Source of the DNA: Salinibaculum rarum
GTDB lineage: Archaea; Halobacteriota; Halobacteria; Halobacteriales; Haloarculaceae
DNA length: 64,000 nucleotides
Direction: 5' to 3'
Assembly: GCF_030505615.1 (NCBI RefSeq)
Contig: NZ_CP129992.1
Coordinates: forward strand, 2,728,001-2,792,000
The notes beneath the pieces are model-generated. The model was not told where the DNA came from. It ran no database searches and was given only the letters and a program-made list of their open reading frames with translations. The translations under genes were made by a program, and so were the position numbers. Each line of letters opens with the position of its first letter. Position 1 is the stretch's first letter. Positions 1 through 64,000 of this stretch are shown here, piece by piece.

Positions 1-256
1 CAACCATCTCCGGGAGAATCGGCATACTCCGGAGGTGTGTTCGGATTGGGTTGTTCGCCGTCTCCTCCTCGTCGGCCTCGCGGGCCTTCGCGAGAAGTTT
101 CTCGTGTTCGACGGACAGACCGCGTTCGATAGTTCGCCGCTGGCGCGCGGGAAGCAGTTCCGCAACCTCGTCGATGCTCATTGCCTGCAGTTCGTCGAGC
201 GTGTAGCCACGGTAGGTGAACTCACCTTCGTGACCGATTTGGTAATCCGAGCTCAT
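1..256 (-). CDS. rpsS: 30S ribosomal protein uS19 (partial, C-terminus beyond window)
   Basis: Small-subunit head protein. The visible 85 residues start [20 protein letters not shown] and continue through the archaeal/eukaryotic N-terminal part with the LPARQRR segment and the SMPILPEMV stretch that enters the conserved S19 core. The gene runs off the left edge of the window. Its ATG overlaps the uL2 stop codon (ATGA), so it is translationally coupled as the next gene of the S10-type operon. Identification rests on the N-terminal family sequence plus the invariant gene order uL3-uL4-uL23-uL2-uS19. Confidence 0.95.
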
Positions 257-978
257 TCTGAGTCACCACCACGGCCGGTTCGTCGCGAGGCGATGTCACC
301 GACTTTGCGGCCCGGCGGGGCGTTTCGCGAAATGGACTTGGGCTTGCCGGGGTGTTGCCGGCCACCGCCACCGAACGGGTGGTCGACGGCGTTCATCGCA
401 ACACCGCGGACGTTCGGCCACTTCGTCCCGCGGGCTTTCATCTTGTGGTACTTGTTGCCTGCCTTGACCATCGGCTTCTCCGTCCGGCCGCCACCGGCGA
501 CCACGCCGATGGTGGCTCGACACTGTGGGTCGAGTCGCACGACGTCGTCGCTTGGCAGCTGGACGACCGCGACGTTGCGGTCGTGGGCCATCAGCGTCGC
601 GTTGACACCGGAGGCTCGGGCGAACTTGCCCCCGTCGCCCTGGTTGGACTCGACGTTACAGACGGGGACACCTTCCGGAATCTCCGCGAGCGGAAGAGTG
701 TTGCCCGGCTCGATAGCCGAGGAGACGCCGACCTGAATCCGGTCGCCCACGCCCACGCCTTCCGGCGCGAGCACGAGGCGGTGGTCGCCGTCCTCGAACT
801 CGACTGCGGCGACGGGTGCGCTCCGTGCCGGGTCGTGTTCGATGTCGACGACCGTCCCGGAGACGACGTCGCCGTCTTCGACGTTGCGATGCTGCAGGTC
901 CGATTTGTAGCGGTGCGAGGGGGCCCGGAACGTGGGCGTCCCGCGTCCGCGTCGTTGTCCCTGAATTCGTCGTCCCAT
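253..978 (-). CDS. rplB: 50S ribosomal protein uL2
   Basis: Primary 23S rRNA-binding protein next to the peptidyl-transferase centre. The protein has 241 residues, normal for archaeal L2. It begins [20 protein letters not shown] and carries the family's C-terminal region with [24 protein letters not shown], which includes the conserved histidine-containing loop that approaches the catalytic centre. It starts one base after the uL23 stop and its stop overlaps the uS19 start, so it is inside one polycistronic unit. Confidence 0.98.
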
Positions 979-979
979 C

Positions 980-1231
980 TTAGAACACCCCGATGCGGCT
1001 GGCGATTTCCTGTGCGTCGTCGTCCTCCGAGAGGAGCACAGTTGCCTTCTTCTTGCCCTGTGGCGTGACCATCGTGGTCACGTTCTCGACGGTGACGTCG
1101 TACTGGGCAGCGATGTCCTCGGCAATCTCGCCTTTGTTGGCGTCGATGTCGACGATGAACTGCATCTTGTTCTCGAAGTCCATCTTGTCGACGGCCTTCT
1201 CGGTGACGTGTGGATGTTCGATGACAGTCAT
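980..1231 (-). CDS. rplW: 50S ribosomal protein uL23
   Basis: Tunnel-exit protein that forms part of the docking site for SRP and nascent-chain factors. It is a compact 83-residue archaeal form starting MTVIEHPHVTEKAVDKMDFEN, with the family's beta-hairpin segment VENVTTMVTPQGKKKATVLL. The start codon overlaps the uL4 stop codon by ATGA. Nothing unusual is seen. Confidence 0.97.
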   Translation of the reverse strand: MTVIEHPHVTEKAVDKMDFENKMQFIVDIDANKGEIAEDIAAQYDVTVENVTTMVTPQGKKKATVLLSEDDDAQEIASRIGVF

Positions 1232-1968
1232 CGGTCAGCCACCTCCTCGAGTGCGCTCTCGGTCCAGACGGTCAGTCGACCGCCCTCGCCACCGGGTGCG
1301 AGGTCCTCTGCGTTGACCTCACCGGCAGTCGCCACGTCTGCGCCCGCGAGATTGCGTGCGCCACGCGACGGCTCCTCGCTGGTGACAAAGAGAACCGAGG
1401 TCGGGCGGCGGTACTTGCGGCCCCGGGAGGAGCCACGGCCGGCCCGAATCTTGGTCTCGTCTGCGCGCTCGATGTCGGCGTAGATGTCGAGTGCTTCGAG
1501 CACGTCGACGACCTCCTGGGTCTTGTGGACCTCCTCGAAGTCGTCAGAGACGACCAGCGGAAGCTCCACGTCACCGAAGTCGTGACCGCGCTCTTCGACG
1601 ACCTCGACGTCCGTCGTGGCCGCGATGGCCGAGCGGACGGCGAGTTTTCGCTCTTTGTCGTTGATAGACAGCGAGCGGTCCTTCTCTTCTTTCGGCGGGT
1701 GTGCGCGGCGGCCCCCAACGGTCTGGGGGACGCGAGCGCCCTGGCCGTTCTCACGCGGTACGTGGGCCTGCCCACGACCGCTTCCGAACGACTCGGCGGG
1801 CGTTCGCAGCCCGGCGTAATCGTCGGAACCGTAGTCCTGCTTGCGGTTTGCCTGCGCGGCGGTGACGGCCTTCCGGATGAGGTCCGGTCGGTACGTGGTC
1901 TCGAAGACCTCGGGGAGTTGGACTTCCCCAGCGTCGTCGCCGTTCAGGTCGTGTACTGTTGCCTGCAT
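1228..1968 (-). CDS. rplD: 50S ribosomal protein uL4
   Basis: Assembly protein whose extended loop lines the exit tunnel. It has 246 residues and opens MQATVHDLNGDDAGEVQLP, the archaeal N-terminus. The conserved basic loop with GSGRGQAHVPRENGQGARVPQ is visible at about residues 61-82. It begins 3 bases after the uL3 stop and overlaps uL23 by 4 bases, so it lies within the same operon. Confidence 0.98.
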   Translation of the reverse strand: MQATVHDLNGDDAGEVQLPEVFETTYRPDLIRKAVTAAQANRKQDYGSDDYAGLRTPAESFGSGRGQAHVPRENGQGARVPQTVGGRRAHPPKEEKDRSLSINDKERKLAVRSAIAATTDVEVVEERGHDFGDVELPLVVSDDFEEVHKTQEVVDVLEALDIYADIERADETKIRAGRGSSRGRKYRRPTSVLFVTSEEPSRGARNLAGADVATAGEVNAEDLAPGGEGGRLTVWTESALEEVADR

Positions 1969-1971
1969 AGT

Positions 1972-2982
1972 TTATCCCTGATTCGACTCCTCGGAGACGT
2001 AGCGCACCTCGGGGTCGAGGCGCGGTTGGTCGTTCGGACGCACTGCCGGGCGCATGCGCACGAGGCGCTGCTCCGGTCCGGGCACCGAGCCCTTGACCAG
2101 CGCGAACGAGCCGTCGACCTCGCCGTAGTTGACGAAGCCACCGTCGACGGCGGCTCCCTCCTCGTCGAGGTCGATGAGGCGCTTGTTGAGTTCGGTTCGC
2201 TGATGGTAGCCCATCTGTCCCTGCTGTGGGACCGTCGAGCGAACGCGGCTCGGGTTCCACGGGCCGAGGTTGCCGATACGGCGTCGCCAACCCTGACGTG
2301 CGTGTTTGCCCTTCCGCTTTTGGACGCCCCAGCGCTTGACGGGACCCTGTGTCCCTTTGCCCTTGGTGACGGCGGCCACGTCGGCGTACTCGCCGGCGCG
2401 GAACACGTCGGTCACGTCGACTGTGCCTTCATCGAGCAAGTCGAGTCCGAATTCGACGCGGTCAGCAAGAGAGCCGCCCCCGATGCGATTCTCCATGACA
2501 TCGGGTTTCTTCTTCGGGACGCCGCCGAGTTCGCCGGGGACGGTGTGCGTGACCGCACGAACGTCCGCCAGGTCGCCCGACTCGAGTGCGTCTCGTACCT
2601 GTTCCTCTGTTGCCGCGGCGTCGTGGTCCTCGGGAACGTCCAGAGCGCGGTCGAGTTCCGGGAGGAACTCGTCGGTCCAGACGTCCGTCAGTGGACGCTT
2701 GCCGTACGGCGTGTCTTCGTAAGCTCGCAGTGCTACGACCCGCATCGGGGGAGTTTCGAGGACTGTCACCGGGACAGTCTCCTCCATCCCCTCGCGTGCG
2801 GAGTTTGGCTCGTCGTTGATCATCACGACGTGGCTCATGCCAGCCTTGTAGCCGGCAAAGCCCTGTAGCCCCGGCTGGCCGTCGTCGTCGGGCCAGCTAT
2901 TGAACCGCGGCGTCTCGGAAGACGCGCGGCTCCGCGGGCCGAAGCCCAGCGAACCTTTTCGTGGTCTGCTTGATTGTGGCAT
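1972..2982 (-). CDS. rplC: 50S ribosomal protein uL3
   Basis: Large-subunit assembly-initiator protein. It has 336 residues, typical of archaeal/eukaryotic L3 (longer than the roughly 210 of bacteria). The N-terminus MPQSSRPRKGSLGFGPRSR and the central GFAGYKAGMSHV, KGKGTQGPVKRWGVQKRKGKH and RRIGNLGPWNPSRV segments are family hallmarks. It starts 3 bases after the stop of the SPOUT methyltransferase gene, making it the second gene of the S10-type operon. Confidence 0.98.
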   Translation of the reverse strand: MPQSSRPRKGSLGFGPRSRASSETPRFNSWPDDDGQPGLQGFAGYKAGMSHVVMINDEPNSAREGMEETVPVTVLETPPMRVVALRAYEDTPYGKRPLTDVWTDEFLPELDRALDVPEDHDAAATEEQVRDALESGDLADVRAVTHTVPGELGGVPKKKPDVMENRIGGGSLADRVEFGLDLLDEGTVDVTDVFRAGEYADVAAVTKGKGTQGPVKRWGVQKRKGKHARQGWRRRIGNLGPWNPSRVRSTVPQQGQMGYHQRTELNKRLIDLDEEGAAVDGGFVNYGEVDGSFALVKGSVPGPEQRLVRMRPAVRPNDQPRLDPEVRYVSEESNQG

Positions 2983-2985
2983 TGT

Positions 2986-3828
2986 TCACTCCGTGAGGGT
3001 GAGGCAGGCGAGCGTGGCGACGATTGCTTCTTCGGTTCGCACCACCTCGCTGCCTTGATTCGGAACCGTATTCAGCCAGAGGTCGAATCGACCAGTCTCA
3101 CTGGCCTCTCCGATACGGTCGGCGTCGACGCCCAGGATGGCGGGAAGGCCCCGCTCTGGCGCGCCGAAGGCGACGGTCAGTTCCGGCCGACCGCTCGCAG
3201 CTATCGTCTCGACCAACTGGTCCAGACGTGCGACGTCGAGTGTCTCGCCGTACCGCGAAGCGGCGACGGCCAGTCCCGAATCGTCGCGTGCGAGCGCCGA
3301 ATCGAGGTCCGCGGTGTCGACGGCGAATCCCGGTGGGGATTCGGCGACGAGCTTCGCGCGGACCGGCTCTCTCGAAGAGACTCTGACGGAGACGCGCTCC
3401 CCCTGCTCGACCCCCATATCATCGGGGACGGGCAGTGAGACCGGGTGTTGCAGTCCGCAATTGACCCGAACGCGACCATCAGTTCCGACCTCGGTCACGA
3501 TTCCCTGTCTTAACGACCCCGAACCCTCGGATCCGGAGCCGGTCTGTGAACGCACGCGGAGCGGCGGCAAGACGCCCGCGAACTCTAGTTCGTCCCGCTT
3601 ATCCCAGACCTCCTTTCGGAGGTATGGGGGCGTCGCGGCGTACCGGAGTACGGTTTCGACGAACCCCTCGTCCCATCTCCGGGTCCCGTCTGGGTCCGGA
3701 TAGACCGTGAGTCGGTCGACCCGGAAGACGGTGGCCGCGCGGGCCACGTAGCCGATTTTGCGAGTTGCCTCGCGTTTGTCCTCGGCTTCCCGGATGAGAG
3801 ACGACGGCACGAGTACGCTGACAGTCAT
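2986..3828 (-). CDS. SPOUT-family RNA methyltransferase (COG2106/DUF171 type) heading the S10 operon
   Basis: A 280-residue protein of the archaeal COG2106 family, related to eukaryotic SPOUT1/C9orf114. Members combine a SPOUT methyltransferase fold with an inserted OB-like domain and are thought to methylate rRNA. Visible here are an N-terminal strand region (MTVSVLVPSSLIREA), the TPPYLRKEVW segment, a beta-rich insert at about residues 105-165, and a C-terminal region with ELTVAFGAPERGLPAIL and LNTVPNQGSEVVRTEEAI, where the SAM-binding trefoil knot is expected. It is the first gene after the operon promoter and is separated from uL3 by 3 bases. The exact rRNA target cannot be read from the sequence. 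Confidence 0.85.
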   Translation of the reverse strand: MTVSVLVPSSLIREAEDKREATRKIGYVARAATVFRVDRLTVYPDPDGTRRWDEGFVETVLRYAATPPYLRKEVWDKRDELEFAGVLPPLRVRSQTGSGSEGSGSLRQGIVTEVGTDGRVRVNCGLQHPVSLPVPDDMGVEQGERVSVRVSSREPVRAKLVAESPPGFAVDTADLDSALARDDSGLAVAASRYGETLDVARLDQLVETIAASGRPELTVAFGAPERGLPAILGVDADRIGEASETGRFDLWLNTVPNQGSEVVRTEEAIVATLACLTLTE

Positions 3829-3883
3829 GCCGTAACGCTTCCACGTCGCGCCACTAGACTGTGCCGATTACTCCCCATCCCTA

Positions 3884-3893
3884 CCTTAAAAAG
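3884..3893 (-). promoter_or_regulatory. TATA-like box of the S10-type ribosomal operon
   Basis: On the minus strand this reads CTTTTTAAGG, the only strongly AT-rich block between the SPOUT gene start (3828) and the ferritin-like gene. A start site about 25 bases downstream would leave a leader of roughly 35 nt before the first ATG. Confidence 0.5.
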
Positions 3894-4036
3894 TACGCGC
3901 TTCACGCGCGCGCTGAGACGCGTTCACACGGACCAGATAGGCTCCGAAACCCTGTCTCGCGGTCTCGTGGTCCAGTGTCGGGACCGAACCCAGTCGGCAG
4001 AACACACTTGCACCCGGGACACGAAGGGCCGATGTC

Positions 4037-4492
4037 ATGTCTACAGACCGCGTCATCGAAATCCTCCGGAAGGCGTACAGCGACGAAATCGAGACCGTGA
4101 TGAATTACCAGACGAACGCAATCGTCCTCGACGGCGTGCGGGCCGAAGAAATCAAAGAGAGTCTCAAGCAGGACATCCAGGAAGAGCTGGCACACGCCGA
4201 ACAGTTGGGCCAGCGGCTCAAACAACTCGACGCGCGCCCGCCAGGGTCGTCCGAGTTTACCGCCCGGCAGGACTCGCTGCAGCCACCAGAGGATTCCACG
4301 GACGTCCTCGCGGTCATCAACGGCGTTCTCGATGCTGAAGAGGACGCCATCGCAACGTATCGTGACCTCATCGACGCTGCCAAGGAAGCCAACGACCCCG
4401 TCACCGAAGACCTCGCTGTGACCATCCTCGCCGAAGAGGAAGCCCACCTGACCGAGTTCCGTGGCTTCCAGAAAGAATACCAGGACGACTGA
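4037..4492 (+). CDS. Ferritin-like di-iron domain protein
   Basis: A 151-residue, mostly helical protein with the four-helix ferritin-like pattern. It has an early glutamate helix (YSDEIETVMNYQ), an EELAHAEQLGQRL helix, a third AEEDAIATYRDLI helix and a fourth AEEEAHLTEFRGF helix. The two E-x-x-H-type motifs are the expected di-iron ligands. Similar archaeal proteins are annotated as bacterioferritin/DPS-like or rubrerythrin-like and handle iron or peroxide. It stands alone on the plus strand, divergent from the ribosomal operon. Whether it forms a storage cage or an oxidase cannot be decided. Confidence 0.8.
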   Translation: MSTDRVIEILRKAYSDEIETVMNYQTNAIVLDGVRAEEIKESLKQDIQEELAHAEQLGQRLKQLDARPPGSSEFTARQDSLQPPEDSTDVLAVINGVLDAEEDAIATYRDLIDAAKEANDPVTEDLAVTILAEEEAHLTEFRGFQKEYQDD

Positions 4493-4802
4493 CCGACCCG
4501 CCGACAGCCACGTCCGACCACCGACAACACCAGTTTTCCTGCATAGTGAGTCCATTTTCAGTTCGGGACTGAACTGTGTGGCTGCCAGTGTGTCAGCCTA
4601 TGCGACTGATCGCAGTCCGCAACCCCCAGTTCGGGACAGTCGAATCGGTTCGGGCGGCGATATTCTCCGTGACCGCATGCATGTTTCGTCGCTTGTCGCG
4701 GAGTCGACACACGCTGTGTGCTGTAAGATGGCGTGACTTGCGAGAAAAGGGGCAGAAATCACGTCATCAAGCGGTATTTTTTGGCAAGAGTTTTCAACTA
4801 AG
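4493..4802. other. Gene-free interval after the ferritin-like gene
   Basis: About 310 bases with lower GC than the surroundings and no convincing reading frame on either strand. Short frames exist but have no haloarchaeal acidic composition. It ends with a T-rich block (GTATTTTTTGG, about 4775-4785) that could act as a TATA box for a plus-strand RNA beginning near 4803. Confidence 0.5.
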
Positions 4803-5053
4803 GCCATAATGGCTGACCTGCCGCGCAAGTGCGGCAGAGTTGGAGTGCACACGGGCAACTGGACTCGTACACCGAATGGACACCCCCCTCAAGCCTGTGC
4901 CCCTCACAGACTCTCTCCCCTCATCCATTCGGAGTCCTGCCCGGCACTTCTTGGAGATACCACTCGACACTGAGCAGTAGCGGGTTCGCAAGCCGCTGGA
5001 CGAGCGGTGCTTGCTACATCGTAGTCTGCTCTCGTTTCAGCCGTCGAAACGAG
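4803..5053 (+). ncRNA. Candidate structured non-coding RNA (hairpin chain)
   Basis: This non-coding block packs consecutive perfect hairpins: GCCA/TGGC (4803-4813), CTGCCGC/GCGGCAG (4818-4837), AGTTG/CAACT (4838-4860), a composite stem GGACT..CCGAATGGA/TCCATTCGG..AGTCC (4861-4937), CTGTG/CACAG (4895-4909), AGCGG/CCGCT (4979-4997), CTAC/GTAG (5014-5024) and CTCGTTTC/GAAACGAG (5031-5053). The large loop carries CCCCTCA three times, at 4885, 4900 and 4917. Strand is a guess, based on a T-rich promoter-like block at 4775-4785. It lacks the conserved signatures of RNase P and SRP RNA. Function is unknown. Confidence 0.45.
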
Positions 5054-5096
5054 GAGAACAGGGAGATGACACTCTACGTCGCGAAAGTTAGAGAAG

Positions 5097-5167
5097 TGCG
5101 CTGGCCGAGATTTGAACTCGGGTTAGGACCGTGGCAGGGTCCTGTGATACCACTACACCACCAGCGC
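5097..5167 (-). tRNA. tRNA-Gly (anticodon GCC)
   Basis: On the minus strand the cloverleaf is complete: acceptor GCGCTGG/CCAGCGC, D-arm GTG..CAC, anticodon stem GGACC/GGTCC around loop CTGCCAC (anticodon GCC), T-arm CCGAG/CTCGG with TTCAAAT, and discriminator A. No intron, and CCA is not encoded, as is usual in haloarchaea. Confidence 0.97.
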
Positions 5168-5455
5168 TCGGTTGCTCACCGCGAGCGTCCGTTGCACTAC
5201 GTTGTTGGAGGGATGGGAGATAAAAACGTTCCGAATCTCGGGACGGCAGAGTGACGAAGAGAGAACCGTCCCCGAGAGTTGCCGAATGGACGCATACGTG
5301 CCGTCCTGCCGTCTAAGCGGTCAGATTGGGATAGACTATCCCTTTGCCCGACCTGTGACAGCACGGCACACATAGCACATCGAGGAGTCGATTGTCATCG
5401 TCGTCCGCGCTGGTCGACCACGACAGTTAGGGGCGGGCGCGCCCTACCACCACCC

Positions 5456-5770
5456 ATGACAGCGAGTGGCTTTCTGACCGTCTCGCCGACAGTCGAGGGA
5501 AGCATGGCACCGGAGATAGCGAAGGCCGTCGACGCGCTGGAGGAGTTCGACGTCCGCTACGAGACGACCGCGATGGGAACCATGCTCGAAGCCGGGGACG
5601 CGGCGACGCTCTTTGCAGCCGCGCAGGGGGCACACGAGGCGGTCGACAGCGACCGCGTCGTCACCTTTCTGAAAGTCGACGACAAGCGCGCGACCGACGC
5701 CCCGATGGAAGAGAAAGTCGAGTCAGTCGAGGAGCACCTGGGCCGCGAGGCCAGCGGTGGCCCCGAGTAG
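5456..5770 (+). CDS. Thiamine-binding protein (MTH1187/YkoF-like, DUF77)
   Basis: 104 residues of the COG0011 family, small ferredoxin-like alpha-beta proteins that form tetramers and bind thiamine or related ligands. Recognisable features are the N-terminal SGFLTVSPTVEGSMAPEIAKAVDAL, the central YETTAMGTMLEAG, and the terminal VTFLKVDDKR strand. The ATG at 5456 is preferred over a longer frame because the upstream extension is basic and serine/proline-rich, unlike the acidic body, and the family begins at this point. Function in halophiles is inferred from the family. Confidence 0.85.
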   Translation: MTASGFLTVSPTVEGSMAPEIAKAVDALEEFDVRYETTAMGTMLEAGDAATLFAAAQGAHEAVDSDRVVTFLKVDDKRATDAPMEEKVESVEEHLGREASGGPE

Positions 5771-5825
5771 GGCACAGGAGTCGAGACCCGCGAGTTCTTA
5801 AGTGAGAGTGAGCGAAAAGCGAGGT

Positions 5826-6755
5826 ATGGAAAGTCTCAATCGAATGGCGACGGAGCTCGTCGACGAGGCCATCGACTTCGCTGACGAACTCACTATCGAC
5901 GTCTACGGACTGGAAGGCGACGCCGCGGTTCTGGACTTCGGTGTCGACGTACCGGGCGCCGTCGAGGCCGGCCTCCTGCTGGCCGAAATCCAGACGGCCG
6001 GACTGGCGACGGTCCAGACACGAATGGATACCGTCGGTGGCGCACCGACACCGCACGTCGAACTCTCGACGGACCACCCCGCGCTGGCCCTGCTCTGTGC
6101 CGGCAAGGCGGGCTGGGAACTCAGCGTCGACGACTTCGAAGGGCTCGGAAGCGGTCCCGCTCGCGCGCTCGTCGCCGAGGAGGACATCTTCACGCGTGTG
6201 GGCTATCGCGACGACTTCGACTTTGCTGTCCTCGCCGTCGAGAGCGACACGCTCCCCGACGAGGACGTTGCCGCGGCCGTCGCGGAACGCGCTGGCGTCC
6301 CCGAAAGCGGCGTCTTCCTGCCCACATTTTCGACGGCTTCGATCACCGGCAGTGTCGTCGCCGGCGCACGCGCGGCCGAACTCGCCACGTTCCGGCTCTC
6401 GGAACTGGGCTACGACCCCGCGGAAATCCTCTCTGCGAGCAGCTCCGCGCCTGTCGCGCCTGTCGCAGGCGACGAGGAGACGGCGATGGCCCGGACCAAC
6501 GACGCGCTGGCCTACGGCGGCCAAGTCTCGTTGACCGTCGACGAGCCGTTCGACCGCTTTGACGAACTCGTCTCGACGGCCGGCGACGAGTACGGCCGCC
6601 CGTTCGCTGACATCTTCGAGGATGTCGACTGGGACTTCGACGAGTTGCCGGTCGACCTCTTTGCGCCCGCGCAGGTGACCGTCGACGTCGTCGGCGGCGA
6701 CACCCACGTCGTCGGCGAGACACACGAGGACATCCTCGCCGAGAGCTTCTACTGA
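5826..6755 (+). CDS. mch: Methenyltetrahydromethanopterin cyclohydrolase
   Basis: Converts methenyl- to formyl-tetrahydromethanopterin, or the folate analogue used in halophiles, in C1 metabolism. The 309-residue protein starts MESLNRMATELVDEAIDFAD and carries the Mch segments GVDVPGAVEAGLLLAEIQ, GAPTPHVELSTDHPALALLCAGKAGW, GLGSGPARALVAEE and GGQVSLTVD. The start at 5826 follows a GAGGT ribosome-binding site. The in-frame ATG 24 bases upstream adds a non-conserved basic stretch. Haloarchaea are not methanogens, so the enzyme presumably serves biosynthetic C1 interconversion. The next gene begins one base after the stop. Confidence 0.93.
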   Translation: MESLNRMATELVDEAIDFADELTIDVYGLEGDAAVLDFGVDVPGAVEAGLLLAEIQTAGLATVQTRMDTVGGAPTPHVELSTDHPALALLCAGKAGWELSVDDFEGLGSGPARALVAEEDIFTRVGYRDDFDFAVLAVESDTLPDEDVAAAVAERAGVPESGVFLPTFSTASITGSVVAGARAAELATFRLSELGYDPAEILSASSSAPVAPVAGDEETAMARTNDALAYGGQVSLTVDEPFDRFDELVSTAGDEYGRPFADIFEDVDWDFDELPVDLFAPAQVTVDVVGGDTHVVGETHEDILAESFY

Positions 6756-6756
6756 G

Positions 6757-7239
6757 ATGCGATACAAGGTCGTTCCCGCACCGGCCGACCGCGCGCTGTT
6801 GACCGACGTCCACGAGGCGCTCCCGCTGGTCCCGGGAAGCGTCGAAGACTGCTGTACGCGTATCCGCGACCGGACGACCGTCCCCTCCCGTGACGAGGCC
6901 CGGGAGTGGCTCACCTTCGCGACGGCGCTCGGACTGGTCGCAGAGACCGAACGGGGCTATCACCGCGTCCGGAACCCGCCAGAACCCGACCGACTCGTCG
7001 AGAACTTCCGGGAGAACGTCTTCGGCGTCGAGGAAGTGCTGGGTGCCCTCGACGATGCCGAGACGCCGCTCGACGACAGTGCAGCGTTCGAGTCGGTCCG
7101 GAACCTTGTGCCACGCTGGGAACGCAATCGGTACGCCGACTGGGAAAGCGAATGGACGGACAAAGTTAGATTGCGACTCGCGTGGAGCGAGGCGTTCGGA
7201 CTGGTCACGCGCGGCGACAACGGGTACGAACGCGCCTAA
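6757..7239 (+). CDS. Conserved haloarchaeal protein downstream of mch
   Basis: 160 acidic residues, soluble, no signal or membrane segment. It resembles two copies of a winged-helix-like pattern: SRDEAREWLTFATALGLVAETERGYHRV and WTDKVRLRLAWSEAFGLVTRGDNGYER both read as helix-helix-beta-wing. I do not recognise a named family. It starts one base after mch and is probably cotranscribed, but a link to C1 metabolism is only positional. Confidence 0.75.
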   Translation: MRYKVVPAPADRALLTDVHEALPLVPGSVEDCCTRIRDRTTVPSRDEAREWLTFATALGLVAETERGYHRVRNPPEPDRLVENFRENVFGVEEVLGALDDAETPLDDSAAFESVRNLVPRWERNRYADWESEWTDKVRLRLAWSEAFGLVTRGDNGYERA

Positions 7240-7275
7240 GCGGCGACCTTTTGCACGCTCGATACCTACGGCGAG

Positions 7276-7956
7276 ATGATGCAGTCGTCCGTAGACGCCG
7301 TCCTGTTCGACATCGACGACACGCTCTGTTCGTATCGCCGGAGCGGCGGGGAGATACTCCCGCTGGCGTTCGAACAGGTCGGTGTCGAGCCCTTCTTTAC
7401 TGTCGATGAGTACGTCGACCGCTATCGGGAGTTTACCGCAGCTAGTGAGGACATGAACGACCTCCGGAAACGGTGTTTCGCCACGTTCGCCGCCGAACGC
7501 GGACACGACCCTGCCGTCGGGCGGGCCGTCGCACGAGCCTACGAGTCCGAGCGCGACCACACGAACGTGCAGTTCTGCCCCGGCGCTCGCGAGACGCTGG
7601 CGATGGTCGACGGTGACGTTGCAGTCGCCGCCGTGACCAACGGGGCGCCGGAGATGCAGGCGGCCAAACTCGACACGCTGGGAATTGCCGACTACTTCCA
7701 GACAGTCGTCCACGCCGGCTACGACACGGCGCCGAAACCCGACCCGGACCCGTTCCACGCCGCACTCGACCACCTCGACGTGACTCCCGAGCGAACACTC
7801 CACGTCGGGAACTCACTGGCATCGGACGTCGCCGGCGGGCAGCGCGCGGGAGTTCAGACTGCGTGGGTCCACGGCGATACCGACCCCGCCGGGGCCGACC
7901 CGAAGCCGGATTACACGCTCTCGACGGTCGGTGAGTTGCGCCGCCTCTGGAAGTAA
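7276..7956 (+). CDS. HAD-superfamily hydrolase
   Basis: 226-residue phosphatase-like protein. HAD motif I is DIDDT (nucleophile Asp12, Asp14), motif II is AVTNGAP, motif III is the lysine in APKPDPDPF, and motif IV is VGNSLASDV. The cap inserted after motif I is helical, as in subfamily I enzymes. Substrate is unknown. An ATG three bases into the frame is an equally possible start. Confidence 0.88.
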   Translation: MMQSSVDAVLFDIDDTLCSYRRSGGEILPLAFEQVGVEPFFTVDEYVDRYREFTAASEDMNDLRKRCFATFAAERGHDPAVGRAVARAYESERDHTNVQFCPGARETLAMVDGDVAVAAVTNGAPEMQAAKLDTLGIADYFQTVVHAGYDTAPKPDPDPFHAALDHLDVTPERTLHVGNSLASDVAGGQRAGVQTAWVHGDTDPAGADPKPDYTLSTVGELRRLWK

Positions 7957-7963
7957 CGCAGAA

Positions 7964-9607
7964 TTACTCTACACCGGTTACGTCGGTCACAGTTCCGACG
8001 CCTTTCGAACTACCCTCGCGGAAGACGAATCGCTGGCCCTCTTCGACGAGATACGGCCGGAACTTGAACTGGACGCGGGCCTTCCCGGAGTCGCCGGGCA
8101 GGAGTTGGCCTCCTTCGGGGTAAAACGCCGCGGCCTCGCTTGCCGTTTCGAGATGGACGACCGGTTCGTAGCCGTCGCCGATGCGGGTGGGATGGTTCAA
8201 CACCATCACCTCGGCTTCGAACTCCCTGACGGGGTCGGGGTCTGCGTCCCGCGGTAGCAGAACCATCCCGCGTTCGATGTCGGCCTCGTTGACGCCTTTC
8301 AGCGCGATGCCGACGATACGGCCGGCGCTGGCCTCGTCGACGCGGTGGTAGTGCATCTCGATAGAGCGGGCCTCTACCTCACGGAACCCACCGTCTGCCA
8401 TCGGCCCGAGCAGGAGTTCGTCGCCCGCTTCGACCTCGCCCGACTGGATGGTCCCGGAGGCGACGGCGCCGACACCGGTGACGTTGTAGCTCCGGTCGAC
8501 GTACATCCGGAACTGGCCGTGGTCTGCGGTGCCGGCGGTCTTCGGCAGGCGCTCGAACAGTTCGTCGAGTGTATCGAGCCCCTCCGTCGTGACGGCACTC
8601 GTCGTCAGGATTGGGACCACAGTCTCTGAAATCTCGTCGATGGCCGCCTCGACGCCGTGGCGTTCGACCCGCAGCGGCGTCTTCTCGGCATCCCGGAGCA
8701 GGCGCTCGACCTCCCGTTCGACTTCCAGCAGGCGCTCCTCGTCGACGATGTCGGCTTTGGTAATCGCGACGAGCGTCGGCAGGTCCGTCGCAAGCAGGAT
8801 GCCGAGATGTTCGCGTGTCGTCTTTGTCGGGCCGTCGTCGGCGGCAACGGTCAGGAGTCCGTAGTCGAGTTTCTGCCCGACCAGCCCGCGAATCGTCGTG
8901 CGGAGCCACGGCTCGTGGCCGACCGTATCGACGAAGGAGACGAGCCGATCCGCTTCCTCGACGATGCGAGCGCGGTCGCCCTTCCGGTGTGGGTTGTCCA
9001 TCCGAACGGGGCCGTCCTCGTCGAAGCCGTAGACGCCGTAGGAGAGGTCCGCGGACAGCCCGCGCTCGATTTCGTGGGGCTGGACGTCCAGAAAGCTCCG
9101 CGTGCCCCCCTGGCCGTCGTCGGCTTCCCCGGTCACGAGCGACCCGACGAGCGTCGACTTGCCGTGGTCGACGTGGCCTGCTGTCCCGACGACGATGTGG
9201 GCGTCGTCAGTCATTACGGTCCCTTCGGTGATAGTGGCGACGCCGACTAATCCGCCGGCAGAGCCGTCGTCGTCGGTGTCGGCGTGGCCCTCCTCGTCGA
9301 CGCCCCACGTCTGGACCTCGTCGATGTGTGCGCCAGCCTCCTCTGCAAGCAGGGAGAGGACGTCCATCGACTCGGAGAAGTCTTCGGGGACGATACCGGC
9401 GATGCCGCCATCGTCGGTGACGCCGACGACGTAGGTGGCCTCGCCGTCGCCCGAGAGGACGCGGTGGCGCAACTGGGCGGCGAGACTCTCTCGCCGGCCC
9501 TCTGCGAGGTGCAGGTCTTTCGTGAGCCGCTCTTTGAACTCGACGCTGCCGCCCTCTTTTTCGCCGCGGTCGAGCGCGCGGCGAAGGACGGCCCGGTCGG
9601 GGCTCAT
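7964..9607 (-). CDS. GTPBP1-like translational GTPase (EF-1alpha related)
   Basis: 547-residue GTPase of the COG5258 family. The N-terminal 130 residues are family-specific (KERLTKDLHLAEGRRESLAAQL, a regulatory segment). The G1 loop GHVDHGKS is at about residues 144-151, G3 is DTVGHEPW, G4 is TKAD, and EF-Tu-like beta-barrel domains 2 and 3 follow (RMYVDRSYNVTGVGAVASGT and the C-terminal GKARVQFKFRPYLVEEGQRF). The eukaryotic homologues GTPBP1/2 act in ribosome rescue and mRNA decay; the archaeal role is not settled. The ATG at 9607 is chosen over an upstream start because a TATA-like box sits 24 bases before it. Confidence 0.88.
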   Translation of the reverse strand: MSPDRAVLRRALDRGEKEGGSVEFKERLTKDLHLAEGRRESLAAQLRHRVLSGDGEATYVVGVTDDGGIAGIVPEDFSESMDVLSLLAEEAGAHIDEVQTWGVDEEGHADTDDDGSAGGLVGVATITEGTVMTDDAHIVVGTAGHVDHGKSTLVGSLVTGEADDGQGGTRSFLDVQPHEIERGLSADLSYGVYGFDEDGPVRMDNPHRKGDRARIVEEADRLVSFVDTVGHEPWLRTTIRGLVGQKLDYGLLTVAADDGPTKTTREHLGILLATDLPTLVAITKADIVDEERLLEVEREVERLLRDAEKTPLRVERHGVEAAIDEISETVVPILTTSAVTTEGLDTLDELFERLPKTAGTADHGQFRMYVDRSYNVTGVGAVASGTIQSGEVEAGDELLLGPMADGGFREVEARSIEMHYHRVDEASAGRIVGIALKGVNEADIERGMVLLPRDADPDPVREFEAEVMVLNHPTRIGDGYEPVVHLETASEAAAFYPEGGQLLPGDSGKARVQFKFRPYLVEEGQRFVFREGSSKGVGTVTDVTGVE

Positions 9608-9630
9608 GGGGAGGGCTTGCGGTCCCCCAG

Positions 9631-9643
9631 CAATAAGTTTTCC
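9631..9643 (-). promoter_or_regulatory. TATA-like box for the GTPBP1-like gene
   Basis: The minus strand reads GAAAACTTATTG, ending 24 bases before the ATG at 9607, which is the spacing expected for a leaderless haloarchaeal transcript. This supports the shorter start. Confidence 0.5.
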
Positions 9644-9758
9644 CCGGGTCTGTGGGGTTCTCGCGGCCGATTCGCCGCTGATGAGTGGGTTCGGCCACCA
9701 GTGAGAACTGTTGTCACAATACTGCCGACCGAAGTGAGCGCGGAGACTTCGTAGCAGG

Positions 9759-10457
9759 CTACGGCGCGGCGAACCGCTCGACTGCTTCGAGAAATCCATC
9801 GGCAAAACTCGCAGCCGTAACGTGGTCGGCAGCAGCGAGGGCGAGGTCGTCCGCGTTCGCGACAGCGACCGAGCGACCGGCCACCTCGAAGGTCGGGACG
9901 TCGTTCTCCGAATCGCCGACGGCCAGGAACGCCTCGGAGCGCAGGTTCAGCTCCGCGGCGACGACGTCCAGCCCGCTCCCCTTGTCCACCGACGGCGATT
10001 TGACGTGGTACGCGTAGCCGGTGTCGACGACGTCGAGTCCGTGTTCGCTCGCAATTTCTACTAGCGGCTCCAGGGGCATCTCGCGGGCCACGGCCAGTTC
10101 CGTCTCGCGCCAGCGGTTGACCAGGTCCGCTTCGCCCCACCCGAGGCCGTAACCGGCATCGCGGTAGGCAGCAGCGACAGCGTTCGCCCCCTCCCGGTCA
10201 CCCTCGATGCGGACGGTATCACGACCCGCGACGACGACGCCGCCGTTCTCCGCCACGACGAGCTGGTCGATGGCCAGGAACTCACAGAGTGCAACGGGAT
10301 ACGGCATCGACTTGCCAGTGGCGACGACAACGGGCGCGGGCCAGGCTCGAAGCACGGGGATGACTCGCGGGTCGAGGGCGCGCTGGTCGTCGGTGAGCGT
10401 CCCGTCGATGTCGACGGCAAGCGGCGGTGCGTCGTCGGGAACCGACGGTGTGTCCAT
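9759..10457 (-). CDS. Phosphoglycolate phosphatase, archaeal HAD-IIB type
   Basis: 232 residues. The HAD nucleophile motif is DIDGTLTDD (Asp16/Asp18), motif II is ATGKS, the lysine is in SPSVDKGSGLDVV, and motif IV is VGDSENDVPTF. This is the archaeal phosphoglycolate phosphatase/sucrose-phosphatase-like family, with a C2B cap between motifs II and III. It is expected to detoxify 2-phosphoglycolate. Monocistronic, or paired with the upstream GTPase gene on the same strand. Confidence 0.88.
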   Translation of the reverse strand: MDTPSVPDDAPPLAVDIDGTLTDDQRALDPRVIPVLRAWPAPVVVATGKSMPYPVALCEFLAIDQLVVAENGGVVVAGRDTVRIEGDREGANAVAAAYRDAGYGLGWGEADLVNRWRETELAVAREMPLEPLVEIASEHGLDVVDTGYAYHVKSPSVDKGSGLDVVAAELNLRSEAFLAVGDSENDVPTFEVAGRSVAVANADDLALAAADHVTAASFADGFLEAVERFAAP

Positions 10458-10496
10458 ACTGTCGGTGTCGGACCTGCCGGACTTCCCGCTTGCGTT

Positions 10497-11063
10497 TCAG
10501 TCGGTCAGCCGTTCGTAGGCGGCCTGGACGCGCTTGAACTCCTCTTCGTCGCCATCGGAAGCGTCGGGGTGGACGTCCTTGATGCGGTCCCGGTAGGCTC
10601 GCTTGACTGTACTCTCGTCTGCGCCGGGGTCAACATCGAGAATCTGGGCCGCCTCGGGGATGGTCGGGCCGGACTGTTGCTGGACCGCGTTGGTCCGTTG
10701 GCGGCGCTGTCCACCCCCGGCACGACGTCGCTGGCGCGCCTGCCGGACCCGTTCACGGCGGGACTGCTGGCGGCGCGCACGCTGGCGCTGTTCCTGTCGC
10801 GGCGGCGTCCACTCCTCGCGGGGCCCGGCTCCGAATCCGCCGCGGTTGCGGTCGGCGCTCCCGGTCGCCGCTTTGCGTTCGACGCCGCGATAGATACGGT
10901 CGAGCATCCGTCCGCTCGCCTGGTAGTACAGCAGATACGTGACCACACCGAAAACGAGTGCGAGAATCAGAAGTGCCGGGCTGTAGACGAGGCCGGCGAG
11001 ACCGAGGATGGCCGTCATCAAGGCGAACGCCGCTGCCAGACCGCTGACCAGACGCTGCTGCAC
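10497..11063 (-). CDS. Membrane-anchored J-domain protein
   Basis: 188 residues with unusual architecture. Two N-terminal transmembrane helices (about residues 7-28 and 30-48) are followed by a strongly basic, arginine/glutamine-rich linker (about 88-128) and a C-terminal J domain (about 134-188) with the diagnostic HPD tripeptide at 165-167. J domains stimulate DnaK ATPase activity, so this should recruit DnaK to the membrane. The basic linker is striking in an otherwise acidic proteome. It is not the canonical DnaJ, as there is no G/F or zinc region. Confidence 0.9.
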   Translation of the reverse strand: MQQRLVSGLAAAFALMTAILGLAGLVYSPALLILALVFGVVTYLLYYQASGRMLDRIYRGVERKAATGSADRNRGGFGAGPREEWTPPRQEQRQRARRQQSRRERVRQARQRRRAGGGQRRQRTNAVQQQSGPTIPEAAQILDVDPGADESTVKRAYRDRIKDVHPDASDGDEEEFKRVQAAYERLTD

Positions 11064-11150
11064 GACCTGATATTAGGGCGGCACGACTGTAAGCCTCTCG
11101 CTGGCGACCCCGCCAGAGGGTTCAAACCCACGGGCGTGTTACTCTCAGGC

Positions 11151-11357
11151 ATGAGCGTCTCGAGTCCCTGTGAAATCTGTGCCACAGCAGACGTAGAGGC
11201 GGCCTGTGACCGCTGTGGGAAACTCGTCTGCAGTCGCCACTACGACGAGGAACTGGGGCTGTGTATCGAGTGTGCTGCTGATGTGGGCGAGGACGACCGC
11301 GAAAACATTCCAAACAGCGAGGACATGCCCGACGGCGTCGATACCTATCAGTTCTGA
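11151..11357 (+). CDS. Small zinc-binding protein
   Basis: 68 residues starting MSVSSPCEICATADVEAACD. Three cysteine pairs and a histidine (CEIC, CDRCGKLVC, SRHY, LCIEC) give a B-box-like double zinc site, with an acidic tail ending DTYQF. Haloarchaea encode many such micro-zinc-finger proteins, most of unknown function. Its 3' end overlaps the convergent membrane-protein gene by 10 bases. Confidence 0.8.
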   Translation: MSVSSPCEICATADVEAACDRCGKLVCSRHYDEELGLCIECAADVGEDDRENIPNSEDMPDGVDTYQF

Positions 11358-12004
11358 GTGAGAATCGCGGCAGTCGCTCGTCCATGACCCCAGGCGAGTA
11401 CGTTACAGAGGTGCAGCGAGACGAGCGCGAGAGCGAAGCCAACCACGCTGAGAGTGAGTGCCTCCGGGAACGTGTCGACGACAATCGTCCCGGCATCACC
11501 GACAGTCCGGATTTCGTACTGCGCGAACGGCAGCCAGTAGAGGACCGGCGCAAGTATCGAGGCCACCGGGAGTGAGACTGCGAGAGTCAGTAGCATAAAC
11601 AGGAAGATACCGACCGGGAACGTCGCCAGCAGATAGACGACAATGAGATAGGTCCGTGCGTCGGTCAGCACACCTTTCAGGTAGTCAGTAAGCGGTTCCG
11701 CGTTCGGGTCGGGGAGTTCGTAGTCGATGTCAAACCCGAGCAGGCGATTGACGAGGAGTGCCTCGAAGGCGCCGACGTATCTCGCACCGACGAGAACCAG
11801 CGGGAAGACGAGCAAGCCGACGAGAATCACCGCCAGCCCGATACCGAGAGCGAATCCGGTCACCAGGAGCGTGAAATACGTGACGCCGAGCGGAAAGCGC
11901 AAAAACAGGTAGAGGACGTTCTTGTACGTCTGTGCGTCGGTCACGACACCGAAAACGGGCGACGACGTCGACCGGTCGGTGTCGGCGAAGGTGGGAGAGG
12001 CCAT
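11348..12004 (-). CDS. Multi-pass 'sensor domain' membrane protein
   Basis: 218 residues with two similar halves. Each has a TYKNVLYLFLRFPLGVTYF or TYLIVVYLLATFPVGIFLF motif followed by a hydrophobic hairpin, about four to five membrane helices in total, and the GFDIDYELP segment between them. This repeated pattern is typical of the PF13796 'putative sensor' domain, often attached to histidine kinases. Here it stands alone with no kinase domain. Ligand and partner are unknown. Confidence 0.75.
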   Translation of the reverse strand: MASPTFADTDRSTSSPVFGVVTDAQTYKNVLYLFLRFPLGVTYFTLLVTGFALGIGLAVILVGLLVFPLVLVGARYVGAFEALLVNRLLGFDIDYELPDPNAEPLTDYLKGVLTDARTYLIVVYLLATFPVGIFLFMLLTLAVSLPVASILAPVLYWLPFAQYEIRTVGDAGTIVVDTFPEALTLSVVGFALALVSLHLCNVLAWGHGRATAAILTQN

Positions 12005-12084
12005 CTGTAGCTGCAGGGTACACGAGCCACCGTCGTATAACCCTGAGATAGGTCAAACGACGCGCTACCCACCGTAATCGTTAT

Positions 12085-12927
12085 TTATCGGTGTTCGTTC
12101 AGCCGCTGTTTCAGTCGCTTCGCGGATGCGCCCGCGGCGTCGAAGTACGCGTCCTCATCGCCCCGGATTTCGGCGTCTTCTCCGGCGAAGATTATCCCCC
12201 GCGAGGAGTTGACGAGGCCGACCGGCGTCGTTCCGGGTGCTGTCTCGGCGAGTCCGTACTCGACGGCGGCTTCGGCGTCGCCGCCCTGTGCCCCGACGCC
12301 CGGGACGAGGAACGGAATCTCCGGGACGACCTCGCGGACTTCTTCGAGTTCCTCCGGTGCCGTCGCACCGACCACGAGGCCGACGTTCCCGTGTTCGTTC
12401 CACAGGTCGGCCAGCGCCGCGACCCGCTCGTAGAGTGGTTCACCGGTGTCGAGTTCGAGGTCCTGGAGGTCGGCACCTCCAGAGTTGGAGGTTCGACAGA
12501 GGACGAACACGCCCTTTTCGGCCTGCGAGAGGAACGGGTCGAGCGAATCTCGCCCGAGGTACGGGTTGACCGTGATGGCGTCGGCGGCCGGGCCGTGGTC
12601 GTCGTCGAGCACCTTCGCGTACTGGCGGGCCGTATTGCCGATGTCGCCCCGTTTGGCATCGAGGAGGACCGGCACGTCCTTCCCGTGGGCGTAGGCGATG
12701 GTCTCGCGAAGCGCACGCCAGCCGTCGCTGTCCTCGTAGAAGGCGGCGTTGGGTTTGTAACAGGCCGCGTGTTCGTGGGTGGCGTCGATGATGCGCCGGT
12801 TGAACGCCCAGCGTGGCAGGTCGGCGTCGACGACGGCATCCGGCAGGCGGTCGGGGTCGGGGTCCAGCCCGACGGAGACGACGCTGTCGACGGCCTCGAT
12901 GCGGTCGCGCAGGCGGTCGAAGAACAT
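12085..12927 (-). CDS. pyrF: Orotidine-5'-phosphate decarboxylase
   Basis: Last step of UMP synthesis. 280 residues of the type-2 family. The signature DAKRGDIGNTA lies at residues 90-100, with the catalytic Asp90-Lys92-Asp95 arrangement. Supporting segments are GLDPDPDRLP, CYKPNAAFYE, TVNPYLGRDSL and VPGVGAQGGD. Monocistronic, with a TTTTATTC box about 35 bases upstream on the minus strand. Nothing is missing or unusual. Confidence 0.97.
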   Translation of the reverse strand: MFFDRLRDRIEAVDSVVSVGLDPDPDRLPDAVVDADLPRWAFNRRIIDATHEHAACYKPNAAFYEDSDGWRALRETIAYAHGKDVPVLLDAKRGDIGNTARQYAKVLDDDHGPAADAITVNPYLGRDSLDPFLSQAEKGVFVLCRTSNSGGADLQDLELDTGEPLYERVAALADLWNEHGNVGLVVGATAPEELEEVREVVPEIPFLVPGVGAQGGDAEAAVEYGLAETAPGTTPVGLVNSSRGIIFAGEDAEIRGDEDAYFDAAGASAKRLKQRLNEHR

Positions 12928-13071
12928 AGAAAGGCGTCGGCGCGACTGGCGAATAAAACTGCCGTGTTCGTCCCCAGGCTAGCCGTTTCGGGTGTCGGCG
13001 GCGGACACAAAGCGCATTGCGCTGTCGGCACGTCGACAGCCTCTAATCCGTCGCTTGCGTATCCCCTGTCA

Positions 13072-13728
13072 ATGTCACTGGCTGCGGTCGTCTTCGACCT
13101 CGATTACACACTGGCGGTCCCCGACCGCGACCGACAGACGCTCCTCGACGAAGCCACGGCCGCCGCCGGGGGACGGGACATCGACCGGTCGGAGTATCTG
13201 ACCGAGCATCAGAAAAACCGTGCCACGGAGACGCGAACGCCGATTTTCGAGGGGCTACTGTCGACAGGCGACCCGGCCGAAGCCGCCAGGGCGTACCGGG
13301 AGGGTATCAACGATGCGCTGGTCCCTGTCGACGGCGTTCCGGAACTCGTCGAGGAACTCCGCACGCAGTACCGGGTCGGGCTGTTGACCGACGGTCCTGT
13401 CCAAGCACAACAGGGGAAACTGGAGACGCTGGGGTGGACGGACCTCTTCGACAGCGTCGTCGTCACGGGGTCGTTGGCCGCCGGCAAACCGGACGGCCGA
13501 GCGTTCGAAGCGGTCCTCGGCGAACTCGGCGTCGCAGCGGGCGCGGCGGTGTACGTCGGCGACAACCCCGACGCCGACATCCGAGGGGCGAAAGACGCCG
13601 GGATGGTCGCCGTGCAGGTCCTGGGAGACAGATTCGAGCGCGCGCCCGAGGCGGACGGCTACATCGACCGCGACCAGTTGGCCGACGACCTCAGGGCGTT
13701 CCTGAGCCAGCAGGCCGGCTGGCGCTGA
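13072..13728 (+). CDS. HAD-superfamily hydrolase
   Basis: 218 residues. HAD motif I is DLDYTLAVPD (Asp9, Asp11), motif II is LLTDGPV, the lysine is in AAGKPDGRAF, and motif IV is VGDNPDADIRGA. A helical cap lies between motifs I and II. The substrate is undetermined. The ATG at 13072 is used because the preceding codons continue antisense to pyrF without family similarity. Confidence 0.9.
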   Translation: MSLAAVVFDLDYTLAVPDRDRQTLLDEATAAAGGRDIDRSEYLTEHQKNRATETRTPIFEGLLSTGDPAEAARAYREGINDALVPVDGVPELVEELRTQYRVGLLTDGPVQAQQGKLETLGWTDLFDSVVVTGSLAAGKPDGRAFEAVLGELGVAAGAAVYVGDNPDADIRGAKDAGMVAVQVLGDRFERAPEADGYIDRDQLADDLRAFLSQQAGWR

Positions 13729-13755
13729 CTAGTGGGTCAGTGCTTCTGACCGCGT

Positions 13756-14118
13756 TCAGAGTGTGTCTCGGAGGATGTCGACGGCTCGCTTGACGGCGAC
13801 ACCCGAACAGAGTGAGAGTCGGACTTCGTTCTCGCTGGTCTCGACAGAGAGGTGGTCGGTCCCGGTCGCGGTTCCGGCCGTTGGGGCCGAGATGTTGTCG
13901 AGTGCCACGACGGCGCTGTCGGGATACAGCAGGACGCGGCCGACGATGCGCTCGTCGGCGGCGATGGCGTAGGCGACGGTGCCATCGGGACTCGGCGTGG
14001 CCGACTCGTCTGCGTCGGCGACCGTCACGCGGTCCAGTGGCGGCGTCTCGAGCCCGGTCAGTTCCGACGCCAGCAGCTGTGCGACGCGTTTCGGGTCGGT
14101 AATCGAGTCGTCGACCAT
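13756..14118 (-). CDS. Conserved haloarchaeal hypothetical protein
   Basis: 120 residues, acidic, soluble and rich in beta-strand-like alternation (AYAIAADERIVGRVLLYPDSAVVALDNIS), with a C-terminal helix (VKRAVDILRDTL). I do not recognise a family. Its ATG overlaps the stop of the upstream DUF2240 gene by one base (TGATG), so the two are probably cotranslated. No function can be assigned. Confidence 0.75.
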   Translation of the reverse strand: MVDDSITDPKRVAQLLASELTGLETPPLDRVTVADADESATPSPDGTVAYAIAADERIVGRVLLYPDSAVVALDNISAPTAGTATGTDHLSVETSENEVRLSLCSGVAVKRAVDILRDTL

Positions 14119-14558
14119 CAGAGTTCACTCCGTGCGTTGGCGGCGAGTCCGGCCACGTCGACGCCCTGCCGGCGGGCGTACAGTACTGCCGCGGCCTCGA
14201 TAGTGATTGCCAGTTCCGACTGCAGCCGGTTGATGTCTGCGACCGCGTCCTGTTTTTCGACGCCGGTGTCGACGACCGATTCGAGGACCTGCTCGAAGAC
14301 AGACCGCTCCTGGATGACCGACTCGTCGGGGACGAAATCGTCTGGGACGTCGACGGTCCCCACCTCGAACGTGGCGACGATGTCGTCGCCGTCCCGGTCG
14401 AGCAGTCCCTCGCCAGTCGCGACATCGACCAGCCGCTTTGCCTGGTCCGGAGAGAACCAGTCGCGGTCCAGCGAGAGCGCGACGACGAACTCGCTTTCGT
14501 TCATGCGGTCGACGCCGCGCTGGCGGAATGGCGCAGCGACTGCCCGGCGGAGACTCAT
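14118..14558 (-). CDS. DUF2240 family archaeal protein
   Basis: 146 residues beginning MSLRRAVAAPFRQRG, followed by FVVALSLDRDWFSPDQAKRLVDVATGEGLL, a winged-helix-like block typical of the archaeal DUF2240 family, and a helical C-terminal half. The family's role is unproven. The start at 14558 is chosen because homologues begin with this MSLR..APF segment; upstream sequence is antisense to rps8e. Divergent from rps8e with a 93-base spacer. Confidence 0.82.
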   Translation of the reverse strand: MSLRRAVAAPFRQRGVDRMNESEFVVALSLDRDWFSPDQAKRLVDVATGEGLLDRDGDDIVATFEVGTVDVPDDFVPDESVIQERSVFEQVLESVVDTGVEKQDAVADINRLQSELAITIEAAAVLYARRQGVDVAGLAANARSEL

Positions 14559-14651
14559 CGTCGGTGACAGCGCGCGGGCGACTCCTAAATCTGTCGTCCC
14601 GCGCCGACGAGCATCGAGAGGTTCAAGTGGCCGCTGATACTTTCGACGGGT

Positions 14652-15026
14652 ATGAAGTACCAGGGACCGTCCACGCGCAAGCGGACTGGCGGCCGACGAC
14701 GCCCGGCGAGTAATAAGAAGAAACACCAGCTCGGCTCCGAGTTCACCGAGACACAGGTCGGCGAGCCGAAGTTCAAGACCGTCGACACCCGCGGCAACAC
14801 CGACAAGACCCGCGCCATCACGACCGACACGGCGAGTATCGCCATCGACGGCGAGACCGTCGCCGCTGACATCGAAAACGTCGCCGAGAACCCTTCGAAT
14901 CCCAACTACGCACGCCGAAACATCATCACCAAAGGCGCCGTCCTCGAGACCAGCGAGGGCCGCGCTCGCGTGACCTCGCGTCCGGGACAGGACGGACAGG
15001 TCAACGCAGTCCTCGTCGAGGAGTAA
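14652..15026 (+). CDS. rps8e: 30S ribosomal protein eS8
   Basis: 124 residues beginning MKYQGPSTRKRTGGRRRPA, the canonical N-terminus of archaeal S8e, with the RNA-binding basic region and the later NPSNPNYARRNIITKGAVLET segment. This ribosomal protein is shared by archaea and eukaryotes and absent from bacteria. Stand-alone gene. A T-run follows the stop (CCGTTTTC at about 15029-15034) and could terminate it. Confidence 0.98.
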   Translation: MKYQGPSTRKRTGGRRRPASNKKKHQLGSEFTETQVGEPKFKTVDTRGNTDKTRAITTDTASIAIDGETVAADIENVAENPSNPNYARRNIITKGAVLETSEGRARVTSRPGQDGQVNAVLVEE

Positions 15027-15298
15027 TCCGTTTTCTGCGAGCGCTTCGTCGCTCCGCTGTGCCTTGGCCAGGGAGCCGACTTTCCGGACGCCGAAGAGTC
15101 CGACGGGCAGTGAGTCCAAAGTGGCCTCGAACTGCCAGGGCACCGACGACTCGGCCGTGGACCGACGAAGGGGTCACTCAGTACTGGCCCAATGTCTCGG
15201 CTTGTCAGGGGCTGGTGGAGAGGGATACATACCGCTCTATAACGGACCCAACCACTCATATAAACCCTATACAGTCCCCACAGTGTGCCAGTTCGTAG
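15027..15298. other. Intergenic region between rps8e and the PPP phosphatase
   Basis: 272 bases with no convincing gene. It holds a short T-run just after rps8e (possible terminator), a GCGAGCG..CGTCGCTC inverted arrangement, and an AT-rich ATATAAA box at 15258-15264 suited to driving the phosphatase/ppk operon with a start near 15288. A 39-codon minus-strand open stretch (down from 15143) looks protein-like but runs into rps8e antisense. Confidence 0.5.
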
Positions 15299-16030
15299 AT
15301 GGGACAACATCGACGACAGGAGGGTGACACACCCTTCGAGCTTGCCGAGTCAATCGTACCGCATCACCACCGCGTCGACCCCGAAAACTGGGAGAACCTG
15401 TACGTCGTCGGCGACGTGCACGGCTGTCTCGAGACGTTCGAACGCTTGCTTTCCGAGCTCGGTGTCAGTGCAGACGACCTGGTGGTCTGTGTCGGCGACC
15501 TCATTCGGAAGGGACCTGACAGCAAGGGCGTCCTCTCGCTGGTCCGCGAGCGGGACAACATCCGCTCGGTCCGCGGGAACAACGAACAGGGACTCCTCGA
15601 CGGCAGCAAATCCGACCCGGCGCTCGACGAGGACGACCTCGCGTACATCGAGACGCTCCCACTCGCCATCTCCTTCGACGACGCGCTTGTGGTCCACGGT
15701 GGACTCGACCACAGAGAGCCTCTCACCGACCACGACCCGGAGGACATCCTCGAGATGCGGTCGTTGACCGGCGGCGGCTACGACCGTCCCTACTGGTTCG
15801 AAAACCGCACGGAGACACCTCGGGTCTTCTTCGGCCACACCGTCCTCTCGGAGGCGTTTGCCACGCCCGCTGCCGTCGGTCTCGACACCGGGTGTGTCTA
15901 CGGCGGGCAACTGACGGCATACGACTGGAACGACGACGAGTTCGTCTCAGTCGACCCAGCCGAGACCTACAAAGAGCGCAGTTCGGACTCGATTGTCGAC
16001 CCGCGGCCAGCAGCGCCACTCACCGAATGA
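15299..16030 (+). CDS. PPP-type serine/threonine phosphatase-like metallophosphoesterase
   Basis: 243 residues. The di-metal motifs of the PPP/ApaH superfamily are in order: GDVHG (about residue 38), GDLIRKGPDS (about 66), RGNNEQ (about 90, replacing canonical GNHE), then VVHGG and GHTV for the C-terminal histidines. Substrates could be phosphoproteins or diadenosine polyphosphates. The stop overlaps the ppk start (ATGA), so it is the first gene of a two-gene polyphosphate operon. Confidence 0.85.
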   Translation: MGQHRRQEGDTPFELAESIVPHHHRVDPENWENLYVVGDVHGCLETFERLLSELGVSADDLVVCVGDLIRKGPDSKGVLSLVRERDNIRSVRGNNEQGLLDGSKSDPALDEDDLAYIETLPLAISFDDALVVHGGLDHREPLTDHDPEDILEMRSLTGGGYDRPYWFENRTETPRVFFGHTVLSEAFATPAAVGLDTGCVYGGQLTAYDWNDDEFVSVDPAETYKERSSDSIVDPRPAAPLTE

Positions 16031-18588
16031 CGATGCCGGACGCCGACACCGACCTGACAGACCCGTCGCTGTATCTAAACCGAGAGTTGAGCGAACTCGC
16101 CTTCCAGCAACGCGTGCTCCACGAGGCACTGGACGAGCGAACGCCCCTGCTCGAGCGGGTGCGCTTTCTCGCCATCTTCACCCGGAACATGGACGAGTTC
16201 ATCATGAAACGGGTCGGTGGACTCAAACAGCAGATTTCCGCGGGCGTCACCGAACGAACTGTCGACGGGCGCACGCCCCGCGAGCAGTGGGAAGACGTCC
16301 TCGACGAGGCCAGGCCGATGTTCGAGCAGCAAATCGAGTGCTATCACGAGACGATTCGTCCGGCACTTGCCGACGAAGGGATTCACATCCTCGAGTACGA
16401 CGACTTGACCGCCGCTGAGCGCGAACAGATGCGGACGTACTTCGAGGAGAACGTCCTGCCGACGCTGACCCCGCTCTCGTTCGACCCGGCACACCCGTTC
16501 CCCTTTATTTCGAACCTGAGCCTCTCGCTCGGCGTCCTCACCCAGCACCACAGCAGCGAGGAACCGACGTTCACCAGGGTGAAGATTCCGCCCAACCGCC
16601 CCCGTCTCGTCCCCGTCGACGACGACACCGACGAGGACCGGTACGTCCTCATCGAGGACGTGGTCAGGTCGAATCTGGACCTGCTGTTTCCGAGTGTCGA
16701 TATCGTCGGGACAGCACTCTTTCGGCTGACGCGAAACGCCGAGGTCCGGCGCAACGAGGAGGTCGCCGAAGACCTCATCGACATGATAGAGGAGGTCATC
16801 GAACAGCGTCGGTTCGGGACAGTGGTCCGCCTGGAGTTAGAGCAGGATGCGCCAGACCGCATCCGACAGACGCTCGTCGAGCAACTGGACCTCGACGGGC
16901 GGGAAGTGTTCGAGGTGCGCCCGCCACTCGACCTCGAAGACTTCGAGGTGTTGACCGACCTGGACCGCCCGGACCTCAAGGTCGATTCGTGGACGCCAGT
17001 CGCACACCCGCGACTCGACACTGGCGGGCAGTACGACGGGTCCATCGCCCCGAGTCCCGACAGCGAGCACAGCGTCTTCCAGGAGATAAACCGGGGCGAC
17101 ATCCTCCTGCACCACCCGTATCACTCCTTTACTGGGACGGTCCAGCGCTTTCTCGAGGAGGCGGCACACGACCCGGACGTTTTAGCAATCAAGGCCGCAA
17201 TCTACCGGACAGCCAGTGACTCACAGGTCATTCAGTCGCTCATCGACGCTGCCGATAACGGCAAACAGGTGGCGGTGATGGTCGAACTGAAAGCCCGGTT
17301 CGACGAACAGAACAATCTAGAGTGGGTCCGGACCCTGGAAGAACAGGGCATCCACGTCGCTTACGGAACGGTCGGACTGAAGACCCACACGAAGACGGCC
17401 CTGGTGGTCCGCGAAGAGCCGGACGGGGTCAAGACTTACTCCCACGTCGGAACCGGGAACTACCACTCGAAGACGGCGAAAGGCTACGTCGACCTCGGAC
17501 TGTTGAGCAGCGACCCCGACATTGGCCGGGACCTGCTCAAGGTGTTCAACTCGTTTACTGGCCCGGCACTCGACGAGGAGTTCAGGAAACTCCTCATCGC
17601 CCCGGTGACGATGCGCGAGCGCTTTCGTCACTTTATCCGCCGCGAGACGGCCCACGCGCGGGCCGGCAAGCCCGCACGCATCGTCGTGAAGGTCAACGGA
17701 CTGGAGGACCCCGACATCGTCCGTCTGCTCTACGAAGCCTCGCAGGCGGGCGTTGACATCGACCTCTTCGTGCGGGACATCTGTCGGCTCCGGCCCGGAA
17801 TCGACGGTATCAGCGAAACGGTCGACGTCTACAGTATCGTCGGCCGATTTCTCGAACACTCGCGTATCTTCTACTTCGAGAACGGGGGCGACCCGGAGTA
17901 CTACATCGGCTCTGCAGACTGGATGACGCGCAACCTCGACAAGCGCGTCGAGGCGGTCACACCCGTCGAGGACCCCGCGCTTCGTGACCAGCTCCGATTT
18001 GTCCTCGACGTGATGCTGGCTGATAACCGTCGGGTCTGGGAGATGGGTAGCGACGGAAGCTACACCCAGCGCCGTCCCGATACCGGCGAGCAGACCATCG
18101 ATACGCAGGCTGTGCTGATGCGGGAGGCGACGGCCGCAAGCGAACACGACGGGGTAAACCGGGGCATTCCGGGAGTCACGGAGATACCGGATACGGGCTT
18201 GCGTGTCGAAGCGGAGACCGACCACTCGTCAGGCAAAGCCGGTATTGGCGACACAGAGCGACCAGAGACGGCCAGCGCGAGCGAGACAGTAACATCCAGC
18301 GAGACAGTGACCCACGACTCGACTGCCGACGGGGCAGAGACAGGCCCCGAGGACCTGCCAGCAGTACTGACTGCCCACCGTGAGAAGTGGTACGAACCGG
18401 ACAGCGGAACGTACAGGTTCGCCGTCAGAACGCCAGACGGTGACCGGGTCTACAGGAAGACTCCCCGTGGCGCGGAGTCGGCTCTTACGCGCCACTACGG
18501 CGACTCGGTAAGCGAAAACGGGGAAGCGAGCGAGGAGACGGCAGAACAGACAGAAGAGTCGGGTGCCGAGACGGCAGTCGAGGAGTGA
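16027..18588 (+). CDS. ppk1: Polyphosphate kinase 1
   Basis: Polymerises the ATP gamma-phosphate into polyphosphate. 853 residues; the PPK1 core covers about 1-690. The N-terminal domain has SLYLNRELSELAFQQRVL, the catalytic-domain YSHVGTGNYHSKTAKGYVDL carries the expected phosphohistidine (His473), and FLEHSRIFYFENGGDPEYYIGSADW holds the second conserved histidine (His611). Beyond the core lies a roughly 160-residue acidic, low-complexity linker and a small C-terminal module (HREKWYEPDSGTYRFAVRTP) not in bacterial PPK1. The start at 16027 overlaps the phosphatase stop. The context, next to phosphate uptake genes, fits a phosphate-storage role. Confidence 0.95.
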   Translation: MTMPDADTDLTDPSLYLNRELSELAFQQRVLHEALDERTPLLERVRFLAIFTRNMDEFIMKRVGGLKQQISAGVTERTVDGRTPREQWEDVLDEARPMFEQQIECYHETIRPALADEGIHILEYDDLTAAEREQMRTYFEENVLPTLTPLSFDPAHPFPFISNLSLSLGVLTQHHSSEEPTFTRVKIPPNRPRLVPVDDDTDEDRYVLIEDVVRSNLDLLFPSVDIVGTALFRLTRNAEVRRNEEVAEDLIDMIEEVIEQRRFGTVVRLELEQDAPDRIRQTLVEQLDLDGREVFEVRPPLDLEDFEVLTDLDRPDLKVDSWTPVAHPRLDTGGQYDGSIAPSPDSEHSVFQEINRGDILLHHPYHSFTGTVQRFLEEAAHDPDVLAIKAAIYRTASDSQVIQSLIDAADNGKQVAVMVELKARFDEQNNLEWVRTLEEQGIHVAYGTVGLKTHTKTALVVREEPDGVKTYSHVGTGNYHSKTAKGYVDLGLLSSDPDIGRDLLKVFNSFTGPALDEEFRKLLIAPVTMRERFRHFIRRETAHARAGKPARIVVKVNGLEDPDIVRLLYEASQAGVDIDLFVRDICRLRPGIDGISETVDVYSIVGRFLEHSRIFYFENGGDPEYYIGSADWMTRNLDKRVEAVTPVEDPALRDQLRFVLDVMLADNRRVWEMGSDGSYTQRRPDTGEQTIDTQAVLMREATAASEHDGVNRGIPGVTEIPDTGLRVEAETDHSSGKAGIGDTERPETASASETVTSSETVTHDSTADGAETGPEDLPAVLTAHREKWYEPDSGTYRFAVRTPDGDRVYRKTPRGAESALTRHYGDSVSENGEASEETAEQTEESGAETAVEE

Positions 18589-18591
18589 GAG

Positions 18592-19590
18592 TCAGGGACT
18601 CGGGGCGGCCTTTTGTAGCGCACTCTCCGCGATGTTGCCGCCGTAGTCTGCGGTCCGAGACAGCGAGTCGGCGACCAGGCCGAGTACCTGCGCGAGTTGT
18701 GGGTCGTACTCGTGAATCACCTTGTCGACCTCGCGGACTTCGTCGTCGACATCACGAATCTGTTCGCGGGCCTTGTTTGCCAGTTCGACGGCTTCGTCAG
18801 AATCCTCGGCCAGCAGTGCATCCATCGCCGTCTCCGGGACGACGCTGGCCTCCTGGTGGAGCGCTCTGATCGGGTCGGCGACGCTCTCGGGAATGTCATC
18901 GACCTCCAGTGCGAGGTCTGCAATCTTTGTCGCGTGGTCGCCGATACGCTCTAGCTGGCGCGCGCTGGACTGGAAGTCGTAACTCGTCTCGCGGGAGAAC
19001 CCGATTTCGTTGGCGGCGGTCGGATTCCGGAGGATGGTTCGGAAGACGCGCGAGACCATATACCAGAGGCGGTCCACGTCGTCGTCGCGTTCTTTCACGT
19101 CGTGGGCGAGTTCGTCGTCGTCGGTCAACAGCGCCTCGATGGCGTCTTCGAGCATCGTGAGGCTGACCAGGCGCATGCGCGTGATGGCGTTGTGGACCGA
19201 CAGCTCCGAGGAGTCGAGCAGGTCCTGCAGGACGACCCGGTCAGATGTCTCCTCGATGACTTCCAGGCCGACGAGTCCCTGCGTCGCTTCGCGGATGATT
19301 CGACGCTGGGCGGCCGTGATACGGGCGGTCTCCAGCCGGATGACGTCGAAGCCGCTGACGTACATCGTCATCACTGCCTGCGTGAGTTCGTGCTCGCTCT
19401 CCAGTCCCGTGATGTCGAGACTCCCCTCGATACGGTCCTCTTCGCGCTGGGGCGCGAGCAACAGCAGGTCCTCCTCGGAGTGAAATTCAACGACGCTTCC
19501 TGCGCTGACCTCGTTGGTCGTCGCCCAGTCTTTCGGAAGGGATACTGTGTACGTGGAACCGCCAGTCACCTGGACCTTGCGCGTCTCCAT
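18592..19590 (-). CDS. AbrB-PhoU fusion phosphate regulator
   Basis: 332 residues. The first 50 (METRKVQVTGGSTYTVSLPKDWA..) form an AbrB/MazE-like swapped-hairpin DNA-binding domain. Residues of about 115-325 form two PhoU-like three-helix repeats with ARQLERIGDHATKIADLA and SLSRTADYGGNIAESA. This combination is found in archaea and is taken as a phosphate-responsive transcription regulator. It is divergent from pstS-1, with a 339-base AT-rich spacer between, and ends 4 bases from convergent ppk1. Direct control of the neighbouring pst genes is an inference. Confidence 0.9.
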   Translation of the reverse strand: METRKVQVTGGSTYTVSLPKDWATTNEVSAGSVVEFHSEEDLLLLAPQREEDRIEGSLDITGLESEHELTQAVMTMYVSGFDVIRLETARITAAQRRIIREATQGLVGLEVIEETSDRVVLQDLLDSSELSVHNAITRMRLVSLTMLEDAIEALLTDDDELAHDVKERDDDVDRLWYMVSRVFRTILRNPTAANEIGFSRETSYDFQSSARQLERIGDHATKIADLALEVDDIPESVADPIRALHQEASVVPETAMDALLAEDSDEAVELANKAREQIRDVDDEVREVDKVIHEYDPQLAQVLGLVADSLSRTADYGGNIAESALQKAAPSP

Positions 19591-19929
19591 ATACAGACGG
19601 TTCAGTCCCCATCCGCAATAAAATACCCTGTTTCTATATAATTATATTCGAAATAACGTACGTAGTGTTGTATGCCCAGTAATGCCCCTCTAAACGTCGA
19701 ATTCAGTCCGCACCGGGCCGTGGTAGCCGATAATTACTGAGATGAGTTGACCGAAACGGGAACAGGAGAAAAACCAGGTATCAGAGCGTTTCGGGTGGAT
19801 ATAGTCCACACTATTCAGAATAGGGATGGACTGTACTAACTGTTCACAAACCAATTGATATATAGATATAGGTAGTAGATATAGACATCATAGTAGGATG
19901 TTTATTAGTGCCCCTACCAGCCTCTATTG
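19591..19929. promoter_or_regulatory. Divergent regulatory region between AbrB-PhoU gene and pstS-1
   Basis: 339 bases, markedly AT-rich compared with flanking genes and without a coding frame. Within it are a perfect palindrome CTATTC-A-GAATAG (19811-19823), a neighbouring TGGATATAGTCCA palindrome, several TATAGATATA-like blocks, and TTTATTAG (19901-19908) 21 bases before the pstS-1 ATG. The TTTATTAG box is placed as the core promoter of a leaderless transcript, and the palindromes are candidate operators. Confidence 0.65.
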
Positions 19930-20913
19930 ATGTCTAACGAAACTTCCGGCAAAGTATCGAGACGGCAGTTCCTCGTCGGAACCGGTGCTGCAGGTGCAGT
20001 CGCACTGGCTGGCTGTACAAGCGACGGAAACAGCAGTAGCGGACCATCGGGGAACGTCCGTATCTCCGGAAGCAGTACCGTCTACCCCATCGCGACGGCC
20101 GTCGCAGAACTGTACAAACAGAACGAGCTGGAAAACCCAGACCAGGTCACTTTCGACATCAGCCGTGACGGCAGTTCCGGCGGGTTCAACGACGTCTTCA
20201 TCCCCGGGGACTCCGATATCAACAACGCCAGCCGGCCGATTACGGAAGACGAGGCCCAACAGTGTGAAGACAACGGCTTCGAAGCAGTCGAGTTCCTTAT
20301 CGCACAGGACGCCCTGACCATCGTCGTCAACAACAACAACGACTGGATAGACGGGCTGACGTACGACCAGCTCGAGGCTATCTGGACGCCGGACAACCCG
20401 CCCGAGCTGTGGTCCGACGTCAACTCGGACTGGCCCGACGAACCGTTCCAACTCTACGGCCCGGCCTCAACCTCGGGGACATTCGACTACTTCACGGAAA
20501 CCATCCTGGGTGAAACGGGTCGGATTCGCAGCGACTTCGAAGGTACCGAAGAGGACGACACCATCGCATCGGGTGTCGAGGGGAGTGAGTACGCTATGGG
20601 CTATCTCCCCTTCGCGTACTACACCAACAATCCCGACGGCACGCAGGCGGTCCCCCTGTCCGAGTCCGGAAACGACTACACCGAACCGAGTCTAGACGCC
20701 GCATCGTCGGGCGAGTACCCCCTCGCGCGGCCGCTGTTCTTCTACGCGAACAGCAACAAACTCGAACAGAAAGACCACTTGCAGGACTTCATCCGGTACT
20801 ACATCAACAAGTCGACCGACAAGAGCCTCATCGCCGAAGAGATCGGCTACGTCCAGAGCTCCGAACAACAGAAAGAAGAAAACATTTCGACACTCGAAGA
20901 GTACACGGGCTGA
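19930..20913 (+). CDS. pstS: Phosphate ABC transporter substrate-binding lipoprotein PstS-1
   Basis: 327 residues. N-terminus SRRQFLVGTGAAGAVALAGC is a Tat signal with a lipobox, so the mature protein is lipid-anchored outside the cell. The mature part has the phosphate-binding start GSSTVYPIATAVAEL, then SRDGSSGGFNDVFIPGDSDINNASRPI and GPASTSGTFDYFTETIL, which supply the PstS anion-binding loops. The ATG at 19930 follows a TATA box by 21 bases; the TTG just upstream adds one residue only. First gene of pstSCAB-1. Confidence 0.95.
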   Translation: MSNETSGKVSRRQFLVGTGAAGAVALAGCTSDGNSSSGPSGNVRISGSSTVYPIATAVAELYKQNELENPDQVTFDISRDGSSGGFNDVFIPGDSDINNASRPITEDEAQQCEDNGFEAVEFLIAQDALTIVVNNNNDWIDGLTYDQLEAIWTPDNPPELWSDVNSDWPDEPFQLYGPASTSGTFDYFTETILGETGRIRSDFEGTEEDDTIASGVEGSEYAMGYLPFAYYTNNPDGTQAVPLSESGNDYTEPSLDAASSGEYPLARPLFFYANSNKLEQKDHLQDFIRYYINKSTDKSLIAEEIGYVQSSEQQKEENISTLEEYTG

Positions 20914-20981
20914 TACGATCCGCAGTCAAACCGTATCGTCTGGTTTTATCAAACCTGAATCGAAAGACCACTCAAGAATAA

Positions 20982-21977
20982 ATGGCGAAACGTGAATTGA
21001 CAGACCTCCAACGGGACGGGCTCGCCGTTCGGAAGGAGCGACTGTACCGAGGCCTGGTGGCCGCGTGTGCGGGATTAACGCTGCTCGTAACGGCTGGCAT
21101 CATTCTGGCGCTGCTGGGACGGACAGTGTCGTTTTTCACGGACATCTCGCCGGTCGCGTACCTTACCGGAACGGAATGGAGCCCGCTCATCGGTGAGGCA
21201 GCGTTCGGCGTCTTGCCGCTCGTGAGCGGGACGCTCGTCGTTACGGTTGTCTCCGCGCTGATTGCACTCCCAGCAGGGCTCGCTATCGCTATCTATCTCA
21301 GTGAGTATGCGAGCCCTCGCGTCCGCTCGGTCATGAAACCAACACTGGAAATACTGGCAGGGGTCCCGACAGTCGTGTACGGGTACTTCGCGCTCGTCCA
21401 CATCACGCCGCTGCTGGATGGCATGCTTCCGATTTCACTCGGACTGATTCCGGCGGGTGTCCCCCTCCTCCCGGAATTTACCCTCGTCGTCCCATCGCTA
21501 CGGACGTTCAACGCACTCTCGGCAGGCATCGTCGTGGGGCTCATCATCCTCCCGATGGTCTCCTCGATCAGCGAGGACGCGATCAGTTCCGTCCCCGACA
21601 GCCTCCGGGAGGCGGCCTACGGGCTCGGGTCGACGAAGTTCGACGTCTCGACGAAGGTCGTCGTGCCCGCAGCCACTTCGGGTATCGTTTCTTCGTACGT
21701 GCTCGCGCTCTCGCGGGCCATCGGCGAGACGATGGCAGTCACCATCGCGGCCGGTGCCTCGCCGAAGATGCCGTACTTCCCGAACGTCTTCCTGAATCTC
21801 ACTGACTCGATACAGACGATTACGGCCGCGATGGTCCAGATTGCGGGTGCCGAAACCCGTTCGGGCGCACTGTACGAGTCGATGTTCGCGCTCGGGATGA
21901 CACTGTTTGCAATAACGTTGACTATGAACATCCTCGCGGAACTCGTGCGGCGACGGTACAGGGAGGAATACAACTGA
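20982..21977 (+). CDS. pstC: Phosphate ABC transporter permease PstC-1
   Basis: 331 residues with six predicted membrane helices. The EAA coupling loop reads SVPDSLREAAYGLGSTKFDVSTKVVVPAATSGI, followed by the PstC-typical SRAIGETMAVTIAAG. Normal length for PstC. It lies 68 bases after pstS-1; this gap contains GGTTTTATC (about 20942-20950), which could be an internal promoter or a partial terminator setting excess PstS. The stop overlaps the pstA-1 start by one base. Confidence 0.95.
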   Translation: MAKRELTDLQRDGLAVRKERLYRGLVAACAGLTLLVTAGIILALLGRTVSFFTDISPVAYLTGTEWSPLIGEAAFGVLPLVSGTLVVTVVSALIALPAGLAIAIYLSEYASPRVRSVMKPTLEILAGVPTVVYGYFALVHITPLLDGMLPISLGLIPAGVPLLPEFTLVVPSLRTFNALSAGIVVGLIILPMVSSISEDAISSVPDSLREAAYGLGSTKFDVSTKVVVPAATSGIVSSYVLALSRAIGETMAVTIAAGASPKMPYFPNVFLNLTDSIQTITAAMVQIAGAETRSGALYESMFALGMTLFAITLTMNILAELVRRRYREEYN

Positions 21978-23593
21978 TGGCGACGGAATCCGAACCATCT
22001 GAGCTGTCAGCCGACCGGAGTCTGCGCTGGCGGCGGTTCAAGGGTCGGCTCTTCGTCGGCGTGTTGTTGCTCGCGACGGCGTTTGGCATCCTCTCGCTGT
22101 TGGCGCTGTTCGTGTTTATCGGGCTGGACGCGTTCGGACCGAGGGCGGCCGAACCACAGTGGTATCTAATCTACTTCGGCACGCTCGTCGGACCGCTCAG
22201 CGCGTACACACTCTACACACGCCGGGACGAGGCCACAAAGGCAATCAATGCGAGAGCGTTCGCGGTGACGTTCGGAAGTCTCATTCTCAGCCTGGTCGTT
22301 TACGTTGTCCCGCTGGCACTGAGTCCGTACGACTTCGCGTACGTCCTCGCGTTCGTCGTCCTGCCGCCACTCGCGGTACGCGGGTACGCCAGCGTGTATG
22401 GGGAGAATCATCTTACAGGCCCCGGCATCCCGGTGTCGGCCATTCTCGGATTCGCCGTCGCCTGGGTCACCGCCGACATCGTCGTTCCAACCATCGAGGT
22501 CGCTGCCGCATGGATAATGTACGTCGGTATCGTCACAGTGCCCGTAGCTGCGACACTCGGCGTCTACGCACGGCGCCGGGACGGGAATCGCAAAGCGCTC
22601 CTCGCGGCAGGAGGGACGTTCCTGCTTGCGTTCGGTGCCGTCGGGGCCGGACTCGCACAAGGGACCGACCCTTCACTGTGGGTCGTCCTGGCCTCCGGCA
22701 TCGTGGCACCCGTCGGATACGTCTACGGCGAGACCATCGCGAACCGCACGGAAGGGCGACTCGGCTTGCTCGGGCCGTTCGTCCTCGGTGGCGGCGTCGT
22801 GGTCGGAGCGCTGGTAGAACGACAGTTGGGCGTTAGTGGACTGGAAAGTTGGCTCACCCCGACGCTGTTGCTCGAAAGTTGGTCGACGTTCCGGCCCGAG
22901 AACGCCGGCATCTACCCGCAACTCGTCGGGTCGATAATCATCGTCGGCCTGATGGCACTTCTCGCGTTTCCGGTCGGCATCGGTGCAGCCATCTACTTAG
23001 AAGAGTACGCCCCCGATACGGGCTGGCGAGGACGGCTCGCGACGGTGCTGGACGTCAACATCTCGAATCTCGCCGGCGTCCCGTCGGTCGTCTACGGACT
23101 GCTCGGACTGGCGCTGTTCCGGAACGTGTTCGGACTCGCGACGAACATCGTGCTCGCAGCGAGTATGACGCTTGGGTTGCTCATCCTGCCCATCGTCATC
23201 GTCTCGACACAGGAGGCGCTCAGGTCCGTCCCCGACGAACTCCGCCGTGGCTCGTACGGGTTGGGCGCGAGTCGCTGGCAGACCGTTCGCAACGTCGTGT
23301 TGCCGGAAGCGGTGCCAGGAATCCTGACGGGGACGATTCTCGCACTGGGGCGTGCTATCGGGGAGACTGCCCCACTCGTGATGATCGGTGTTGCCGCAAC
23401 GCGATTTACCGCACCGGCGGATATCCTCGGGTCGGCGACAGCACTCCCACTCCAGTTGTTCGCCGCCGCCGCCAACGCGAAGCCAGCGTACAGGGAAGGC
23501 GTCGTCGCCGCAGCAGCAATCGTGTTGCTCGTGACGATGCTGTTGATGAACGCGACTGCGATTCTCATCAGGAACAAATACCAGAATGACTGA
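21977..23593 (+). CDS. pstA: Phosphate ABC transporter permease PstA-1 with N-terminal membrane extension
   Basis: 538 residues, nearly twice the usual 280-300. The permease proper is about residues 275-538: [19 protein letters not shown], the EAA loop [33 protein letters not shown], and [14 protein letters not shown]. The preceding 270 residues are hydrophobic and contain roughly seven to eight additional membrane helices with no recognised domain. Overlaps pstC-1 by 1 base and pstB-1 by 8 bases (ATGACTGA). Confidence 0.93.
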
Positions 23594-24431
23594 AACACAA
23601 CCCGACGCGACCGAAGAGGACGAACCGCTCATCTCGACAGAGATAGCGACAGAAAAGTCGACCGGAGAGTCGACGTTCCAGGCGGAGACGATTCTCGAAA
23701 CGAGAAACCTGGAGGTCTACTATGGCTCCGAGCAGGCGCTGCAAGACGTCAGCCTGAAAATTCCCGAACAGCAGGTGACAGCGATGATCGGGCCCTCGGG
23801 GTGTGGCAAGTCCACGTTCCTCCGGTGTCTCAACCGGATGAACGACCTCGTCGACACCGCCCGCGTAGAGGGCGAAATCCTGCTCGACGGCATGAACCTC
23901 TACAGCGAGGACGTCGACCCGGTGGCGCTCCGACGGAAGATCGGCATGGTGTTTCAGCACCCAAACCCCTTCCCGAAGTCCATTCGCGACAACGTCGCCT
24001 ACGGGCTCCGAGTGCAGAACAAGGAGGTCACTGACGACATCATCGAACAATCACTGCGCCGTGCTGCACTCTGGGACGAGGTCAAAGACCAACTCGACGA
24101 GAGCGCCCTCGAACTGTCCGGTGGTCAGCAACAGCGACTCTGTATCGCCCGGGCAATCGCCGTCGACCCGGAGGTCATCCTGATGGACGAGCCCGCCTCG
24201 GCGCTCGACCCCATCGCTACCTCCAAAATCGAGGACCTCATCGAGGAACTCGCCGAGGAGTACACCGTCGTCATCGTCACCCACAACATGCAGCAAGCAG
24301 CTCGCATCTCCGACAAAACTGCCGTCTTCCTGACCGGCGGCGAACTCGTCGAGTTCGACGAGACAGACAAAATCTTCGAGAATCCCGACAGCCAGCGCGT
24401 CGAGGACTACATCACCGGCAAGTTCGGATAG
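23586..24431 (+). CDS. pstB: Phosphate ABC transporter ATPase PstB-1
   Basis: 281 residues with an acidic 35-residue N-terminal extension. Walker [10 protein letters not shown] is at 69-77, the Q-loop is [13 protein letters not shown] (the PstB hallmark), the signature is LSGGQQQR, Walker B is [13 protein letters not shown], and the H-loop is [13 protein letters not shown]. The C-terminal EDYITGKFG is shared with PstB-2. It ends the first operon; a T-rich stretch (CGCTTTTATCG, about 24449-24459) follows. Confidence 0.96.
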
Positions 24432-24646
24432 CGCTCGTCGACGTTTCCGCTTTTATCGTCTATTAGAACGCATGACCAGCCGCTGCCGGCGGGTCTGCTA
24501 CCACCCGACTCGACAGCGCGGACTCTATATATCAGCACATAGTCGTCAGTCCACGATTGAGCGTATATAGTGATAGTGACCAGTAATCGCCGAACAGAGC
24601 CGTCAGTGTGGCCTCATAGTCGGACATGTAACTATTATAAACGAGT

Positions 24647-24654
24647 TTTATTAT
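24647..24654 (+). promoter_or_regulatory. Core promoter of pstS-2
   Basis: TTTATTAT lies 20 bases before the pstS-2 ATG and nearly matches the TTTATTAG box 21 bases before pstS-1, so both operons appear to have matched leaderless promoters. The preceding 240 bases are AT-rich with further TATATA blocks (about 24523-24529 and 24563-24569). Confidence 0.65.
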
Positions 24655-24674
24655 GACCCCGGGATATTCACTCG

Positions 24675-25748
24675 ATGACCCAAGACAGGTCTGTTGACGG
24701 TGTATCACGGCGAAAGTTCCTCGTCGGAACAGGTGCAGCAGGCGCAGTCGCACTGGCTGGATGTTCCAGTGCCTCCTCCGACGACAGTACTCCAGGCAGC
24801 GAAAGCATCTCCCCGCTCGAATCCGGCGGGTCGTCGACGGTGTACCCCATCGCCAATACGGCAGCAGCGTACTGGTCGGGTAACCGCCCAGCTGACGACA
24901 ACGAGTACTGGCCAAACCAGGACTACGGCATCAGTACGGACAAGAACCTCGCCGACTACTGGGCCGGCCTCTACGGCTTCGAAGCCAAAGACAGCGGTAA
25001 CCCGCCGTTCAAGGTCACCGTTGGCCTTTCCCACTCCGGGACAGGCGTCCGGAAGGTCCGCGACGGACTCTACGACCTCGGGAACTCCTCGGGGAACGTC
25101 GAGGACGAACTCCCGGACCGCGACTCCTACGACAAATTCAAAGACCACGTCGTCGGCGTCGACGGTCAGCCCATCGTCGTCTCCTCGGAAATCGCCAACG
25201 CAGGCCTGGAGAAGATTACCGGCCAGCAACTGAAAGACCTCTACAAAGGTCGCATCAACAACTGGCAGGAAATCGACAGCGGTCTCCCGGACAAACAGGT
25301 TCGCGTCCTCGGCCGTGCGAAAGACTCCGGGACCCGAACCTCCTTCGTCAACAACGTCTGGGGGAACAATGAGAATACGACTGTTGCCAACCGTTACGGC
25401 CAGAACCAGCGCCTCGCGACGGCGATTTCACAGGCCGACAACGCCATCAGCTACCTCGCGCTGGCGTTCCTCGGCACGGAGGGTGTCTCCCCCATCGCGC
25501 TCGAATGGGAAGGCACGACTTACGAGTACCAGGCCGACGAGAACGGGCTCGACGCGACGGAGTACCCGCTGTCGCGTGACCTCCACATGTACACGTGGGA
25601 AGAGACCACAAAGAAGGCGTCTGCCTTCATCAACATGATTCTGAGCGACTTCGGGCAGGACACCTTCGTCGCGCCGAACAACTATTTCCGCCTCTCGGAG
25701 AGCCGACGCGAGGAAGAGCGCAACAAACTGGCGGACCAGACAGCATAA
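24675..25748 (+). CDS. pstS: Phosphate ABC transporter substrate-binding lipoprotein PstS-2
   Basis: 357 residues. The Tat-lipoprotein signal SRRKFLVGTGAAGAVALAGC is almost identical to that of PstS-1, but the mature protein diverges: GSSTVYPIANTAAAYWSGN, SHSGTGVRKVRDGLYDLGNSS and GRAKDSGTRTSFVNNVW supply the anion-binding loops. First gene of pstSCAB-2-phoU. The two binding proteins probably differ in affinity or in expression, but this cannot be read directly. Confidence 0.95.
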   Translation: MTQDRSVDGVSRRKFLVGTGAAGAVALAGCSSASSDDSTPGSESISPLESGGSSTVYPIANTAAAYWSGNRPADDNEYWPNQDYGISTDKNLADYWAGLYGFEAKDSGNPPFKVTVGLSHSGTGVRKVRDGLYDLGNSSGNVEDELPDRDSYDKFKDHVVGVDGQPIVVSSEIANAGLEKITGQQLKDLYKGRINNWQEIDSGLPDKQVRVLGRAKDSGTRTSFVNNVWGNNENTTVANRYGQNQRLATAISQADNAISYLALAFLGTEGVSPIALEWEGTTYEYQADENGLDATEYPLSRDLHMYTWEETTKKASAFINMILSDFGQDTFVAPNNYFRLSESRREEERNKLADQTA

Positions 25749-25851
25749 CTCGTCTGGGCGACATCGAACAGGCCCGCCGTCACGACTCGTGTATCCATTT
25801 CATGATTTTTGAACGGACAAACAATACGAAACTGACAGGAAGAGGACGAGT

Positions 25852-27099
25852 ATGGCTGGGACCGTAGGACGACTCGGGGGGTGGCTCGCAGGATTGCCAC
25901 GGCGGCTAGCCGTGTTTCTGGTGCGACTCCCGGGACGGACAGCGCGGTACATCGCCTCACTTCCCCAGCGGCTCTGGGCGGGGCTGAAACGGACAAAACG
26001 CGTGCTGGTCGGCAAGGACCCGGGACCGACAGAGGCGGCGTTTAGCGTCGCGTTCCTGCTCTCGATTGTGGGCGTGGTCGCGTCGTTCCTCGTTGCGAAC
26101 GACCTCACCGCCTATCCACTGATCGGTGTGATAGCGCTCGGAGTCGTCGGCTGGCAACGGTACCAGTCCCGGACGGCGAAGCTCCTGACCGTGTTCGCAA
26201 CCGTCGGGACCGTGTTGACACTCGGATTTATCACCTTCTACCTGTTCGACCAGGCGTGGGGCCCCATCGAACAGTTCGGGACGGGGTTGGTCGCGATTCC
26301 CGCGACCGAGGCCGGTAGCACGCGGTGGTTCTTCTGGCTCGACGCCCTCCTTCCGGCGGACTCGACGCTGACAGGGTGGGACCCGAACAACGGTCACTTC
26401 TCGCTGTTAGCCGCGACGTGGGCAACGGTTATCGTCACGCTCATCGCTGGCATGGTCTGTGGTCCGCTCGGGATTCTGGGTGCGCTCTTTATCGCCGAAA
26501 TCGCCAGTGACCGCGTGCGCGAAATCATCAAGCCCGCCATCGAGATTCTCGCTGGCATCCCCTCCATCGTGTACGGGTTCATCGGCTTTGCCGTCCTCAA
26601 CTCGTTCATGCAGGACGCCTTCCTCGATGGCGGCTCGACGTTCCTCATCGCGGGCCTCGTCGTGGGTATCATGGCACTCCCGACGGTCGTCTCCGTCGCC
26701 GAAGACGCGATTACTGCGGTGCCAAACTCGATGAGTGACGGCTCGATCGCGATGGGGGCCACCGAGTGGCAAACGATGAAAAGCATCTCCATTCCCGCCG
26801 CGTTCTCCGGTATCTCGGCGGCAGTCATCCTCGGACTCGGCCGGGCCATCGGCGAGACGATGGCCGTCGCCGCAATCATGGCCAGCGGAACGACCTTCGC
26901 CAAACCGCTCTACGACATCTTCGACCAGAGTGTGACGCTGACCAGCCGTATCGCGACGACCTACGGGAGTGCATCCGGAATCACCGTCGAAGTACTGTTT
27001 TTCGCCGGTGTGATGCTCTTCTCGATTGTGGCGCTGATGAGCGTCATCGCACAGTACATCGAACGACGCATGGAGAAAGACCTACAGGGTGAGCAATGA
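25852..27099 (+). CDS. pstC: Phosphate ABC transporter permease PstC-2
   Basis: 415 residues, longer than PstC-1. The first 60 residues are amphipathic and arginine-rich (RLPGRTARYIASLPQRLWAGLKR), then two extra hydrophobic segments precede the permease core. The EAA loop is AVPNSMSDGSIAMGATEWQTMKSISIPAAFSGI, followed by GRAIGETMAVAAIM. Overlaps pstA-2 by ATGA. Confidence 0.94.
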   Translation: MAGTVGRLGGWLAGLPRRLAVFLVRLPGRTARYIASLPQRLWAGLKRTKRVLVGKDPGPTEAAFSVAFLLSIVGVVASFLVANDLTAYPLIGVIALGVVGWQRYQSRTAKLLTVFATVGTVLTLGFITFYLFDQAWGPIEQFGTGLVAIPATEAGSTRWFFWLDALLPADSTLTGWDPNNGHFSLLAATWATVIVTLIAGMVCGPLGILGALFIAEIASDRVREIIKPAIEILAGIPSIVYGFIGFAVLNSFMQDAFLDGGSTFLIAGLVVGIMALPTVVSVAEDAITAVPNSMSDGSIAMGATEWQTMKSISIPAAFSGISAAVILGLGRAIGETMAVAAIMASGTTFAKPLYDIFDQSVTLTSRIATTYGSASGITVEVLFFAGVMLFSIVALMSVIAQYIERRMEKDLQGEQ

Positions 27100-29753
27100 G
27101 CGAAGGCTACGCACGCGAGACGAGTCTCGTCACGGGCGAATCGAACATCTACGACCGGGCGCTGGACACCACCATCGCCCTGACTATCGTCGGCTTCCTG
27201 CTGGGGATGGTCACGCTCGTCAAACTCGTTTCTCTGGATGCCTCAGGGTCGACCCTGACCGACTTTTTCGCCCCGCTACTCGCAGTCAGCGCCGGCGGCG
27301 TCGGCGTCGTCGCGCTGTTCTCCGCTCTCGGCGTCGTCCCGGTTACCGAGCGACGCGTCCGCGGCGTCGGTATCGGGATTCTGGTCGTGCTGAGCGGGCT
27401 GACGGCCGCCACTGTTGCCCTGCCGATGACGCTGGCGACGCTGCTCGGTGGCGTCCTCATCGTCGAAGCCGCGGTGATTCTCGCGGCCGGTGTGGCTTCC
27501 CAACAGGGCATCGTCGATACTGAACCGAGTCCGAGCGCGGGTATCCTCGCGGGCGGGGCCTTCGGCGTCGTCGGCCTGCTCGTCGGTGCGGCCGTCGGCG
27601 GGACGCTACTGGGCACCGGCCCCGTCGCGTCGTACGGTCCGGCGCTGCTCGTCGGTGGGGTCTTTGCCATCGCGACGGTTGTCCCCAGAGAAGACCTCGG
27701 GACGGGTATTCCGGTCGCCGCACTGGTCGGCGTGCTCGGGCTGGTCATCGTCACCGGGACCATCGACCTCGGATGGACGTGGTCGCCCGGTCAGAACATC
27801 GACGGGGATTTCACCGCCGAAATCGTCATCCCGCTGTTCGTTCTCGTCGGCTCGATGATAGCGAGTTGGGGGGCAGCGAAGTCTCGAGCGGGCTACGGTG
27901 CACGGGGCCGCCAGTACGGGGCCTATCTCCTCGTCTATCTCAACGCCCTTCTGATGGTCACTATCATGTTCTCTATCGTCGCGTTCGTTACACAGAAGGG
28001 GGTCAGATACGCCGTTCACGACTTCCAGATCGGTGCCCTGTCGGGGCTCGTGATTCTAACTCCGGCGCTCGTCCTCGCGATAGACTTCGCCCGGACGAAA
28101 GCCGGAACGGACAACTGGCACTCGGGCGCACGCCAGTTCTTCCGGGTCGCCCCACTCGCTGCGCTCGGTTCACTCGCTGGCCTGCTGGTGTTCGTGCAAG
28201 CACGCGGGGAAGCGTTCTCGGTTCCCTTTACTTACGAGGTGTACGTCGAGCGTGAGCCGGTCGTCCTCGATACCACAGCACAGATTACAACCGAACCGAC
28301 CGTCGGCAACCTCCTCATCGTCTTTTCCGGAGTCTTCCTCGTCTGGTACTTCCTGCGGAAATACGGCAGTCTCCGCAACATCGGTACCTTCTCCGAGCGG
28401 GTCGCAACGGTCGAGCGGTACGCCGGCATCGGCATGGGCGCTATCGTCGTGTTCGTGCTCGTGCTTGTCCTTCTTGGAAAGCAGCCGTTTGGCGTCCCAC
28501 TCGGCGGAACTGTCGGCTTTGGTGTCGTCGTTCTGGCGGCGGTGGCCGCCACCGGACTGGCCGCGGCCTCGCTGGCAACGCTCGTTGCCGGCGGCGGGAA
28601 CAGCGTGGCCGAACGGGGCCGCGACCGCGCACAGGTCGTCCGCGTCGGTATCTTCGGCGCGATGGGTCTGTTCGTGGCTGCGGTCCTGCTCGAACCGACC
28701 TCCGGGACTGTTCCGACAGTCCTCGGTGTCAATATCGTTCCCCTGCTGACGCTGCTGTCGGCAGCCTTCTCGGCGGGTGTGGCCATCATGACCGCTCGGG
28801 CCGCGCGGGCCAGCGACGACGAGAGTATCGTCTCCGTCCTTCACCGCGAGAGTGCACTCGGCCTCGCTGGCGCTGCTGGCTTCGTCACCATCACCGCCCT
28901 CCACGTCGCGCTGACCGGTGCGACCTACACCGTCGGCCCCGTGAGTATCGGCTATCTCGGGACGCTCTCGTGGCCGATGTTCATGGACGCGTACACGCCG
29001 CTCGGCCCGGTTCCCGGCGGGATTACCCCTGCTGTCGTCGGCACCATCTGGCTGGTCGTCGGTGCGTCGCTCTTTGCGGTCCCTCTCGGTGTGGGCGCGG
29101 CCATCTTCCTCACTGAGTACGCAGAACAGGGGAAGTTCACCGCCGTCGTCGAGGTCGCGACGAACGCCCTCTGGAGTACCCCCAGCATCGTCTTCGGCCT
29201 GTTCGGCGCAGCGTTCCTGATTCCGCGCCTCGGCGGCCAGGAGTCGTTGATGGCCGGCCAGTTGGTTCTCGGATTCATGCTCCTGCCGCTCGTGCTCATC
29301 ACGAGCCGGGAGGCAATCAAATCCGTCCCTGACGAGTACCGGGACGCCAGCGCCGCGCTGGGCGTCAATCGGTGGGAAACCATCAAAAGCGTCGTCCTCC
29401 CGGCGTCGCTGCCGGGCGTCATCACCGGTATCATTCTCGGTGTCGGCCGCATCGCAGGCGAGACGGCACCGCTCATTCTGGTGCTCGGCTCGACGCTGAA
29501 CTCGACGGCCGCCATCGACGTGCTCGGCGGGTTCCAGTTCGTCAGCCAGCCACCCTTCATTACGAACCCCACACTGCTGGAAGCGTCGGCGGCGCTCCCG
29601 ACACAGGTGTGGGCAGTCATCGCCGCGGGTGTCAGCGGCTCACCATCGATGGGGTGGGCATCGGCGATGATGTTGCTGATGGTGGTACTCTCCTTTTACA
29701 CGGTGGGTATCATCGCGCGAATCTACTTCAGGAGGAAACTCAACTATGAGTGA
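27096..29753 (+). CDS. pstA: Oversized phosphate ABC transporter permease PstA-2
   Basis: 885 residues, about three times the usual PstA. Only about residues 625-885 form the permease: [22 protein letters not shown] loop [33 protein letters not shown], and [15 protein letters not shown]. The first 600 residues contain a dozen or more hydrophobic segments rich in Gly/Val/Ala, with one extracytoplasmic-looking stretch ([26 protein letters not shown]). No known domain is recognised there. It overlaps pstB-2 by 8 bases (ATGAGTGA), the same geometry as pstA-1/pstB-1. No stop or frameshift interrupts it. Confidence 0.92.
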
Positions 29754-30684
29754 ATCAGTCAACGAGTCCAAGATAGAGAACAGTACAGACGACCGGTCGG
29801 CGGGTATCTCGATGGAGACGTCCTCGACGACAACCACCGGCGAGAGCGAGGAGGACGTCCGCGAAGCGTGGACGAACTACCGCTTCGACGGCGAGGCAAA
29901 GCTCTCCGTCGAGAATCTGGACGTGTGGTACGGCGACGACCACGCACTGAAGGACGTCTCGATGGAGATTCCCGAAGAGAGCGTTACCGCACTCATCGGG
30001 CCGTCAGGCTGCGGGAAGTCGACGTATCTCCGGTGTCTCAATCGGATGAACGACCGTATCAAGGCCGCTCGCGTCGAAGGGTCGGTGGAACTCGGCGGCG
30101 ACGAGATATACGACGCTAACGCCAATCTCGTCGAACTGCGCAAGCGCATCGGCATGGTGTTCCAGTCGCCGAACCCCTTCCCGAAGTCCATCCGCGAGAA
30201 CGTCTCGTATGGCCCGCGCAAACACGGCGACATCGAAACGGGCCTGCTTGCGCGCTTGCTCGGACGAGACGACACCGACGAGGAGGCCGACCTCGTCGAA
30301 CGGTCGCTCCGTCGTGCCGCCCTCTACGAGGAGGTCTCTGACCGACTGGACGACAACGCACTCGGACTCTCGGGCGGGCAACAACAGCGGCTCTGTATCG
30401 CCCGCTGTCTGGCGGTCGACCCGGAAGTCATCCTGATGGACGAGCCCGCCTCGGCACTCGACCCCATCGCCACCTCGAAAATCGAAGACCTGGTCGAGGA
30501 ACTCTCGAAAGACTACACTGTCGTCATCGTCACCCACAACATGCAGCAAGCAGCCCGAATTTCGGACCAGACGGCCGTCTTCCTCACCGGCGGCGAACTC
30601 GTCGAGTACGACGATACGGACAAAATCTTCGAGAACCCCGAGAGCCAGCGCGTCGAGGATTACATCACCGGCAAATTCGGGTAA
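29746..30684 (+). CDS. pstB: Phosphate ABC transporter ATPase PstB-2
   Basis: 312 residues; acidic N-terminal extension of about 50. Walker [10 protein letters not shown] is at 85-93, Q-loop [13 protein letters not shown], signature LSGGQQQR, Walker [15 protein letters not shown]-loop [13 protein letters not shown]. Compared with PstB-1 it carries a longer segment after the Q-loop ([21 protein letters not shown]). Its stop overlaps the phoU start by one base. Confidence 0.96.
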
Positions 30685-31352
30685 TGTCACGCGAGTCGTT
30701 TCAGGCGTCGCTCGACGAGCTCCGGGATTCCGTGCTCGGGATGGGCGAAACTGTCACTGCCCGCCACCGAGATGCGGTGACGGCACTGGAGAAACAGGAC
30801 CGTGGACTGGGACAGTACGTCGTCGACAACGACGACGAAATCAACGAACGCTATCTCGACATCGAAGCCGACTGTATCGGCCTCTTTGCGCTCGAACAGC
30901 CGGTCGCTGGCGACCTCCGCTTTGTCGCCGCATCGTTCAAGATTATAACCGACCTCGAACGTATCGCTGACCTGGCGACGAACATCGGCCAGTACGTCGT
31001 CGACACCGAGACAGAGCTGGTCCCGCGGTCGGAACTCGTCGCCATCGGGGAGGCGGTCGGCGAGATGCTGGACGATGCACTGATCGCCTACGCACGCGAG
31101 GACGCCATGCTCTGTGAAACGCTTACCGAGCGCGACGAGGACATCGACAGTCACTGTGCGAACGCGACCGACCGCCTGTTTCGAAACCTACTCGCAGAGA
31201 ATCCGAGCGCGCCGGCACTGGAAGACCTGCTTGCAGATGTGAACCGACAGCTCCTGACGATTCGGGACCTGGAACGGGTCGGCGACCACGCCGTCAACAT
31301 CGCCGCGCGCACCTACTACCTGACCGAGGGTGACGACGCGCTGCTGTACTGA
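30684..31352 (+). CDS. phoU: PhoU-family phosphate signalling protein 1
   Basis: 222 residues forming two PhoU three-helix bundles. The repeated motifs are LEQPVAGDLRFVAASFKIITDLERIADLATNIGQY and LTIRDLERVGDHAVNIAARTYY, with acidic metal-binding E/D residues. PhoU restrains Pst uptake and signalling in bacteria; in archaea the direct partner is less clear. Translationally coupled to pstB-2. Confidence 0.95.
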   Translation: MSRESFQASLDELRDSVLGMGETVTARHRDAVTALEKQDRGLGQYVVDNDDEINERYLDIEADCIGLFALEQPVAGDLRFVAASFKIITDLERIADLATNIGQYVVDTETELVPRSELVAIGEAVGEMLDDALIAYAREDAMLCETLTERDEDIDSHCANATDRLFRNLLAENPSAPALEDLLADVNRQLLTIRDLERVGDHAVNIAARTYYLTEGDDALLY

Positions 31353-31388
31353 CCAATCAACGGAGAATGCTGTAGACAGCACAACGTA

Positions 31389-31395
31389 CTTATTT
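31389..31395 (+). promoter_or_regulatory. Possible separate promoter of the second phoU gene
   Basis: CTTATTT sits 22 bases before the ATG at 31417, a spacing compatible with a leaderless transcript independent of the upstream pst operon. Confidence 0.45.
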
Positions 31396-31416
31396 CGGGA
31401 CAGCACACCTCAATCC

Positions 31417-32091
31417 ATGCCACGAGAGGGGTACCAAGACCAACTCGACGATTTACGCGAGGAAGTTCTCTATATGAGTGAAGTCGTGCTCGACCAGCTC
31501 CGGAGTGGGCTGTCGGCACTCGATAGCAAAGACGAAGACCTCGCCTGGGAGGTCATCGAGGGCGACCACGAAATCAACGAGATGTATCTCGACCTCGAAA
31601 AGGAGTGTGTCGACCTGATAGCACTCCAGCAACCCGTCGCCGGCGACCTGCGCTTTATCGCCGCGACGTTCAAGATTATCACCGACCTCGAACGCATCGC
31701 CGACCTGGCGACGAACCTCGGGGACTACACGCTGGAGGCCGACCGCGACATGTTCCCCGACGTCGACATTCAGGCCATCGGCGACGAAGTCATCGGAATG
31801 ATAGAGGACGCAATGGAGGCCTACGCCAGCGAGAGTGCCGACGGCTGCTACGCCATCGCCGAATACGACGACAAAGTGGACGCCCACTGTGAGCGCGCCT
31901 CCGAGACGGTCGCGCGCGAACTCATCAGTCGGGATGGTGTCGACGACGAGGAGGAAGTCGACGAACTCATGCGGGAAGTCTACCGCCTGCTGTTGACGAT
32001 TCGGGACCTCGAACGCGTCGGCGACCACGCCGTCAACATCGCCGCGCGAACCCTCTACATGGTCGAAAACGACGACGACCTGCTGTACTGA
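31417..32091 (+). CDS. phoU: PhoU-family phosphate signalling protein 2
   Basis: 224 residues, paralogue of the preceding phoU: LQQPVAGDLRFIAATFKIITDLERIADLATNLGDY and LTIRDLERVGDHAVNIAARTLYMVE are nearly shared. The start MPREGYQDQLDDLREEVLYM matches the PhoU N-terminus; an upstream in-frame start at 31330 overlaps phoU-1 and has no similarity. The intergenic 64 bases contain their own TATA-like box, so it may be expressed when the operon is not. Confidence 0.94.
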   Translation: MPREGYQDQLDDLREEVLYMSEVVLDQLRSGLSALDSKDEDLAWEVIEGDHEINEMYLDLEKECVDLIALQQPVAGDLRFIAATFKIITDLERIADLATNLGDYTLEADRDMFPDVDIQAIGDEVIGMIEDAMEAYASESADGCYAIAEYDDKVDAHCERASETVARELISRDGVDDEEEVDELMREVYRLLLTIRDLERVGDHAVNIAARTLYMVENDDDLLY

Positions 32092-32107
32092 CTGTTACAC
32101 CGCTGTC

Positions 32108-32800
32108 CTATCTGCTCGCCGTTTCCAGTCCGTCGCCGGTGATCTTGAACTGGCCAGTCGTCCCTGCCTCGCGAGCGTGATGTTTCTCCAGCGTGGCGCG
32201 TCGATTCCCGCCGCGGAACCGGTCGAGACGGAGGATGATAGCAGACCAGTGATTGAGCGTGTGGCCGCCGAGTGCCCGCGACTGGTCGGAGTCGGGGTCG
32301 GTAAAGACCTGGTTCGTAAAGCCGACCGCGAGGTCGTGTTTGCGGGCCAGCGAGAGGAGGTGTGTGATCTGTCTGGCGACCGAGCGGAGGGCTTCGCCCT
32401 CTGCCTGTTCGGTCCGTTCGAGCCGGTAAAAGCCAGTGGCACTGTCCAGGACGATAAAGTCGACTTCCGGGGCAAACTCGGCGGCGTCCTGGACCGCCTC
32501 CTGCTGGTCAGAAAAGGAGAGTGCATCGGTGATGATGAGCCGCGAGGCGAGGTCGTCGACGGACTGGTCGGGGCCAGCGTGGCCCTCGGCCAGTTGCTCC
32601 ATCCGGTCGAGAGAGAGCCCCTCGGTGTCGATGTAGAGCACCGACTGGCCGGCGGCCGTCGCTTCCATCGCCGCCGAGAGGACGACGTTGGTCTTGCCGG
32701 AGGCGGGCGGGCCATACACCTGCGTCGCCGCGCCGCGCTCGAACCCACCGCCCAGAAGGTCGTCGATGGCTCCACAGCCAGTCGGTAAAGGGTCGCTCAC
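32108..32800 (-). CDS. radB: DNA repair and recombination protein RadB
   Basis: RadA/RecA paralogue of euryarchaea that assists RadA loading. 230 residues, RecA core only, without the N-terminal HhH domain of RadA. Walker A GPPASGKT lies at residues 30-37; Walker B lies in VDFIVLDSATGFY. C-terminal KHHAREAGTTGQFKITGDGLE is typical of RadB. Convergent with phoU-2, 16 bases apart. Confidence 0.95.
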   Translation of the reverse strand: MSDPLPTGCGAIDDLLGGGFERGAATQVYGPPASGKTNVVLSAAMEATAAGQSVLYIDTEGLSLDRMEQLAEGHAGPDQSVDDLASRLIITDALSFSDQQEAVQDAAEFAPEVDFIVLDSATGFYRLERTEQAEGEALRSVARQITHLLSLARKHDLAVGFTNQVFTDPDSDQSRALGGHTLNHWSAIILRLDRFRGGNRRATLEKHHAREAGTTGQFKITGDGLETASR

Positions 32801-32845
32801 ACGCCACTCTTGGCGACCGTTCGCATAAAAGGACTCGTCTCGGTC

Positions 32846-33727
32846 TCACACGACCGGCAACCGAGGGAGGTGCCGGGAGAGTGCCGCGATAACCGCCTCC
32901 TCGTCGTCGATGTCCGTCCGGTCACAGACGATGGGGAGCCGCCACGGCGCGCGCCGGTAGAGTACGATTGCGTCCTCGGCGACGGTGTATCCCTCGAAAT
33001 CGTCCCACTCGTAGAGTGTCCGTGCGGCGGGCATCTGCTTTTCCAGGCCAGCAGCTGTCGCGGTGTAGGTCCGTGCCTGCCCGACGGTGACCACGCCGGC
33101 ACCGAACGGGACAACCAGATTCGCAACATATCGCAGGATGTCGAGTCGTGTCGGAACACTCACCGCGAGCGAGACGATGCCGCCGCCGACCAGCACCACA
33201 CCGAGGGCCTGTATCGGGCGTCGTCGACGGTCAGACCACGCGGCCCGCCAGGTCGAGAACTGGTCGGCATCGGCGACGACGGCTTTCGCGTGGCGTGACC
33301 TGGCCATAAGCCCCAGGACGCCACCGGTCCCGAAGCCACCTATTGCAGCCACGACACCCAGGAGGAAATCGGTACTCGACACCGACCCCGCCGTGGCCAC
33401 TGCGACGCCGGCAAGCCCCACGAGTCCAGGAGCGAGCAGGGCGGGAAGCCACCGATACCACGCGCCGCCGAGACGTTCGGGCAGGCCGCGAATGCGACGA
33501 ACTGCCACAGCGGCCACGACGGTCGTGAGAACGACTACCGTCAGGAGCGTCGAATACAGTATTCCCGAGTCGGTCACGACGCGGGCGGCGATGGCGGTCG
33601 CCAGCGGTGCGAGGAGGGAAGCGGCGTAGAGGCCGGTGACAAGTACAAAGAGATCGTCCGGTCGTTCGTCTAATCCCGTGGGGTCCGTCGACCGGTCCAA
33701 CAGCGTGCGGTCGGGGGAGGGCGCCAT
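32846..33727 (-). CDS. Multi-pass membrane protein with C-terminal cytosolic domain
   Basis: 293 residues. Seven or so hydrophobic segments between about residues 20 and 215 (LFVLVTGLYAASLLAPLATAIAA; LLTVVVLTTVVAAVAVRRI; LPALLAPGLVGLAGVAVATA; DFLLGVVAAIGGFGTGGVLGLMA; later pairs), then a soluble C-terminal part with YEWDDFEGYTVAEDAIVLYRRAPWRLPIVCDR resembling a small PH-like/bPH2 beta domain. No named family is recognised. The ATG at 33727 is chosen because it precedes the acidic N-terminal segment. Confidence 0.75.
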   Translation of the reverse strand: MAPSPDRTLLDRSTDPTGLDERPDDLFVLVTGLYAASLLAPLATAIAARVVTDSGILYSTLLTVVVLTTVVAAVAVRRIRGLPERLGGAWYRWLPALLAPGLVGLAGVAVATAGSVSSTDFLLGVVAAIGGFGTGGVLGLMARSRHAKAVVADADQFSTWRAAWSDRRRRPIQALGVVLVGGGIVSLAVSVPTRLDILRYVANLVVPFGAGVVTVGQARTYTATAAGLEKQMPAARTLYEWDDFEGYTVAEDAIVLYRRAPWRLPIVCDRTDIDDEEAVIAALSRHLPRLPVV

Positions 33728-33798
33728 GGGCACGGCTCCGTTCGCCCGAAGCAAAAAACCGACCAACTGCTAAGTACGACGCCGAGCAACGTCCAGTC

Positions 33799-34542
33799 GT
33801 GATAGTCGTCGCCACTGCGGACTTCGAGGTCTACCACGAGGTCGTGACGGCACTCCGGGAGCGTGGCGTGGCGTTTACCACCGTCGAATCGGGCGAGGCC
33901 ATGCCCGAGGAGACGACGGTCGTCGTGACTGCAAGCGGCGGGGACAGCGACACGATAGAAGAGGTCCCGTCGGACGTGACGGTCGTCACCGCTGACCCAG
34001 AGAATCCGCGGACAGCAGTCGAAGAGGCAGTCGGCCTGCTCCGTGGCGACGGGGGACAGACCGTCGTCGGCATCGACCCCGGCGACCGTCCGGGCATCGC
34101 CGTCCTCGTGGGCGGACGGGTCGTCGCGACCTTTCAGGTGCCGGCAGACCAGGCCGCCGACGTGGTCCGCGAGGAACTCGACGGCGTCCCGGACCCGCTG
34201 GTCCGTATCGGCGACGGTGCGCGGCTGGTCGGTTCCCGTATCATCGACGACATCGAGGACCTGCCGGTCGAACTCGTCGACGAGACGGGGACGACACCGT
34301 ATCTCGGCACCGGAACGCGCGGGATGGGTGACGTCCTCGCAGCAGTCAACATCGCCCGCATCGAGGGCGAGCGAGTCAGTTCGCGTGACATCGAACCCAC
34401 GGCTGGGGAACTCCAGCGCATCAAGAACCGCTCGCGCGAACAGAGCGATGGGAATCGTGCCATCGGCGAGCAACTGGCCCGGAAAGTCGCGAGTGGCGAC
34501 CTCACTATCGAGGAGGCTCTCGACGAGCATCGTGAAGAGTGA
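33799..34542 (+). CDS. Conserved archaeal protein, possible RNase H-like fold
   Basis: 247 residues with a GTG start. Residues of about 1-70 form a Rossmann-like alternating strand/helix block; then VVGIDPGDRPGIAVLVGGRVVATFQV reads like the first two strands of an RNase H/RuvC-type fold, including the strand-1 aspartate. The C-terminal half has helices with EGERVSSRDIEPTAGELQRIKNRSREQS. Conserved in euryarchaea; no experimentally assigned function known to me. The nuclease-like fold is an inference from pattern only. Confidence 0.75.
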   Translation: MIVVATADFEVYHEVVTALRERGVAFTTVESGEAMPEETTVVVTASGGDSDTIEEVPSDVTVVTADPENPRTAVEEAVGLLRGDGGQTVVGIDPGDRPGIAVLVGGRVVATFQVPADQAADVVREELDGVPDPLVRIGDGARLVGSRIIDDIEDLPVELVDETGTTPYLGTGTRGMGDVLAAVNIARIEGERVSSRDIEPTAGELQRIKNRSREQSDGNRAIGEQLARKVASGDLTIEEALDEHREE

Positions 34543-34563
34543 CCGTACTCTCTGCTGGCCGGC

Positions 34564-35889
34564 TCACTCCTCGCGGACGAGTGTCTCCGCCCGGCGCATG
34601 ATGTCCCTGACTGGGAGGCCGGTCTCGCGGGCGACCGCCAGCGCGTCGTCGTACTCCGCGCTCACATCGTAGACAGTGCCGTCGGCGCTGGCAACTTTGA
34701 CGCGCACGTCGTACTCAGTTCCCTCGAAGGCAATCGTCGCAGTGACCTGCTCGCGGTCGGCAATCCAGCGGTGGCCCGAGCCGTACTCGCGGATGCCGAG
34801 CGTCCCCGTCTCCTCGGCGAGTCGTCGGGCGACCCGCTGTGCGTCCTCGGGCCTGACGACGACTTTCACCAGATGCCCCGGCCGGGATTTTTTCATCGTG
34901 ACCGGCAGGACAGAGACATCGCGAGCGCCGGCGTCGGTCAGTGTCTCCTGTAACCCGCCGAGGACTTCTGGTGGTGCGTCGTCGAGATTCGTCTCCAGAA
35001 CCGTAATCGAATCGCGCGCGAGGTCGCCGGTCGTCTCGCCGACGATTGCCCGGAGGACGTTCGGCTGCGAGTCGAAAGTGTAGGTGCCAGCGCCGTAGCC
35101 GGAACTCCCGATGTCCATGGCGGGGAGCCGTTCGACGCCGTCGGCGACGTGTGCGAGAATCGCCGCGCCGGTCGGTGTCAGCAGTTCTTCCTCGACAGGG
35201 CCGCCCTGGAGTTGCCAGTCTGCGCGTTCGGCAATCTCGACGACAGCGGGCGTCGGGACCGGATAGGTGCCGTGGGACATCTCTACCTCGCCACCACCGG
35301 TGGCCAGCGGCGTCGTCACGACCTGCTCGACTGCCAGGTCCGCGAGCAGGAGACAGACGCCCACCACGTCCGCGATGGCGTCGTCGGCCCCGACCTCGTG
35401 GAAGTGCGTCTCCGTCAGGTCGGTCCCGTGAACGCCGGCCTCGGCCTCGCCGAGAATCTCGAACATCGCCAGTGCGTCCGCCTCGACCCCCGCGGGAAGG
35501 TCCATCCCCTCTACGATGTCGACGACCTCCCCGTAGGTTCTGGTCGGCCCATGCCCCTCGGCGTGGTCGTGGGTGTGGTCGTCATCGTGGGCGTGGTCAT
35601 GGCTATCGTCGTGACTGTGACCGCTCCCGTGGCTGTGGTCTTCGTCACCGCCGTGGTCGTGTCCGTCACGTTCCTCGCCAGGCCCCTCGTTGGCCGTCTG
35701 CTCGGTCAAACGCACGTCGACGGTGGTCGCATCGATACCGTTTTTCACCGTCTGTCCGACCTCGTACCGGACAGCGAGCGTCTCTTCGACGGGCGAGAGG
35801 GCAGCGCGGTCCCCACCAGCATCCAGCAGCGCAGCTAAGAGCATGTCGCCGCTGGCTCCCATCCGGCCGTCGAACGCGAGGGTTCGCAT
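34564..35889 (-). CDS. larC: LarC-like nickel insertion protein with His-rich loop
   Basis: 441 residues of the LarC/TIGR00299 family, which inserts nickel into the pyridinium pincer cofactor of lactate racemase-type enzymes. Motifs: FDGRMGASGDMLLAALLDAG, ETHFHEVGADDAIADVVG, PLATGGGEVEMSHGTYPVPTPAV, LLTPTGAAILA and ETNLDDAPPEV. Residues 77-113 hold 13 histidines alternating with aspartates, the expected metal-storage loop. Unlike the L. plantarum locus, no larB or larE lies beside it, and it is one continuous frame (no programmed frameshift). Confidence 0.92.
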   Translation of the reverse strand: MRTLAFDGRMGASGDMLLAALLDAGGDRAALSPVEETLAVRYEVGQTVKNGIDATTVDVRLTEQTANEGPGEERDGHDHGGDEDHSHGSGHSHDDSHDHAHDDDHTHDHAEGHGPTRTYGEVVDIVEGMDLPAGVEADALAMFEILGEAEAGVHGTDLTETHFHEVGADDAIADVVGVCLLLADLAVEQVVTTPLATGGGEVEMSHGTYPVPTPAVVEIAERADWQLQGGPVEEELLTPTGAAILAHVADGVERLPAMDIGSSGYGAGTYTFDSQPNVLRAIVGETTGDLARDSITVLETNLDDAPPEVLGGLQETLTDAGARDVSVLPVTMKKSRPGHLVKVVVRPEDAQRVARRLAEETGTLGIREYGSGHRWIADREQVTATIAFEGTEYDVRVKVASADGTVYDVSAEYDDALAVARETGLPVRDIMRRAETLVREE

Positions 35890-36016
35890 ACACGAGCAAA
35901 GGCGGGTCCGGGACAATACGCTGACGGTCGTCTGGCGATAGCCAGGCCAGACTGGAAATAACGAACAATACGTCACACCGAAAGTGCCTTCAGCGGACGA
36001 GCGGTGATTGTGGCGC

Positions 36017-36391
36017 ATGGCTGCTGACTCACTGTACGACCGACTCGGTCAGCGCGAGGGGATTCGGGCAGTCGTCGACGATTTCTACGATAGGCTGGTA
36101 GCCGACGAGCAACTGGGCGCGTTTTTCGAAGGCGCGGACATGGAGCAGCTACGGCGAACGCAGACCGACTTCCTGTGTGAGGCCGCTGGCGGACCGGAAA
36201 CCTACGACGCGGCGCCGGTTCGACAGGCGCACCTGGAGGTCCCGTTTACCCCCGAACACATCCAGCGTGCCGTCGAGTTGCTGTCCGAGAGTCTCGACCA
36301 CTACGACGTCCCCGCGGAAGATGCAGAACTCGTCGTCCAGGCGGTTGCCGAATACGAGGAAGAACTGCTGGCGCGTCCGGACGAGAAGTGA
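36017..36391 (+). CDS. Truncated hemoglobin (group I-like)
   Basis: 124 residues of the 2-over-2 truncated globin family. LYDRLGQREGIRAVVDDFYDRLVAD forms helices A-B with the B10 tyrosine (Tyr24); FFEGADMEQLRRTQTDFLCEAAGGP forms C-E; the proximal haem histidine is His72 in APVRQAHLEVPFT. Roles in the family are O2/NO binding. The ATG at 36017 is chosen; a TTG nine bases upstream is possible. Confidence 0.93.
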   Translation: MAADSLYDRLGQREGIRAVVDDFYDRLVADEQLGAFFEGADMEQLRRTQTDFLCEAAGGPETYDAAPVRQAHLEVPFTPEHIQRAVELLSESLDHYDVPAEDAELVVQAVAEYEEELLARPDEK

Positions 36392-36454
36392 CAGTCGGGA
36401 CTGCGACGGCACGTCTGGTCAATTAAAGCGAGTCGGAGAGAAGCCGTCCGCCGG

Positions 36455-36883
36455 TCAGTGCGAGCGGACGAGGTGGACGTCGTAGGCACCGTCAGCGGCG
36501 ACGGGACCAAACGGCGTCGTCAATCGGTCGTCCTCCGAGGTGTCGTCGGTGCCGACGAACAACACTGACGCGTCGACGTCTTTGGCGACCTGCTGAATTC
36601 TGTCCGAGATACCGCCGTCCAGAGACTGTGCGCTCGACTCGTCGAAGTTTCGCTCGGCGTCGTCGGTCGCTTCATCGATTTTCCGCTGGAGTTCCGTACT
36701 CGCCGTCTCGGCCGCAAAATCCTCGTCTGGCTGAATCCACTTGCGCCGCTCTGCGTAGGTCGCACCGGTCGGAACGAGGCTGACAGCGACTATCTCTTCA
36801 CCGAGTGCCTTGCCGTGTTCGACCGCGCGGGTCAGTGCTGCTTTGGCGACAGGCGAACCATCGAACGGAACGAGAAAGACCAT
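36455..36883 (-). CDS. Universal stress protein (UspA family), degenerate ATP loop
   Basis: 142 residues with the Usp fold: first strand MVFLVPFDGSPVAKAALTRAVEHG, later ASVLFVGTDDTSEDDRLTTPFG. In ATP-binding Usp proteins the last loop is GxRGxSG...GS; here the glycine/serine pattern is lost, so it may be a non-nucleotide-binding member. Divergent from cdc48. Confidence 0.85.
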   Translation of the reverse strand: MVFLVPFDGSPVAKAALTRAVEHGKALGEEIVAVSLVPTGATYAERRKWIQPDEDFAAETASTELQRKIDEATDDAERNFDESSAQSLDGGISDRIQQVAKDVDASVLFVGTDDTSEDDRLTTPFGPVAADGAYDVHLVRSH

Positions 36884-36904
36884 ATCTGGAGCGTACTGTG
36901 TGAA

Positions 36905-36917
36905 GCATAATCAAAGT
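36905..36917 (-). promoter_or_regulatory. Promoter element of uspA (shared 13-mer)
   Basis: The minus strand reads ACTTTGATTATGC and ends 22 bases before the uspA ATG, consistent with a BRE/TATA element of a leaderless transcript. The identical 13-mer occurs upstream of the CBS-domain gene at 41200-41212. Confidence 0.6.
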
Positions 36918-37043
36918 AACCGCACCGGAGAAACCCGCGGCCAGTCTCACGGACGGAGGCGGGTTGTGGTTCCCCTGACCAACCGCCGGTAGCAAAAAGC
37001 ATATCTCTCGGCATCCACGAGTGTCAACACATCCCAGTCTACT

Positions 37044-39272
37044 ATGAATGAAGTTCAACTGGAGGTGGCGAAGGCCTACCCCAACGACTCGGGTCGCGGT
37101 ATTGCCCGCCTCGACCCCGATACGCTGTTGCATCTCAAGCTGTCGCCCGGCGACATCATCGAAATAGAAGGCGCGGACGTGACTGCGGCGAAAGTCTGGC
37201 GCGCGGACCGGCAGGACTGGAACACCGACACGGTCCGCATCGACGGGTTCACCCGACAGAACGCCGACGTCGGCATCGGCGAGCGCGTCGAAATCCGGAA
37301 AGCCGAAGCCGAGAAGGCCGACAAACTCGTCCTCGCGCCCCCCGAGGAGGCCAGCGTCCAGTTTGGCTCCGACGCGGCTGGCATGGTCAAACGCCAGATT
37401 CTCAAGCGGCCGGTCGTCGAGCGCGACATCGTCCCGGTGATGAGTTCGACGAACCACCCGTTCATGCGCTCGCCCGGGCAGGCGATTCCGCTGATTGCCG
37501 TCGAGACCGAACCGGACGGGGTCTCCCTTATCACCGAAGACACCGAGGTCGAACTCCGCGAGGAGCCGATCAGTGGCTTCGAGAAGACCGGCGGCGGCAT
37601 CACGTACGAGGACATCGGCGGCCTGCAAAGCGAGATTCAGCGGGTCCGCGAGATGGTCGAGTTGCCGATGAAACACCCCCAGATTTTCAAGAAACTCGGC
37701 ATCGAGCCGCCACAGGGGGTGCTCCTTCACGGGCCGCCCGGGACCGGGAAGACGCTACTGGCGAAAGCCGTCGCCAACGAGACGTCTGCGAGTTTCTTCT
37801 CTATCGCCGGCCCCGAGATTATCTCGAAGTACTACGGCGAGTCCGAACAGCAGTTACGCGAGATATTCGAAGATGCAACCGAGGAGTCGCCCTCTATCAT
37901 CTTCATCGACGAACTCGACTCTATCGCGCCCAAACGGGAAGACGTGACCGGCGAAGTCGAACGCCGGGTCGTCGCCCAGTTGCTGACGATGATGGACGGG
38001 CTCGAATCCCGGGGACAAGTCATCGTCATCGGCGCGACCAACCGCGTCGATTCGGTCGACCCCGCACTCCGTCGGCCGGGCCGGTTCGACCGCGAAATCG
38101 AGATCGGGGTTCCGGACGAAGTCGGTCGCGAGGAGATTCTCCAGATTCACACCCGCGGGATGCCGCTCTCGGACGACGTGAACCTCTCGCGGCTGGCCAC
38201 CGAGACCCACGGCTTCGTCGGCGCTGACATCGAGAGTCTGACCAAGGAAGCGGCGATGAAGGCCTTGCGCCGGTATCTTCCAGAAATCGACTTAGACGAG
38301 GAGGACATCCCGCCGAGTCTCATCGACCGGATGATAATCAAGCGCGACGACTTCCGCGGCGCGCTCAACGAGGTGAGTCCATCGGCGATGCGGGAGGTCC
38401 TCGTAGAACTCCCGAAGGTCAACTGGGACCACGTCGGCGGCCTCGAACAGGCCAAAAAGGAGGTTCGCGAGTCCGTCGAGTGGCCGATGAACAGCCCCGA
38501 GAAGTTCGAGCGGATGGGCGTCACGCCACCCTCGGGTGTCCTTCTCTATGGACCCCCCGGGACCGGGAAGACGCTGATGGCAAAAGCCGTCGCCAACGAG
38601 ACCGACGCCAACTTCATCAGCGTGCGCGGACCGCAACTGCTCTCGAAGTGGGTTGGCGAGTCCGAGAAGGCCATCCGCCAGACGTTCCGGAAGGCCCGCC
38701 AGGTGGCACCGACGGTCATCTTCTTCGACGAACTCGACTCGCTGGCTCCGGGTCGGGGCGGCGGCGACAGCGGCTCAAACGTCTCCGAGCGGGTTGTCAA
38801 CCAGCTCCTGACCGAACTCGACGGTTTAGAGGAGATGGAGGACGTGATGGTCATCGCGGCGACCAACCGGCCGGACATGATAGACCCGGCACTCATCCGC
38901 TCGGGACGGTTCGACCGACTGGTGATGATTGGCGAACCCGGCACGGAAGGCCGCGAGCAGGTGCTGAAAATCCACACTGAGGATGTCCCCCTGACTGCAG
39001 ACGTGAGCCTTCGCGAACTCGCCGAAATCACGGAGGGGTACGTCGGGTCGGACTTAGAATCCATCGCCCGCGAGGCAGCCATCGAGGCCCTGCGCGAAGA
39101 CGAGGACGCAGACCAGGTCGAGATGCGTCACTTCCGGCAGGCGATGGAGAACGTCCGGCCGACTATCACCGACGACATCCGCGACTACTACGAGCAGATG
39201 GAGGAGGACTTCAAGGGCGGCGGTCCCGAGCCACAGCGCGGTCAGAGTGGCGGCCGGATCGGGTTCCAGTAG
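37044..39272 (+). CDS. cdc48: Cdc48/VCP-type AAA+ ATPase
   Basis: Hexameric unfoldase feeding the proteasome. 742 residues: N-terminal double-psi barrel and Vat-N like domain (about 1-185), D1 ATPase with Walker A GPPGTGKT (230-237) and Walker [14 protein letters not shown]2 with second GPPGTGKT (503-510) and [12 protein letters not shown]. Both arginine-finger segments ([26 protein letters not shown]) are present. C-terminus ends GGRIGFQ without the HbYX motif expected for a proteasome-docking tail. Single gene. Confidence 0.97.
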
Positions 39273-39278
39273 GAACCA

Positions 39279-39803
39279 CTAGAACGGACTCCGTTTCCGG
39301 AGGAACGTCCGGTTCCACCAGAGGAGGGCTCCACCACCGAGTACGGTCAGTCCTGAGCCAACAGCTACTGTAATTCCAAAAAGAATCTGACCGGAGTCCT
39401 GCCTTAGTCGGATATTATGTACGTCCAGCTGATAGGTGCTGTTCTGATAGCGGACATAGTTATGTCTGCTCGTGTCTGAGTTGAGTTGGAAGTCATCGGG
39501 ATGGGTGTCCGTCGCATAGGTGCCGCCGTTGGTGAGTGTCTTCAGAAAAATCGTTTGGGCCGGTGCGGAGAGGTTGCTGAATTGAAGGACCCGGAACGTC
39601 CGCTCAGAGGGGTAGGGAGTTTTTGTTGCGGTCGATTCCGTCACTTGGGAGGGAGGTTCTGTCTCGTTTAGCTCTGTCACTTCGTATCTATAATCGCCTT
39701 GGGGGAGCTCGCCATTGAGATTGGCAGCGGCGACGAAACACAGACCGCCAGAGACCACCAAGAGGAACGCGACAGCGTATTTCACGACGGTCCAGACAGC
39801 CAT
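39279..39803 (-). CDS. Haloarchaeal membrane protein with external domain
   Basis: 174 residues: an N-terminal helix (VVKYAVAFLLVVSGGLCFVAAA), about 110 outward-facing polar residues rich in Thr/Asn (RTFRVLQFSNLSAPAQTIFLKTL, SRHNYVRYQNSTYQLD), and a C-terminal helix (FGITVAVGSGLTVLGGGALLWWN) before a basic tail. Codon use is less GC-rich than neighbouring genes, which may mark lateral transfer or relaxed selection. Similar proteins occur in haloarchaea without assigned function. Confidence 0.7.
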   Translation of the reverse strand: MAVWTVVKYAVAFLLVVSGGLCFVAAANLNGELPQGDYRYEVTELNETEPPSQVTESTATKTPYPSERTFRVLQFSNLSAPAQTIFLKTLTNGGTYATDTHPDDFQLNSDTSRHNYVRYQNSTYQLDVHNIRLRQDSGQILFGITVAVGSGLTVLGGGALLWWNRTFLRKRSPF

Positions 39804-40024
39804 GTGTCACCGTCCTCTCGTTTCTGGTAAGTGTCTTCTCCCTCCCCCGGTGCCGGGCGCTCACACCGCCAGTTCAGTCTCCCGAATGGTTCGACCAGAA
39901 GGCAGTGAAAACAGACCACGCGGAGTATTCGATGACGCCGCCTCTGGAACGGTAGCGTCACTCGCACAAAATTGGTGGTAGTAGACCGGACGAACGGACC
40001 GGGACCGAGAGGAGAGTGCCTGCC

Positions 40025-41167
40025 CTATAGTTCGCCGAGTTTGCGCAGGAGCTGGCCGCGGTACTCCTCGTCGGCCTGGACGCCTTTCACTTCGAGGACG
40101 TTCCGTTCGAGTTTGTCAGTCGCGACGCGGAACGCAGTGTCGGCGCCGTAGCCTTCGCCGGAGCCAGCGGCCTGGCCCTTGTTGGTCCGCAGGCGAATCT
40201 GACACTGGATGAGCGGCGTGCCGCGGAGTTTCTCCTTGTGTTCGTGGAAGCGGACGTGTGCGTGCTGGACCTGCATGTCCTTGTACTTGCTCGCGACCGT
40301 CTCGATGCGGTCGCGAATCTCCTCGCGGGAGAGGGTCTCCAGGACGCTGATGTTGGTAATCTGGACGTCCATGTGCTCTTCTTCGGTGAACGTCAGCGCC
40401 CGGAGCACGTCCGTCTTGGTGACGACACCCGCGACGAGGCGGTCGTCGTCGTCCGGCGTGACCACGAGGCCGTCGTAGTTGTTGTCGAGCATCCGCTCGA
40501 CCGCATCGTGGACGGACTCGTCTTTCGTCGTCGTGGCCACCGGACTGCTCATCACGTCGTAGACTGGAATATCGAGAATGCGGTCGATGTCCCCGGCCCG
40601 GTCGCCGGTCGTGGCTTTGTCCATGTCCCGGACGACCACGTCGACGATGTCGTGGGTGGTCACCACGCCGGAAAGGTAGCCGTCACTGTTCAGGACGGGC
40701 AGCCGGGAGATGCCGTTCTCCCGGAACAGGTTGACGACCTGTCCGATGTTGGTGTCCTCGTTGACTGTGACAACGTCGGTCGTGTAGATTTCCTCGACAT
40801 CGAGCGCATCCAGATTCTCGAGGACGGCCGCCAGTATCTGGTCGCCGGAGATCGTCCCCCAGAGACTGCCGGCCTCGAAGACGGGAGCGATTTTGGACGC
40901 ACCCTCGACGAGGACGCGTGCGACCTCGCGCACGTCGTCTGTCCGTCCGACCTTCGGCGCAGACCCCATCAGCCCCCGCGCTTTGGCGTCGTCCTCGACG
41001 TGAGACTGGACGAGCTGGCGCTGCGTGATGACTCCCGCGTACTCGCCGTCCTCGGTAACCACAATCCCCCGGGGGTTGGTATCCTCGAATATAGCACGTA
41101 CTTTCCCGAGTCGTTCGTCGGCGTCAACCTCTGCGTAGTCGCTGGTAGCGATATCAGCAATATCCAT
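40025..41167 (-). CDS. Four-CBS-domain protein with C-terminal ribosome hibernation (HPF-like) domain
   Basis: 380 residues. Four CBS motifs in tandem (about residues 1-60, 65-125, 135-190 and 205-275), each with the ...GVVT(K/T).D or GVITQRQL ending, form two Bateman modules expected to bind adenine nucleotides. Residues of about 280-380 (MDVQITNISVLETLSREEIRDRIETVASKYKDMQ ... HVRFHEHKEKLRGTPLIQCQIRLRT ... ATDKLERNVLEVKG) follow the strand-helix pattern of HPF/RaiA hibernation factors. This suggests an energy-sensing ribosome-binding protein, an inference from architecture. Start 41167 follows a TATA-like 13-mer. Confidence 0.82.
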   Translation of the reverse strand: MDIADIATSDYAEVDADERLGKVRAIFEDTNPRGIVVTEDGEYAGVITQRQLVQSHVEDDAKARGLMGSAPKVGRTDDVREVARVLVEGASKIAPVFEAGSLWGTISGDQILAAVLENLDALDVEEIYTTDVVTVNEDTNIGQVVNLFRENGISRLPVLNSDGYLSGVVTTHDIVDVVVRDMDKATTGDRAGDIDRILDIPVYDVMSSPVATTTKDESVHDAVERMLDNNYDGLVVTPDDDDRLVAGVVTKTDVLRALTFTEEEHMDVQITNISVLETLSREEIRDRIETVASKYKDMQVQHAHVRFHEHKEKLRGTPLIQCQIRLRTNKGQAAGSGEGYGADTAFRVATDKLERNVLEVKGVQADEEYRGQLLRKLGEL

Positions 41168-41199
41168 CGTAAGTTCCCATCTTGAACGTTCGACGTGCG

Positions 41200-41212
41200 G
41201 CATAATCAAAGT
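41200..41212 (-). promoter_or_regulatory. Promoter element of the CBS/HPF-like gene (shared 13-mer)
   Basis: Minus strand ACTTTGATTATGC, identical to the 13-mer in front of uspA. It ends 33 bases before the ATG at 41167, so transcription would begin about 10 bases upstream of the start codon. Confidence 0.55.
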
Positions 41213-41277
41213 TGGTAAACGTTCTCATAGAAGTGAAAGCGCCGACAGGGACCCAATGGTTCAGAAGCGTTGGCCGG

Positions 41278-41901
41278 TCAGGGTCCGCGGCGGGTCAACA
41301 CGACGAGACTGCCGACCGAAAGCAGGAACGCGGCCGTCGCGAGCGGGTACTGTGCAGTCGAGATGGTCGTCGCGACCGAGCCGGCACCGAGCGAGCCCGC
41401 AAGCCCCGCCAGAAGCGGCGCAGTACAGCTAACGCAGGCAAACAGCCCGAGCAGTCCCGCAGCCGTCGTCTGTAGTGTCGCCTGAATCGCACTCGCTGCG
41501 AGCACTCCAAGCGTCGCGTAGCCGGCAAGCAGGAACGGGACGACGATGACGGTCAGCACCGACCCGGTGTAGACCATCGCTGGTCCCCAGCCGGGCAGGG
41601 CAAAGTGTACCGACACCCCCGATGGACCAGCGGGTGTCCCGAGCAGTCCCGCCGTCCACAGCAACAAGAGCGTGTAGCCGACACCGGCGGCAATCGCAAC
41701 CGGCCCGAAGTCGGTCAGGTGGTCGCGGACCAGCCACAGCGCGGTCAGGCTCGCAGTGACCCAGACGAGCGGGTACAGCACCTGCGACAGCGAGTGGACG
41801 ACCGGGTCGACGGCGAGCGTGTAGCCGACCACCATACCGACGAGTGTGGCGGCACCGACCCAGCGTCGCGGGAGCCTCGGTGCTGTGGCGTGGCCCGACA
41901 T
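41278..41901 (-). CDS. Membrane protein of the ba3 oxidase cluster
   Basis: 207 residues, about six membrane helices (WVGAATLVGMVVGYTLAV; VLYPLVWVTASLTALWLV; VAIAAGVGYTLLLLWTAGLL; VYTGSVLTVIVVPFLLAGY; a helix with GLFACVSCTAPLLAGLAG; a final ATAAFLLSVGSLVVL). The CVSC pair within a membrane segment resembles thiol/copper-handling membrane proteins such as DsbD/TlpA relatives. Starts 4 bases after the cbaC-like stop. Function in oxidase assembly or regulation is positional inference. Confidence 0.75.
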   Translation of the reverse strand: MSGHATAPRLPRRWVGAATLVGMVVGYTLAVDPVVHSLSQVLYPLVWVTASLTALWLVRDHLTDFGPVAIAAGVGYTLLLLWTAGLLGTPAGPSGVSVHFALPGWGPAMVYTGSVLTVIVVPFLLAGYATLGVLAASAIQATLQTTAAGLLGLFACVSCTAPLLAGLAGSLGAGSVATTISTAQYPLATAAFLLSVGSLVVLTRRGP

Positions 41902-41905
41902 GTGG

Positions 41906-42118
41906 TTACTGTGCAGCCTCGCTGTTAGAGCGGAACACGTCCAGGATGACACCCAGCGCGCTCAGCAGGCCAATCATGACCATGAGGTACGGTGTCATCG
42001 GCACTTCGAGGCCGATGAGCATCCCGAGGACGGTCCGGAGTTCGAAGCCGATAGCGCCCATCATCACCAGCCCGACGAGCATCCCGCCGCGGGTCTGGAT
42101 GAGCCAGGATTTACTCAT
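41906..42118 (-). CDS. cbaC: Small ba3-type oxidase subunit (CbaC-like)
   Basis: 70 residues with two membrane helices (GMLVGLVMMGAIGFELRTVLGMLIG and TPYLMVMIGLLSALGVILDVF). It follows subunit I with a 4-base overlap, the position of cbaC in the Natronomonas pharaonis cbaDBAC locus. Assignment relies on position, size and topology rather than a distinct motif. Confidence 0.75.
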   Translation of the reverse strand: MSKSWLIQTRGGMLVGLVMMGAIGFELRTVLGMLIGLEVPMTPYLMVMIGLLSALGVILDVFRSNSEAAQ

Positions 42119-43869
42119 TGTATCACCTCCGTAAGTGCGACAGCAGAGCCCTGCAGCCAGTCGAGAACCGGTGCGACCACGACCGGGTAGGCGTCACCAC
42201 CGGGGCCGAGGAGACCGCTGTCCTGAACAATCGCGCCGAGTGGCAGAGCATAGGCCAGCACGACGAGCAAGAGTGCGATGCCTGCCCAGAGTTTCATGTT
42301 GTCCAGCACGCGCGGGCTGTCAGACGGCCCGGAGAGTGCCGGCGGGAGCGACTGACTCAGGTCGGTCCGCTTTGGCGTATCCAGCGAGAGCAACAGGTTC
42401 GACAGGAACAGCAGCGTCGAGAGGAACAGCAGCGTTCCGCCGATGGCAATCTGGATACGGAGTTCGCCGATGGTCCCGAAGATAGTCGGGAAGTCGAAGG
42501 CCTCGTACTGGGGCTCGGCCGTCCGGCGAGGGACGCCGAAGAGCCCGGCGACGTGCATCGCGTTGGACATCAGCGCCATCCCACCGAACCACATCACGAC
42601 CTGTGCGAGTGCAATCGGTCGCGAGTAGATGCTGTGGTTGGTGAGCTGGGGCCACAGCCAGTAGGTGCCGGCCATAAAGGTCAGCGTCACCGCAGTCCCG
42701 ACGGTGAGGTGGAAGTGACCGGGCACCCACAGCGTGTTGTGCACGAGGTAGTTGATGTTCATCCCGGCGTTGACCATCCCGGAGAACCCGCCAGCGGCGA
42801 ACATCAGGCCAGCGAGTGCCATCCCGGTAAAGGCCGGGTCACGCCACGGCAGCGCGCGGAGCCAGCCGAAGTAGCCGGTGCCACCGCGCTGGCGCGCACC
42901 GTGCTCGACGCTCGCGACCACGGTGAAGGCAGTCAACAGACTCGGTAACAGCAGGAACATCGTGTTGGTCATCGCGATGAACTTGAAACTCTCCGCGATA
43001 CCGGGGTCGACGTACTGGTGGTGGATACCGACCGGCGTCGAGAGGATGACAAACAGCACAAAGACCACGCGTGCGAGCGGGTCACTGAACAGCCGTCCGC
43101 CGGCGATTTTCGGCAAGACAGTGTACCACAGCAGGTACGCCGGCAGCAGCCAGAAGTAGACAACCGGGTGGCCAAAGAACCAGAACAGCGTCCGGGTCAG
43201 CAGTGGGTTGACAGTCTCGATGATACCCAGCGACCACGGCAAGAGGAAAAACAGCACGGAGATGGCGACGCCGATGGTGGCGACGTACCACATAATCATC
43301 GTCGTCAGGACCATGAAGGCCTGCAGCGGAATCCGCTCGTCAGGGTTGTCCTTCTTCCAGGCGAGCCAGGTGCGGAACCAGTCAGCACCGGCCAGCCACG
43401 TCCCGATGATGAATATCACGAGACCGGCGTAGAAGGCGGGGTGAGCCTGCAGCGGCGCGTAGAACGTAAAGAGCACGTCCGCGCTCACGTTGATTTCACT
43501 GACGAATCCGAGGAGGATAGCCGCGCCGGTCATGACCGAGCCGATCGACATCAGCGCGAGCCACGCTTTCGTGACGGTGATGTTGACCGGCCCGCGGTCG
43601 AGACTCCGCGTTATCGCCCACTGGTAGAGCCCGACGAGGAAGAAAATCGTGAACACAATCGCCAGGAACACACCGTGGGCAGTCAGGACGGTGTAGTAAT
43701 CCGCCGAGTCGATGATGCGAAGCACATTGGTCCGGTGCAGTGCCTGAATAATACCAAGGAAGGCACCAATACCGAGCATGACGAATGCCACGAGGAAGGC
43801 CTGTCGTGTGATAGCGGCCTCCTCGGGGAACCGGTCTACGAACGTACTGTTGTCAGTTTCCGTACTCAT
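42115..43869 (-). CDS. cbaA: ba3-type (B-family) haem-copper oxidase subunit I
   Basis: 584 residues, 13 or so membrane helices. HGVFLAIVFTIFFLVG contains a low-spin haem histidine; GHPVVYFWLLPAYLLWYTVLPK carries the CuB His-Pro-Val..Tyr region characteristic of B-type oxidases; HHQYVDPG provides the two CuB histidines; WVPGHFHLTVGTAVTLTFMAGTYWLWP supplies the high- and low-spin haem histidines. Terminal electron acceptor of aerobic respiration. Overlaps cbaB by 4 bases. Confidence 0.96.
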   Translation of the reverse strand: MSTETDNSTFVDRFPEEAAITRQAFLVAFVMLGIGAFLGIIQALHRTNVLRIIDSADYYTVLTAHGVFLAIVFTIFFLVGLYQWAITRSLDRGPVNITVTKAWLALMSIGSVMTGAAILLGFVSEINVSADVLFTFYAPLQAHPAFYAGLVIFIIGTWLAGADWFRTWLAWKKDNPDERIPLQAFMVLTTMIMWYVATIGVAISVLFFLLPWSLGIIETVNPLLTRTLFWFFGHPVVYFWLLPAYLLWYTVLPKIAGGRLFSDPLARVVFVLFVILSTPVGIHHQYVDPGIAESFKFIAMTNTMFLLLPSLLTAFTVVASVEHGARQRGGTGYFGWLRALPWRDPAFTGMALAGLMFAAGGFSGMVNAGMNINYLVHNTLWVPGHFHLTVGTAVTLTFMAGTYWLWPQLTNHSIYSRPIALAQVVMWFGGMALMSNAMHVAGLFGVPRRTAEPQYEAFDFPTIFGTIGELRIQIAIGGTLLFLSTLLFLSNLLLSLDTPKRTDLSQSLPPALSGPSDSPRVLDNMKLWAGIALLLVVLAYALPLGAIVQDSGLLGPGGDAYPVVVAPVLDWLQGSAVALTEVIQ

Positions 43870-44375
43870 TGTTCACTTCCGTTGTATTCGTCTTGCGGGA
43901 CAACTTCCATCGTACCTGCCATGTTGTGGTGACCCTGTCCGCAGTACTCGTGACAGACGATACCGTACTTGCCCGGCTCTTCGGCTTTGACGGTAATCTC
44001 GGCCACTTCACCGGGGATGACCATCGTGTTCGCGTTCGTTCCGACCACGTTGAAGCCGTGAATCACGTCGATGGACGTGACATAGAAGTTGATGGTGCTG
44101 TTTGCCGGAACGGTAATCGGAGAGGCGGTTCCCGGCATGAAGGCGAACTGCTGGGCGACGATGTGAACGTCGTACTCGTTTTCACCGACCTGTTCGACGC
44201 CGGGGTCACCGAACTCCGGGTGCTCCGAGATATTGTTCGGATTGACGACGTCGCCGCTCTCGTCGACCATCGTGACACCAGCACCGACGGCACCGTAGGT
44301 GATCGTTGCGATGAAACCGACGATAAGCAGGAGTGCGATACCAAGCCAGATTTTTTCGTACCTGTGAATATGCAT
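43866..44375 (-). CDS. cbaB: ba3-type oxidase subunit II (CuA)
   Basis: 169 residues: one N-terminal membrane anchor (IWLGIALLLIVGFIATITYGAV) and an external cupredoxin domain. CuA ligands are in place: His106, Cys141, Glu143 (backbone), Cys145, His149 and Met152 in IVCHEYCGQGHHNMAGTM. Accepts electrons, probably from halocyanin, and passes them to CbaA. Starts 6 bases after the cbaD stop. Confidence 0.95.
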   Translation of the reverse strand: MHIHRYEKIWLGIALLLIVGFIATITYGAVGAGVTMVDESGDVVNPNNISEHPEFGDPGVEQVGENEYDVHIVAQQFAFMPGTASPITVPANSTINFYVTSIDVIHGFNVVGTNANTMVIPGEVAEITVKAEEPGKYGIVCHEYCGQGHHNMAGTMEVVPQDEYNGSEQ

Positions 44376-44381
44376 GAACTA

Positions 44382-44615
44382 TTACCCCACGACGACAAAC
44401 TCGTTTCCGAGGAATTCGACGAAATACATGAACACCCACATCAGAACGAGGATACCCAGATAAATTAGTATCAAGGCAAGTGTCCCCTTCGGGTCGTACT
44501 CCTCGTGGGACAGTTCCCGCTCGATGCCCTCCTGCATCGGCGGTGCCGACACGCTCTTTTCTACCTCGGCATCCTGCTCACTGCTTTCTGCCGGGACTGT
44601 TGTGCCACTACTCAT
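44382..44615 (-). CDS. cbaD: Small ba3 oxidase subunit (CbaD-like)
   Basis: 77 residues: polar, acidic N-terminal half and a single membrane helix (GTLALILIYLGILVLMWVFMYFVEFLG). First gene of the operon, in the position of cbaD in Natronomonas. The ATG at 44615 is supported by a TATA box (ATTATATG, 44641-44648) 26 bases upstream, giving a leaderless transcript. Confidence 0.8.
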   Translation of the reverse strand: MSSGTTVPAESSEQDAEVEKSVSAPPMQEGIERELSHEEYDPKGTLALILIYLGILVLMWVFMYFVEFLGNEFVVVG

Positions 44616-44640
44616 AATTGACCCTCTATGGCTGGGTATA

Positions 44641-44648
44641 CATATAAT
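44641..44648 (-). promoter_or_regulatory. TATA box of the cba operon
   Basis: Minus strand ATTATATG centred about 29 bases before the cbaD start codon, a canonical haloarchaeal leaderless spacing. The same 100-base spacer must also hold the divergent promoter for 44717. Confidence 0.6.
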
Positions 44649-44716
44649 CCTATGTCGTTCCCAGAGAGTTAGAATGGCCCGAAGCAATTTAGAAGTATGA
44701 TTCCTTATAGGGCCGT

Positions 44717-44914
44717 ATGGAAGTTACACCCAGACTGGTTGGACTGCTCTCGCTGACTGCCATCGTTCCAGCTGTCGTGTTCATCGTGCTCAACGCGGAG
44801 TGGCTTGCCGCGGTCACGCTCGTGAACGTTCTCATCATCGCCGCAAGCGTCGCCATCGCGATGTCTCCCCACGAGCACGACCACGACGGGGACGCACACG
44901 CGAACGGAGCCTGA
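44717..44914 (+). CDS. Small membrane protein with His-rich tail, ba3 cluster
   Basis: 65 residues: two membrane helices (LVGLLSLTAIVPAVVFIVL and AAVTLVNVLIIAASVAIAM) and a C-terminal tail PHEHDHDGDAHANGA with four histidines. Divergent from cbaD and 3 bases before the SafE-like gene. Similar mini-proteins accompany haloarchaeal ba3 loci. The tail suggests metal contact (inference). Confidence 0.7.
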   Translation: MEVTPRLVGLLSLTAIVPAVVFIVLNAEWLAAVTLVNVLIIAASVAIAMSPHEHDHDGDAHANGA

Positions 44915-44917
44915 CCG

Positions 44918-45769
44918 ATGTCGACGGCCGCCGTGGCCTCGCAGCTTCCGACGACTTTCAGCACTGCAGCCACGGTGGCACCAGTTCAGAGCACAATTCC
45001 GGTCAGTCCGGACCTGGCACTGTTCTTTCTCATCGGCCTGCTCGCGGGCGCCCACTGTCTCGGGATGTGTGGCCCCCTGGTCTCGATGTACGCCGACCGG
45101 ATGACTGCGAACCGACAGCCAGTCGACGCCGAGCGGGTGACGCTTTTCGACGTGCGCCAGCACGGACTGTTCAACGTGGGCCGGACGGTCGGCTACGCCG
45201 CGATGGGCGCACTCCTGGGCTTACTCGGGAGCGTCGTCGTCGGCGGCGTCACGACGCTTGCACCGATTGCGACGACGGTCCGGGGCAGCGTCGGTATCGT
45301 CGTCGGTCTCTTCATCGTCTCGACCGGCCTCGGCTACGTATTTCGCGGAACGACGGCCACGTCGCGGCTCTCGTCGCTGCCCGGACTCGGGCGGGTCTTT
45401 CGCGGACTGACGGGGTGGCTGACAGAACGGGTCGACCGCGTCGCCAACTCGACGGGCATCGCCGGCGTCGGCGTCGTTCACGCGTTGCTCCCCTGCCCGA
45501 TTCTCTATCCGGCTTACCTCTATGCGTTCGCAGTCGGTGACCCCGTCCGCGGCGCGCTCGCGCTCGGATTGCTCGGCGCGGGGACAATTCCGACGCTCTT
45601 TGTCTACGGCCTCGCGCTGGGGTCGCTGTCGGTCGGCCACCGCCGGACGCTCCACCGGGTACTCGGCGTGGTCTTTCTCGCGCTAGGGTATCTGCCGCTC
45701 GCCCACGGCCTGATGCTCTTTGGCGTGGCGCTCCCGTACCCGGACATTCCCTACTACCAGCCACTCTAA
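44918..45769 (+). CDS. SafE/UreH-like membrane protein (COG2836), probable oxidase copper-delivery partner
   Basis: 283 residues, six or seven membrane helices. The hallmark LLAGAHCLGMCGPLVSMYA lies in the first helix, and VVHALLPCPILYPAYLYA in the second half; the Cys residues in helices resemble those of DsbD-like metal/thiol transporters. In bacteria, COG2836 genes often sit beside ccoI/fixI copper ATPases in cytochrome oxidase assembly loci, exactly as here (gene follows after 2 bases). Confidence 0.85.
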   Translation: MSTAAVASQLPTTFSTAATVAPVQSTIPVSPDLALFFLIGLLAGAHCLGMCGPLVSMYADRMTANRQPVDAERVTLFDVRQHGLFNVGRTVGYAAMGALLGLLGSVVVGGVTTLAPIATTVRGSVGIVVGLFIVSTGLGYVFRGTTATSRLSSLPGLGRVFRGLTGWLTERVDRVANSTGIAGVGVVHALLPCPILYPAYLYAFAVGDPVRGALALGLLGAGTIPTLFVYGLALGSLSVGHRRTLHRVLGVVFLALGYLPLAHGLMLFGVALPYPDIPYYQPL

Positions 45770-45771
45770 CC

Positions 45772-48177
45772 ATGACAGGATGTACACTCTGTGACCTCGA
45801 TGTCCCCTCGCCACCGGTGACTGACCCGGACGTCGACGGGGAATTTTGCTGTCGGGGCTGTCTTGAGGTCGCTCGCTCGCTGGACGGCGTCGACGCCGAC
45901 GCAGTGGACCCGGAGAACCTCGCGCCAGACAACACCATCGAGGACGCCGACGGCGAGGTGACCTACCTCTCGGTCGACGGGATGCACTGTGCGACCTGCG
46001 AGCGCTTCCTGGAGATGACCGCCACCGACCACAAGGGCGTCGAGGCCGCCGCCGCCAGCTACGCGACGGACACGATGAAAGTCGTCTACGACCCCGACGC
46101 GGTCACGGAGGGTGACGTGCCCGACATCGTCACCCGAAGTGGGTACCGCGCCTACAGCCGCGAGGAGGATTCGACCGAGGAGGACTCCCCAGTTGCCCGG
46201 TTGCTCGTCGGCGGCTTCCTGGGGATGATGACGATGATGTGGTACGTCCTCTTTGTCTACCCGCAACACTTCGGTTTCGACCCGGTCGTCGACTTCGGTA
46301 CCTTCGGCCGACTCTACCTGCTGGGCCAGATATGGCTGTTCACGACCATCATCCTCTTTTATACCGGCTTTCCCCTGCTCCGGGGCGCCTACGTCAGTCT
46401 CCGGGCCGGCCAGCCGAACATGGACCTGCTCGTCGCTCTCGCGGCGGCGAGTTCCTACGTTTACAGCGCCGCGATAACGGTGATGGGGGGCATCGACGTC
46501 TACTTCGACGTGACCGTCGCCATCGTGTTGGTGGTGACGACGGGCAACTACTACGAGGACCGTATCAAAAACAAGGCCGTCGACCTGCTCTCGGAGTTGA
46601 CCGAGGCACGCGTCGCGGAGGCACGCACCCGGGACGGCGACCTCGTCGCAATCGAGGACATCGACCCGGGCACCGAACTGCTGGTCCGCCCCGGCGAGCG
46701 GATTCCACTGGACGGAACTGTCGTCGAGGGCGTCGCCGCCGTCGACGAGGCGCTGGTGACCGGCGAGTCGTTACCCGTCACGCGCCGTCCCGGCGACGAG
46801 GTCGTCGGTGGCGGCGTCGTGACCGACCGGCCGCTCGTGGTCGCGGTCAGCGACGAGGGGACGAGCACGCTCGACCGCATCGTCGGCCTGCTCTGGGACA
46901 TCCAGAGTTCGCGGCGGGGCATCCAGCAGTTGGCCGACAAGCTGGCGACGGTGTTCGTCCCGCTTGTGGTCGTGCTCGCGCTGCTCGCTGCCGGCGCCAC
47001 GCTGGCGCTTGGCGGAACGGCCACCGCGGCTATCCTCGTCGGGCTGACGGTGCTCATCGTCTCGTGTCCGTGTGCGCTGGGCCTGGCGACGCCGCTTGCC
47101 GTCGCGGCCGGCGTCCAGCGAGCCGCTGAAGACGGCGTCGTCGTCGGGTCGGAGACGGTCTTCGAGACGCTTCCGGAGACGGACGTCGTCGCACTCGACA
47201 AGACCGGGACGCTGACCAGCGGCGAGATGGCCGTGACCGACGTGAGCGACGCGACGACTCGTGAGGATGACGGCGTCCTCGACCGAGCGGCCGCGCTCGA
47301 ACGCTACTCGAATCATCCCGTCGCGGACGCCATCGTCGCACACGCCGCCGACCGCGGCGCGACGGCACTGGACGTCGACGACCAGTCTCGTCGGGCCGAC
47401 GGCGGACAACTGGCCGAGGAGGCAGGCGATGCGACGCCGGAGGTACCCGTCGACATCGAGCCCAAGGGCGTCGTCGGACACGTCGACGGCACGGAGACGG
47501 TCGTCGGCCATCCGGACCTCTTCGAAAAGCGGGGGCTGACGGTCCCAGCGGCGTACGCCGAACAGGCGGATGCGGCCGCCGACGCGGGCGAGGTACCGGT
47601 GCTGGTCGGCTGGGACGGCGAGTGTCGGGGCCTCATCACGGTCAGCGACCGGCCGCGCGACGACTGGCGCGAGACGGTCGAGACACTGGCCGGGGACCAG
47701 CGACACGTCGTCGTGTTGACCGGCGACGACAGCGCCGCGGCCGACCAGTTCAGGGACCACCCCGACGTAAACGAGGTCTTCGCCGGGCTCCCGCCGGACG
47801 GGAAGGTAGCGACCGTTCGACAACTGCGTGAGCGCGGGCGCGTGACGATGATAGGCGATGGGGCCAACGACGCGCCGGCACTCGCGGCCGCAGACGTCGG
47901 GGTCGCACTGGCACAGGGGACAGAGCTTGCGACCGAGGCCGCCGACGCCATCGTGACCAGCGGTCGCCTCGACGCCGTCCCGACGCTGTTTGCCGTCGCC
48001 GACGCGACGCGGCGCCGCATCAGGCAGAACCTCGCGTGGGCCTTCGGGTACAACGTCGTGGCCATCCCGCTGGCTGCGACTGGCCTTCTGAACCCGCTCT
48101 TTGCCGCGCTGGCGATGGGGACCAGCAGCGCACTCGTCGTCATCAACTCCAGCCGGCAGTTACTCGGTGAGGACTGA
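45772..48177 (+). CDS. CcoI/FixI-type copper P1B-ATPase
   Basis: 801 residues. N-terminus CTLCDL...FCCRGC (Cys4, 7, 26, 27, 30) is the PF12156-type metal-binding domain of FixI/CcoI; a heavy-metal-associated domain with GMHCATC follows. The membrane metal site is CPC at 432-434, the phosphorylated aspartate is Asp476 in DKTGTLTSG, and GDGANDAPALAAADVGVAL closes the ATPase core. This subtype exports copper for assembly of haem-copper oxidases. Two bases after the SafE-like gene, near cba genes. Confidence 0.93.
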   Translation: MTGCTLCDLDVPSPPVTDPDVDGEFCCRGCLEVARSLDGVDADAVDPENLAPDNTIEDADGEVTYLSVDGMHCATCERFLEMTATDHKGVEAAAASYATDTMKVVYDPDAVTEGDVPDIVTRSGYRAYSREEDSTEEDSPVARLLVGGFLGMMTMMWYVLFVYPQHFGFDPVVDFGTFGRLYLLGQIWLFTTIILFYTGFPLLRGAYVSLRAGQPNMDLLVALAAASSYVYSAAITVMGGIDVYFDVTVAIVLVVTTGNYYEDRIKNKAVDLLSELTEARVAEARTRDGDLVAIEDIDPGTELLVRPGERIPLDGTVVEGVAAVDEALVTGESLPVTRRPGDEVVGGGVVTDRPLVVAVSDEGTSTLDRIVGLLWDIQSSRRGIQQLADKLATVFVPLVVVLALLAAGATLALGGTATAAILVGLTVLIVSCPCALGLATPLAVAAGVQRAAEDGVVVGSETVFETLPETDVVALDKTGTLTSGEMAVTDVSDATTREDDGVLDRAAALERYSNHPVADAIVAHAADRGATALDVDDQSRRADGGQLAEEAGDATPEVPVDIEPKGVVGHVDGTETVVGHPDLFEKRGLTVPAAYAEQADAAADAGEVPVLVGWDGECRGLITVSDRPRDDWRETVETLAGDQRHVVVLTGDDSAAADQFRDHPDVNEVFAGLPPDGKVATVRQLRERGRVTMIGDGANDAPALAAADVGVALAQGTELATEAADAIVTSGRLDAVPTLFAVADATRRRIRQNLAWAFGYNVVAIPLAATGLLNPLFAALAMGTSSALVVINSSRQLLGED

Positions 48178-48268
48178 CGGCACACGCCCGGAAACTGCCA
48201 GCGGACGCCGTTCCCAGCGACTGAAAATCCGAGTATCGGCTATTAAGAGGGAGACCCCACACGTTCGT

Positions 48269-48505
48269 ATGGCTCACCACGAACGTCCATGGGAGCAAGA
48301 CCAACCCGGTACGGCCGAGAAGTTCCTCAAGTACGTCGGCACAGCAAGCATCGCACTCACAGCTCTGTTGTTGCTCGGAATCGTCGCCGGCTTGCTGTAC
48401 CTGTTCGTGCCGGGCAACGAGGCCATCGGCACCGTCGTGTTCACCGGACTGCTCGTGGCCGTGTTCTACGCGGCCGGAAACTACGCCGACTTCAAGCAGC
48501 GATAG
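48269..48505 (+). CDS. Small haloarchaeal membrane protein
   Basis: 78 residues starting MAHHERPWEQDQPGTAEKFLKYV, then two membrane helices (SIALTALLLLGIVAGLLYLFV and AIGTVVFTGLLVAVFYAAGNY) and a short basic end. No named family. The earlier in-frame start is rejected because it is antisense-like, basic, and overlaps the ATPase gene. Confidence 0.7.
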   Translation: MAHHERPWEQDQPGTAEKFLKYVGTASIALTALLLLGIVAGLLYLFVPGNEAIGTVVFTGLLVAVFYAAGNYADFKQR

Positions 48506-48549
48506 GTCACCGGACGAACTTTTACTGTGAGTCGGGCCAAGAGACGATT

Positions 48550-48891
48550 GTGTTACCCGACATCACCGTCTTCGGCGAGTACACCTATCTCGTCACCGAA
48601 CTGCTCTGGGGGTCGATTGCGCTCTCGCTGGTCGCGTACGCGGGCGTCTGGCGGACGGCGGCCCGCACTGTCGTCTTGCTCTACCCGCCGGCGTTCGTCT
48701 GGGACTGGTACACGCTGGAAGTCGGCGTGTTCGCCATCCCGATGCGCACCGGCATCGAACTGCTCGGCATCCCCCTGGAGGAACACATCTTCATCCTCGT
48801 CGTCCCGGCGATGGTCGTCGGAACGTACGAGACACTCCGGAAACTCGACGAAGACGGACGGCTGCCGGCCGTGCTATCGACTCGTCGATGA
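48550..48891 (+). CDS. Single-domain lycopene cyclase-like protein
   Basis: 113 residues, three membrane helices. FVWDWYTLEVGVFAIPMRTGIELLGIPLEEHIFILVVPAMVVGTYE is a clear match to the CrtY/CarR lycopene cyclase repeat, including the P-L-E-E catalytic-type motif (only the shorter PLEE core is quoted with certainty). Functional haloarchaeal CrtY carries two such repeats; this protein has one, so it may dimerise or have another role. GTG start at 48550; the TTG/other upstream codons lie in a basic non-coding stretch. Confidence 0.8.
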   Translation: MLPDITVFGEYTYLVTELLWGSIALSLVAYAGVWRTAARTVVLLYPPAFVWDWYTLEVGVFAIPMRTGIELLGIPLEEHIFILVVPAMVVGTYETLRKLDEDGRLPAVLSTRR

Positions 48892-48921
48892 GGGTCTTCC
48901 CGTCGACACCCCAAGCGGTCG

Positions 48922-49350
48922 TCACTCGGCCGGCACCGTCCCAGCAGCGACGTCTTCGAGATAGTCGAACTGCCCAGTGAGTTCCTTCCGCCGCTGGCGC
49001 GAGATTATCGTGCCGTCGAGAATCGGTCCGACGACGCCGACGTCGAGGGAGAAATCCGTCGTCGCCGTCACTGTTACAGTCCCCTCTCCGGCTTCGAGTG
49101 TGTAGCGGGTCGTCATCGTCTCGAAGATGCCGTCGACCTGTTCGTACGCGAGGACGGCATCGGTCTCGACACAGCGCAAGTCGAGTTCGATGGTCAACAG
49201 ACCGACGTGGTTCCGAATCGTCATGTCCTCGCCGTCGACGTCCACCTCGGAGAAGCCTGCGGCCTCCATGAACGGCTCGAGGTCCAGCATCGCCTCCCGA
49301 ACGGTATCGACATCCCCTTCGAACGAGCGACTGAGCGAGACGGTCTCCAT
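48922..49350 (-). CDS. SRPBCC-family protein
   Basis: 142 residues with the start METVSLSRSFEGDVDTVREAML, a first strand and helix typical of START/SRPBCC folds, then antiparallel strands (MTIRNHVGLLTIELDLRCVE, GIFETMTTRYTLEAGEGTVTVTATTDFSLD) and a long C-terminal helix (GPILDGTIISRQRRKELTGQFDYLEDVA). These proteins bind hydrophobic ligands. The natural ligand is unknown; the lycopene-cyclase-like neighbour is suggestive only. Confidence 0.78.
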   Translation of the reverse strand: METVSLSRSFEGDVDTVREAMLDLEPFMEAAGFSEVDVDGEDMTIRNHVGLLTIELDLRCVETDAVLAYEQVDGIFETMTTRYTLEAGEGTVTVTATTDFSLDVGVVGPILDGTIISRQRRKELTGQFDYLEDVAAGTVPAE

Positions 49351-49432
49351 ACACCCCCTTCGTCCACTGTCCCGAAGAGAACTTCGGCGAACATGTTCCC
49401 CCTCCATCGCAGGCCAGCCTCGTCCGGTAGAA

Positions 49433-49484
49433 ACCCTCGAACATATTCGGGAACGTTCATTGCCCTCCGGAGCGAATATGTTCG
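49433..49484. repeat. Short repeats and inverted half-sites in the SRPBCC/HTH divergent spacer
   Basis: The spacer holds CGAACATATTCGGGAACGTTC and GAGCGAATATGTTCG, so CGAACATATTCG and its inverse CGAATATGTTCG recur 34 bases apart, with a further GGCGAACATGTTCCCC at about 49387-49402. These paired GAACAT half-sites are good candidate binding sites for the adjacent HTH regulator (autoregulation is an inference). Confidence 0.6.
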
Positions 49485-49487
49485 TCT

Positions 49488-50135
49488 ATGCCACAGGCGA
49501 AGTTGCGTCTCGACATTCCAGACAAGGTGTGGGTGGGGGCTATCACGAGACGGTACCCGGATGCGACGGTCAGAATCCTGGCTGCGCTGTCCGACGAGGA
49601 CGCGGGTGTCGGACTGGCGGAAGTCACCGCAGCGAACCCACAGGAGATAGTCCGAGAGATTGCGAACTCCGAAGAGGTCACCTCCGTCGATACGCTGAAA
49701 TTCAGCGACGGTGACGTGCTCGTCCAGTTCGAGACGACGATGCCACTGCTCCTGTTGCCGGCCCGCGACTCGGGGGTCCCACTGGAGATGCCCTTCTCGA
49801 TTCAGAACGGGACCGCTACCTGGGAGGTGACCGCCCCCAGCGAACGGCTCTCGGAACTGGGGACACAACTGGATTCGTTTGGTATCTCCTTTACCGTCGA
49901 CTACGTCCAGCAGCGACTCGACGACGAGCAACTGCTAACCGATAGACAGCAGCGCGTGGTAGAGACGGCACTCGACGAAGGGTACTACGACACGCCCCGG
50001 AGCAGTTCACTGACAGAGTTGGCTGACGCGCTCAAAATCGCGAAATCGACAGCCAGCGAGACGCTACACCGCGCCGAGGAGAAGATTATCAAACACTACG
50101 CCGAACAGCTCGTCCAGTCGCCCGACGACGACTGA
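49488..50135 (+). CDS. Bacterio-opsin-activator-type HTH transcription regulator
   Basis: 215 residues. N-terminal sensor-like domain (PQAKLRLDIPDKVWVGAITRRYPDATVRILAAL) and C-terminal HTH_10 module: LLTDRQQRVVETALDEGYYDTPRSSSLTELADALKIAKSTASETLHRAEEKIIKHY. This Bat-type HTH family is expanded in haloarchaea. Divergent from the SRPBCC gene with a 137-base spacer containing AT-rich repeats of GAACATATTCG-type sequence. Confidence 0.88.
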   Translation: MPQAKLRLDIPDKVWVGAITRRYPDATVRILAALSDEDAGVGLAEVTAANPQEIVREIANSEEVTSVDTLKFSDGDVLVQFETTMPLLLLPARDSGVPLEMPFSIQNGTATWEVTAPSERLSELGTQLDSFGISFTVDYVQQRLDDEQLLTDRQQRVVETALDEGYYDTPRSSSLTELADALKIAKSTASETLHRAEEKIIKHYAEQLVQSPDDD

Positions 50136-50158
50136 GCACAGGCCGAGAGGGCGACCGC

Positions 50159-51334
50159 TCAGAAGCCAAACAGTGGCACGAACCGGAACGTCAAGTACGC
50201 ACTGAACGTCGCGACGACGGGGACGAGATTCTGCATCAGGACGACCCGTGCCGTCGTCGAGGGGTTGAACAGTTCGTTCGCCTGTGGAATGTCTTCGGGG
50301 TCTTCCTCGCCGATACTCGGCAGTTCTTCGCCGCCTTCGTCACCCGCGAGCGACCCCGGCGACATCGCCGTGCCCTCGCCGCGAACGCTCTCTGCGACCG
50401 TCGTCGTCCGCGTCGCGCGACCCCAGCCGAGGCCGACGATGCTCATCGTCGCGATGATGACGAAACTGGCGGGGATACCGATCGCCGACAGCGCCGTCAC
50501 GATTATCGCGCTGACCGACGCGACGATGATGGCTGCCGTCAGCGGGAGTTGCGTGAGGTCGCTACCGAGCGTATCGAGCGTTCGGCGAGCGATGGTGAGT
50601 GCCCCGGTGGCGACGGCCACGGAGCCGAAGACGATGCCCACGTTCATGCCGAGGTCTCCGCTACCGACCAGCGGCGCGATGGCGTTAGCGATATTGGAAG
50701 TTCCCGCGGAGAACGCCATCAGACAGCCGATTACGACGACGATACCCGTTCCGAACAGTTCCCGTCGGGTCGTGTTGGGACCAAGCGTCACCGACGGGAC
50801 AGCCCCCGTGCGGTCGAGTTCAACCAGGGCCCCGTCGCTCTGTGCGAGCGCGATGCGACGGTTCAGCCGGGCGTAGAAGTACCGGCCGATGATACCGGAC
50901 ACCCAGAAGGCGATGATGGGGGCGACAATCCACCAAGTCACAATCCGACCCATCACGCCCCAGGCGAGTTCGTCCGCGGCCAGTCCCAGTCCCGCGATTG
51001 CCCCGACGGCAGTCATCGACGTCGAAGCGGGGACACCGATGTAGTTCCCCAGAAAGAGCGCACCGCCGATGAAAAACAGGACCGTCACGTTGGCCTCAAG
51101 CGAGAAGATGGCCGTGGAGGTGACCAGTTCCGTGCCGAGCGTGTCGACGACGCGACGGCCGATTGTCCACGCACCGACGAAAAAGAACACGGACATCAGC
51201 GAGCCGGCGACGACTTTCGAAAGAACTCCTGCACCGACAGCCGGACCGAACGCCGGTCCGGTGTTGGCCCCGCCGATGTTGAAACCCACGAACGCGGCGA
51301 TGACGAGCCCGATAACGAGGAGTACTTCTGTCAC
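50159..51334 (-). CDS. PiT-family inorganic phosphate permease
   Basis: 391 residues, ten or so membrane helices with inverted-repeat signatures: VGFNIGGANTGPAFGPAVGAG in the first half and GTSNIANAIAPLVGSG in the second, the PHO4/PiT family pair. A cytosolic loop with acidic residues separates the halves near residue 310-345. Secondary, ion-coupled uptake would complement the ATP-driven Pst systems; unlike those it has no phoU partner here. Confidence 0.92.
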   Translation of the reverse strand: MTEVLLVIGLVIAAFVGFNIGGANTGPAFGPAVGAGVLSKVVAGSLMSVFFFVGAWTIGRRVVDTLGTELVTSTAIFSLEANVTVLFFIGGALFLGNYIGVPASTSMTAVGAIAGLGLAADELAWGVMGRIVTWWIVAPIIAFWVSGIIGRYFYARLNRRIALAQSDGALVELDRTGAVPSVTLGPNTTRRELFGTGIVVVIGCLMAFSAGTSNIANAIAPLVGSGDLGMNVGIVFGSVAVATGALTIARRTLDTLGSDLTQLPLTAAIIVASVSAIIVTALSAIGIPASFVIIATMSIVGLGWGRATRTTTVAESVRGEGTAMSPGSLAGDEGGEELPSIGEEDPEDIPQANELFNPSTTARVVLMQNLVPVVATFSAYLTFRFVPLFGF

Positions 51335-51448
51335 AGACAGAGCAACGACGGCAACGGTTTAAACATCGGCGATTTGCTCGTTGCAGTATCGGGCGCGAGC
51401 GCATCCGGTGAGACAAACGTTTTGCCGGCCACGCCCCTGTCGTAGTGT

Positions 51449-51694
51449 ATGGACACGACCGACGTCGAGCGACTCATCGAGGACGGACTCCCGGACGCCC
51501 AGGCGACAGTGACGACACCGCGTGACCCCGACGACGACCAACACTTCGCGGCGGAGGTCGTCTCGTCGGCCTTCGAAGACGAGACGCTCGTGGACCGCCA
51601 CCAGAAGGTCTACGACGCGCTGGGCGAACACATGACCGACGACATCCACGCAATCGAGATTCGTGCCTACACGCCCGACGAGTACGAGAGCTAA
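51449..51694 (+). CDS. BolA-family protein
   Basis: 81 residues: VERLIEDGLPDAQATVT, DDQHFAAEVVSSAFEDETLVDRHQKVYDALGEHMTDDIHAIEIRAYTPDEY. The conserved histidine in the RHQKVY helix is the [2Fe-2S] ligand used when BolA pairs with monothiol glutaredoxin. The glutaredoxin gene follows 63 bases downstream on the same strand. Confidence 0.92.
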   Translation: MDTTDVERLIEDGLPDAQATVTTPRDPDDDQHFAAEVVSSAFEDETLVDRHQKVYDALGEHMTDDIHAIEIRAYTPDEYES

Positions 51695-51757
51695 CCCGCC
51701 ACACTGGAAGTTGCGCCAGGCACAATCCCTTTACTCACGCCCACCCAATGAGTGGCT

Positions 51758-52099
51758 ATGACATTCGACCCCAGCGCGGAGTTCGACCCCGAGGAAATCG
51801 AGCAGGAAGTCGACACGACAATCGAGGAAAACGAGGTTGTCCTGTTCATGAAAGGAACCGAACTGATGCCCCAGTGTGGCTACTCGCGAAAGGCGGTGGC
51901 ACTCATCCAGCAACACCGCGAGGACGTCGAGACGGTCGACGTGCTGGAAGGAATCGACCACTACCGGGAGGCACTGGCCCGACACAGCGACCGCGAGACG
52001 ATTCCACAGACGTTCGTCGACGGGGAGTTCGTCGGCGGCAGCGACATTCTCGAACAGCTCCAGGAGCGTGGCGAACTCGCCACGACGCTGAACGCGTAA
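51758..52099 (+). CDS. Monothiol glutaredoxin (Grx4/GrxD type)
   Basis: 113 residues. Active site MPQCGYSRKAV (CGYS in place of the usual CGFS), the TIPQTFVDGEFVGGSDILEQL glutathione-binding segment, and a C-terminal ERGEL end are typical of the class that carries and transfers [2Fe-2S] clusters. Pairs genomically with bolA. The ATG at 51758 is preferred to a GTG six bases earlier, adding two residues only. Confidence 0.93.
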   Translation: MTFDPSAEFDPEEIEQEVDTTIEENEVVLFMKGTELMPQCGYSRKAVALIQQHREDVETVDVLEGIDHYREALARHSDRETIPQTFVDGEFVGGSDILEQLQERGELATTLNA

Positions 52100-52100
52100 C

Positions 52101-52373
52101 TCAGTCGACTCGGCGGTTCGCGATACGGCCGACGACGAAGCCGGCTGCAATCATCAGCGCCGAGAGCATCGAGTAAAAGCCCGCTTGGGCGTGTGCGCCG
52201 CTCTGGAGTGCGCTCCAGGCAGCGGGGAGGATGGCACCTGCGGCAAGAAAGTGCAGGCCGACCACCAGCCCGCCGACGGAGAACAGCGACGGAAACCACC
52301 CGTCCGATTCGGTCGGTGTCGGGTCGAGTTCCGGGTCGAGATAGTCCTCGACATCGTCGTCAGTGTCGGTCAC
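52101..52373 (-). CDS. Small haloarchaeal membrane protein
   Basis: 90 residues: acidic N-terminus (DDDVEDYLDPELDPTPTESDGWFPS) and two to three membrane helices (LFSVGGLVVGLHFLAAGAILPAAW and FYSMLSALMIAAGFVVG). It converges on grx with one intervening base. No family recognised. Confidence 0.68.
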   Translation of the reverse strand: MTDTDDDVEDYLDPELDPTPTESDGWFPSLFSVGGLVVGLHFLAAGAILPAAWSALQSGAHAQAGFYSMLSALMIAAGFVVGRIANRRVD

Positions 52374-52417
52374 ACCGGACCATACTCGGCCGAGTTACAA
52401 ACAAGCGTCGAAGCGGA

Positions 52418-52891
52418 CTACAACAGTGCCATCGGCCCGGTCAGGGCAACCAGGACCGCCACGTACACCGACGCCGAGAGCGCCCAGTCGCGGCGGACCT
52501 GTGGCACACGTTCCGCCGGGACCTGACCGTAGACGACGAGAACGAGATACGAGAAAAAGACAATCATTATCGGCAACTGGACGACGACGGCGACGATGAC
52601 CGAAAGGAACGACGGCGCGCCACCAAGTAGCAGATCCGCGGCAGCCGTCACCCCGACGAAGAGGACTCCGCTGACCGTCCCCGCACCGTAGTGAACGGCC
52701 GTTGCCAGCCCGTCCGGTGCCGAGTCCAGCGGTTCACCCGAGAGAACCCCTGCGGCGACCTGATACGACGTTTCGCCCTCCGGCAGGCGCTCCATCGGCA
52801 CGTCCATCACCAGCGTCGCGACGAACCCGGCGATGGCACCGACGACCAGTCGAGCCGGGAGCGCCTCTGGTGCAGTGAGTTCGACGACCAT
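52418..52891 (-). CDS. Haloarchaeal membrane protein
   Basis: 157 residues, four membrane helices (LVVGAIAGFVATLVMDVPME; YGAGTVSGVLFVGVTAAADLLL; FLSVIVAVVVQLPIMIVFFSYLVLVVYG; ALSASVYVAVLVALTGPMALL). The pattern of a helix ending in ATLVMDVPM followed by an acidic/serine turn recurs in haloarchaeal proteins without assigned function. Transcribed toward the 52101 gene, likely together. Confidence 0.7.
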   Translation of the reverse strand: MVVELTAPEALPARLVVGAIAGFVATLVMDVPMERLPEGETSYQVAAGVLSGEPLDSAPDGLATAVHYGAGTVSGVLFVGVTAAADLLLGGAPSFLSVIVAVVVQLPIMIVFFSYLVLVVYGQVPAERVPQVRRDWALSASVYVAVLVALTGPMALL

Positions 52892-52993
52892 AGCCGACAG
52901 TTGGTCTGGAGCCCCTAATACGCGCTGGCAGGACTAGTCGGCAGTTACCAATCGCCAACAAACCTGCCTCTGTGGGTGAGAGAACGGCATTCG

Positions 52994-53014
52994 AAAAAAC
53001 CGTTGAAAATTTTT
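52994..53014 (-). terminator. T-rich terminator after tRNA-Val
   Basis: Immediately 3' of the tRNA on the minus strand: TGAAAAATTTTCAACGGTTTTTT, with a T4 and a T6 run. Archaeal RNA polymerase stops at such runs. Confidence 0.6.
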
Positions 53015-53016
53015 CA

Positions 53017-53091
53017 TGGGTTTGGGCAGATTTGAACTGCCGGCCTCCTCCATGTCAAGGAGGTGTCATAACCAACCTAGACCACAAACCC
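53017..53091 (-). tRNA. tRNA-Val (anticodon GAC)
   Basis: On the minus strand: acceptor GGGTTTG/CAAACCC, D-arm GTC..GAC, anticodon stem CCTCC/GGAGG around TTGACAT (anticodon GAC), T-arm GGCAG/CTGCC with TTCAAAT, discriminator A. 75 nt, no intron. Confidence 0.97.
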
Positions 53092-53253
53092 TCGCTGGCT
53101 TGCGACTGCACTCAACCGTTGATGGCAGGGACAATTGAAGGTTTCGAATTCCTATCCCGCTTCCCTCCCTGGAATTGCCCGCTGAGCCGACACGCTTAAG
53201 TCGTTGTACGATTGTGTTCATTACAACCCGGAAACGTACATTGGTGATTTCAA

Positions 53254-54252
53254 ATGCAAGGATACATCGAGCGCGTCACCGACGGCGAGGACCTGACACA
53301 GACCGAGGCACGGGAGGCTGCCACGGCCGTCTTCGAGGATGCAACTGAGGCACAGATCGGGGCGTTGCTGACGGCGCTTCGCGCGAAAGGCGAGACTGAG
53401 ACGGAGATAGCGGGCTTCGCCGAGGGGATGCGTGAAGCCGCCCGGACGATTACACCCGACAGGGAGCCACTGGTCGATACCTGTGGCACCGGTGGGGACG
53501 ACTACAATACGATTAACGTCTCGACGACCAGCGCCATCGTCGCCGCTGGGGCCGGCGTGCCCGTGGCAAAGCACGGCAACTACTCGGTGTCCTCCTCGTC
53601 GGGAAGCGCCGACGTACTCGAAGAAGTCGGTGTCAACGTCGAAGCCGAACCTTCTGCCGTCGAGGAAGCCATCGAACGGGACGGCATCGGCTTCATGCTC
53701 GCTCCAGTCTTCCACCCGGCGATGAAGGCCGTCATCGGCCCGCGCAAAGAACTGGGGATGCGCACCGTCTTCAACGTCCTTGGCCCGCTGACGAATCCCG
53801 CCGGCGCGGACGCTCAGGTCGTCGGCGTCTACGACCCCGACCTCGTCCCGGTCCTGGCCCGGGCGCTCGCGCAGATGGACATCGAGCGCGCGATGGTCGT
53901 CCACGGCGACGGCCTGGACGAAATCGGCATCCACGGCGAAACGCGCGTGGCCGAAATCGACGGCGCAGACGTGAGCGAGTACACGCTGACGCCGGCGGAC
54001 CTGGGCCTCGACCAGGCGGGCATCGAGGCCGTCGCGGGTGGCACACCCGAAGAGAACGCCGCGGACATGCGCGCCATCGTCACCGGAGACGAGCGCGGCG
54101 CCAAGCGAGACATCATCCTCGCCAACGCCGGTGCCGCAATCTACATCGCGGGCGAGGCAGACTCGCTGGAAGCGGGCGTCGAACGGGCAGGCGAAGCTAT
54201 CGACTCCGGTGCGGCCGAGACCAAACTCGAAGAACTGTGCGAGACAGCATGA
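53254..54252 (+). CDS. trpD: Anthranilate phosphoribosyltransferase
   Basis: Second step of tryptophan synthesis. 332 residues with PLVDTCGTGGDDYNTINVST (PRPP site), VAKHGNYSVSSSSGSADVLE and GPLTNPAGA. ATG at 53254 follows GGTGAT, an SD-like site, so the leader is translated conventionally. A CGCTTAAGTC AT-rich block at about 53190-53199 may be the promoter. First gene of trpDFEG; stop overlaps trpF (ATGA). Confidence 0.96.
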   Translation: MQGYIERVTDGEDLTQTEAREAATAVFEDATEAQIGALLTALRAKGETETEIAGFAEGMREAARTITPDREPLVDTCGTGGDDYNTINVSTTSAIVAAGAGVPVAKHGNYSVSSSSGSADVLEEVGVNVEAEPSAVEEAIERDGIGFMLAPVFHPAMKAVIGPRKELGMRTVFNVLGPLTNPAGADAQVVGVYDPDLVPVLARALAQMDIERAMVVHGDGLDEIGIHGETRVAEIDGADVSEYTLTPADLGLDQAGIEAVAGGTPEENAADMRAIVTGDERGAKRDIILANAGAAIYIAGEADSLEAGVERAGEAIDSGAAETKLEELCETA

Positions 54253-54896
54253 CGCGGGTCAAACTCTGTGGTATCACGAGCGAAGCGGACCGTGACGCCG
54301 CCGTCGCGGCTGGTGCCGACGCCGTGGGCTTTATCGTCGATGTCGACGTCGAGACACCCCGCGAAATCACCGCCGAGCGCGCGGCAGACCTCGTCGACGG
54401 CGTGCCGCCGTTCGTGACCACAGTACTGGTAACGATGCCCAACTCCGTCGAAGATGCCGTTACGCTCTTAGACGAAGTGGAGGCCGATGCAATTCAGGTC
54501 CACAGCACGCTCGCACCCGAATACGTCGGCGGCCTTCGGGCACGCGTGAACGGGTCAGTACTGGCCGCTGTCGGTCCCGACGCCGACCTCGCCGCCTACG
54601 CCGACGCCGCCGACGCGTTGCTCGTCGATTCCGTCGACAGCGAGGGCGGCGGTGGCACCGGTGAGACACAGGACTGGGAGCGCACCCGCGAACTCGTCGC
54701 GGACATCGACACGCCGGTCGTCCTCGCCGGAGGGCTGACCCCCGAGAACGTCCAGACTGCAATCGAGACCGTCGAGCCGTTCGCCGTCGACACTGCAAGC
54801 GGCGTCGAGGAGACGGGCGGTGTCAAAGACCACGACGCGATGGCCACCTTCGTCGCGCGTGCGACCACTCTCGCCTCCGGAGGTGTCGACGCGTGA
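54249..54896 (+). CDS. trpF: Phosphoribosylanthranilate isomerase
   Basis: 215 residues, TIM barrel. VKLCGITSEADRDAAVAAGADAVGFI contains the catalytic cysteine, IQVHSTL is in place of the usual QLHG, the general acid is Asp in LLVDSVDSEGGGGTGETQDW, and LAGGLTPENV ... VDTASGVE binds phosphate. Overlaps trpD and trpE by 4 bases each. Confidence 0.95.
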   Translation: MTRVKLCGITSEADRDAAVAAGADAVGFIVDVDVETPREITAERAADLVDGVPPFVTTVLVTMPNSVEDAVTLLDEVEADAIQVHSTLAPEYVGGLRARVNGSVLAAVGPDADLAAYADAADALLVDSVDSEGGGGTGETQDWERTRELVADIDTPVVLAGGLTPENVQTAIETVEPFAVDTASGVEETGGVKDHDAMATFVARATTLASGGVDA

Positions 54897-56497
54897 GCAG
54901 TCTCGATGTCGACCGCGAGACCTTCGCGGAACTGGCCGACGGCGACCAGCCGTCGGTGGTCCGTGTCGCAGCCGAGCTGGACAGCGACGTCGAGCCACTG
55001 GCGGCCTACGCCGCACTGACCGGGCGCACCAGCGACGTTGACGGCAACGACTACACGTTCTTGCTCGAAAGTGCCGAGAAGGTCGCGTCCAGTGACCCGG
55101 ACGGAGCCTTTGCCCCGAGTGGCGACGACCGCCACGCCCGGTTTTCCTTCGTCGGCTACGACCCCGAGGCGGTCGTCACTGTCGACGGAGACGAGACGGA
55201 CATCGAACTGCTGAACGACCGATATGCGGACGTGCTCGACCCGAACGGCGGCGACACGCTCGACAGTCTGCGCGCGGCGATGCCCGACGTCGAACTGCGG
55301 GGGTTCGAGGCACACGAGCGCCAGCACCTCGATGGCGGCCTCGTTGGCTTTCTCTCCTACGACGCCGTCTACGACCTCTGGCTCGACGAGGTGGGCGTCT
55401 CCCAGCCGGATTCACGATACCCCGACGCACAGTTCGTCCTCACGACGAAGACGGTCGTGTTCGACCACGCCGAAGGGACCGTTTCGCTCGTGTTTACGCC
55501 GGTCGTTCGCGACGAAGACGACCCGGACGCGGTGTACGAACGGCTCGAATCCGAGGCCGAGCGAGTCACCGACCTGCTCGCCGACGCCGCGACCCCGGAC
55601 ACCGGCGGATTCCACTGCGAGCGCGAGGTAGCGGGTCCACAGGACGACTACGAGGCGGCCGTCGAGCGGGCCAAGGAGTACGTCTACAGCGGCGACATCT
55701 ATCAGGGCGTCATCTCACGCACGCGCGAACTCTACGGCGAGGTCGATGCACTCGGCTTCTACGAGGCGCTGCGGGCGGTCAACCCCTCGCCGTACATGTA
55801 CCTACTCGGGTACGACGACCTGACCATCGTCGGAGCCAGCCCGGAGACGCTCGTCTCCGTCGGGAACCGCCACGTCGTCTCCAACCCCATCGCGGGGACC
55901 TGCCCGCGCGGGAACTCGCCCGTCGAGGACCGCCGACTGGCCGGCGAGATGCTCGCCGACGGCAAGGAGCGAGCAGAACACACGATGCTCGTGGACCTGG
56001 CGCGCAACGACGTGCGCCGCGTCGCCGAGGCGGGCAGCGTCCGCGTCCAGGAGTTCATGAACGTCCTCAAGTACAGCCACGTCCAGCACATCGAGTCGAC
56101 GGTGACCGGCACGCTTGCCGCAGAGTACGACGCCTTCGATGCCGTTCGGGCATCGTTCCCCGCCGGGACGCTCTCGGGTGCGCCGAAGATTCGGGCCATG
56201 GAGATTATCGACGAACTCGAGCGGAGCCCGCGTGGACCCTACGGCGGCGGCGTCGGCTACGTCTCCTGGCAGGACGACGCTGACTTCGCCATCGTGATTC
56301 GGTCGGCGACAGTAGAGGACGACATCAAAGCGGACGAGAGTCAGCGCATCACTGTCCAGGCGGGCGCCGGCATCGTCGCCGACAGCGAACCCACCTCGGA
56401 GTACGAGGAGACCGAGAAGAAGATGGATGGCGTCCTGACGGCACTGGAGCGTATCGAAGCCGACGGGCCAGCAACGAGACAGGAGGTGTCACGATGA
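54893..56497 (+). CDS. trpE: Anthranilate synthase component I
   Basis: 534 residues with GTG start overlapping the trpF stop (GTGA). The Trp feedback site LLES lies at 57-60. Catalytic chorismate-binding core at the C-terminal half: YSGDIYQGVISRTRELYG, SPYMYLLGYDDLTIVGASPETLV, PIAGTCPRG, DLARNDVRRVAEAGSV, HIESTVTG and FPAGTLSGAPKIRAM. Partner is TrpG, overlapping by 4 bases. Confidence 0.96.
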   Translation: MSSLDVDRETFAELADGDQPSVVRVAAELDSDVEPLAAYAALTGRTSDVDGNDYTFLLESAEKVASSDPDGAFAPSGDDRHARFSFVGYDPEAVVTVDGDETDIELLNDRYADVLDPNGGDTLDSLRAAMPDVELRGFEAHERQHLDGGLVGFLSYDAVYDLWLDEVGVSQPDSRYPDAQFVLTTKTVVFDHAEGTVSLVFTPVVRDEDDPDAVYERLESEAERVTDLLADAATPDTGGFHCEREVAGPQDDYEAAVERAKEYVYSGDIYQGVISRTRELYGEVDALGFYEALRAVNPSPYMYLLGYDDLTIVGASPETLVSVGNRHVVSNPIAGTCPRGNSPVEDRRLAGEMLADGKERAEHTMLVDLARNDVRRVAEAGSVRVQEFMNVLKYSHVQHIESTVTGTLAAEYDAFDAVRASFPAGTLSGAPKIRAMEIIDELERSPRGPYGGGVGYVSWQDDADFAIVIRSATVEDDIKADESQRITVQAGAGIVADSEPTSEYEETEKKMDGVLTALERIEADGPATRQEVSR

Positions 56498-57165
56498 GTT
56501 CAAGCGACGGGGAGTCTATCGGCACGGACCACCCGGAAAGCGCCACCGAGTCCGGTGACGGACCGTCGATGCCGACCGACCAGCCACGCGTGCTCTTTAT
56601 CGACAACTTCGATTCGTTCACGTACAATCTCGTCGAGTACGTCAGCGAGCATGCCGAGACCAAGGTCGTCCGCAACACCGCCTCGATGGAGGACGTGCTG
56701 GCCTTCGACCCCGACGCAATCATCATCTCGCCGGGGCCGGGCCACCCGAAAAACGAGCGTGACGTCGGTGTGACACTCGACGTGCTCCGCGAGGTCAGCC
56801 CCGAAGTCCCGACGCTGGGCGTCTGCCTCGGACTGGAAGCCGCCGTCTACGCCTACGGTGGCACGGTCGGGCGAGCCCCCGAACCAATCCACGGGAAGGC
56901 GTTCCCGATGGACCACGACGGAAAGGGCGTCTACGAGGGGCTCGACCAGGGCTTTCAGGGCGGCCGATACCACTCACTGGTCGCCACAGAGGTTCCCGAG
57001 GAGTTCGAGGTGACGGCAACCACGGAAGTCGACGGCGAAGAGTTGGTCATGGGGATTCGCCACCGCGAATATCCCATCGAAGCCGTGCAGTTCCACCCCG
57101 AGAGCGTCCTGACGGCAGTCGGCCACGACGTGATTCGGAACTTCCTGTCGAGCGTGGACCGGTAG
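56494..57165 (+). CDS. trpG: Anthranilate synthase component II (glutamine amidotransferase)
   Basis: 223 residues. Class-I amidotransferase core: IDNFDSFTYNLVEY, SPGPGHP oxyanion region, nucleophile Cys111 in GVCLGLE (GHQ of the usual motif is changed to GLE), and His201/Glu203 in QFHPES. About 28 acidic N-terminal residues precede the core; an internal ATG at 56569 would remove them, but the ATGA overlap supports 56494. Confidence 0.94.
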   Translation: MSSSDGESIGTDHPESATESGDGPSMPTDQPRVLFIDNFDSFTYNLVEYVSEHAETKVVRNTASMEDVLAFDPDAIIISPGPGHPKNERDVGVTLDVLREVSPEVPTLGVCLGLEAAVYAYGGTVGRAPEPIHGKAFPMDHDGKGVYEGLDQGFQGGRYHSLVATEVPEEFEVTATTEVDGEELVMGIRHREYPIEAVQFHPESVLTAVGHDVIRNFLSSVDR

Positions 57166-57173
57166 CGCGCCGG

Positions 57174-57371
57174 CTACAGCACGCTGAATCCGAGGATGCC
57201 GAGAATCCAGAGCCCGAGGCCGATAGCCAGCGCGATCAGGACGAGTCGCCACGCGACGGCCAGCACCACTCGACCGACGAGGACGACAAGCGCGAGGACG
57301 ACCAGACCGACGAGAATCGCGGGCAGCGACACGAGCGGCTGGAGCGGGACCGCGGTGACTGGAAGTACCAT
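57174..57371 (-). CDS. Very small hydrophobic membrane protein
   Basis: 65 residues, starting MVLPVTAVPLQPLVSLPAIL and made of two membrane helices (LVGLVVLALVVLVGRVVLAV and LVLIALAIGLGLWILGILGF). An earlier in-frame start would add basic, non-conserved residues and is rejected. Converges with trpG. No homologue recognised; a real but low-information gene. Confidence 0.5.
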   Translation of the reverse strand: MVLPVTAVPLQPLVSLPAILVGLVVLALVVLVGRVVLAVAWRLVLIALAIGLGLWILGILGFSVL

Positions 57372-57748
57372 TACTAGATGAACCTGACAACCGGACGAAG
57401 CATAAGCTTCGTGGCCCGAATCTCCAGTCAAAACCCCCGATGGTTTCGAGTGGATTTTCGGGCGCAGTCTTGCGTGTCGGGAGCGGCGAGTTTCACTTCC
57501 ACTCCGGTCTGCCATCCATTAAGAGGGTGGACTACCTGAGTTCAGTCCGTAACGCCCACTCCACCAGTCGGGAGTCTGGTGGCTCGACAAAGCAGAATAG
57601 TGACATCTTCGCCACAACACAGAAAATCCGCAGACCCAAACGGTTATTTGGGACCCAGCCGAACACGTCTTTCGTTACAAATGAGAGGAAAGGGGCCACG
57701 CCAGCGACGGAGTATCGCCACACGAACGACCACTAGAGGTGACCGCGT
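57372..57748. promoter_or_regulatory. Long nrdJ upstream region
   Basis: 377 bases without a gene. It holds a perfect hairpin CCACCAG-TCGGGAGT-CTGGTGG (57561-57582), AT-rich promoter candidates GGTTATTTGG (about 57643-57652) and CGTTACAAATG (about 57673-57683), and AGAGGTGA (57735-57742) as a Shine-Dalgarno for nrdJ. nrdJ therefore has a real 5' leader, unlike most leaderless genes here. Confidence 0.55.
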
Positions 57749-60700
57749 ATGAGTTCCGAGCTCGGCGCGGACGAACTCACCCTGCCAATCAAACGAGTCG
57801 AGGGGGACACCCTCGAAGACCGTCTGACCGGCAACGCGTATCACAACATCCTGCCCGCTCGCTACCTTCGCAAAGATTCGAACGGGGACCTCGTCGAACA
57901 GCAGGAGGACCTGTTCGACCGCGTCGCCAAGAACATCGCACTCGCCGAGGCAGTGTTCGAGGCACGCAACGAGGACATCGACATCGAGGTGTCGCCCGAC
58001 CAGCTCAAGCCCGACCACCCGCGCCGTGACGAACTCGCCGCAGAAGTCTTCGGCAAGGGCACGACCGTCGACACCGACACCACGACGACGCTCTCGGAGT
58101 ACAACGTCAACAAGTTCGCCTACGAGACGATCGTCCCCGAGCTACCCGACGATGTGCAGGACCACGTCCAGTCTATCGCCGGGCAGTTCCAGGACCTGAT
58201 GGAGAATCTCTCCTTTATGCCGAACTCGCCGACGCTGATGAACGCCGGCGACGAACTCCAGCAGCTCTCTGCCTGTTTCGTCGACTCGCCTGCCGACGAC
58301 ATCGACGACATCCACCAGACCGCAAAGGAGGCCGCACAGGTCTTCCAGAGCGGCGGCGGCATGGGCTATGCCTTCTGGAAGCTCCGGCCCTACGGCGACC
58401 CCGTCGGTTCGACCGGCGGTATCGCGTCGGGTCCGATTACGTTCATGCGCACGTACGACCAGATGTGCGAGACCATCGCACAGGGCGGTGCCCGCCGCGG
58501 TGCCCAGATGGGCGTCATGCGCGTCTCGCACCCGGACGTCATCCAGTTCATCCACGCCAAGAACAAGGACGTCTCGCTGGCCCACACCCTGCGCCTGAAC
58601 GACCCCGACGACTACACGCACAACTCTTTTGCCGAAGCACTCGAGGAGTCGCGTGAACTCATCGACGACGAGGGCCGCGTCCCGAAGCACCTTCGCAACG
58701 CCGTCGAGGGACATCTCTCGAATTTCAACATCTCCGTCGGCGTCACCGACGCGTTCATGGAGGCGCTGAAAAACGACGAGGAGTTCACGTTCACGAACCC
58801 GCGGACCGAAGAGCCACACATCGCCACCGAACAGACCAAAGAGCTCTACGAGATGTTCGACCTCGGCGAGCACGTCGAGGTCGGCGAAGTGCTCTCGATT
58901 CCCGCGGAACTCATCTGGGAGCGCATCATCCAGGGCGCCCACGAGAACGGCGAACCGGGCGTCATCTACCTCGAACGCGTCAACAAGAAACACTCCTTCG
59001 ACGTGGAGGAACACCCCGACCACCAGATTCTCGCAACCAATCCCTGCGGCGAGCAGCCACTCGAGGAGTACGAGGCTTGTAACCTCGGCCACATCAACCT
59101 CTCGACGCTGGCCGCCGAGGGTGCGCCCGACTGGCGCGTCTGGTCGGAGGACAACCTCGACGACTACGGAACCCTCCAGGCGGCTATCGGCGCGTTCCTC
59201 GAGGACGCAATCGACTGGGAGGAGTTCAACCGCCGCATCGAACTCGGCACGCGCTTCCTCGAGAACGTCGTCACGATGTCCGACTTCCCGGTCCCCGAAA
59301 TCGAACAGAAGGTTCGGGAGATGCGCAAGATCGGACTGGGCATCATGGGACTGGCACAGCTGTACATCCAGCTGGGCATGAAATACGGCAGCGACGAGGC
59401 CAACGAGACGGCCCGGCAGCTGATGTCCCACATCAACCATCAGTCCAAGTGGACCAGCCACGAACTCGCGACAGAGCGTGGCTCCTTCGCGGAGTGGGAC
59501 AACTCGAAGTACGCCGACCCCACCGAATACGAGGAGTGGTTCGAACACCACACCGGCCTCGACGCCGAGGAGTGGGCCGACGGCTTTGCCATCCGCAACC
59601 ACAACACGACGACCATCGCACCGACCGGGACCACGTCGATGGTCGGGAACACGACCGGCGGCTGTGAGCCGATTTACAACGTCGCCTACTACAAGAACGT
59701 CTCCGACGACGTGCAGGGCGACGAGATGCTCGTCGAGTTCGACGACTACTTCCTCCGGACGCTGGAGGACAACGACATCGACGTCGACGCCGTCAAAGAA
59801 GAGGCCCAGGAGCAGATGGCCACAAACGAGTTCAACGGCGTCGAAGGGCTCTCGACGGTCCCGGACGCTATCGGCGAACTGTTCGTGACGACCGGCGCGC
59901 TCTCGGCCAAGGAACACGCCGGCGTCCAGACGGCCTGTCAGACGGGCGTCGACTCGGCGATTTCGAAGACGGTCAACGCACCGAACGACTCCACGACCGA
60001 AGACGCAAAGGAAGTCTTCGAGTGGGTCTACGACCACGGTGGCAAGGGCGTCACCTACTACCGCGACGGCACCCGGTCGAAGCAGGTGCTGACCACGCGT
60101 GCGGACAACGCCGAGTTCGCAGACGAGGCAGAGGCCGCAGAGACGCTCGTCGAGCAAATCGAGGAGGTCTTCGGCGGCATCGAAGCCTTCGTCGAGAGCG
60201 ACGAGGTCGAGGCAGTGCTCGACCAGCAAGTCGAGGAGATTCTGGGCAGCGTCGACGGCGACCGCTCGCAGTTCGCCCAGAAGCAGACCCGCCCGGACGT
60301 GCTCCACGGCGTCACCCAGCGCATCGACACCGGCTACGGGAAACTCTACGTCAACATCAACGAGGACCCTAAACAGGAGCGACCGTTCGAACTCTTCGCC
60401 AACATCGGCAACTCCGGTGGCTTTACCGCCTCCTTCACCGAGGCGCTGGCAAAGACCATCTCGACGGCGCTTCGCGCGGGTGTCGACCCGTGGGAAATCG
60501 CCGACGAACTCCAGGGCATCCGGTCGCCGAAGGTCGCCTGGGACAAAGGCGAGCAGATTCAGTCCATCCCGGACGCCATCGGCACCGCGATGCGTCGCTA
60601 CCTCGAAGGCGACGTCGAACGAGCCTACCCACAGCAGGCGACGCTCGAAGAGACCGCCGAAGAGGCCGACCAATCGGCAGACGGGCAGGCGACGGTCGAC

Positions 60701-60892
60701 ACCACCGGACCCGAGACCGACGGCGGTGCGGTCGCGAGTGCCGACCCAGCGGCCGGCGAAGCAACGAGTGACGACCAGCAAGCACTCATCGAGGCTGGCG
60801 AGAATCCGGAGTGTCCCGACTGTGGGTCACTCTCGCTGTACTACTCTGAAGGCTGCAAGACCTGCGAGTCCTGTGGCTGGTCGGAGTGCTAA
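57749..60892 (+). CDS. nrdJ: B12-dependent (class II) ribonucleotide reductase
   Basis: Makes deoxynucleotides without oxygen-dependent radicals. 1047 residues. SACFVDS holds Cys176 of the redox pair; the radical-site triad is Asn431-Cys433-Glu435 in NPCGEQPLEEYEACNLG; TGTTSMVGNTTGGCEPIYN binds substrate phosphate. An insertion/linker of about 40 residues (EETAEEADQSADGQATVDTTGPETDGG...) precedes the C-terminal cysteine-rich swing arm CPDCGSLSLYYSEGCKTCESCGWSEC. No intein. SD-led start at 57749. Confidence 0.96.
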   Translation: MSSELGADELTLPIKRVEGDTLEDRLTGNAYHNILPARYLRKDSNGDLVEQQEDLFDRVAKNIALAEAVFEARNEDIDIEVSPDQLKPDHPRRDELAAEVFGKGTTVDTDTTTTLSEYNVNKFAYETIVPELPDDVQDHVQSIAGQFQDLMENLSFMPNSPTLMNAGDELQQLSACFVDSPADDIDDIHQTAKEAAQVFQSGGGMGYAFWKLRPYGDPVGSTGGIASGPITFMRTYDQMCETIAQGGARRGAQMGVMRVSHPDVIQFIHAKNKDVSLAHTLRLNDPDDYTHNSFAEALEESRELIDDEGRVPKHLRNAVEGHLSNFNISVGVTDAFMEALKNDEEFTFTNPRTEEPHIATEQTKELYEMFDLGEHVEVGEVLSIPAELIWERIIQGAHENGEPGVIYLERVNKKHSFDVEEHPDHQILATNPCGEQPLEEYEACNLGHINLSTLAAEGAPDWRVWSEDNLDDYGTLQAAIGAFLEDAIDWEEFNRRIELGTRFLENVVTMSDFPVPEIEQKVREMRKIGLGIMGLAQLYIQLGMKYGSDEANETARQLMSHINHQSKWTSHELATERGSFAEWDNSKYADPTEYEEWFEHHTGLDAEEWADGFAIRNHNTTTIAPTGTTSMVGNTTGGCEPIYNVAYYKNVSDDVQGDEMLVEFDDYFLRTLEDNDIDVDAVKEEAQEQMATNEFNGVEGLSTVPDAIGELFVTTGALSAKEHAGVQTACQTGVDSAISKTVNAPNDSTTEDAKEVFEWVYDHGGKGVTYYRDGTRSKQVLTTRADNAEFADEAEAAETLVEQIEEVFGGIEAFVESDEVEAVLDQQVEEILGSVDGDRSQFAQKQTRPDVLHGVTQRIDTGYGKLYVNINEDPKQERPFELFANIGNSGGFTASFTEALAKTISTALRAGVDPWEIADELQGIRSPKVAWDKGEQIQSIPDAIGTAMRRYLEGDVERAYPQQATLEETAEEADQSADGQATVDTTGPETDGGAVASADPAAGEATSDDQQALIEAGENPECPDCGSLSLYYSEGCKTCESCGWSEC

Positions 60893-60898
60893 CGGGGA

Positions 60899-61534
60899 AT
60901 GGCAGCCACCGACGCCAATCCGGCGCGTGACGGGCTTCGGTGGCTGGCGACAAAGCGTGTGACACTCGGAGTCATCACACTGTTGCTCGCGGTTTTCGTC
61001 TTCGAACTGTTCGTCTGGTGGCATCTTGGCGCTGCTGGCTGGCAGTATATTTTTCTCGCGCACCTGCGGCCCTCGCCGGGCTGGGTGATGGCACCGTTCT
61101 CACACCGGAGCATCTCGCATCTGCTGACCTCGCTGTCGGTCATCGTCGTCTACGGCGGGCTGGTCGAGGAGACACTGGAGCCGGCGACGTATTTCGCCTT
61201 CTACGTCCTCGCTGGCTATGCGAGCACAGTCGCCCAGCTCGTCGAATATCTGAACGGACTGGCCGGACTGGGGACACTCGGTGCGAGCGGGGCTGCACTG
61301 GGGCTTGTCACCTTCTTTACGACGACGACGGCCGCACGCTACCGCCACGACCCGACGGCAGTCACGACAATCGAGAAACTGTTTGCCGTGACCGGCGGTC
61401 TCATCGGGGTGCTCATCCTGACCAACGATTTCGTTCCGGGCATCGTCTTCACGACGGGCACGGCACCGCTGGGTCACGCCGGCGGGATGGCCGCGGGAGT
61501 CTGGTTCGGTGTCGTTCGCGGCCGAGCACAATAG
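60899..61534 (+). CDS. Rhomboid-family intramembrane serine protease
   Basis: 211 residues, six or seven membrane helices. HLLTSLSVIVVYGG provides the helix-2 histidine, GASGAALG holds the catalytic serine (Ser130), and GHAGGMAAGVW the catalytic histidine (His193). Complete dyad, so an active protease is expected. Substrates unknown; archaeal rhomboids are linked to surface glycoprotein processing in Haloferax. Starts 6 bases after nrdJ. Confidence 0.9.
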   Translation: MAATDANPARDGLRWLATKRVTLGVITLLLAVFVFELFVWWHLGAAGWQYIFLAHLRPSPGWVMAPFSHRSISHLLTSLSVIVVYGGLVEETLEPATYFAFYVLAGYASTVAQLVEYLNGLAGLGTLGASGAALGLVTFFTTTTAARYRHDPTAVTTIEKLFAVTGGLIGVLILTNDFVPGIVFTTGTAPLGHAGGMAAGVWFGVVRGRAQ

Positions 61535-61563
61535 CAAAGTGGCTGCCGGCACTGTCTCGGAGT

Positions 61564-61683
61564 ATGACAGACGAGGGCGGGCGGCCCTGTCCGGCGTGTG
61601 ACCAGCCGATGTACCGGCGCCACTGCAAGTACGTCTGCCCGCAACACGGCGTGGTCTTCGACTGCTCGGATACGTTCTACTGA
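61564..61683 (+). CDS. Micro zinc-finger protein (HVO_2523-like)
   Basis: 39 residues: MTDEGGRPCPACDQPMYRRHCKYVCPQHGVVFDCSDTFY. CPAC and CPQH give a Zn site, the CKYVCPQHGVV core and terminal CSDTFY are strongly conserved in haloarchaea. Too short for standard gene prediction. Function unknown. 29 bases after the rhomboid gene. Confidence 0.8.
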   Translation: MTDEGGRPCPACDQPMYRRHCKYVCPQHGVVFDCSDTFY

Positions 61684-61735
61684 GGTAGCGGTATCCCCCT
61701 GTCATTTATATCGATCGCTAAGCTATCACACAGAA

Positions 61736-63880
61736 ATGAGTCCCCGGTCGGTCGAACAGATGCAGGTTCTCGTCGTCGACGACGACGCCGAACTGGCAGA
61801 CGTCGTCGCGGAGTTTCTCGAACGCGAACACGACGGCATCAGTGCAATGACGGCCGGCGGCGCCGACGAAGCGCTCGAACTGATAGACGAGAGTCCCGTC
61901 GACTGCATCGTCAGCGACTACGACATGCCCGGTACGAACGGACTGGAGTTGCTCCGTGCCGTCCGGGAGACCCACCCGGACATTCCGTTCGTCCTCTTTA
62001 CCGGGAAAGGCTCCGAGGAGATAGCGAGCGAAGCAATCTCGGCCGGCGTCACCGAGTACCTCCAGAAAGGGACGGCAACGGAACAGTACACGGTCCTGGC
62101 GAATCGTATTGAGCGTGCCGTCAGCGAACGGCGCGCCAAAGTACGACAGGCCGAGACCGAGCGGCGGTTTGCGACGCTCGTCGAGAACCTTCCCGGGATG
62201 GCCTACCGCTGCCGGAACGAACCGGGCTGGCCGATGGAGTCGGTCAGCAACGGCTGTGAGGAGTTGACCGGCTACACCGCAGACCAGCTCGAATCCGGCG
62301 CGGTCAACTGGGGCGAGGAGATTCTCCACCCCGACGACCGCGATGAGATGTGGGACGCAGTCCAGCGAGTGCTCGACGGCGAAGAGACCTTCCAGGTGAC
62401 CTACCGCATCCGGCGAGCAGACGGCGAGGTGCGCTGGTGCTGGGAGCGAGGGCAACTCGTCGAAAACAGCGACCACGAGGAAGTCCTCGAAGGATTCATC
62501 ACCGACATCACGCCGCGGAAACGCCGCGAACAGGAGTTACAGGCAGAGCGGGAGTTCACAGAGAGTGCGCTCAACGCACTCGACGATATGTTCTTCGTCG
62601 TCGACGCCGAGAGTGGGCGCTTTGTCCGCTGGAACGACCACGTCCCGGAGCGGACCGGCTACGCGGAGAGTGAACTGGCGACGATACAGGTCATAGAGCT
62701 CATCGCGCCAGACCACCACAGGCGGGTCAAGGAGGCAATCGCGACGACAACTGACGGTACCATCACAGTCGAGGCCGACATCGTCACCGCCACAGGAACG
62801 CGCATCCCCCACGAGTTTCGTGGGACCGTGATAACCGACAGCGACGGTGACGCCCGGCTCGTCGGCGTCGGGCGTGACGTGACCGAGCGACAGGAACGCG
62901 AGACGGAACTCCAGCGCTACGAGACGGTCGTCCAGGCCGTCGGCGACCCGGTGTACGCTCTCGACGAGGACGGTACCATCACCTTCGTCAACGACGCGAT
63001 GGAGGAGATGACCGGGTACGACGCGGAGACGATGATCGGGAGCCACATCCGGAGTATCTTCGGCGCGGACGGCGTCGATGTCGGGCGCGACCAGATTCGG
63101 CTGTTGCTCAAAGACCCAGAGCGGCGAGCGACGACCTTCGAGGTGACCGTCGAGACGCGGGAGGATGACCGGATTCCCTGCGAGGTCCACATCGCGCTCC
63201 TGCCGACGGCAGACGGGACCTTCCAGGGAACCGCTGGCACCATCCGCGACATCGAGGAGCGAAAGGAACGCGAAGAGCGTCTCGAACAGTTTGCCAGTGT
63301 CGTCTCCCACGACCTCCGGGGGCCACTGAACGTCATCCTCGGCAGAGTCGACATGCTGAGAGAGAGTCAGGACAGCGACGAACTGGAAACGATTGCCGAC
63401 GCGGCAACGCGGATGGAAAATCTCATCGAGGACCTGCTGACGCTCGCACGACAGGGACAGACCGTCGGGGAGCGAGAGCAGGTCTCGTTGTGGAGTGTCG
63501 TCGAGCGCGCCTGGCAATCGGTCACGGCGTCGGAGGCGACGCTCGAAAGCGACGTCTCGGCGACCGTCGAAGCCGACCCCGCTCGGCTCCGCGAGCTCCT
63601 CGAGAATCTGTTTCACAACAGCGTCGAGCACGGCGCAGACGACGTGACCATCACTGTCGACGACCTGGCAGACAGAGCGGGATTCTACGTCGCAGACGAC
63701 GGCCCGGGGATTCCCGAGGAAAAGCGTGCGGCGGTCTTCGACCACGGCTACACGACCAACAACGAGGGGACCGGCTTCGGGCTCACAATCGTCAAGCGCA
63801 TCGCCGACGCCCACGGCTGGTCGGTCGTCGTCACCGAGAGCGAGGACGGCGGCGCACGGTTCGAGTTCCAGACGGGGTGA
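61736..63880 (+). CDS. REC-PAS hybrid sensor histidine kinase
   Basis: 714 residues. N-terminal receiver domain with phosphoacceptor Asp61 (SDYDMPG) and the conserved Lys in LFTGKG; three PAS/PAC domains (about 145-265, 270-395 and 397-515; first PAC ends FITDITPRKRREQEL); HisKA phosphoacceptor His525 in VVSHDLRGPLNVILGR; HATPase_c with N box LENLFHNSVEHG and GPGIPEEKRAAVFDHGYTTNNEGTGFGLTIVKRI. Soluble; no membrane helix. Starts MSPRSVEQMQ, TATA-like TTTATAT about 30 bases upstream. No partner regulator adjacent. Confidence 0.94.
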   Translation: MSPRSVEQMQVLVVDDDAELADVVAEFLEREHDGISAMTAGGADEALELIDESPVDCIVSDYDMPGTNGLELLRAVRETHPDIPFVLFTGKGSEEIASEAISAGVTEYLQKGTATEQYTVLANRIERAVSERRAKVRQAETERRFATLVENLPGMAYRCRNEPGWPMESVSNGCEELTGYTADQLESGAVNWGEEILHPDDRDEMWDAVQRVLDGEETFQVTYRIRRADGEVRWCWERGQLVENSDHEEVLEGFITDITPRKRREQELQAEREFTESALNALDDMFFVVDAESGRFVRWNDHVPERTGYAESELATIQVIELIAPDHHRRVKEAIATTTDGTITVEADIVTATGTRIPHEFRGTVITDSDGDARLVGVGRDVTERQERETELQRYETVVQAVGDPVYALDEDGTITFVNDAMEEMTGYDAETMIGSHIRSIFGADGVDVGRDQIRLLLKDPERRATTFEVTVETREDDRIPCEVHIALLPTADGTFQGTAGTIRDIEERKEREERLEQFASVVSHDLRGPLNVILGRVDMLRESQDSDELETIADAATRMENLIEDLLTLARQGQTVGEREQVSLWSVVERAWQSVTASEATLESDVSATVEADPARLRELLENLFHNSVEHGADDVTITVDDLADRAGFYVADDGPGIPEEKRAAVFDHGYTTNNEGTGFGLTIVKRIADAHGWSVVVTESEDGGARFEFQTG

Positions 63881-64000
63881 TTACTCGGGCTGTGGTTCCC
63901 GGAGGCGGCTGTACAGCGGTCCGGAGAGAACGATGACGCCCAGACCCGCGATTGCCAGCACCGCGGCCGGACTGAGCGTGAAGCCGGTCACCGACAGCGT
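63881..64000 (-). CDS. Membrane protein, C-terminal fragment (continues past window)
   Basis: The last 39 residues of a minus-strand protein ending in TAA at 63881: a hydrophobic helix (AAVLAIAGLGVIVLSGPLY) and a charged tail SRLREPQPE. Too little to assign a family. Converges on the kinase gene. Confidence 0.55.
   Translation of the reverse strand, partial: TLSVTGFTLSPAAVLAIAGLGVIVLSGPLYSRLREPQPE

What the first reader, a model, noticed from the sequence alone, without database searches (positions are those of the whole stretch)
4803..5053. Dense hairpin chain with triple CCCCTCA loop motif: candidate new haloarchaeal ncRNA
No gene fits, yet at least seven perfect stems (4-9 bp each) follow one another. 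A composite 14-bp stem (GGACT/AGTCC plus CCGAATGGA/TCCATTCGG) presents three CCCCTCA copies at 4885, 4900 and 4917, two of them in or beside loops. C-rich loops could base-pair with GAGGGG-like Shine-Dalgarno sites (inference); read on the other strand they would be three SD-like TGAGGGG. Lack of RNase P or SRP signatures makes it unlikely to be a known housekeeping RNA.
Basis: partly seen in the sequence, partly recalled or inferred. Interest (0 to 1): 0.72.

Follow-up and report, generated by a model that had tools for sequence, protein, structure and literature searches.

The report
Orphan haloarchaeal hairpin, possible regulatory RNA
Between a ferritin-like gene and a glycine tRNA gene, in a stretch that differs between related salt-loving archaea, lies a sequence that is predicted to fold strongly and to expose three copies of one C-rich motif; it is likely a species-specific small regulatory RNA, but no relative of it was found and its transcription is untested.

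Summary
The structure is as described. On the + strand, 4842-4950 is predicted to form a 27-pair stem, with CCCCTCA at 4885, 4900 and 4917 and every CCCC unpaired. Window 4814-4955 folds better than 200 of 200 dinucleotide shuffles (z -4.42; minus strand -2.82); the 3' part (4955-5060) does not (z -0.95). The best TATA-like box of the intergenic region (4777) would start + strand transcription near 4803-4806, where the hairpins begin.

Covariation cannot be tested: a covariance model of the hairpin finds only itself in 392 genomes of the order, and no credible DNA relative turned up. The neighbourhood suggests why. In 22 of 23 related loci with the neighbouring methyltransferase gene, tRNA-Gly points away from it 0.2-0.75 kb off. 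In Salinibaculum litoreum and in this window the tRNA is inverted and different DNA fills the gap: a type IIG-like restriction enzyme there, the ferritin-like gene and this hairpin here.

Shine-Dalgarno targeting is not supported: TGAGGGG before ATG is rarer than the reversed control (23 vs 57). Folds this strong occur about every 15 kb in this genome.

Verdict: candidate species-restricted sRNA (about 40%), otherwise palindromic DNA of a variable islet. Modest interest.

The parts
4777..4784 (+). TATA-like promoter box (TTTTTTGG); predicted start of transcription about 4803-4806 (inferred)
   Evidence: best + strand score (8.4) in 4490-5250 under a box model learnt from the upstream regions of 292 acidic ORFs of this genome's sample; 0.18 such sites per kb per strand. 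The best box before the neighbouring tRNA-Gly scores 7.9.
4803..4813 (+). short 5' hairpin GCCA-TAA-TGGC
   Evidence: Minimum-energy fold; may lie partly outside the transcript if it starts at 4806
4815..4841 (+). second hairpin (CTGCCGC / GCGGCAG core)
   Evidence: Fold; perfect 7-bp stem
4842..4950 (+). long bulged hairpin of 27 pairs, with an inner 7-pair hairpin
   Evidence: Fold, (4814-4955: z -4.42, 0 of 200 shuffles as stable)
4885..4891 (+). CCCCTCA copy 1, left side of the internal loop
   Evidence: CCCC unpaired probability about 1.0
4900..4906 (+). CCCCTCA copy 2, apical loop (CCCCT) and first two bases of the stem
   Evidence: CCCC unpaired about 1.0; whole motif 0.72
4917..4923 (+). 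CCCCTCA copy 3, right side of the internal loop
   Evidence: CCCC unpaired about 1.0
4932..4945 (+). stretch of the 3' arm complementary in 13 of 14 positions to the upstream ferritin-like CDS (4262-4275)
   Evidence: rank. Predicted fully paired inside the hairpin
4955..5053 (+). 3' part with weaker stems, including the 8-bp hairpin CTCGTTTC/GAAACGAG at 5031-5053; not beyond chance
   Evidence: z -0.95
4809..4973 (+). ATG frame of 54 codons across the hairpin (rival reading: leaderless small protein)
   Evidence: no homologue; GC3 0.57
4037..4492 (+). neighbour: ferritin-like protein gene, 151 aa
   Evidence: Pfam Ferritin 3.7e-23
5096..5167 (-). neighbour: tRNA-Gly (GCC), inverted compared with most related loci

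Best explanation
The block is likely a small regulatory RNA gene restricted to this species or its nearest kin, predicted to be read on the + strand from about 4803-4806, whose long hairpin would hold three equal C-rich sites out for pairing with G-rich stretches of target mRNAs. Shown by the calls: the intergenic position, the above-chance predicted fold of 4814-4955 (stronger on + than on -), the threefold CCCCTCA, the best promoter-like box of the region just upstream, no Rfam match above threshold besides the tRNA, no relatives found, and the site in a gap next to tRNA-Gly whose content differs from that of S. litoreum. Inferred: that it is transcribed, where it starts and ends, that the C-rich sites pair with other RNAs, and that three copies serve as redundant contact sites. 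Targets are unknown; one lead is the neighbouring ferritin-like mRNA.
For: Fold z -4.42, 0 of 200 shuffles, against -2.82 on the other strand. Threefold 7-mer in 2 of 5000 shuffles, each CCCC unpaired at probability about 1.0. Best + strand TATA-like box at 4777, 0.18 sites per kb per strand genome-wide, about 26-29 nt before the first hairpin. Intergenic between a ferritin-like gene and tRNA-Gly. Frames across it have no Pfam match, the 54-codon one no homologue. Complementarity to the adjacent ferritin-like CDS reached by 2 of 200 sampled genes (0 of 63 of similar length) and by 3 of 200 codon shuffles. Low conservation fits the kind: in H. mediterranei 27% of verified sRNAs had relatives in other Halobacteria and the remaining 63 none (PMC5852579, passages); sRNA132 is exclusive to the genus Haloferax (PMC6560208, passages).
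Against: No transcript data. No relative by covariance model in 391 other genomes of the order or, with looser filters, in 36 other relatives including the one other genome of the genus, so no covariation can be shown. No terminator-like site in 4490-5260 (a bacterial-type consensus). About 30 equally strong folds in the 457 kb sampled. TGAGGGG is not enriched before ATG (23 against 57 control). The ferritin-complementary stretch is predicted to be wholly paired inside the hairpin, and a duplex energy test is weaker (13 of 300 codon shuffles as good). The 3' part folds no better than chance.
Confidence: 0.4

Rival explanations
1. Untranscribed or incidentally transcribed palindromic DNA of a variable islet beside tRNA-Gly, for instance the remnant of a mobile element; the hairpin has no RNA function.
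For: In 22 of 23 loci with the flanking methyltransferase gene tRNA-Gly diverges from it at 209-749 bp (first tRNA-Gly counted); in S. litoreum (L002) it is inverted and 5.4 kb away, with a type IIG restriction-enzyme-like gene between; in the window it is inverted and about 1.27 kb away, with the ferritin-like gene and the hairpin between. The S. litoreum locus shares no detected DNA with 3932-5094. Equally strong folds are common in this genome. No relatives.
Against: The hairpin occurs once in its genome, which is unlike a transposon end or a dispersed palindrome. No integrase-type partial copy of the tRNA was found in the genome (besides the tRNA itself one 57-nt match at 78% and three of 14-17 nt). 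No plasmid or phage match. A promoter-like box sits at the expected distance.
Confidence: 0.38
2. A leaderless mRNA for a 54-residue protein (4809-4973), starting 3-6 nt before its ATG; the hairpin lies within the coding sequence.
For: The TATA-like box at 4777 stands where leaderless genes of this genome have theirs: A+T peaks 29-25 nt before start codons, and the box begins 32 nt before this ATG. The frame spans the whole hairpin.
Against: No homologue in the large protein search. Order-wide, 11 of 392 genomes incl. its own had a match at E 0.01 or better where about 4 are expected; the 9 foreign loci I looked at show short biased-composition matches. No Pfam match. GC at third positions 0.57 against a mean of 0.77 in 359 acidic ORFs; 5.7% of 1869 equal-length gene pieces are as low, so this is not decisive. 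A coding role does not explain the strand-biased fold.
Confidence: 0.1
3. The minus strand is the product: the same structure with three TGAGGGG copies, as a read-through tail of tRNA-Gly or a separate RNA.
For: The minus strand also folds better than 199 of 200 shuffles (z -2.82), and tRNA-Gly is transcribed towards the block.
Against: The + strand has the better z-score, the best minus-strand box in 4490-5250 belongs to the tRNA position, not to the block, and TGAGGGG shows no start-codon association.
Confidence: 0.08

Closest known systems
Intergenic trans-acting sRNAs of haloarchaea (Haloferax volcanii, H. mediterranei), e.g. sRNA132
   Same: Intergenic, a few hundred nt at most, structured, with a BRE/TATA-type upstream signal, mostly without relatives outside species or genus (PMC5892119, PMC6560208, PMC5852579: passages; PMC3956466: search listing).
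   Different: Those were seen as transcripts; this one is a prediction from sequence. No sequence or Rfam link to any of them was found.
LhrC of Listeria monocytogenes (three redundant CU-rich, UCCC-containing sites in loops and a single strand)
   Same: Works-like comparison only: three copies of one C-rich motif held unpaired by a hairpin RNA (PMC4132741, passages; here).
   Different: LhrC blocks a Shine-Dalgarno site in a bacterium and is multicopy; here the block is single copy, the motif complement is not enriched before start codons, and 72% of H. volcanii transcripts are leaderless (PMC6560208, passage). No common descent is claimed.
Box C/D guide RNAs of archaea
   Same: Small structured archaeal RNAs (recalled).
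   Different: No box C followed by box D: the one box-C-like site per strand (one mismatch) lies outside the hairpin, with no CTGA downstream in 4741-5100.

Membership tests
haloarchaeal intergenic sRNA | lies between genes, not a known RNA family | tested here: met
haloarchaeal intergenic sRNA | archaeal promoter signal (TATA near -29) before the RNA | tested here: met
   Box at 4777; predicted start only, box model learnt from ORF upstreams, no mapped 5' end
haloarchaeal intergenic sRNA | a transcript exists | not testable with these tools
haloarchaeal intergenic sRNA | does not encode a protein | tested here: inconclusive
   54-codon frame without homologue, low GC3 but within the range of real gene pieces
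conserved structured ncRNA family | relatives with compensatory base changes | tested here: not met
   No relative: 1 of 392 genomes, itself; 1 of 37, itself; only 19-42 nt pieces beyond itself
Rfam families incl. RNase P RNA and SRP RNA | match above the family's gathering score | tested here: not met
   in 4500-5300 only the tRNA passes
LhrC-type sRNA | three redundant C-rich sites, unpaired | tested here: met
   (motif CCCCTCA rather than CUCCC/UCCC)
LhrC-type sRNA | pairs with Shine-Dalgarno regions of targets | tested here: not met
   23 matches of TGAGGGG 3-12 nt before ATG (two share one TGAGGGG) against 57 for the reversed pattern
box C/D guide RNA | box C (RTGATGA) followed by box D (CTGA) | tested here: not met

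The most novel reading that the evidence does not exclude
An islet-borne archaeal sRNA that carries three redundant C-rich contact sites, an archaeal counterpart by convergence of multi-site bacterial sRNAs, acquired beside tRNA-Gly together with a ferritin-like gene whose mRNA it also controls.
Probability: 0.07. Interest if true: 0.55.

Novelty: new member of a known kind. Interest (0 to 1): 0.25.

Why it matters
If transcribed, it would be one more example of how quickly haloarchaea gain and lose small RNAs, here tied to a visible rearrangement beside a tRNA gene, and its three equal loops would give a simple handle (mutate one, two or three) on how archaeal sRNAs touch their targets, which is little studied. 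If not, it is a caution: folds this strong occur about every 15 kb in this genome, so a hairpin alone is weak evidence for an RNA gene.

Tried and rejected
Known RNA: Rfam at gathering and at E up to 10 gave, near the block, only the tRNA, a sub-threshold match overlapping the tRNA, and a microRNA model at 13.9 bits (gathering score 100) at 4804-4857, taken as chance.

Conserved RNA family: DNA searches in 38 relatives, 2 genomes of the genus at E up to 10, 392 genomes of the order at E up to 0.05, plasmids and phages. In one search, 42 of 392 genomes had a match where about 20 would be expected; beyond the block itself all are pieces of 19-42 nt, best E 0.0017. I looked at 11 of these loci: 10 lie in an open frame of more than 80 codons, so I read them as shared coding words; the rest I did not examine. 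Covariance model from the single sequence in 392 genomes, in 37 with looser filters, and in 36 held loci: only the block itself. A one-sequence model has limited reach.

Triple motif as a family mark: the pattern is in 2 of 146 family genomes (this one, and a 15-nt tandem repeat in another), against 11 matches of the reversed control in 9 genomes. Rejected as a family signature.

Viral origin: CCGAATGGA with TCCATTCGG 25-55 nt apart is in 6 viral contigs, none of which matches the model; taken as chance.

Mobile element with tRNA attachment site: no partial tRNA-Gly copy in the genome. A 19-nt direct repeat (17 of 19) at 4489-4507 and 5474-5492 was not followed.

Box C/D RNA: rejected. Small protein: see rivals. 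Shine-Dalgarno targeting: not supported. Paper search for CCCCUCA with archaea: no paper.

Full report
What is there. The block lies in a non-coding gap (4493-5095) between a ferritin-like gene (4037-4492, +; Pfam Ferritin, 3.7e-23) and tRNA-Gly(GCC) (5096-5167, -). On the other side of the tRNA come a thiamine-binding-protein-like gene and mch. The Mch protein is 83% identical to that of Salinibaculum litoreum, so the window most likely comes from that genus (inference).

The observation. CCCCTCA stands at 4885, 4900 and 4917. The + strand of 4814-4955 folds at -60.6 kcal/mol, z -4.42, with 0 of 200 shuffles as stable. The main feature is a stem of 27 pairs, 4842-4880 with 4924-4950, with three bulges on the 5' side and none on the 3' side, capped by a large internal loop and an inner 7-pair hairpin. 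Copies 1 and 3 of the motif are the two sides of the internal loop and copy 2 begins in the apical loop; every CCCC is unpaired at probability about 1.0 in three different cuts of the sequence. The minus strand scores lower (z -2.82). The remaining 3' third does not fold beyond chance.

How unusual. Any 7-mer three times within 45 nt is found in 2 of 5000 shuffles and in 8 of 1806 own-genome tiles. But in 457 kb of the same genome 40 of 20,750 window-strands, about 30 distinct sites, fold at least as well after correction for composition. The number of perfect stems alone is ordinary. So the motif repeat is more remarkable than the fold.

Promoter. Upstream regions of 292 acidic ORFs of the sample show an A+T peak 29-25 nt before the start codon; a box model learnt from them has its best + strand hit of the region at 4777 (TTTTTTGG), better than the best box in front of tRNA-Gly. 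Such hits occur 0.18 times per kb and strand. This predicts a start near 4803-4806, the very beginning of the hairpins. No terminator-like site was found by a bacterial-type scan.

Coding? The predicted start is also a few bases before an ATG that opens a 54-codon frame (4809-4973), so a leaderless small-protein mRNA must be considered. No homologue was found, the order-wide matches look like noise, no Pfam match, and third-position GC is low (0.57 against a mean of 0.77; 5.7% of equal-length pieces of real genes are as low). I hold this at 10%.

Relatives. None. DNA: 1 of 38 relatives, itself; in 392 genomes of the order only pieces of 19-42 nt besides itself, of which 10 of the 11 looked at lie in open frames. 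Covariance model: 1 of 392 and 1 of 37 with looser filters, itself each time. Plasmids and phages: no match. The one other genome of the genus has the ferritin-like gene elsewhere (86% identical), and in a BLAST comparison only the coding sequence aligns, not the DNA after it.

Why there are none. Of 72 loci around mch, 23 also hold the methyltransferase gene that precedes rpl3. In 22 of the 23 tRNA-Gly diverges from it at 209-749 bp (first tRNA-Gly counted where there are several); in S. litoreum it is inverted and 5.4 kb away. The window shows the same inverted tRNA, about 1.27 kb away. What lies between differs: a 1423-residue protein like type IIG restriction enzymes in S. litoreum, the ferritin-like gene and the hairpin here. 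The two loci align on both sides but not in between. So the block sits in an islet that changed within the genus. No partial tRNA copy marks it as an integrase target.

Mechanism. The best reading is a species-restricted sRNA, made on the + strand, that displays three equal C-rich sites. Multi-site C-rich display is known from LhrC of Listeria, where three UCCC sites pair with one G-rich target site (PMC4132741, passages). The Shine-Dalgarno version of this idea fails here: TGAGGGG 3-12 nt before ATG occurs 23 times in the genome (two matches share one TGAGGGG) against 57 for the reversed pattern, and 72% of H. volcanii transcripts are leaderless (PMC6560208, passage). In H. volcanii the predicted sRNA132 target sites lie within ORFs or 3'-UTRs (same paper). 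One lead of that kind: 4932-4945 is complementary in 13 of 14 positions to the ferritin-like CDS at 4262-4275, a match reached by 2 of 200 sampled genes, by 0 of 63 of similar length and by 3 of 200 codon shuffles. It was noticed after the fact, the stretch is buried in the stem, and a duplex-energy test is weaker (13 of 300), so I keep it as a lead only.

What is known. H. [quoted passage not shown] If transcribed, this block is a new member of that known kind; nothing here requires a new kind of system.

Noticed in passing
window 3383-3482 (-); L002 1173-1272, L003 4978-5077, L007 5908-6007: Rfam L4-Archaeoglobi ribosomal leader matches well above threshold (71 bits in the window), yet lies inside the frame of the RNA methyltransferase gene upstream of rpl3, in all four loci searched; it may be an RNA signal inside a coding sequence or a coding-sequence match.
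   Followed up: partly
window 3829-5167; L002 1619-7116: tRNA-Gly(GCC) is inverted in the window and in S. litoreum relative to 22 of 23 related loci, with differing DNA between it and the methyltransferase gene.
   Followed up: partly
L002 2559-6830 (-): In S. litoreum a 1423-residue protein resembling type IIG restriction-modification and DrmMI proteins lies directly beside tRNA-Gly.
   Followed up: partly
window 4489-4507 and 5474-5492: 19-nt direct repeat, 17 of 19 identical, bracketing the hairpin and the tRNA.
   Followed up: no
window 58101-58242 (-), 3601-3742 (-), 9151-9292 (+): Other stretches of the window with folds stronger than that of the finding after correction for composition.
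   Followed up: no
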